IMG/VR virus record: IMGVR_UViG_3300010233_003506
Coordinates: 1 to 25,931 of that record
From: a virus
DNA: 25,931 nt
Strand: one strand, 5' to 3'
Both the position numbers and the translations under genes were made by a program. Below the pieces are notes generated by a model. That model did not search any database, was not told the DNA's origin, and saw nothing but the letters and a program-made list of their open reading frames with translations. The stretch's first letter is position 1, and each line of letters opens with the position of its first letter. This document shows positions 1 to 25,931 of this stretch, in pieces.

Positions 1-2
1 AC

Positions 3-1931
3 ACGTTTGAGCTTCAAGACAACTCTGGTCAATATGGAAACACAGAGCTAAACCTATGGAGTTGCTCTAATGCCGCAGATCTTTCAAGATGTGGAACGGG
101 TGATTCTTTCTGTGTTGGTGATTCCGTAAGTCAATTTTATACCGCAACTGGAGGCACTGGACCTTATGTTTTTGGAGTCGTTAGTGGTACACTTCCTCCA
201 AATCTTGTACTCGATTCAAATGGTAGACTACACGGCACGATAGCGGCTGTTGGAGCTTTCACGTTTACCATTTCAGCAACAGACACTTCAAGTGGATGTC
301 AAGGTCAACAACAGTTCACCATAAACTCTGAATCAGCTACCCTATCAGGAACAGGTGGAACTTTCTGTGTTGGATCTGTTGTTAGTCAAAACTACTCTGC
401 CTCAGGAACAGGACCGTTTATTTTCCAAATAGTTAATGGGTCACTTCCTTCAGGGCTTGTACTTGATTCTAATGGTCTTTTGCATGGAACAGTTACCGCA
501 AGCGGTACATCAACATACACAATCCAAGCTACTGATTCTAAGGGCTGTTCCGATTCAAGACAGTTTATCATCGTTGTTACAGGAATCACTATTTCAGGTT
601 TCTCAGGAGGATTTTGTGCTGGAGTCTTTGGTTCAAGCTATACAGCTTCGGGTGGAACAAGTCCTTATACTTTCACTCTAGTAAGTGGAACTCTACCAAC
701 AGGACTTGTACTTGATTCTAATGGATTTTTACATGGTACTTCAGCAACTCCTGGTAATTTCACTTTCACGTTGAGGGCAACGGATTCTCAAGGTTGCCAC
801 GGAGATCAGCAGTTTACGGTATCGATCGGCGCAATCGCCATTACAGGTCCAAGCGGTCATTACTGTCTAACTGGAAGTGTTGAACTTATTGATGCGCCTC
901 CTGGTCCTCCAATCATGAATGATATTTGGACAGGAGACACCGTGAGTGGAGATTACTCAGCGTCTGGTGGCACTCCTGGTTATACGTTCTCGGTGCAAGG
1001 AACTTTGCCGTCTGGACTAGTGCTTGATTCTAATGGTCACTTACATGGGACCGTTACTGACGGTGGAACTTTCACGTTTAACATTGTTGCTACTGATTCA
1101 ACAGGTTGTGCGGCGGGACAGTCGTTCACTATTATGGTATCACGTATCCAAGTCGCAGACGGATTCATAGATTCTTGCGCAGGATGTGTTATCAACCCAG
1201 TATCTCCTCCAACAGATAGTAGTTGTTTTCTTGATCTTGGAGACCTTATCGCTAGTGGAGGTGTTTCATCTACAAACACGGTTCCCGTTCAATATGTCTT
1301 TACAAAAGCAACGCCAACAGAAGTTGGAAATGTTGGGATGATTCAAACAGCCACGAACATTACTGTTGAAACGTTTCAATATGACGACGGTTCGTGGAGA
1401 GGTAGACTGAGAGGACAGGTTCAGCCAGTTCCAGGCGTTTATTATTTAACAGTCAAGATAGCAGACGAAGTTGGTTGTGCCACTTATCGTTACTATCAAG
1501 TTAAAAGTGAAGACTGCACTCCGCCTCCTGCTTGTGACTCTTCGTGTATGACCGGACCAGGTAACTTACAGGTTGCGTATGAGATAGTACCACAAGCTTG
1601 CTGTCTTGGAAATGGACCTGATTACTCAGGAACTGCCAATCTTGGTTACTTAGGTGACTCTTATGCCTTTGATGGTATACCAATACCAAACGCCTGGGCA
1701 AGTGCTGATATAGACATTTCATGTAACATCAATAACATTCAGTTTCCTGATCTAACTGGAAAGGTTCACGTTGACTTTGCCGTTGGACCATTAGTTGGTC
1801 ATGCTGACGTTCCGCTAGGAGGTTGTGCTGGAGGATACCCTCAATTTTCGTGTGACATAAACATGTACTCTGGAGACGATCCAACTTTGCAAGCTATCAT
1901 TCACTTTGCATCGTTAGGAGGACCTCCATGA
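3..1931 (+). CDS. He_PIG Ig-like repeat surface protein (5' partial)
   Basis: The reading frame is open from the left edge, so the N-terminus lies outside the window; about 642 residues are visible. Four tandem Ig-like repeats of about 80 residues occupy roughly bases 100-1145. Each carries the signature of putative Ig (He_PIG) domains: SGTLPxGLVLDSNGxLHGT followed by a strand ending in ATDSxGC. At least repeats 1-3 have two cysteines, one in an FCxG-type start and one in the final GC, which suggests a disulfide or paired-Cys design. The C-terminal part (from about base 1145) is unlike the repeats and also Cys-rich. Such repeats are common in fibres and adhesins, so a virion-surface or host-binding role is inferred. 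The stop overlaps the next start as ATGA. Confident of domain type, not of exact function. Confidence 0.85.
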   Translation, partial: TFELQDNSGQYGNTELNLWSCSNAADLSRCGTGDSFCVGDSVSQFYTATGGTGPYVFGVVSGTLPPNLVLDSNGRLHGTIAAVGAFTFTISATDTSSGCQGQQQFTINSESATLSGTGGTFCVGSVVSQNYSASGTGPFIFQIVNGSLPSGLVLDSNGLLHGTVTASGTSTYTIQATDSKGCSDSRQFIIVVTGITISGFSGGFCAGVFGSSYTASGGTSPYTFTLVSGTLPTGLVLDSNGFLHGTSATPGNFTFTLRATDSQGCHGDQQFTVSIGAIAITGPSGHYCLTGSVELIDAPPGPPIMNDIWTGDTVSGDYSASGGTPGYTFSVQGTLPSGLVLDSNGHLHGTVTDGGTFTFNIVATDSTGCAAGQSFTIMVSRIQVADGFIDSCAGCVINPVSPPTDSSCFLDLGDLIASGGVSSTNTVPVQYVFTKATPTEVGNVGMIQTATNITVETFQYDDGSWRGRLRGQVQPVPGVYYLTVKIADEVGCATYRYYQVKSEDCTPPPACDSSCMTGPGNLQVAYEIVPQACCLGNGPDYSGTANLGYLGDSYAFDGIPIPNAWASADIDISCNINNIQFPDLTGKVHVDFAVGPLVGHADVPLGGCAGGYPQFSCDINMYSGDDPTLQAIIHFASLGGPP

Positions 1932-2359
1932 GATTTCGTGACTGTGTTTATTCAAAAGACATAAACTTCAGTACAATGAGTCACTGCATCAATCCTGAAG
2001 CTGTGGCTGTTAACGGAAGAGCCCCAACATTTGAAGTTTGCAAGCGATGTCCATTTAAGAACAGACCGTTTGGAAACCAGCCACAGCCAATTCCAACTGT
2101 CAACCAAGCCGCAAAAGCTGGTAGAGCTATACTTACCAATGCAAAAGTTTCTCAAGAAACAATGGAACAAAGAGTTTTGATTTGTTCCACGTGCAAATTT
2201 GTGGGAAAATCAGCTGATTCAATGTGGTGCACGCTTTGCAACTGCCCACTAAGCATGGACGAACGTAAAATTTTTAATCTTGCCGCTCATGTTGAAAATC
2301 TTCCTCTGTATGGTTGCAAACACCCAGAGAGAAAAAACGGCAAAGGTTGGCCTCAGTAA
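1928..2359 (+). CDS. Cys-rich putative metal-binding protein
   Basis: A 143-residue protein starting in an ATGA overlap with the Ig-repeat gene. It has two cysteine clusters. The N-terminal one is C6, C20, C38 and C41 (CKRC). The C-terminal one is CSTC (about 85-88), then CTLCNC (about 99-104), then a late Cys-x-His. The second half, CxxC then CxxCxC then a terminal Cys, resembles small zinc-ribbon proteins often met beside phage structural genes. The middle is basic and Gln/Pro-rich. Binding of zinc or an iron-sulfur cluster is inferred from cysteine spacing only; no enzymatic motif was seen. Lying between two probable virion proteins, it may be a maturation or accessory factor. Confidence 0.75.
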   Translation: MRFRDCVYSKDINFSTMSHCINPEAVAVNGRAPTFEVCKRCPFKNRPFGNQPQPIPTVNQAAKAGRAILTNAKVSQETMEQRVLICSTCKFVGKSADSMWCTLCNCPLSMDERKIFNLAAHVENLPLYGCKHPERKNGKGWPQ

Positions 2360-2376
2360 GAAACTATACTTAGTTC

Positions 2377-4764
2377 ATGTCTGAAATAAAGTTTCCAGTT
2401 CAAGCTATTTCAGTTGAATCAAACACCTCTTTGCAAGAGACTCCTGTTGTGTCTGATCCGTCTCTTCCTGTGGAGGGAGCCCTTCCACCTTTTCGTCCAT
2501 GGACAGGTGGACAATATGTTGATGGCGTATGGACGGTCTTGCGAACTCAAGCGGATATGTCACAGTATCAGGTTGATTTCTCTACTCTTCTTACGGTCAA
2601 AGATCAGTCTACGCGATTTCTTGAAGACGTTAGACCAGCAACAAGATTTCCGAGACAAAGTCTCGTAGGTCTTGCTGTAAAGGACGTAGCAAACTACGCC
2701 GCGTTCCCAGCTGAAACTGTAATTTTTATTGGAAGTGGAGCAACTTCTGGAACTCTTAGTGATGGTTTTCCATCACCTCCGTATTCAGCAGAGTTTTCGT
2801 TCCAAGCTGGAGTTGACGAAATCTTAACTGGAGAAGTAAGTGGTAACGTTGTTACACTAAACTCTGACTCTGTCTCTGGGTGGTACGACTTTTCATACAA
2901 CTCATATAACTTCGTTTTAGCAACATCTGGCACGCTGAGCGCTAAGTGGGTGCCAATAGGAACTGAAACTATTCGCGATGAACCTTCAACAAACGATAAA
3001 AACTTTTTGCCAAGACCAGAAGACGAATTAGTCGCAGCGTTTACTGGAAATGGTACGCTTACGCTTGATTTTTTGGCTGATGAATACCCGTGGAGAAGAG
3101 ACCTGATTGGTTTAGGAGAAGAAGTTGACGCTGATACTGTGGAATTTATTAACCCAAGTCCAAGCGTCGCTGAATCTCAGACTATCACGGTGGTTGACCA
3201 CAGAGGAATAGAGTTTGATATTTTTGCAGTAGACGTTTCCATCTCAAATCCGACATACTCGTTAGTTGAAAAACAAACCTATGACAATAACACGTTTGCT
3301 CCAGAAGTATCGACAGGTAGAAAAGCCATTACTATTGATGCAAATGGAAATTTGTTTTTTGCTTGGTCACTTATGGGAGTTCTTGTTGCTGACATTTCTG
3401 CGTTTTTATCTGTACTAGATGATTTAGTTGCTTGGTTTCCACTAAACGAAACAAGTGGAGACGACCTTGTCATACAAGATAAGACAAAATACAAAGCTGG
3501 AGCAACCGTTGTTTCGAGTCTTTTACCAGAAAATCGAGTTTGGGAATCAGACTTCACAGGGGTAACAGCTGACTTTGGTTGGCAACTTTGTTTTAACCAA
3601 AAAACTTCAGCTATAACCGTTTCAAAATACAGGGAAATAGAAGATGAAGTTTGTCTTTCATTTTTTGTCAATCCACTTCCTACTCAAAACTCTGGAACTG
3701 GGTTTTCGACTTTCTTGTCTTTCGGTCCTATCAGAGTTGAAATTCAAAACGACACGTCAGCTCCTTCATCAATCAACATTTACTATGAAGATGTCTCTAG
3801 AAACGACATCTTGCTTAATTCAACTCCAATAATTCTTATCGGATCACAAAACAATTTCGTTTCAATAAGAAGATCAGGTACGTCTGTCTGGTTTGGAACG
3901 GGAGACCTGAACAATCCGGTCACCGAACAAGTGGTAAGTGGAAACTTTAGAAGCTTTGACATTAAAGATACAGATTTGACTCTGTCATCCGTCCAACGTC
4001 GTTTCATGGTTTGTGACCTGCGTGTCTGGAACAGTGCGTTGAACACAGATCTTGTAGATCAAGTTCGGTCTCCACGAAGCTCGATACTTGACGTGCCAGA
4101 ACCAACCAGTTTTTTCAACAACCTATCAGGAACTCGACGTTATTTCCTTTCAACACTGTCGTCTAAGCGGGTTGTTCCAGTTGAACTTGGATCCGACAAC
4201 ACAAAACTTAATAATCTGATTAGGGTTCAACGTTACTCAGGTACAGGAGAGTTTGTGGGAGATAGAAGATTCAAGCAAGTAGGTCTTGGAGGAGGACAAG
4301 TCTTACCGTCTCCTTTCAAACTAGGAACACAAGGATTTGACGTCAAAGGAAACGGACTTGCTGTCGTCTCAACCCAAATTGGAAACTTACCAGGATTCAA
4401 CAGAGTTCCAGGTGAAAGCGGCCCTGGAACTGGTTGGAACCAAGAAACTTCTCCAGGACTTATTGTATTGGTTAACCATTCGGTTGGAGGAGATCAACGA
4501 ACTTCAATCGGAGCTCCATCGATCACCAGTACTGCATTAATGTCTCCGTGGCCAAACAACATGGAAGCAACAAATCCAGCACAAGATAGACTTTATGTCA
4601 AAGGTGATGGACACGTGTTTGAAGTTTCATTAGATGGAGACGCTACAGAGTCTGATGATCCTGTTGTTAGTGTTGTGTTAACCATACCGGCAAAAATGGT
4701 CATTGGATCTTCAGGCACGATTTCAGAACTAACTGATGCTGTTTCTTTGTTGACAAGTCAATGA
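2377..4764 (+). CDS. Large LamG-like virion protein
   Basis: A 795-residue protein, the largest complete gene here. Residues about 345-565 look like a concanavalin A-like (LamG/Laminin_G_3) jelly-roll: AWFPLNETSG opens the domain and a CDLRVWNSAL-type strand closes it, matching the usual start and end of such domains. The N-terminal third includes GGQYVDGVWT and a region suggesting a virion-attachment segment. The C-terminal part is beta-rich and Gly/Ser-rich. No signal peptide or membrane segment is evident. It starts 18 nt after the previous stop with no clear Shine-Dalgarno, so coupling from upstream is likely. A tail fibre or carbohydrate-binding decoration protein is inferred; the sugar ligand cannot be guessed. 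Confidence 0.85.
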   Translation: MSEIKFPVQAISVESNTSLQETPVVSDPSLPVEGALPPFRPWTGGQYVDGVWTVLRTQADMSQYQVDFSTLLTVKDQSTRFLEDVRPATRFPRQSLVGLAVKDVANYAAFPAETVIFIGSGATSGTLSDGFPSPPYSAEFSFQAGVDEILTGEVSGNVVTLNSDSVSGWYDFSYNSYNFVLATSGTLSAKWVPIGTETIRDEPSTNDKNFLPRPEDELVAAFTGNGTLTLDFLADEYPWRRDLIGLGEEVDADTVEFINPSPSVAESQTITVVDHRGIEFDIFAVDVSISNPTYSLVEKQTYDNNTFAPEVSTGRKAITIDANGNLFFAWSLMGVLVADISAFLSVLDDLVAWFPLNETSGDDLVIQDKTKYKAGATVVSSLLPENRVWESDFTGVTADFGWQLCFNQKTSAITVSKYREIEDEVCLSFFVNPLPTQNSGTGFSTFLSFGPIRVEIQNDTSAPSSINIYYEDVSRNDILLNSTPIILIGSQNNFVSIRRSGTSVWFGTGDLNNPVTEQVVSGNFRSFDIKDTDLTLSSVQRRFMVCDLRVWNSALNTDLVDQVRSPRSSILDVPEPTSFFNNLSGTRRYFLSTLSSKRVVPVELGSDNTKLNNLIRVQRYSGTGEFVGDRRFKQVGLGGGQVLPSPFKLGTQGFDVKGNGLAVVSTQIGNLPGFNRVPGESGPGTGWNQETSPGLIVLVNHSVGGDQRTSIGAPSITSTALMSPWPNNMEATNPAQDRLYVKGDGHVFEVSLDGDATESDDPVVSVVLTIPAKMVIGSSGTISELTDAVSLLTSQ

Positions 4765-5816
4765 GCAATTACCTATCAGTTTCAGGTGGAAATCTGGTCT
4801 ATACGTCTGATGGAAACGTGCCGGTTGCTCCACCGTCGTTTTTATATTTGAACGATTACCTTAAGGTTAACGCGACAAACATCTGTCAGCGGTGGGCTAA
4901 TCCAAATAATATCGGAGATGCCAGCGTAGCAGCTCGTGACACGGCTGGAGATTTAATTTTCAAGAATACTGACTATCTTCCGATTAACTCGCACGGAATT
5001 GGAAACTACCGTCTCATGCTTGATGTTGGAAATATCGGAGCGCTTGATGACGAGTTTCCAGGTTTTCAAGTTGAAATCTCGTTCGAGTCTACAGCTGGGG
5101 TAGTTTCATTTACTGCCGTGTTGCTTGAGAATGGAAGGTTTCTAAATCCACCTAGAACTACCGAAACCATTGACTTCCAAATTACCAGTCCACTTGGAAC
5201 TCCAGATCTACTAACAGAATGGGCACTACGAATTCACTGGACCAATCCGCGCAGTCTTCCAAATCGAGGTCAAATTCGAGTACTAGGAATCTACGGGTAT
5301 AAGATCAGGCAGACAAACACACTGCTCTACAGTATGGATTACCAGAGTGGACAGCTAGTTCCAACTCCAATAGACGTTGTGAATGGAACACCTCCAACTA
5401 TACCTGGAGGTTGGGTTGAGGAGTTAAATAGCAACGGGATTTTAGTTGGATATGTCCATGAGTCATTGGTTACGTCAACAAGTGACGCTCCCGGAGACTT
5501 CGTGAACAACTCTGTCTATCCGGTTTCAAACTTGTTAACCGGTTGCACCGAGGATCGTCGAGAAGACATCCTTCTTGAAACTGACATGCTTCTACCTGAT
5601 GATACGCTACCAACTGGTCCTGTTGTCACCCTAGGAACAATCTGGTATGACATCGTTGAGCTTCCTGGAGGTACGTTCAATGGCACAATAGTTAACCCAA
5701 CACCTCCACCGGTTACGCCTCCACCGGTTGTTATTCCAACATTCATTTCATTCGATGAACTTCAAGGCTCGTTTGACGGTCTACAAAACTCAATGGACCA
5801 GATGGGAGTCAGATGA
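4761..5816 (+). CDS. Unknown virion-associated protein with Pro-rich C-terminus
   Basis: A 351-residue protein starting in an ATGA overlap with the LamG-like gene and ending in another ATGA overlap. It starts MSNYLSVSGGNLVYTSDG, a beta-rich opening, and contains a central beta-sandwich-like stretch. Near residues 310-330 there is a proline-rich linker (PTPPPVTPPPVV type), then a short helical tail FDELQGSFDGLQNSMDQMG. That layout, a globular beta domain then a Pro linker then a short helix, is common in multidomain virion proteins. I do not recognise the family. Position in the coupled operon suggests a fibre, fibre-attachment or baseplate-peripheral protein. Confidence 0.8.
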   Translation: MSNYLSVSGGNLVYTSDGNVPVAPPSFLYLNDYLKVNATNICQRWANPNNIGDASVAARDTAGDLIFKNTDYLPINSHGIGNYRLMLDVGNIGALDDEFPGFQVEISFESTAGVVSFTAVLLENGRFLNPPRTTETIDFQITSPLGTPDLLTEWALRIHWTNPRSLPNRGQIRVLGIYGYKIRQTNTLLYSMDYQSGQLVPTPIDVVNGTPPTIPGGWVEELNSNGILVGYVHESLVTSTSDAPGDFVNNSVYPVSNLLTGCTEDRREDILLETDMLLPDDTLPTGPVVTLGTIWYDIVELPGGTFNGTIVNPTPPPVTPPPVVIPTFISFDELQGSFDGLQNSMDQMGVR

Positions 5817-6610
5817 GCAACCATATTGGAGATACTCTACACCTAGGACTTAACGTTTCCGTCGGACCTCAGACTCGGTATGTTTGGGAATTTTGGGATG
5901 GTACGATCTTAACAACAATTGAACCCTCTATTTCGAAGGTCATTAACCAAACCGGAAACCTCAGCGTCACTGTCTATGCTGTTGATGCTTACGGTCAGTC
6001 GTCAGTCCCAATAACAATACCTGTAGTTGTTGAACTAAGTCCGATAGTCGGTGAAATTGACATTCCAATCAACGACCGTCCTTTTCCGTATGTTGCATCA
6101 GGAACTATTCCAGCTTCAGACCCAAACGGATTTGCGCTGTCTGTTGTTTGGGGTGGAGATCCAATAATTCAAAACGAGGTAACGTTTACGTCAAACGGTT
6201 CATACGTTATCTCAGGAACAATTGTTAAATCCGGTTTCTTATCAGCAACGTTCGTCAATAGCGCGATGGAAAAGTCTGTAGCGCTACTGGAGTTTAGAGG
6301 TACGACAAACGAAGAACCAACCATTTTCGACGCTCCAGACTCACTCAACGTAAGTGTTGGTATTGGAAACGAACTTTCCGTTTCAGCCACAGCTTTTGAC
6401 CCAGATGGTTTTCCATTGTTCTTTTCATGGGAATTTTGGGATGGTGTTTTAGATCCAGGAGTAAACGACTACGCTGGAAACGGTGTCACGATAAACACAG
6501 TCACGCGTCTGGTTGAACTTGAAACAACCGGCACCAAGATGTTAAACCTCGTAGTTCGTGACAACGCTTTTCACTCCGTAAGCAAGACAATTCCAGTCGT
6601 GCTTTCATAG
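5813..6610 (+). CDS. PKD/Ig-like domain protein
   Basis: A 265-residue protein starting in an ATGA overlap and ending the first plus-strand run. Two segments look like PKD/Ig-like beta-sandwiches sharing the core WEFWDG: one near residues 24-70 (YVWEFWDGT, ending in a VYAVDAYG strand), the other near residues 190-265 (ATAFDPDGFPLFFSWEFWDG, ending LVVRDNAFHS). ASDPNGFALSVVW in between resembles another degenerate copy (about 102-114). PKD-like folds usually mediate protein-protein or protein-glycan contact. With the He_PIG, LamG and FN3 proteins nearby, a virion-surface role is inferred. No enzymatic motif seen. The phage promoter begins directly after its stop. Confidence 0.8.
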   Translation: MSNHIGDTLHLGLNVSVGPQTRYVWEFWDGTILTTIEPSISKVINQTGNLSVTVYAVDAYGQSSVPITIPVVVELSPIVGEIDIPINDRPFPYVASGTIPASDPNGFALSVVWGGDPIIQNEVTFTSNGSYVISGTIVKSGFLSATFVNSAMEKSVALLEFRGTTNEEPTIFDAPDSLNVSVGIGNELSVSATAFDPDGFPLFFSWEFWDGVLDPGVNDYAGNGVTINTVTRLVELETTGTKMLNLVVRDNAFHSVSKTIPVVLS

Positions 6611-6639
6611 TTTACTTTTGTCTGTTCATCTGCTATACT
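6611..6639 (+). promoter_or_regulatory. Phage promoter P1 (sigma70-like)
   Basis: A TTTACT -35 box at 6611-6616, a 17-nt spacer and a TATACT -10 box at 6634-6639. Two nearly identical copies occur at 6957 and 22455; the spacer end (TTCATCTGC or close) is also conserved, which favours a true recurring promoter. Predicted transcription start is near 6646. Confidence 0.85.
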
Positions 6640-6667
6640 CTTACCATGCCTCAAAAACAAAAAGACC

Positions 6668-6675
6668 AAGGTGAG
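6668..6675 (+). promoter_or_regulatory. Shine-Dalgarno that sets the start at 6682
   Basis: AAGGTGAG lies 6 nt before the ATG at 6682. It favours this start over the in-frame ATG at 6646, which falls at the predicted +1 of promoter P1 and has no ribosome site. Confidence 0.7.
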
Positions 6676-6681
6676 AAAACC

Positions 6682-7023
6682 ATGACCCCTCCAGAGCCAG
6701 TCTCGTCCTGCTGCGGGGCGAGGATGCGAGTAGCTTTCAACAGCAAGGTTGCTGGTATTGATGCAACCAACTGGCATGAGTGTGAGAAATGCGGCCAGCC
6801 CTGTGACGCTCGGCAGGAGATGGAGGAGCGGCAAGCACTTACCGTCGCACGGTCCTTTAACAAAGATCAGATGTGTCATTGTGCGCTAGAATGGTTTGGT
6901 TGCTGCTTAGTCGTCGAAACTCCTGAGCGTTTGACCAAAAGTGTCCAGTTAATTTGTTTACTTTTTGATGTTCATCTGCTATACTCTTATTACGACGAAC
7001 AACTAACCAAACGGAGACGATAA
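6682..7023 (+). CDS. Small zinc-ribbon protein with long tail
   Basis: The chosen start gives 113 residues. The N-terminal 45 residues form a typical phage zinc-ribbon: SSCCGARMRV then HECEKCGQPCD, giving CC and CxxCxxxC ligand sets. Related small phage proteins usually end soon after this ribbon. Here the frame stays open for about 70 more residues with no recognisable domain, and its last 20 or so residues are encoded across promoter P2. The stop TAA overlaps the next ATG (TAATG). The tail could be real, or could be readthrough after loss of an earlier stop. Zinc binding is inferred; function unknown. Confidence 0.65.
   Translation: MTPPEPVSSCCGARMRVAFNSKVAGIDATNWHECEKCGQPCDARQEMEERQALTVARSFNKDQMCHCALEWFGCCLVVETPERLTKSVQLICLLFDVHLLYSYYDEQLTKRRR
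6957..6985 (+). promoter_or_regulatory. Phage promoter P2 (sigma70-like)
   Basis: TTTACT at 6957-6962, a 17-nt spacer and TATACT at 6980-6985. It lies inside the 3' end of the zinc-ribbon gene. Predicted start near 6992 leaves a leader of about 31 nt with a GGAG Shine-Dalgarno at 7013-7016 before the ATG at 7023. Confidence 0.85.
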
Positions 7024-7646
7024 TGGCACTCAAATCAATCACAGCGCAAGTTGTTGCAAAACCCGCGAACAAGAAAGAAGCTGCTCCGGAAACTACGGTC
7101 AAAGGTAACGCGATTTCACGGTATGTCAAGGCGTACGTTGCCTTGAAGGACGCAAAGGCCGTTGTGGATGAACTCCGTCCTTTCGTTCTGAAAGATGCGT
7201 TGAAGTTCATGTTCAACCACAACTCATCCAACCCAAAGAATCCGGCGTCCACAGTCAAGGTTGGAGACGCTGAAGAAGTTGTGCGTGTTTCTTTCCAAAA
7301 CAAATATAGTGTCGCCGATGCTGAGTCCGTTGACTCTGTGTTCTCGGAGTTTGGCAAGGACATCAACACTTACGCGCAAGAAACCATCAAGGTTGCATTC
7401 GACAGCAAGGTGTTCCTTGACGCGGAAGGAAACACGCGTCCTGAAGTTTATGAAGCATTCCGAACGGCATGTGAAGCTGTGGCGACTAAGATGAAAGTTG
7501 CTAACCCGCTGAGCAGCAAAGTGGTGGTGTTGCCTAAGCCCAACTTCCACGAAGACCGTTGGACAGATTTCACGGCCGAGCAAAACGCCCGCTTGACGGA
7601 AGTTCTGCCGAACACCGTGACCATCACTCCGCTGAAGAGTGAATAG
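7023..7646 (+). CDS. Unknown, probably highly expressed phage protein
   Basis: A 207-residue soluble protein with its own promoter (P2), a GGAG Shine-Dalgarno 6 nt upstream and a hairpin terminator just after the stop. The N-terminus is Lys/Ala-rich (AKPANKKEAAPE); the body is predicted mostly helical (ISRYVKAYVALKDAKAVVDELRPFVLKDALKFMF), with a short beta region around VVRVSFQNKYSV. Codon choice (aag, cgt, ctg, gcg) is visibly different from the neighbouring fibre genes and resembles the gene at 21951, as expected for abundant products. I do not recognise the family. It may be an abundant early or middle protein. Not a membrane protein. Confidence 0.85.
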   Translation: MALKSITAQVVAKPANKKEAAPETTVKGNAISRYVKAYVALKDAKAVVDELRPFVLKDALKFMFNHNSSNPKNPASTVKVGDAEEVVRVSFQNKYSVADAESVDSVFSEFGKDINTYAQETIKVAFDSKVFLDAEGNTRPEVYEAFRTACEAVATKMKVANPLSSKVVVLPKPNFHEDRWTDFTAEQNARLTEVLPNTVTITPLKSE

Positions 7647-7653
7647 TTCGTCG

Positions 7654-7684
7654 AGCGCACGGTCAATTCGGACCGTGCGCTTTG
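7654..7684 (+). terminator. Hairpin terminator T1
   Basis: GCGCACGGTC (7655-7664) pairs perfectly with GACCGTGCGC (7671-7680) around a 6-nt loop; an A-T pair extends the base. Only a short TTT follows, so termination may be partial and let transcription enter the structured region downstream. Confidence 0.75.
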
Positions 7685-7692
7685 ACGGTGAT

Positions 7693-7804
7693 AATTTCGA
7701 ACAATCGTTGGTTCACCAGTGATGCGAGTCATGTGAACATCTGGTCCGGGAACTCGCGGAGTCCTCCCAACCCGGGAGAATAAATGAGGACCTAGGCATC
7801 ACAA
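7693..7804 (+). ncRNA. Tandem pseudoknot RNA, copy A
   Basis: First of two direct copies sharing about 70% identity, flanked by AATTTCG at 7693 and 7805. Visible pairings are S1 GTTCAC (7711-7716) with GTGAAC (7733-7738); S2 GTGATGC (7719-7725) with GCATCAC (7796-7802); S3 CCGGG (7746-7750) with CCCGG (7771-7775); and S4 GTCCTC (7761-7766) with GAGGAC (7786-7791). S1 crosses S2, and S3 crosses S4, so the unit is a double pseudoknot. Conserved unpaired blocks include CATCTGG, GGAGTC and GACCTAGG. It lies after terminator T1 and before 8114. Not a class I recognise; it could be a cis-regulatory leader or a separate RNA. A wobble pair in the helix flanking S1 fits the plus strand better. Confidence 0.7.
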
Positions 7805-7911
7805 AATTTCGGACATCCGTGGGTTCACCACGTGACGCTGCAAGTGAACATCTGGCCGGCAAGCCGTGGAGTCGCCCCTTGCCGGGAATAACTGGCGACC
7901 TAGGCGTCACA
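7805..7911 (+). ncRNA. Tandem pseudoknot RNA, copy B
   Basis: Second copy, with the same order of elements. S1 is GTTCAC (7823-7828) with GTGAAC (7844-7849). S2 is GTGACGC (7832-7838) with GCGTCAC (7904-7910). S3 is CCGGCAAG (7856-7863) with CTTGCCGG (7878-7885). S4 is GTCGCC (7871-7876) with GGCGAC (7894-7899). S2, S3 and S4 differ in sequence from copy A yet stay fully paired, i.e. compensatory changes. Here S1 also sits in the loop of a CGTGG/CCACG hairpin (7818-7832), so S1 pairing would be a loop-to-downstream pseudoknot. AATTTCG recurs at 7912. Confidence 0.7.
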
Positions 7912-8110
7912 AATTTCGAAAACCGTCACCACGGTGGTGTGAGTTCTCGGGTGAGAGATCCGCGAGGACCAGTATGGATTCACACCGCCCACGTTTTCAG
8001 TGGAAAGCGACAGGCGAGACAGCGTCACAGAGTAGGACCTACCGTAAGTAGGGACCGAAACTTTAACGAGTGCTCGCTGGTGAGACGAGACCAGCACTCC
8101 ACTGGATGAA
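7912..8110 (+). ncRNA. Hairpin-rich structured segment, possible third module
   Basis: This opens with the same AATTTCG boundary but then diverges from copies A and B. Visible helices: ACCGT/ACGGT (7922-7935); a long arm with GGTGTGA (7936-7942) pairing TCACACC (7980-7986), enclosing GTTCTCG (7943-7949) with CGAGGAC (7963-7969, one G-U pair); CCAC/GTGG (7989-8003); CCTAC-CGTAA-GTAGG (8038-8052); and AGTG...CTGGT/ACCAG...CACT (8069-8098). No credible protein fits. It directly precedes the ATG at 8114, so it may be a leader of the 8114-8538 genes or the 3' part of one RNA of about 410 nt. Confidence 0.5.
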
Positions 8111-8113
8111 TTT

Positions 8114-8350
8114 ATGACGACAGTTGAAATAGAGTTACGTAAGTTGCTCAAACGCTACGGCGTGAAACACGAGTTTAGATTTTACCACAATGGGAACAAA
8201 TCTTACTTCGAGTGTTCATGCAAAGAACGAAGGCCAGCGGTTGATTCAAACCACGCTCAAGATTTATGGTTGGATCACGTTGCGCGTTTTAAGCTCGAAG
8301 CAGAACAAGCAACCAGAGCTTTACTAGCTTTGGGGTTGGAGATACAATGA
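8114..8350 (+). CDS. Small hypothetical protein
   Basis: A 78-residue protein directly after the structured RNA region. A weak GGA lies 7 nt before the ATG. It is rich in charged residues with a predicted long C-terminal helix (HVARFKLEAEQATRALLALGL) and one CSC pair in the middle. No family recognised. The stop overlaps the next start as ATGA, so it is coupled to the gene at 8347. If the RNA upstream is a leader, this gene pair would be its regulated target. Confidence 0.65.
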   Translation: MTTVEIELRKLLKRYGVKHEFRFYHNGNKSYFECSCKERRPAVDSNHAQDLWLDHVARFKLEAEQATRALLALGLEIQ

Positions 8351-8538
8351 AAGATTGGATTGCAATTTTTGGATTTGACCCAAAAGCGGTGATTGCCAAG
8401 GCGGCAATCACAGGACAAATAAAGTATCCGCCTCCGGTTGTGTTTGACGGTGAAACTGTTCAAACCACTGAAGTGACTGACGACGTGCCTGATAGTGGTG
8501 TCTTGTCTGTCAAGGATCTTTCGAAATCTATCGGGTGA
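8347..8538 (+). CDS. Small hypothetical protein
   Basis: A 63-residue protein, ATGA-coupled to the gene at 8114. The N-terminal half (MKDWIAIFGFDPKAVIAKAAITGQI) may form one helix; the rest is acidic. It converges on the helicase gene: the last 79 bases overlap the helicase 3' end on the other strand, unusually much for this window. Function unknown; it could be a spurious extension, but the coupled start supports it. Confidence 0.55.
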   Translation: MKDWIAIFGFDPKAVIAKAAITGQIKYPPPVVFDGETVQTTEVTDDVPDSGVLSVKDLSKSIG

Positions 8539-10235
8539 AGCAATGGATAATAAAAAGTGAAAGCCCGATCTGACTCTAGTTTTTGCATTAGCTTGATTGC
8601 ATTCTTTCTGTAGCCGCTTGTTTGACGGTCGATAAACATCACGATGTGCGCTTCGTTTTCGACGCCATCCACTTTCTTCCTCAAGAACCTGCCAAGAATT
8701 TGTCGAATGTATTCCCACGAACTGACAGCATCGGCAATAATTCCAGCCTGAATTTCGTTAATGCTGACTCCTTCTTTTACGATGCTCGAAATTAGCACAG
8801 AACCTGGGTGTTTCTTAAACCAGTCAAAAGTTTCATCACGTTCTTCAGTAGAGTGGTCGCTATACAAAATCTTGACAAGCGATGGATCAATTTGCTTTGT
8901 TATCATCGCGTGCAAGATGCTTATATGAAGCGTACGAGTGCACACAATGAGAGTTTGCTTTTTCTGGTCACTGAAATACTTTGCCCATTCTACGATTAAC
9001 TCATTACGCTCCTTGAACGTCGTGATAGCTTTGTCGTACGTACGCTCAAGCAAACACCACTTGGATTCAATGTCGTACTCTGAATCGTCTATCTTAATCC
9101 GATGATGACTAACAATCTGAATTGGATTTTTCTGACGATCCAACTTGACTTTCCCGTTGTCATCATACTCAACCGACGGACCAAGGTAAAGTCCACGTTT
9201 CCAAGTATCACCGAGAAGCACCCACGCTTCTGTCTCTAAATTAGGTTGGTGTGGGTATTCCTTGAACTTCAAGATCCAGTTTTCGTTGTCAATCAAAAGT
9301 ATATGAGGTTTCGCCAGTCTTCCAGAATCGACAAGCGGCGCAGTTTCAATGTTATTCATCACTGGACCAAATAATCCAACCATCTTAAGCTTACGATCTG
9401 AACCTTCCCACGTTGTGTCTGATGCTCCAAACCGAAAAAAGGCTGGGATACTTAACACTAACTTTTCAGATGAAGGACTTTGGGAGTGGTGAACCTCATC
9501 GTAGATAAGACACAAAAACGTTCTCAAGAAACCGCACTTATCAAGAAACTCACGATTCTTTGATAGCATTTGGTAAGTTGCGACAACCATGTCGCTGCCG
9601 TGTTCGTTGATATAGTCGACTTTATGAACTATGGTATCACCTTTTGGTTTACCTCCTCCAAACTGTGCTATGCTCCAGCTTGGAAGCATTTTGCTCGCTA
9701 CCTCGAAAACTTGTTTCACCAAACGCTCTGTAGGAGTAATGTAAAGGACGCGGGCTTCTGGAAATCGGCGCTTTACCATCGAAGCTGCTGCGCAGAATGC
9801 TGCGGTTTTACCTCCACCGACTGTAACTTTATTGATACCTATCGCGTTTACAAGCCAGTCAACAATGCATCTACGTTGGTCCTCGTCTAACTCGAAATCA
9901 GCTTCAATAAGATCATCTGGTAAATCGTCTATGACCATTCCTGAAAATGGTCTTGGTAGGAGTCCTTTCCTTTCAACATGAATGCCTCTAGTTTTACAAA
10001 CTTCAAGAAGTCGACTAAGGTGTCCACGTTTGATAACTCCGAGTGTATCCGACAAACGCTTGAGCAAATTCAGGTAACCGTCCCAACCTTTTCCTGTCTT
10101 CTTCCAAAGGATATACGAATCAGCCATCCAGTAGTGATCTGGGCGGTACTTGAAAGACGCTAAAAGTGCGTTAAGATCTTCAGGATTGCTAGCGCTAATT
10201 TTTATACGTGTAGCTGTTTCTGTTAACGAAATCAT
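8460..10235 (-). CDS. SF2 DNA helicase, UvsW-like
   Basis: A 591-residue protein, close to T4 UvsW in length. Motifs in order: Walker A TVGGGKT (138-144), motif Ia-like LYITPTERLVKQV (164-176), a DExH box IYDEVHH (244-250), a motif III position reading GASDT (about 270) rather than SAT, a second RecA lobe LIVCTRT (429-435), ISSIVKEGVSI (483-493), and motif VI QILGRFLRK (512-520). The first 100 residues match the small N-terminal domain seen before the helicase core in UvsW-type proteins. UvsW unwinds branched DNA and R-loops in recombination-dependent replication; a similar role is inferred. Starts 3 nt after the upstream stop. Confident of helicase superfamily, less of the UvsW assignment. 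Confidence 0.9.
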   Translation of the reverse strand: MISLTETATRIKISASNPEDLNALLASFKYRPDHYWMADSYILWKKTGKGWDGYLNLLKRLSDTLGVIKRGHLSRLLEVCKTRGIHVERKGLLPRPFSGMVIDDLPDDLIEADFELDEDQRRCIVDWLVNAIGINKVTVGGGKTAAFCAAASMVKRRFPEARVLYITPTERLVKQVFEVASKMLPSWSIAQFGGGKPKGDTIVHKVDYINEHGSDMVVATYQMLSKNREFLDKCGFLRTFLCLIYDEVHHSQSPSSEKLVLSIPAFFRFGASDTTWEGSDRKLKMVGLFGPVMNNIETAPLVDSGRLAKPHILLIDNENWILKFKEYPHQPNLETEAWVLLGDTWKRGLYLGPSVEYDDNGKVKLDRQKNPIQIVSHHRIKIDDSEYDIESKWCLLERTYDKAITTFKERNELIVEWAKYFSDQKKQTLIVCTRTLHISILHAMITKQIDPSLVKILYSDHSTEERDETFDWFKKHPGSVLISSIVKEGVSINEIQAGIIADAVSSWEYIRQILGRFLRKKVDGVENEAHIVMFIDRQTSGYRKNAIKLMQKLESDRAFTFYYPLLHPIDFERSLTDKTPLSGTSSVTSVV

Positions 10236-10238
10236 GTA

Positions 10239-11360
10239 CTATAGAATTGCTTTCAACTTTTCAATAACATCATCAGGTTGAATAGCTCCAATCACTTCAC
10301 AGACTTCCCTTGGACCTGAGGATTCTGGACAAAACGAAGGAAACGTAGGTCTGTTAAAATTACAAGGCGCTTGCGGACACCACGATTTTTTGAAAATTGG
10401 TATGTGGTTTTTGTAGTATTTTGTCCTGACTTCTGGATTTAGTGGTCCCCACAAACCAACACACGGTATTCCAGCAGAACCAGCTAGATGAACCATCACA
10501 GAGTCTGGTGAGACTACTGCTGACGCTCTGTAGCAAAACGCGATCAAATCTCGAAGAGTTTGGAACTTACACGGCTCAACATTTTTTAGACCGAGTTTTT
10601 GAACTCCTTTCGAGTATGACTCAGAAACCAAATCATCATACAAAGCCAACCAAGTGACGTCTGGAAAAGCTTTCGCTAAACTTCCTAACAAGAAAACACT
10701 TGAGTCTGGTGGAAGTGACCTTACAGGACTTGATGCTGAAAGCTGATATAGGCATATCTTTTTTCCTTTGTGAAATTCATCAGCTCGTTTTTTCTCGAAC
10801 GCTGTACAGTACGGCAACACAGACTTCTGTTCAAACGGAACGGCGTTGGGGTTTATTCCAATTCTATTCAACATCAAATCGACAGGATGAGACTGGTCTG
10901 TGTGCTCGTCAAAATTAGAGACAAACTCGAACAAAGCAAAATGGTCAAACAACGAAAAAATTTCAAATTGAATCGGGAGCATGCTTACTGATTTGATCCA
11001 TGGAAGATACCACCAAATAACATGGTTTCCAGGATCTGCAATGACGTGAACGTCGTATCCTAGGTCAGCAAGAATCTTTGTTACAGGCCAGGCTAATATC
11101 TGGTCACCGTATCCACCGGCTCCATTGTAAAACAATAACTTATTTTTTCCATCGTTTGCTTTTACGTTGAACTGTTCGATGCGTGGTTCTACTCTGGTGG
11201 TTCTGAATATCAACGACGTAAGAGTTGTGTCAGTTTTCAATTTTGACAGCTGGTGATCTGAGAACACAATCGGACGCAAAGCTTCAGCCTGAAAACTGTG
11301 CACTCCACCAGACTTTGTGAATCGAATTGCACACGATTCTGAGAATGAGACAATTGTCAT
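10239..11360 (-). CDS. GT9-family glycosyltransferase (heptosyltransferase-like)
   Basis: A 373-residue protein. Two features match glycosyltransferase family 9 (ADP-heptose:LPS heptosyltransferase type, GT-B fold). One is the N-terminal glycine loop NGAGGYGDQI (79-88) followed by a Rossmann-like strand YDVHVIADPG. The other is the C-terminal donor-site motif SPDSVMVHLAGSAGIPCVGLWGP (284-306), with D286 and H291 standard. A Cys-rich tail (CPQAPC...FC...C, about 330-355) follows, seen in several GT9-like proteins outside LPS pathways. In a phage it may glycosylate virion proteins, DNA or a host-surface glycan; sugar and acceptor unknown. Its start overlaps the upstream stop by TCAT (ATGA on this strand). 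Confidence 0.88.
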   Translation of the reverse strand: MTIVSFSESCAIRFTKSGGVHSFQAEALRPIVFSDHQLSKLKTDTTLTSLIFRTTRVEPRIEQFNVKANDGKNKLLFYNGAGGYGDQILAWPVTKILADLGYDVHVIADPGNHVIWWYLPWIKSVSMLPIQFEIFSLFDHFALFEFVSNFDEHTDQSHPVDLMLNRIGINPNAVPFEQKSVLPYCTAFEKKRADEFHKGKKICLYQLSASSPVRSLPPDSSVFLLGSLAKAFPDVTWLALYDDLVSESYSKGVQKLGLKNVEPCKFQTLRDLIAFCYRASAVVSPDSVMVHLAGSAGIPCVGLWGPLNPEVRTKYYKNHIPIFKKSWCPQAPCNFNRPTFPSFCPESSGPREVCEVIGAIQPDDVIEKLKAIL

Positions 11361-11593
11361 TTGTTTCTGATCGTTTCCAAGAACTGTCGCCCTCTTCGGG
11401 TGAGTACCAGTTTCATACCCGATACCGAGCTAGTTAGTTTAGCAATTTCTAACGCGTTAGCATCTTGAATTAACACTGAATCTAGAAAAATAGAGACGTG
11501 TCCTCGATGGTGGAGTGAAAATCTAATCGTTGACAGGTCGTATCCTGTACTTTTCTTTGAAACTGCTAATATCAATTCATCTAATGTCACCAT
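11357..11593 (-). CDS. Small hypothetical protein
   Basis: A 78-residue protein from the ATG at 11593. A longer frame upstream (to 11728) runs antisense into the acidic-protein gene and was not used. Mixed alpha/beta composition (MVTLDELILAVSKKS..., LHHRGHVSIFLDS, a basic C-terminus RRGRQFLETIRNK). No family recognised. Coupled by ATGA to the glycosyltransferase. Divergent to the gene at 11630; the 36 nt between hold both translation signals. Confidence 0.65.
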   Translation of the reverse strand: MVTLDELILAVSKKSTGYDLSTIRFSLHHRGHVSIFLDSVLIQDANALEIAKLTSSVSGMKLVLTRRGRQFLETIRNK

Positions 11594-11629
11594 TTTTAGA
11601 ACACAGTAGTTATAGTGGAGCAACCAACA

Positions 11630-11977
11630 ATGAATATCAAAAAGAAAGCGGATTCCTTCAACCAATACACCTGCGATTTTTCCTACGGTGAACTGTGTGC
11701 GATGGTTGACTCTCTTGAAAAAGACCACGCTGGAGCTATTGCGGACGAACTTTTTGCCGGTTTGAAGTGGTACTTGGAAAAACTGCCAAAGCCAGGTACT
11801 GAAGAAGATGAAAAAACTGGAGCCAATCTAAACGCTGAACTTCCGGATCCTGAAGACCACGAAGGGTATGACGAAGGAAACTTAGAGCCGTCTGAAGCAG
11901 AACAGCGCGGAGCAGATGAACGTGTTGGTGATGAAACGGAAGGCGCACCAGCTGAAGACCTTCCAGAACCTGAGTAA
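11630..11977 (+). CDS. Acidic protein, unknown
   Basis: A 115-residue protein from the ATG at 11630, preceded by GTGGAG (11615-11620) 9 nt upstream; the GTG inside that ribosome site is in frame but was not chosen. Residues 1-52 look helical and globular. From about residue 53 the chain is very acidic and low-complexity (EEDEKT, PDPEDHEGYDEG, ETEGAPAEDLPEPE). Acidic tails are found on scaffolds, DNA mimics and assembly chaperones; which applies here is not visible. The stop sits in TAATG, giving a 9-codon mini-frame before the next gene. Confidence 0.7.
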   Translation: MNIKKKADSFNQYTCDFSYGELCAMVDSLEKDHAGAIADELFAGLKWYLEKLPKPGTEEDEKTGANLNAELPDPEDHEGYDEGNLEPSEAEQRGADERVGDETEGAPAEDLPEPE

Positions 11978-11983
11978 TGGTTT

Positions 11984-13036
11984 TTGAATTCTGGACTGAT
12001 AACTGAAGAGTCACGTCAAGTGACTCTTCAAGATTTACAAGCGCTAAAAGTCCAAATTGAAGAGCATATCAACCTTGGACTTCAGGCTCATGGCGCATTC
12101 ATTTCAAATACAGCGTACAAAAATCTCAATGGAGACACGATTAGTACAAAGGTTCTCTGCCTACCTGTACTGATAAACTCTACTAGGGCTGTTGCTTTCA
12201 TACCGATTCTACCAGCAATCTCACTTCCTCAGTCTCCAACTGTCATTTCACTCGCCACAACGCAGACGGTTTTTTCAAAGTTAGTGTCTCTATTGGTTAG
12301 CTCAAGCTCTGGTCAAATCGAAACTGCCTTAAATTTTACCAAAAATACGCTTCAACTTCACGAGAAAGACGATTACTCTCAAACCCACAAAGTCATCACT
12401 GCCATCGTTCAATCGTATGTCGATGAGTTCAACGTAGAAGTTGGAAACAGAATTGTTCAATTAAACGACACTGATGGTTCTACCTATAACGTTCCGTGTC
12501 GAATTGGTAGCGCTATCTCTTTTCCAAACATTCCATCGATTACAAGCGCAACATGGACCACAGGTCAAGTTTTCCTAGAGGTCAAATTTCCTGGAGCAAC
12601 CGCGTATTCTGTATGGAGAACTACAGATCAAGTTTCCAACGCTATCCAGATTGCGTCAGCACAGACCGGAAGCTTGTTTATAGACGTTGGTTCAGTCGGT
12701 GGACTTTCAAACTACGTGCCATACCAGTATTTCATCGTCTCATCAAACATTAACGGCTCACAACCGTCAACAACAACTGCTCCAATAATCGTACTCCCAC
12801 AGGTTTCGCAGGTTAAAATTTCTCACAACAAACTTTCAATTACTCTAAAATGGAATCCAGTCAGTTCTGGTTCATTTGGGTACAAGATCTACAGAAACAG
12901 CGTACTTGTAAAAACCACAACAGACGTTACAATCATCGATTCTGTGGTAGCTCATGGCACGTACAACTACAACGTTACTGCTTTCAATGCCAACGGAGAA
13001 TCTGTTCCATCGGTAACTGTTTACGCGACGGTATGA
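11984..13036 (+). CDS. Virion protein with C-terminal FN3 domains
   Basis: Up to 350 residues. The start is uncertain: TTG at 11984 is the first possible codon after an in-frame stop at 11975, GTG at 12020 is the alternative, and neither has a clean ribosome site. Residues 1-165 are unrecognised, with a hydrophobic beta stretch and a segment before FNVEVGNRIVQLND. From about 185, two fibronectin type III-like units follow: SITSATWTTGQVFLEVKFPG...YSVWRTT... and a second with LSITLKWNPVSSGSFGYKIYRN...YNYNVTAFNANGES. FN3 units are common on phage tails. Stop/start overlap ATGA with the next gene. A tail or fibre role is inferred. Confidence 0.78.
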   Translation: MNSGLITEESRQVTLQDLQALKVQIEEHINLGLQAHGAFISNTAYKNLNGDTISTKVLCLPVLINSTRAVAFIPILPAISLPQSPTVISLATTQTVFSKLVSLLVSSSSGQIETALNFTKNTLQLHEKDDYSQTHKVITAIVQSYVDEFNVEVGNRIVQLNDTDGSTYNVPCRIGSAISFPNIPSITSATWTTGQVFLEVKFPGATAYSVWRTTDQVSNAIQIASAQTGSLFIDVGSVGGLSNYVPYQYFIVSSNINGSQPSTTTAPIIVLPQVSQVKISHNKLSITLKWNPVSSGSFGYKIYRNSVLVKTTTDVTIIDSVVAHGTYNYNVTAFNANGESVPSVTVYATV

Positions 13037-14196
13037 TAACAAACACAAACTTAATCACTGGACACCGTCTTGATGATTTGACGGACATAGCCACGTATCT
13101 TGATGGATTAGTTCGAGATCACGTAGGATCTGTTTACTCTGAAGTTCATAGTATGTCTATCGTTGGAAATCCGTCTTCAGCTATTGGACCTAACGGAACT
13201 CTGACAATACTTGACTCTTACGGAAACAATCAATTTGGTTTCTTTTCGACTGGAACATCCACCGGTTCAGGTGATACTGGCACTCACCTTGTTGGAAGAT
13301 CTGTAGTTCAGTTTTCACTTCCAAGTCAGTATGGTACGTTATGGTGTATGCCTGCAGATCTATCGTTGACAGGTCCTCCAGAAGCCGTCCAATTCATACC
13401 ACTTCAAACTATCTTCACAAACAAAAACGTGACTATCTCTGAGACGTTCACTATCCAAGCTACGATAAACGACAAACACAGCAAGGTTGTTTCAAACCCG
13501 AATTATCTGTCAGTCTTTTCACCAATTCCTGCAGGCGCACCGAACCAAGTTGACGTTACATTTACAGCTGAAGCTGAAGGAACAGCTCCGATAGCGTTTG
13601 CTTGGGAAATTTATCGTGGCATCATTCCAACTTCGCTGGCGGGTTTCAACTTCGATTCAACTAAGTGGTCTACCTTATCTCAAGGCGGTCAAGATGAAAA
13701 CCAAGGTTTCAAGATTCGTTACAGTGTATCTTTTGTAATCAACCCTGATGGGACTGTTACTGGTTCAAAGCTGAACATTAGCTACGTTGGTCCAGGTGGA
13801 AATCAAACCAAGTATTTGCTACTTCGCTGTCGAGGATCTAATCAGTTCAATACTGCTTACAGTGGATTTGTCTTGTTTGGAGCGCACGACTCAACAAACA
13901 CCGGTTGTTTCATTGTAACAGCGGCTGCGGATCATCAAGAAATGGTGGATGATTTTAGAACATTCAGAGATACTTTTATGAGCGACAAGATGGACGAAGT
14001 AAACGAATACTATGAAATTGCTCCAGTGATTGTTTCTTCTATCTGTTCAATGACGAACTGTAACGTTGTTTTTGATTACATTCGAGACACTTTCCTTAAG
14101 CCGGCTTGGTTAGCTATCAAAGAAAAAAGAAACGAAGACGCCTACAAAATCTACTCGAGGATGATTGCAATCCTACGAAAGCGGTTTTTGAAGTAA
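13033..14196 (+). CDS. Virion-type protein with CFI-box-like C-terminal domain
   Basis: A 387-residue protein from the ATG at 13033, overlapping the previous stop as ATGA. The frame is open upstream to 12850, but that part is antiparallel to nothing real and lies inside the FN3 gene. Residues about 1-280 are beta-rich and Gly/Thr/Ser-rich, with a fibre-like stretch near 45-80. The last 95 residues begin GCFIVTAAADHQEM, then a DDFRTFRDTF helix, a Pro-Val turn (IAPVIVSSI) and basic helices ending RKRFLK. This closely follows the CFIATAA-type (CFI-box) C-terminal domain known from many bacterial extracellular proteins. In a phage protein it is unusual; purpose unknown. The 3' end overlaps the methyltransferase end by 24 nt, convergent. 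Confidence 0.8.
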   Translation: MITNTNLITGHRLDDLTDIATYLDGLVRDHVGSVYSEVHSMSIVGNPSSAIGPNGTLTILDSYGNNQFGFFSTGTSTGSGDTGTHLVGRSVVQFSLPSQYGTLWCMPADLSLTGPPEAVQFIPLQTIFTNKNVTISETFTIQATINDKHSKVVSNPNYLSVFSPIPAGAPNQVDVTFTAEAEGTAPIAFAWEIYRGIIPTSLAGFNFDSTKWSTLSQGGQDENQGFKIRYSVSFVINPDGTVTGSKLNISYVGPGGNQTKYLLLRCRGSNQFNTAYSGFVLFGAHDSTNTGCFIVTAAADHQEMVDDFRTFRDTFMSDKMDEVNEYYEIAPVIVSSICSMTNCNVVFDYIRDTFLKPAWLAIKEKRNEDAYKIYSRMIAILRKRFLK

Positions 14197-14862
14197 AAAA
14201 TCACACGGATAAAGACCGAGATAAATCGGTTCACCGTGGATTTCACGAAATTCTTGGTGTTCATAAAGCTTATTGAACAACGTTACATCTACAAGTTCGG
14301 TAATTGATTCACCTCTTATTAGAGTGAATCCTGCTCGTTGGAACTCGTTGATAAAATCAAACCACGAATGAAACACAAAGCCAAAAACACGCTCAGCGTT
14401 TTGGACTTCTGTGTTCATCTTTTGAAACTCAACTCCATCCCAAGCAAAGTCCTTAACATAAAGATAACCACCTGGTTTAAGGACTCTGAACGCTTCTGCA
14501 AGGGTTTCGAGAAGATTGTTTGAATATCCAATACTTTCATTGAAAGTTACCAGGTCATACGTCTCATTTTCATCCAGGATGACCCTGAAGTCCTCCAATC
14601 TAGGTCTGAAGTTAGAGTGTTGAAGACATGAAACAAATTGAACCTGTGACAACGTGGACCCAACAACAGTACAACCTAAATCAGCTATAATGATAGATGG
14701 TCCTCCAACACCGCAACCAGCGTCGTAAACCAACATTCCTTTGGTCGCTGCACAACGGTTTGCGTAGATTTCAACGTTAAGGAATGGCGCGGCTTGAAAG
14801 GTATTGCCAAGGATCGCGCGGTAAAGTGCGGTCCACCTATTCCAATAGGAAGCTTGGTCCAT
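14173..14862 (-). CDS. SAM-dependent class I methyltransferase
   Basis: A 229-residue protein with a Rossmann-fold methyltransferase pattern: motif I VYDAGCGVGGPS (45-56), an acidic second strand with CTVVGSTLS (64-72), motif IV-region TFNESIGYSNN (107-117) and a LKPGGYLYVKDFAW (128-141) post-motif. This family includes small-molecule, lipid and protein methyltransferases; nothing identifies a DNA target-recognition domain or DPPY/PC motif, so DNA methylation is not indicated. Last gene of the portal-baseplate run, joined to it by a TAATG overlap, so it may act on a virion component or surface glycan. Substrate unknown. Confidence 0.85.
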   Translation of the reverse strand: MDQASYWNRWTALYRAILGNTFQAAPFLNVEIYANRCAATKGMLVYDAGCGVGGPSIIIADLGCTVVGSTLSQVQFVSCLQHSNFRPRLEDFRVILDENETYDLVTFNESIGYSNNLLETLAEAFRVLKPGGYLYVKDFAWDGVEFQKMNTEVQNAERVFGFVFHSWFDFINEFQRAGFTLIRGESITELVDVTLFNKLYEHQEFREIHGEPIYLGLYPCDFLLQKPLS

Positions 14863-15416
14863 TAAGTTACTGGAACAGGTCTCATCGCAACAAGAACTGA
14901 AGCCACAAACTCACCAGTCATATTACCAGCGTTCTTTATCTGGACAATTAACTCTCCTGGTCCGTAGTAATCTGTAGCAGCTGTAAGTTCTAACGATGTA
15001 GTCACGAGATTTACTCCGTTTACTCCACCAACAAGCCCACCAAACGAAGGATTCCACCAAATCGTTAATTCGCCGAGACCACCAGGAAACGAAGCGATAA
15101 TTGCGCTAACAATACTGACTTGGTAACCAATTGGTATGCGAAAATTTGTCGTTGGTTCAGCTATGGTCGGAGGTAGCGTTGTCCTTACAACAGGAACCTG
15201 AATCAATTGAACCGTGTTGTTCAATACAGAAATAACTTCGTTCAATTTATCTCGAAGCAGGTTATCACGAAACGCCAAATGACGCGTTGGATTAGAAATT
15301 GATACCGAGTTGAGTCCGTCTTCTTTAGAGAAGTGTCGAACGTCTCCATTTGCGAAATCAATAGGAGCGCCATCTGGAATGGTTAACGGAACGATCTGCT
15401 TGGAGTTAATCTGCAT
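14862..15416 (-). CDS. Unknown beta-rich structural protein
   Basis: A 184-residue protein. After a charged N-terminus there is a short helix (FRDNLLRDKLNEVISVLNNTVQL, about 49-71) and then a beta-rich half (about 72-184) with WWNPSFGG, GELIVQIKNAG and GEFVASVLVAMRP strands. Such a helix-plus-beta-sandwich layout is frequent in phage tail and baseplate periphery proteins, but I do not recognise the family. Three nt after the upstream stop and TAATG-coupled to the methyltransferase, so it is part of the portal/baseplate transcript. Confidence 0.75.
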   Translation of the reverse strand: MQINSKQIVPLTIPDGAPIDFANGDVRHFSKEDGLNSVSISNPTRHLAFRDNLLRDKLNEVISVLNNTVQLIQVPVVRTTLPPTIAEPTTNFRIPIGYQVSIVSAIIASFPGGLGELTIWWNPSFGGLVGGVNGVNLVTTSLELTAATDYYGPGELIVQIKNAGNMTGEFVASVLVAMRPVPVT

Positions 15417-15419
15417 AGC

Positions 15420-15671
15420 CTAACTACGACACCTTCCAAATTCAGCACACGCACCAAAATCATCAACAGCTCCAAAATTTCCACACCGCTTACAACGTCC
15501 CTGCCGAAACGGTGGAGGAGGTTCTTTATTTGCAGTTGCAGATTTCTTTTCAAGACTAGTAAGATTATAGTTGCTAAGATAGCTTGGAGGTGAAACAGCG
15601 ATTGAAACTGCAAAAGATCCGTTAATGAAGCTATTTCGAGGACCAAACGGATCGTAAATTCCAGGTCCCAT
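15420..15671 (-). CDS. Small protein with C-terminal Cys-rich knuckle
   Basis: From the ATG at 15671, 83 residues; a TTG codon at 15683 would add four but lies within the upstream gene. The first part is Pro/Gly-rich (GPGIYDPFGPRN); the last 22 residues hold RCKRCGNFGAVDDFGACAEF and a final C, giving a CxxC and C-x4-C arrangement suggestive of zinc or metal binding. Stop of the HU-like gene and this start overlap (TAATG). Function unknown. Confidence 0.65.
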   Translation of the reverse strand: MGPGIYDPFGPRNSFINGSFAVSIAVSPPSYLSNYNLTSLEKKSATANKEPPPPFRQGRCKRCGNFGAVDDFGACAEFGRCRS

Positions 15672-16000
15672 TAGATGTTCCAATCCAGAGTGTGAGTAGC
15701 GATGAACTTTTTGAACAGCGTAAACCTGTAACGGATGCGTTTTCCAACCAAAAACTGTCGACGTTTTTTGATGACTCCTTCCCGTTGACGACTAAAACCC
15801 ATATTTACCACCCGCGCTTCTCTTAGCTGAGGAGTTAACGATCCAACATTTCCAATGTTAATTTTAGAGCCTGAGACAATTGCGTCCTCGAACACAGCCG
15901 TCATAGCTTCATACGCTCGTCCAGCTTCAGTTACCGACATGCCACAGTAGGACGTAAACTTTTTAACAAAATCAGCTCTATTTACAGATGTAGCTGTCAC
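15671..16000 (-). CDS. HU/IHF-like DNA-binding protein
   Basis: A 109-residue protein with a GTG start overlapping the previous stop (GTGA). Residues 7-40 form two helices like HU (VNRADFVKKFTSYCGMSVTE..., AYEAMTAVFEDAI), and 44-60 carries the HU-like turn and strand KINIGNVGSLTPQLREAR, which parallels the IGFGTFEVRERxAR segment. An extended basic region follows (SRQREGVIKKRRQ), where the DNA-gripping arm would be, then helix FLVGKRIRYRFTLFKKF. HU-like proteins bend and compact DNA. Its place between a baseplate gene and other virion genes is odd; it may be packaged or act in head filling. Family assignment moderate to good. Confidence 0.75.
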   Translation of the reverse strand: MTATSVNRADFVKKFTSYCGMSVTEAGRAYEAMTAVFEDAIVSGSKINIGNVGSLTPQLREARVVNMGFSRQREGVIKKRRQFLVGKRIRYRFTLFKKFIATHTLDWNI

Positions 16001-16701
16001 GGTGAGTCAAACTGTAAGTTGATTTGGAATTCTTGGTTTTTGATTTTCGACACTAAGATAGAATCAACCGTAGCCACTCGTTCTTTTCCTTGAACTCGAA
16101 CACTTACAACTTGAACTCGAGGTTCCCACATAGCGATGGCTCTGACAATTTCATCCTTAATCAAGCCTTCCAGATCTGGAACATTTTGCTCAAATAACAA
16201 CGCTCTCAAATTGGTGCCGTACGTTGGCTCCATTACCCGTTCACCAGGGGAGGTTATCAACAACATTTTAACCGACGACTCTAGAATCTCAGTGTCTTTG
16301 GAAAGGTTCAAGTTCCACTGGCTTTCGTTCGGAAAACCGTTGTCGCGTGGAAGAATTGGACCAAACACTACGCCGACATTTTGTTCTTTTACTTTAAGTC
16401 CTTGGACATGGAATTGAATTGTTTTTACAGCTGAGTCAGCAACTGGAGCTCGATAGTTATAGGCTGTTACTGTTATTGTAAAATCACCTGAGACAAAACC
16501 GTGAGTAAGGTTTGATGTTTTAGGCAAACCTCCTTTAGCGATAACCACAAGCGGAGAACCATCTCCCCAGTTCACCGTACCTGTAGCGACAGTGATAAAA
16601 GGATCACTATCTGTTATGACGGTCTGAAGTGACACGACAGCTTTTCCAGTAACGTCAATTTCTGGACTTACTGGAGTAAGTGTTGTAACGATATTGATCA
16701 T
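15997..16701 (-). CDS. PKD domain fused to gp25-like baseplate wedge protein
   Basis: A 234-residue protein. Residues about 15-100 form a PKD-like domain (GTVNWGDGSPLVV, 41-53, then THGFVSGDFTITVTAYN, 66-82). Residues about 120-230 match the T4 gp25-like baseplate fold: LNLSKDTEILESSVKMLLIT then the signature SPGERVMEPTYGTNLRALLF (151-170) and a helix EIVRAIAMWEPRV. gp25 joins wedge to sheath and starts sheath assembly. The PKD fusion is not part of T4 gp25, which is 132 residues long. Start overlaps the portal stop as TGATG. Confidence 0.87.
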   Translation of the reverse strand: MINIVTTLTPVSPEIDVTGKAVVSLQTVITDSDPFITVATGTVNWGDGSPLVVIAKGGLPKTSNLTHGFVSGDFTITVTAYNYRAPVADSAVKTIQFHVQGLKVKEQNVGVVFGPILPRDNGFPNESQWNLNLSKDTEILESSVKMLLITSPGERVMEPTYGTNLRALLFEQNVPDLEGLIKDEIVRAIAMWEPRVQVVSVRVQGKERVATVDSILVSKIKNQEFQINLQFDSP

Positions 16702-18545
16702 CAGTCAAATTTCATGTACTGACGCCACGGTGCTTCCTTGTTTTCTTGGATAGGTCGTGGTTGTTGAGTTTGTTGACCTGAAAGTCGTCGCGCTTTTAGT
16801 GGATCTTTTCCAAACGATGAAAAGACCAAATCATTTTCAGTGATGTCCGGCATTGATGCGACACCGTTTAATTTTCTCCACACACGATTTTCATTAAGGA
16901 TAGGTTTCTTACCCTCGATAACCGCAGAAAAGTCTCGAAGTAAAGTTGAACGAGGTCCAAGATTTTTCTCAATCTCTTCGAGAATTCGTGCTGTCGAAGG
17001 AGACGATCTACGAACACCTTCTTCCTGAGGCGTTTCAGATGGAAGTGACGTAATAAGCGTGTTAACAATATCATCAGGCAAATGGATGTATCGTTTAAAC
17101 ATGATTTCAATCCACTGCTGTTTTGGAAGACCGTATTTTTCCATAACGTCTCCCATCGCAGTCATAACTTCAGACTGAAGCTTCAGAGTTTCCATTCTCA
17201 TTTGGTCTTCAAGTGATCCGATTGGAGGCATCTTAGCTTGAAGGTCAAGTTCCTTCAAATCTTTACCTTTTAACAAGGCATGAAAGTAACCTAACCACGT
17301 ATAACCATTGATGATAGGGCGTCTGATGGACTTTATTTTCCTCAAAAATCTCATGTCCTGAGCTAGCAGTGCTTTTCCTGAAGCAGGACCTCCACCTTCA
17401 CCACCGGCCGCAGGATTACCAATACCGATCCACGATTTCGGCATTCCAATAATAGCAAAAAACAAATTAGTCAACATCTCAATATCATAAACGTCAGGGA
17501 CGTTCGCGGTACCAGCGATCTTTTCGATACCGTGAGTAAATCCCTTAGGCTTTGCAACCCACAGTATCGTGTCAAGAGACATTGAATTGTAGTATGAAAA
17601 GAAAGCGGCTGGATCTCCTGATGGATCGTTTGAACTTCCAAATGAAAGTTTTGAACGAAGACTCTGTTTCCAACGTTGAACTGTTCTCATCTGTTCCATC
17701 GGAGGCTGATCTTGAACGTCAATGTTGATTTGGTAGCGGTCTGGTTGAACTTGCGCTCTGTGAACCACCATTTGATCTAAAGCGAGTCTTAGTTTTTTGT
17801 AGATTCCCTGTGCCTCGTCAAAGACTGGTTCACCGTGTTCAGACATTCTTAACCGATACATTCTTCGAAAATGAAGAAAGTCCCACGGATACCAAAGATT
17901 GTCGATATTCTGAGAATCTCCGATAGATATTCGCTCAATGGGGTGTCCTTCAGCGTCTGTAAATGCGTCGTCTTTGTCTTTTGGTTTGTTACCCTCCCAC
18001 CTAAAACCAATGCAACGACGATTTCGTTGCAACCAATAACGACGGACATCGAACGGGTGAACGAAAGTCATCCCAAGCACACCTTCATTTTGAGCGTAAT
18101 CTAACTTCTCAAATGAATTTCCCAAACCAGCCGTATACCATACCTGAGATGGAAGTAAACTTTCAACATCCAACCTCAACAACATGTCGTTCAATTCTTC
18201 TTCAAACCCAACGTCGTTACACTCGTACCAAATAGTCGCAGGACTGTGTTCGTCCTTTTGAGTAGCTTCATCAACAATTTCCACCAAAGCCGCAGCCATT
18301 AAATCCCAACCAGCCATTTCCTCCCACAACTGAATCATCGAGTCAAACGTCACCGGACGTTTCATCATGCTTCCATAGCGCGTCCACAACTCTACGTTAG
18401 CAATCTTACCGCGGTCTTGAAAATCTGACCACAGGTTGTCCCTTGTTTTCTCGTTGTCAGGACGAGGAATCAAATTCGAAGACACGCCTGTTCCAGTTAA
18501 ACCAAGCTTATTCAGTAATGAAGCTGATATTGAATCATTTGCCAT
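16701..18545 (-). CDS. Portal protein, T4 gp20-like
   Basis: A 614-residue protein. The central part carries hallmarks of portal proteins: a wing/stem core with VVHRAQVQPDRYQINIDVQ (about residues 260-278), long helix MRTVQRWKQSLRSKLSFG, a PKG turn and DVYDIEMLTNLFFAIIGMPKSWIGI (about 357-381). Portals form a dodecamer at the capsid vertex, where DNA enters and the tail attaches. The Pro/Gln-rich tail after residue 585 (QQTQQPRPIQENKE) may be disordered. First gene of the minus-strand head-tail run, followed by the gp25-type gene with a TGATG overlap. gp20-like is the best fit; exact clan is uncertain. Confidence 0.85.
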   Translation of the reverse strand: MANDSISASLLNKLGLTGTGVSSNLIPRPDNEKTRDNLWSDFQDRGKIANVELWTRYGSMMKRPVTFDSMIQLWEEMAGWDLMAAALVEIVDEATQKDEHSPATIWYECNDVGFEEELNDMLLRLDVESLLPSQVWYTAGLGNSFEKLDYAQNEGVLGMTFVHPFDVRRYWLQRNRRCIGFRWEGNKPKDKDDAFTDAEGHPIERISIGDSQNIDNLWYPWDFLHFRRMYRLRMSEHGEPVFDEAQGIYKKLRLALDQMVVHRAQVQPDRYQINIDVQDQPPMEQMRTVQRWKQSLRSKLSFGSSNDPSGDPAAFFSYYNSMSLDTILWVAKPKGFTHGIEKIAGTANVPDVYDIEMLTNLFFAIIGMPKSWIGIGNPAAGGEGGGPASGKALLAQDMRFLRKIKSIRRPIINGYTWLGYFHALLKGKDLKELDLQAKMPPIGSLEDQMRMETLKLQSEVMTAMGDVMEKYGLPKQQWIEIMFKRYIHLPDDIVNTLITSLPSETPQEEGVRRSSPSTARILEEIEKNLGPRSTLLRDFSAVIEGKKPILNENRVWRKLNGVASMPDITENDLVFSSFGKDPLKARRLSGQQTQQPRPIQENKEAPWRQYMKFD

Positions 18546-18604
18546 AAACTATGTACATTTCCTACAAAGACTAGAACATCTAACCAGGTTTTAATTTGTT
18601 TACG

Positions 18605-18633
18605 TTTACTTAGTCGAAGTGACGCGATAAAAA
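18605..18633 (+). promoter_or_regulatory. Candidate promoter P4
   Basis: TTTACT at 18605-18610, the same -35 as P1-P3, a 17-nt spacer and an A-rich TAAAAA at 18628-18633 as a weak -10. It would drive the RHH-like gene at 18665. The spacer is not like P1-P3, so support is limited. Confidence 0.4.
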
Positions 18634-18652
18634 ATAAAACACGCACCGTGTT
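18620..18652 (-). terminator. Minus-strand hairpin terminator
   Basis: Read on the minus strand, AACACG pairs with CGTGTT around a GTG loop (18638-18652), followed by a U-rich stretch (TTATTTTTTATC). It would end transcripts coming from 19702 and run antisense through the RHH-like gene. The same A/T tract carries the weak -10 of P4 on the other strand. Confidence 0.55.
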
Positions 18653-18664
18653 CTTACAAGTAGC

Positions 18665-18874
18665 ATGAGAGAGAGAAAAGAACGAGTTATCGCATTTAGA
18701 ATCCCAGATGAGACTGGGGACGAGTTAGACAAATCCGCCGAAACGACGCCTGTCCCAGGAGTAAGATCCGGAAATCAGCTCGCAAGAAAACTCGTGCTTG
18801 ATTTTGTTCATGGAAAACTTATCTACCTCAACCCAATCGACAGGTTGAACGATCCGTCACTCGCGGAAAGTTAA
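18665..18874 (+). CDS. Small ribbon-helix-helix-like protein
   Basis: A 69-residue protein. ERVIAFRIPDETGDELDKSA (6-25), then GNQLARKLVLDFVHG (36-50), resembles a ribbon-helix-helix (MetJ/Arc, CopG) pattern: a short strand with alternating residues, helix one, a Gly-containing turn with Asn/Ser, helix two. Members bind DNA as dimers with the strand in the major groove; a regulator is inferred. Insert TTPVPGV lengthens the turn. No clear Shine-Dalgarno. It converges with the 3' end of the minus-strand gene at 18857 by 18 nt. Confidence 0.6.
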   Translation: MRERKERVIAFRIPDETGDELDKSAETTPVPGVRSGNQLARKLVLDFVHGKLIYLNPIDRLNDPSLAES

Positions 18875-19702
18875 GTCAATTCCGTCTAGTAACCTTGTAA
18901 CAATAGATTCAACCGTGGTTGCGGCTGTCATCTCAACAGGTGACCTAAAACCTGCTTTCTTAGCAAGTTTTGCTCGTACTACCGAACCAAAACCTGAAGT
19001 CATTTTTCGTTTCTTCATCGCTCTCATTTTCTGATCTGGAGGAAGTAGGTGTAGTTCACGTTCAGCATCTAACTCAGCTTGAGTAATTTGATTTAACTGA
19101 GTAAGGTTGGTGTTGCCACTTTCAGCTTCTTCCCACGTGTATATCTTGTTGTTTTGTTCCCACCTATACTCATCAGGATTGAGTCCTAATGCGATAAAAA
19201 CGTTCCTCATGACAGAAAATATGCCCTTTTTGGCCATGTTTTCAAACGACATCCAAGAATTTACTACTTTGTGATTTTTCCAAATTCGTAGGCGAATGTC
19301 TGCGTAACCAAGGATATTATTTACACAATCTTCATTGTCTTCAAGACCGTCCATCCCAACCCACCCGATGCCATTTTCTTTAAGTTCCTTCAAAATGAAG
19401 TCAACTGGCACTTTGCCAAGTTTTCGCTGTTCAATTTCATAGTTTGTCCTTACCCTGCTTTTCCTAAAGTCAAGAAAAGAATGTCCACTGTCTTTGTTCA
19501 ATGAAAAAATTGCAGCATAATGACTGTCTTTTACAAAATCATCATCACTGATATTCTCTGGATCAAAAAACGTGTCTTTACCGACGTTGGAGATGTTGAC
19601 AGAGATGTTGTTTCCGTACCCATACTCATACCGGTTTTTACCGATAACGAGGGTATCAGGATTTTCCAGAAGGCTATTCAACCGTAATTTTGAAACCGAC
19701 AT
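18857..19702 (-). CDS. Unknown protein, possibly virion-related
   Basis: The chosen ATG at 19702 is preceded by AAAGGT (19710-19715) 7 nt upstream; an ATG at 19723 exists but has no ribosome site. It gives 281 residues and overlaps the gene before it by 29 nt. Mixed alpha/beta with aromatic motifs (GIGWVGMDGLED, VNSWMSFENMAKKGIF); the C-terminal 80 residues are helical and basic (PPDQKMRAMKKRKMTSGFG, AKLAKKAGFRS). No motif of a known enzyme. The basic tail could be for DNA or RNA binding. Function not inferred. Confidence 0.7.
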   Translation of the reverse strand: MSVSKLRLNSLLENPDTLVIGKNRYEYGYGNNISVNISNVGKDTFFDPENISDDDFVKDSHYAAIFSLNKDSGHSFLDFRKSRVRTNYEIEQRKLGKVPVDFILKELKENGIGWVGMDGLEDNEDCVNNILGYADIRLRIWKNHKVVNSWMSFENMAKKGIFSVMRNVFIALGLNPDEYRWEQNNKIYTWEEAESGNTNLTQLNQITQAELDAERELHLLPPDQKMRAMKKRKMTSGFGSVVRAKLAKKAGFRSPVEMTAATTVESIVTRLLDGIDLTFRE

Positions 19703-19967
19703 GTTTTTGACCTTTGTCTTCAAACTTTACGGTTTTAACGTCTCTAACAGGTCCGAATAACCTAACAACTTCAGGTAGTATTTGGTCTGGAAACTGGATG
19801 AAGTCGAGCTCTACTGTCTCATCGACGATGTTGATGTTTTTGAGATGGGCAAGCAACGACGGATACGAAAAAATTCGAAGCATTAACCGATCTGCAAATA
19901 CTTTTATTCCGCTGTCTTCGTCTTCGGTAGCTTCAAAAAAATAATCAACAACTTGAACAGTGTTCAC
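19674..19967 (-). CDS. Small hypothetical protein
   Basis: A 97-residue protein, apparently starting with GTG at 19967; no ATG is available before residue 29. Acidic, beta/alpha (VVDYFFEATEDEDSGIKVFADRL, VRLFGPVRDVKTVKFEDKGQ). No family recognised. Its 3' end overlaps the next gene by 29 nt, so the two are probably co-translated. Confidence 0.55.
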   Translation of the reverse strand: MNTVQVVDYFFEATEDEDSGIKVFADRLMLRIFSYPSLLAHLKNINIVDETVELDFIQFPDQILPEVVRLFGPVRDVKTVKFEDKGQKHVGFKITVE

Positions 19968-20111
19968 AAGCTAAATACTGTTCAAAGCGGAAGAAACAAT
20001 CCGGCGTGCAAACCGTCGAAGCCATGAACGATCTACGCTCTGTTCAATGGATAATCCAAACCAAACTGGACGTTGGATTTCAATTGAGCAAATTTCTTTA
20101 CTATTCAAAAA

Positions 20112-20180
20112 TAACTGATAGAATCTGTTCACAGTTTAGGTAGTTTACCCTCACCAAGATAGAACAGATTTGGTCAGTTA
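20112..20180. repeat. Long imperfect inverted repeat
   Basis: TAACTGA (20112-20118) pairs TCAGTTA (20174-20180), and AATCTGTTC (20122-20130) pairs GAACAGATT (20162-20170), separated by a 3x3 mismatch. The 31-nt loop has a small GGTA/TACC hairpin. It fills much of the 247-nt gap between 19967 and 20215; no gene fits there. No U tract follows, so an operator, origin-like or processing site is as plausible as a terminator. Confidence 0.6.
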
Positions 20181-20214
20181 TCTGTTTGTTAGCATTGATT
20201 ACCAATCACCAACT

Positions 20215-20412
20215 TCAGTAAGCAAGTTGCGTCTGTTTGTGAACAAAAACTACTGAACGTGTCTTTACAGCGAAACCTATCAACGCCACCGCAAGATCCG
20301 GTTTTCCTTTACTTATTTTGAACGCAGCTTCGACAAGTTCCCCAAATGTAACTGTCTTTTTCGCTAGCCTTTTCATTTTATCCTTTGTCTTTATCCTTGT
20401 TCTTTTAGACAT
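20215..20412 (-). CDS. Small basic protein, unknown
   Basis: A 65-residue basic protein (MSKRTRIKTKDKMKRLAKK then VTFGELVEAAFKISKGKPDLAVALIGFAVKTRSVVF). An AGGA 11 nt before the ATG is a fair ribosome site. The ATG at 20412-20410 shares bases with the oppositely directed ATG of the MazG-like gene at 20411. Function unknown; nucleic-acid binding is possible from the basic N-terminus. Confidence 0.55.
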   Translation of the reverse strand: MSKRTRIKTKDKMKRLAKKTVTFGELVEAAFKISKGKPDLAVALIGFAVKTRSVVFVHKQTQLAY

Positions 20413-20830
20413 GAACGAAAATATCCTGTCACGAGATCTTCGGCTTTTTCACTCAAAATTTGGTCTTCACTATGACGGTCCTCCAAGATTCTTACCAGAG
20501 GAACTTTCTAAGTTGAGAATAGTTCAACTCCACGAAGAAGTAAACGAATATGAAGATGCCGTAAAAAACAAAGATCTTCATGGACAGTTCGACGCACTCA
20601 TTGATATGATCTATTTTGCTGTCGGAACAATTGGAGTTCATGGATTTCCATTTCAAGAAGGTTGGGACAGAGTTCAAGCAGCAAACATGGCAAAGGTTAG
20701 AGCTACATGTGCCGCTGATTCAAAACGCGGATCTGCCAGCGATGTTGTTAAACCTCCTGGTTGGACTCCTCCTGATTTGAGCGATTTAATCTGCACTCCG
20801 CAGCATCCAAGTCGTGCTGATTGCCTATGA
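20411..20830 (+). CDS. MazG-like nucleotide pyrophosphohydrolase
   Basis: A 139-residue protein. The open frame runs upstream to 20318, but the ATG at 20411 fits the family's usual start, RDLRLFHSKFGL. The metal-binding pattern of all-alpha NTP-PPases is clear: EEVNE (42-46), then D61 and D65 in FDALIDMIYFAVGTIG. The C-terminal KRGSASDVVKPPGWTPPDL segment is typical of phage MazG-like proteins. Such enzymes remove pyrophosphate from (d)NTPs to clean or adjust nucleotide pools, or alter alarmone signalling in infected cells. Coupled to the gp47-like gene by ATGA, consistent with DNA metabolism. Exact substrate not visible. Confidence 0.85.
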   Translation: MNENILSRDLRLFHSKFGLHYDGPPRFLPEELSKLRIVQLHEEVNEYEDAVKNKDLHGQFDALIDMIYFAVGTIGVHGFPFQEGWDRVQAANMAKVRATCAADSKRGSASDVVKPPGWTPPDLSDLICTPQHPSRADCL

Positions 20831-21870
20831 GGTTTTTGATTTATGCTGACGTTCATGATGAAGACGGATATGAACGACTTTTTTCAAACCCTCTAGAATC
20901 GTTGCAACACTTTAGAGTAAAATCACTCTTTACCCTAATCGGGTCGGTATACAAAAAGTTTAACTGTGACGGGGTGGTTGACCTTGGAGACACAACGTCA
21001 GACAGAAATAGTCTTTCACACCAAACAATCAACACCATTCTTGAGTCCATCGAAAAACTAAACACGGGTAACAACTACAAACTGATCGGAAACCACGAAC
21101 AGTACCTGCGTAACACCAAAATTCACGTCGGAAAGTTATTCGATAGAGCTTTCAAAATTATCGAAGGATTTAGTGCTATCGATCTAGGAGACTGTGTTGC
21201 TTTATTTTGCTCATTTCCAGCAAAAGACAAAGAACTAGCAGACTGGTTAACTGCAACCGTTAGAAAACACAGAGGAAGACAACTGGTTTTGTTTGGGCAC
21301 TTTAGGGTCATCGGTGCTAAACTTGGAGATGGTGTTTCACTTCAAGGAGTTCCAAAAGAATGTCTCAACGGAATAAGTCTTGGTCTTCTTGGAGACATTC
21401 ACCACGGCCAACAAGTAACATCAACAGTGTACTATGTTGGATCTCCATTTCAACAAGATTTCGGCGAAGCAAACGACGGAAAACGCATTGCAATTTTTGA
21501 CACTTCAACGTTTTCTTTAACGTGGGTTCCAATTACAGGGTTTCCACTATACAAAACAGTTCCATTGAATACTTGGTTGTCAGAAGTAACCGACGAGTCT
21601 GAAAATCGCTATAAGGTCGTGGTAAAAACATTCGAAGAAAACGAGCAATTTTTCACGCATCCTCTCAGCAATAGAGCACAAGTAATCTATGCTTATGGTA
21701 GAAACTCTGAAACTGAAGCGCGATCAAACGATATTACTCCAACAACTTTCAACCTAGACGGTGTTATTGAGCAATACGTTAAACTAGTTGATCACGCTAA
21801 GCAAAACATTCCAATGACCGCACAAGAAATGATAGTCATTGGAAAGCAAATTGCTGGTCTAGGTAATTGA
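20827..21870 (+). CDS. SbcD/Mre11-like nuclease subunit (T4 gp47-like)
   Basis: A 347-residue protein from the ATG at 20827 (ATGA overlap); a TTG at 20821 was not preferred. Metallophosphoesterase motifs in order: ADVH (7-10), LGD (53-55), GNHE (88-91), FGHF (156-159) and GDIHHGQQ (189-196), then YVGSPFQQDFGE (203-214), the SbcD/gp47 hallmark. T4 gp47 works with gp46 (an ABC-ATPase) to resect double-strand-break ends for recombination-dependent replication. No gp46/SbcC partner is in the window. The last 120 residues are a divergent C-terminal domain. Confidence 0.92.
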   Translation: MRFLIYADVHDEDGYERLFSNPLESLQHFRVKSLFTLIGSVYKKFNCDGVVDLGDTTSDRNSLSHQTINTILESIEKLNTGNNYKLIGNHEQYLRNTKIHVGKLFDRAFKIIEGFSAIDLGDCVALFCSFPAKDKELADWLTATVRKHRGRQLVLFGHFRVIGAKLGDGVSLQGVPKECLNGISLGLLGDIHHGQQVTSTVYYVGSPFQQDFGEANDGKRIAIFDTSTFSLTWVPITGFPLYKTVPLNTWLSEVTDESENRYKVVVKTFEENEQFFTHPLSNRAQVIYAYGRNSETEARSNDITPTTFNLDGVIEQYVKLVDHAKQNIPMTAQEMIVIGKQIAGLGN

Positions 21871-21937
21871 TTTTTAATTCTAATAGGAATGCCTTAAGGT
21901 TGAAACTTACCTATCACGTGAGCAAAAATACGACTGG

Positions 21938-21945
21938 AAGGAGGT
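21938..21945 (+). promoter_or_regulatory. Perfect Shine-Dalgarno
   Basis: AAGGAGGT ends 5 nt before the ATG at 21951, the strongest ribosome site in the window; most other genes here have weak or no site. It indicates strong translation of the next gene. Confidence 0.85.
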
Positions 21946-21950
21946 AAAAC

Positions 21951-22406
21951 ATGATTAACCAAGTTTCAAGTATCGGCTTCGGTTCAGACATTTCAGTGAT
22001 GGAAGGTTACGTTCAGGCGGCAAACGAGCGCCTTGGTAACTTCGACCTGATTATCGAGAACCGTGGTGCTAACACGTTAACGATCCTGTTGAAGGAGTGT
22101 GGTCTGTCCGCTGGTGGAACTGGACCTTATACTCCGCTTGGAGGTTACTACACGGTTGTGGCGGGTGGAATTAAATCCATCAACCTGAGCGTGTTGAGTC
22201 AGCGTATAGGCTTCTTCGGAAGCGGAAATACGACTGCAAACTTCTCGACAGTCATCAAGAACGCTGCGGATCTTCGCGGTGCTCAGATTGACATTGTCGC
22301 AACTGGTCGTCGCGGTTATGGTTTCGACACAGCAAACGACACGAAAGCGGGTCGCCCGAAGTGGGGCACTGTGGACGGGGAATCATCCACGACAGAAAAC
22401 CAATAG
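21951..22406 (+). CDS. Unknown, probably abundant virion protein
   Basis: A 151-residue protein with a perfect Shine-Dalgarno and a strong terminator directly downstream. Codon choice (ctg, cgt, ggt, aac) differs from most neighbours and matches the 7023 gene. Beta-rich composition with Gly/Thr (NFDLIIENRGANTLTILLKECG, GGYYTVVAGGIKSINLSVLSQRIGFFGSG) and a short basic/acidic tail fit a small decoration, head-vertex or tail protein; exact role not inferred. Confidence 0.8.
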   Translation: MINQVSSIGFGSDISVMEGYVQAANERLGNFDLIIENRGANTLTILLKECGLSAGGTGPYTPLGGYYTVVAGGIKSINLSVLSQRIGFFGSGNTTANFSTVIKNAADLRGAQIDIVATGRRGYGFDTANDTKAGRPKWGTVDGESSTTENQ

Positions 22407-22419
22407 GCTTCACGGCCGA

Positions 22420-22459
22420 ACAAAACGAGGACTCCAAGTGGAGTTCTCGTTTTGTTTAC
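22420..22459 (+). terminator. Strong intrinsic terminator T2
   Basis: A 16-bp stem (22420-22435 with 22440-22455, one G-U pair) with an AAGT tetraloop, ending in a T-rich tail (CGTTTTGTTTACTTTTG). The last stem base is the first base of promoter P3's -35 box, so end and start of transcription are packed together. The A-rich 5' arm could make it work on the minus strand too. Confidence 0.88.
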
Positions 22460-22483
22460 TTTTGTCGGTTTATCAGCTATACT
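22455..22483 (+). promoter_or_regulatory. Phage promoter P3 (sigma70-like)
   Basis: TTTACT at 22455-22460, a 17-nt spacer and TATACT at 22478-22483. Matches P1 nearly throughout, including CTCTTACCATGCC after the -10. Predicted +1 near 22490. Confidence 0.85.
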
Positions 22484-22521
22484 CTTACCATGCCAACCGA
22501 GCTCTTACCATGCCAACCGAG
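22482..22521 (+). repeat. Perfect 20-bp tandem duplication in the leader
   Basis: The block 22482-22501 is repeated exactly at 22502-22521. Each copy has CTTACC-ATGCCAACC; a shorter ATGCCAAC recurs at 22530, the gene start. The three ATGs are in three different frames and only the last opens the gene. It looks like a recent slippage duplication. Confidence 0.85.
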
Positions 22522-22529
22522 AATTTCTA

Positions 22530-23555
22530 ATGCCAACAATCCACAACCCAACAAACTTTAGACCCGAAGATTATCGCGTTATTGACTACATCGATAATCA
22601 AAAACCGAAGTACTACTTCGGTCTCCCGATGGAGCAATACCAACACGAAGTCCACGCATGGGAATCACGCATGACAACGTTGTTTGGTGCCAACTGGACA
22701 AACGGAGATCCTAACGTCCACAGGTGTTGCCACTGTGGTAACGTAATCGTACGTTACATTGTCTGTTGCGAGCATATTCCAACGTCAACACGAGTGGTTT
22801 TCGGTGACGTTTGTGTTGAACGTCTCAACTTTGCTGACCACCGTCAGTTCGCTGCCGATTTCATTCGCTCAAAAGCTAATGTCCGTGCAAGAGCCGAAAA
22901 ACTCGCTGCAGCAATCGAAACTTTCCTAAACGCGTATCCAGATCTGAAATATCTTTATTTGAACAGGTTTGACGTTCGCTACGAGCGAAACGGGTTTATC
23001 CAAAACGTGTTCAGTCAGTTGATGAGATATGGAAAACTTTCTCCTCGGCAAGTATCTGCTGTTGTTGAGTCTGGAGCTCGTGACCGTGAGCGATCCAGTT
23101 TAATCGAAAGACGTAGACAAACAGCAGGTCCTGCTCCTCAAGGCAGAGTTCGCATAACGGCAAGAGTTTTAACAGTCAAAAGCTATCCAACGGCAATTGG
23201 TGGTATTACTTGGAAATTTCTATTGGAGTTGGAAAACCAGTCAAGAGTGTTTTGCAGTATTCCAAGAATGCTACTTTTATCGGTAACTCTTCCATCAGAG
23301 TTGCGCGGTCGAACGGTAACCATTATTGCAACTTGGTTACCAAAACAAGACGACCATTCTTTCGCTTTCGGAAGAATGCCTGTTTGGGTTAATTCGGAAG
23401 ATCAAACCACTCCGGCAGTCAGACAACCGATCACTCCAGCAGAGGCAGTCATTCAATCAAACCGTCAACCGATCACTCCTGCAACTCCTGCAATCACTCC
23501 TGCAGTCAATCGCGTCCGTGTTAATCCAGACGACTGGACATCGGAAGAAATCTAA
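22530..23555 (+). CDS. Zinc-ribbon / OB-fold protein, unknown function
   Basis: The ATG at 22530 gives 341 residues; the frame is open upstream to 22452, but that part is promoter and leader. Residues 62-100 carry a Cys-rich knuckle (HRCCHCG, then CCEH, then GDVCVERL). Residues about 200-300 look like an OB-fold: GRVRITARVLTVKS, then FLLELENQSRVFCSIPRML, then LRGRTVTIIATWLPKQDDHSFAFGRMPV. This matches a frequent hypothetical phage protein class with likely single-strand nucleic acid binding. Between them is a helical, Arg-rich stretch. The C-terminus has PITPA/TPAITPA repeats (about 310-330), probably disordered. Driven by P3. The stop overlaps the convergent GroES-like stop. Confidence 0.72.
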   Translation: MPTIHNPTNFRPEDYRVIDYIDNQKPKYYFGLPMEQYQHEVHAWESRMTTLFGANWTNGDPNVHRCCHCGNVIVRYIVCCEHIPTSTRVVFGDVCVERLNFADHRQFAADFIRSKANVRARAEKLAAAIETFLNAYPDLKYLYLNRFDVRYERNGFIQNVFSQLMRYGKLSPRQVSAVVESGARDRERSSLIERRRQTAGPAPQGRVRITARVLTVKSYPTAIGGITWKFLLELENQSRVFCSIPRMLLLSVTLPSELRGRTVTIIATWLPKQDDHSFAFGRMPVWVNSEDQTTPAVRQPITPAEAVIQSNRQPITPATPAITPAVNRVRVNPDDWTSEEI

Positions 23556-24136
23556 ACTTGGCTCAAGACCACTCCGTAAACTGAATCATCTGAGATGTAA
23601 GCGAATTTCTCTCCGTTCAAATCAAACCTGTTACAACGCGACCGCTCAAGAATTAGTTCATCACCAACCTTGATCTCATCACGCACTGCATTTCCACGTT
23701 GAGTTACTTTGAATCTCTCCTCAAGCATGGCAGATGGCGCGTTTTCTGGTGTAACGATGACGGATGTTCTAGGTGAAAATGGTTCAACCAATATCCACTT
23801 CCCAATGACGTTAAAATTTTCAAGCTTAACAACAGTTGACGTTAATCTTGCAATCAAGTCCCCCTGGTGCAGCGTGAGAACAGACTTTCCTTCAATGACA
23901 GTCGTCGCATTAAAGACCATCATCGCGTTCGTTTGAAACAGTACTAGGTCTCCTTCCTTAACGAAGATTTCACGAAGCTTATCGCTACCGTTAACTTTAC
24001 CGTTTCCAACGGCAATAACCTGACCAAGATCGTGCACCTTTTCTCTGGTCTGAGGCATCTCGATCTTTCCTTCGAACGACTCATCCACAGGTATTATTGA
24101 AATTCGGTCACCAAATAGATTCAGTTTAGTATCCAT
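23552..24136 (-). CDS. Double-domain GroES-like co-chaperonin
   Basis: A 194-residue protein holding two GroES-like domains. Domain 1 (about 5-98) is near-canonical: FGDRISIIPVDESFEGKIEMPQT with the mobile loop at about 20-30, LGQVIAVGNGKV (37-48), VKEGDLVLFQ (59-68), LHQGDLIARL (89-98). Domain 2 (about 106-192) is more divergent: GKWILVEPFSPRTSVIVTP, a loop with the hydrophobic IVT tripeptide, IKVGDELILER (155-165), YISDDSVYGVVL. T4 gp31 (111 residues) has one domain; it replaces GroES to fold the capsid protein. Tandem GroES domains are known in chloroplast Cpn20. A co-chaperonin for capsid folding is inferred. Confidence 0.85.
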   Translation of the reverse strand: MDTKLNLFGDRISIIPVDESFEGKIEMPQTREKVHDLGQVIAVGNGKVNGSDKLREIFVKEGDLVLFQTNAMMVFNATTVIEGKSVLTLHQGDLIARLTSTVVKLENFNVIGKWILVEPFSPRTSVIVTPENAPSAMLEERFKVTQRGNAVRDEIKVGDELILERSRCNRFDLNGEKFAYISDDSVYGVVLSQV

Positions 24137-24151
24137 GACTCAAAGAACAGT

Positions 24152-25174
24152 TTAGATTCTATCAACTTCCAACATCATCCTAGAAACAGCATTGGAGCCA
24201 TATTTCTTCCTATCAACAAAACAGTCCCACGCTATGTCAACGTTATCGTTTGGGTCAAACTTCTTATTTCCGTCTACTTCAGGAAGTTTCACAACGGTTA
24301 CGGTCTTGTGGTTAACAAATGATTCTGCCGCTTTCCAAGCTGCTTCCGTCGAGTCAGCGTCAAACATGATACAAATTTCTTCGACTCCCTTTAGCTTCAA
24401 AATTTTTACAACCTGCTCGTAACTCACGAAATGTTTGAAAACTCCAAGAGGTACGATTTGAGTTGATTTTCCAATGGAAAAAAACTTCTTCTCCAAACTC
24501 ATCACACTCAAAATTGCTTCAACCAACACAACACAACCTGGTTTTACAGATCTGGCGGCATCGATGTTGTAAACCCAGTTTTTTGAACCAAATGGACAGA
24601 CCTGTCTATTTGGAAAACGTTTTGTCGCTTCTCCGGCTTCTTCAGCGTATTTCCTGCCTTGATAGTAGACAAGCCTATCGTATTCCATAATTGGAAAAAT
24701 CGCAAAAGGTTCCCATGTTGAATCACTTCTTGTAAAGCCAACTCCGTGTTCAAAAAAAGACTCCATGGTTAATCTTTTCCTAACGGCCATTTTTTCAATC
24801 AACTTTGTATAAACAGAAGTTGGCTCTTTAGCGCACTGAATAAATCCACCGGGAAGAGTAACGTCAGAACTGCTAGGTATGAATTTTTTCTTGACCAAAT
24901 CTAAACTATCAAGAGACGAAACAGCTTCAGTTATGTTAGCTTCTCTGTCATCTTCAATGTCGTAACCAAGACCTCTTGCCCACTTGACAAAAGATCCACC
25001 AATAGAACATTTCCAGCAGTTAGTTCTACCGGTTCGTACGTTTACATACCGATTTCCTGATGAATCGTTGCAACCCTTCTCAGGGCAGATTATTGCAATC
25101 TCATCGTGAGTACAACGATCACGAACAACATCGAAGTGAGCTTCAATAGCGGCAAGTAAAAATTCTCTAGTCAC
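24152..25174 (-). CDS. DNA primase with zinc-finger and toprim domains
   Basis: A 340-residue protein with a GTG start at 25174. Zinc-binding region: CPEKGCND (30-37) and CWKC (53-56), CHC2-like though the His ligand is not clear. Toprim domain: VVLVEAILS (215-223, catalytic Glu219), then ICIMFDADS (267-275, Asp272 and Asp274), spaced as in DnaG-type primases. It would make RNA primers for lagging-strand synthesis. No helicase domain is fused, unlike T7 gp4. It begins 11 nt after the stop of the gene before it, in the same strand block as the co-chaperonin. Confidence 0.88.
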   Translation of the reverse strand: MTREFLLAAIEAHFDVVRDRCTHDEIAIICPEKGCNDSSGNRYVNVRTGRTNCWKCSIGGSFVKWARGLGYDIEDDREANITEAVSSLDSLDLVKKKFIPSSSDVTLPGGFIQCAKEPTSVYTKLIEKMAVRKRLTMESFFEHGVGFTRSDSTWEPFAIFPIMEYDRLVYYQGRKYAEEAGEATKRFPNRQVCPFGSKNWVYNIDAARSVKPGCVVLVEAILSVMSLEKKFFSIGKSTQIVPLGVFKHFVSYEQVVKILKLKGVEEICIMFDADSTEAAWKAAESFVNHKTVTVVKLPEVDGNKKFDPNDNVDIAWDCFVDRKKYGSNAVSRMMLEVDRI

Positions 25175-25185
25175 GCAACATAGAA

Positions 25186-25905
25186 CTATGAAAATACGAT
25201 GTTAACATCGTCACTTTTCATTTGCAGTATACTTTCAGGAAAAAGTTCCGCGGCTACCGTCACAGCTTGATTACCGGCTTGGTACTGAATTTCACCAAGT
25301 TGAATTGAAGATAACCAGGCTTGAGAAATCATCTGTCCACTAGCTGTCTCAAACGTTAGATTAGCCAAGTCGACAGGATTATCTGAACTTGGTACAGGAA
25401 TTTGTGCTCCTTTCAAAAAGTACACCGGCAAATTGAAAGCAAATCTGAAACCGTTTCCATTTGTTAGAATCCTGTCAAACGACGTGGGATCTGTTAGATA
25501 ATTTACAACTTGATCGTCGGCTGGAAAATCGTCTCCGTCGGTCATTGGTCCTCGTCCAAGTCTAACGAGTTGTCTCCAAGATTGCAACAAGTTGTAGATT
25601 TTAGAGTTTTTCACAGAAACCGGGCTATCGAGTAAAAAAGTCACTCTTACAGCTCCAACAGCTTCATCGTAATCAGGCATGTTTACTGGTTGAGAATCTC
25701 TGATGAACGTCTTCTGAGTAATCCTTGTCGCAGGAAAGCTAATCGAAGAAGCATAGTGAAAATCATACTGATCAGGAAGGGAGACATTCACTCTGTCTTG
25801 TAGATACGTGATAACGTCACTCAAATCAAGAATCCACAGGTCTGAACGTTGTACGTTGTACTCGTCGTTTTTAGTCCACGGGTTGGTAGTTCTTATGAGT
25901 GACAT
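25186..25905 (-). CDS. Virion protein, possibly tail-tube-like
   Basis: A 239-residue beta-rich protein with ATG at 25905. The order of features, a DLWILDLSD strand, SISFPATRITQ, VNMPDYDEAVGAVRVTFLLD, YNLLQSWRQLVRLGRG and late WLSSIQLGEIQYQAGNQAVTVAAEL strands, parallels T4 gp19/gp54-type tail-tube folds, where paired sheets carry a helix with a Trp-rich start. The resemblance is structural guesswork from pattern, not a confident match. No signal peptide. Its promoter may lie beyond the window end. Confidence 0.7.
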   Translation of the reverse strand: MSLIRTTNPWTKNDEYNVQRSDLWILDLSDVITYLQDRVNVSLPDQYDFHYASSISFPATRITQKTFIRDSQPVNMPDYDEAVGAVRVTFLLDSPVSVKNSKIYNLLQSWRQLVRLGRGPMTDGDDFPADDQVVNYLTDPTSFDRILTNGNGFRFAFNLPVYFLKGAQIPVPSSDNPVDLANLTFETASGQMISQAWLSSIQLGEIQYQAGNQAVTVAAELFPESILQMKSDDVNIVFS

Positions 25906-25931
25906 AGCTTACTTAATTACAACCCATGAAG

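Follow-up and report, generated by a model that had tools for sequence, protein, structure and literature searches.

The window, that is, the whole 25,931-nt stretch of DNA analyzed here, comprises 25.9 kb of a 48.5-kb virus record (IMGVR_UViG_3300010233_003506) and is assigned to a tailed phage because it encodes portal, GroES-like, DNA helicase, and SbcD-like proteins. Along the window, an ORF of 207 amino acids is followed by a strong hairpin, two adjacent copies of a structured unit (U1 and U2), about 200 nt of structured non-coding sequence, and two small ORFs (Table 1). The small ORFs neighboring the units had no match in Pfam, PHROG, or PADLOC, and protein-based searches returned no relatives of the neighboring genes. 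A scan places, as weak evidence, a promoter-like site at 6957–6985, upstream of the 207-aa ORF; two stretches that resemble promoters and are nearly identical (TTTACTTTT...GTTCATCTGCTATACTCTTA), at 6608–6641 and 6954–6990, precede two successive ORFs. The strong hairpin was not called in a terminator scan. The small hairpin before U1 has a counterpart before U2 (CGG-ACAT-CCG, 7810–7819) that differs on both sides, and such hairpins are not general across the relatives described below. The structured stretch downstream of U2 has no match in Rfam, and nothing similar to 7913–8113 was present among the fetched loci; it may belong to the same transcript as the units.

Table 1 Features of the tandem locus in window coordinates, with the evidence for each
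Feature	Position	Strand	Evidence
Strong hairpin that follows the 207-aa ORF and closely precedes the tandem units; resembles a terminator, T tail weak	7651..7685	+	Fold z -6.15 for 7640-7695
Small hairpin CGA-ACAA-TCG before U1	7698..7707	+	Direct reading
U1, complete family member, hammerhead-less form	7705..7803	+	Model R1 match 7705-7805, 74.8 bits, E 6.6e-17
U1 half A	7705..7750	+	Covariation in relatives
U1 junction AAC between halves; hammerhead site in most relatives	7751..7753	+	Comparison with relatives
U1 half B	7754..7803	+	Covariation in relatives
U1 S1	7711-7716/7733-7738	+	
U1 S2	7719-7725/7796-7802	+	
U1 S3	7746-7750/7771-7775	+	
U1 S4	7761-7766/7786-7791	+	
Tertiary pair U7709-A7784 in U1 (G7821-C7892 in U2)	7709..7784	+	G-C/U-A coupling in relatives
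U2, second complete member, hammerhead-less form	7817..7911	+	Model R1 match 7817-7913, 75.9 bits, E 3.4e-17
U2 half A	7817..7863	+	Covariation in relatives
U2 half B, directly after S3, without extra junction	7864..7911	+	Covariation in relatives
U2 S1	7823-7828/7844-7849	+	
U2 S2	7832-7838/7904-7910	+	
U2 S3	7856-7863/7878-7885	+	
U2 S4	7871-7876/7894-7899	+	
Structured non-coding stretch, U2 to next ORF; unrelated to the units	7912..8112	+	Fold of 7916-8112, z -2.83

Both copies can be read directly in the window with the four stems drawn in the initial annotation, S1 crossing S2 and S3 crossing S4, and S2, S3, and S4 have indeed changed on both strands between them. S1 is the same in U1 and U2, yet it covaries in relatives. 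Half A of U1 consists of TCGTTGG, S1 with the 5′ strand of S2 in its loop, CATCTGG, and the 5′ strand of S3, and half B of TCGCGGA, S4 with the 3′ strand of S3 in its loop, GAATAAA, CCTAG, and the 3′ strand of S2. The blocks that had been taken as unpaired are so only in part: S4 has its fixed ends in the GTC within GGAGTC and the GAC within GACCTAGG, and the S2 strand begins at the final G of CCTAGG. Two features were absent from the earlier reading, namely the tertiary pair, which is also a double change between U1 and U2, and the identity, within each unit, of the base preceding CGYGG (T7705/T7754 in U1, C7817/C7864 in U2). Single-strand folding found nothing unusual in U1 and U2 (z of -0.26 and -0.95), a method that cannot draw pseudoknots, and the evidence for the fold therefore has to be comparative.

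Such evidence comes from a family of phage non-coding RNAs of about 100 nt, of which U1 and U2 are two members. By blastn, Microcystis phage Mwe-JY26 (E 6e-6 for U2) and two Arthrobacter phages matched in unannotated DNA. A pattern derived from the shared 3′ part returned 99 stretches, mostly true members, and others came from two additional patterns and a scan of bacterial genomes; an earlier pattern for viral sequences had yielded only chance matches in coding DNA, and the plasmids searched held no members. After removal of duplicates and chance matches, 136 distinct members besides the window were analyzed, so that the family counts at least that many beyond the window, in phage contigs, a few MAGs, and named phages of Mycobacterium, Arthrobacter, Microcystis, Enterobacter, and Pectobacterium. 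A covariance model built with the window sequences left out (model R1) recovers both U1 and U2 and has no other convincing match in the rest of the virus record.

Covariation of the stems among these homologues is pronounced. In a sequence-only MAFFT alignment of 97 members, the pairs of S1, S2, S3, and the variable part of S4 have the highest mutual information of all column pairs. Among 34 divergent relatives, aligned without the window, 97.6% of 884 cells are paired, with both sides changed in 22 of the 26 pairs and 242 cells changed on both sides; sliding the partners by one to three columns lowers pairing to 35–48%. The tertiary coupling G4-C74 (G-C or U-A) is paired in 100% of alignment A1, with 19 joint changes on a rough tree. 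The second and third search patterns fixed parts of half B, a bias bearing on S4; when a search fixed only half A and left half B free, 33 distinct S4 sequences were still recovered, and 97.1% of their pairs were formed, vs. 68.6% after re-dealing. A helix of CTGG with CTAG between the two conserved linkers was rejected for lack of covariation at its variable base. Selection on the double-pseudoknot fold, proposed from the two copies, is thus strongly supported by covariation in relatives. Equally, the class that the initial annotation did not recognise has no match in Rfam 15, for the window or for the region; the loci of Mwe-JY26 and the Arthrobacter phages (L015–L017) match tRNAs only. No earlier description turned up in the open-access literature searched, and set against Rfam 15 and these papers the class is apparently new.

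The general order is NCGYGG-S1a-S2a-S1b-CATCTGG-S3a in half A and NCGYGG-S4a-S3b-GGAATAAC-S4b-CCTAGG-S2b in half B. We read this topology as two equivalent halves, in which the loop strand of each hairpin (S1 or S4) would pair with the tail of the other half. Two observations support the reading. The order of the halves varies: half B precedes half A, joined by a hairpin, in Enterobacter phage SDFMU_EhYP, Pectobacterium phages, and about ten metagenomic phages, a natural swap of half order that retains the same fold. Moreover, every half A found was accompanied by half B, except for chance matches in coding DNA and one truncated contig.

In about three-quarters of the relatives a type I hammerhead motif lies exactly between the halves. 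The insert, which follows S3a and precedes CGYGG of half B, reads CUGANGA, stem II, GAAA, stem III, and NUH, and stem I is formed by NCGY of half B, mostly as ACGC/GCGT, ACGG/CCGT, GCGG/CCGC, or GCGC/GCGC. CUGANGA occurs in 91 of 94 parsed inserts, the cleavage position is C, A, or U and never G, and stems II and III are represented by 77 and 89 different sequences, respectively. Half B is preceded by the hammerhead in both half orders. By its sequence, the motif is predicted to cleave exactly 5′ of NCGY. Rfam hammerhead models match the three examples tested (E 6.4e-5, 0.0011, and 0.022), all below gathering scores, which is why larger scans list no hammerhead. Some inserts depart from the canonical form: in L059, L147, and L144 both bases of an active-site pair have changed together, from C3-G8 to U3-A8, and many others have A·A or U·U at 10.1–11.1, departing from hammerhead rules. 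The inserts of L144 and L157 are degenerate, the latter retaining stem I and a GUA site without CUGANGA, and the L153 junction has CUGAACGA; the L157 and L153 junctions could represent decayed hammerheads or, alternatively, a different ribozyme.

The window copies hold no CUGANGA...GAAA...NUH core (their junctions being AAC and none) and have no Rfam match at E ≤ 2, and, lacking the insert, they are not expected to undergo hammerhead cleavage. The suggestion of a self-cleaving element in the initial annotation therefore came near the mark for the family, in which the motif sits in the S3 loop of most relatives, and missed for the window itself. At least 22 gains or losses of the hammerhead on a rough tree show that the RNA can do without the nick.

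The base before CGYGG in half A (N0) equals that in half B (N46) in 129 of 132 members, against a chance expectation of 0.35–0.42, and one of the three exceptions (L175) is probably mis-parsed. Each position changed about 40 times on the rough tree, 39 times on the same branch as the other. The coupling is not complementary, and a third partner was found neither among the core columns nor at fixed offsets in the flanks. Partner 4–6-mers within 200 nt show a modest excess in hammerhead-bearing members and no clear excess in hammerhead-less ones; U1 and U2 are followed downstream by two 6-mer partners, which are not general. Re-ligation of the hammerhead to the 5′ arm as the cause of the identity is contradicted by hammerhead-less (32 of 32 identical) and permuted (12 of 12) members. 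Candidate explanations are a shared trans partner or a symmetric contact. We tentatively propose, at somewhat under an even chance, a new class of pseudo-two-fold symmetric, domain-swapped double pseudoknots in which a rule other than intramolecular pairing keeps the first base of both NCGYGG arms identical. If true, the two arms would either contact one common trans partner or touch each other across the pseudo-axis, and the built-in hammerhead would make the RNA a two-piece molecule in most phages. Identity coupling of this kind is covariation that pair-based RNA tests overlook, and it specifically predicts a shared partner.

Members are associated with tRNA genes. A same-strand tRNA lies within 100 nt of 23 of 93 hammerhead-bearing and 9 of 32 other members, where about two would be expected in each set; relative to random positions in the same loci, the enrichment is approximately 10-fold for the hammerhead form and 4-fold for the other form. 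All 132 tRNAs counted within 600 nt are on the strand of the member. In several arrays the unit fills the gap between two tRNA genes, with 0–3 nt on each side, and in one locus (L225) it starts directly after an encoded CCA. No tRNA lies within 100 nt of about three-quarters of members, including the window copies, which have no tRNA neighbors, and other settings are between terminase and portal, between capsid and tail, or between unknown genes. There is no fixed neighboring gene, downstream genes being portal, terminase, helicase, tRNA, or unknown. Model searches of the other loci gave no second case of two complete copies, as both matches in L124 are pieces of one hammerhead-bearing unit, so that this genome is so far the only one with a tandem arrangement. 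Three unannotated Ser-tRNA-like genes in Mwe-JY26 (L015, 2797–2893, 2896–2993, and 3099–3197; anticodons read as GCU, CGA, and GGA) were missed by ARAGORN and Rfam, and the RNA unit lies between two of them. In the Arthrobacter phages (L016), the unit lies between two unannotated sequences that resemble tRNAs (2838–2902 and 3051–3108) but have an odd anticodon loop or lack the D arm.

The family resembles several known systems in part. Type I hammerheads (RF00163, RF02275; PMC3088659) share the core and the three stems that most relatives carry between the halves, whereas the window copies are without the motif, stem I is only about 4 bp here, and the surrounding conserved core belongs to no hammerhead. 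A hammerhead has been described in the genome of phage PaP3 (Perreault et al. 2011, PMC3088659), in which a model search gave no match to the family core. HDV-like theta ribozymes of gut phages (PMC10879173) are likewise small, pseudoknotted, and located near viral tRNA genes of tailed phages; HDV-like ribozymes, however, form a nested double pseudoknot whose P3 hairpin lies between the 5′ strand of P2 and the 3′ strand of P1, whereas the order here is S1a-S2a-S1b, and since only about 5–8 nt separate S2a from S1b in most members, the unit has no P3 hairpin. No HDV-like Rfam model matched. GOLLD and ROOL (PMC12286853) are also structured, pseudoknot-rich RNAs of phages and prophages near tRNA islands, although they measure several hundred nucleotides and the unit about 100, and no Rfam family matches it. 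Type III toxin–antitoxin RNAs (ToxI) consist of repeated pseudoknotted units, reminiscent of the NCGYGG half-units, but here each half pairs with the other and does not form a pseudoknot of its own, and no toxin gene lies next to the window units. The stable RNAs C and D of phage T4 are a further parallel as non-tRNA RNAs within a phage tRNA cluster; model R1 has no match in that cluster (L202). T4 RNAs C and D, PaP3, phiKDA1, and Entb_48 were accordingly rejected as relatives, none having a model match. The family, a conserved class found among tRNA genes in phages whose hosts come from several bacterial phyla, joins the few phage RNAs of the kind of GOLLD and ROOL.

The placement against tRNA genes or among head and packaging genes favors a discrete trans-acting RNA over a switch. 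Most likely, the RNA is a stable, trans-acting molecule cut from longer transcripts, and to the whole of this explanation, a processed RNA with NCGYGG contact arms, we give about an even chance. In tRNA arrays, tRNA-processing nucleases could release it on both sides. In most relatives, the hammerhead would also cut between the halves, leaving 5′-OH-NCGYGG at the start of half B, while S2 and S3 would hold the nicked halves together; the motif would then be a module inside another RNA, probably a maturation nick. The two equivalent arms may be contact sites for a host or phage nuclease, a ribosome, or an RNA, and a role as decoy or adaptor during infection is a guess. A protein platform or an abundant RNA, both raised in the initial annotation, are possible. 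Isolated phages (Gaia, Constance, and Karkharias) and Mycobacterium abscessus prophages carry the RNA in directly testable systems.

An unlikely alternative is a cis-acting element that cuts or marks polycistronic transcripts, with the folded 5′-OH RNA shielding the downstream tRNA or mRNA. Hammerheads in most members, sites directly 3′ of tRNA genes or between head and packaging genes, and two cases following terminator-like hairpins fit this explanation, for which theta ribozymes near phage tRNAs (PMC10879173) provide a precedent. However, the core is fully conserved in about 30 hammerhead-less members, the members abut their neighbors as closely on the 5′ side as on the 3′ side, and a mere shield would not need two equivalent NCGYGG arms with identical first bases.

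The core could itself be a self-cleaving or ligating ribozyme acting 5′ of the NCGYGG arms, the hammerhead duplicating or replacing one of the cuts. A compact double pseudoknot is a fold typical of small ribozymes, the arms are equivalent, the predicted hammerhead cut falls exactly 5′ of one of them, and the other sometimes starts directly at a tRNA 3′ end. We nevertheless regard catalysis by the core as improbable, as it shows no similarity to a known ribozyme core, it would render the hammerhead redundant, and the invariant bases may reflect binding.

More doubtful still is a selfish module of RNA or DNA, mobile between hairpin loops and the gaps between genes. The contexts are scattered, the Pectobacterium copy is flanked by an 8-bp direct repeat (ACAAATTA), and the hairpin loop filled by the unit in SDFMU_EhYP contains an unrelated 41-nt sequence in phiKDA1 and Entb_48, but no transposase or other mobility gene was noted, flanking repeats are not general, loci outside the window have one copy each, and the fold has undergone long-term compensatory evolution. 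The least probable explanation is a ligand-gated ribozyme or riboswitch-like control element: conserved non-helical bases and a hammerhead joined to the fold in most members would suit it, but the cooperative sensing that had been suggested from the tandem copies is opposed by a changing gene neighborhood with no consistent downstream gene, placement in tRNA arrays, the existence of hammerhead-less members, and tandem copies in this genome only.

The stable trans-acting RNA remains our preferred reading. The hairpin arms of the SDFMU_EhYP site recur in phiKDA1 and Entb_48 (L132, 625–810, and L131) around the unrelated loop, with a structured-looking stretch downstream, and this loop is possibly another RNA element at the same site.
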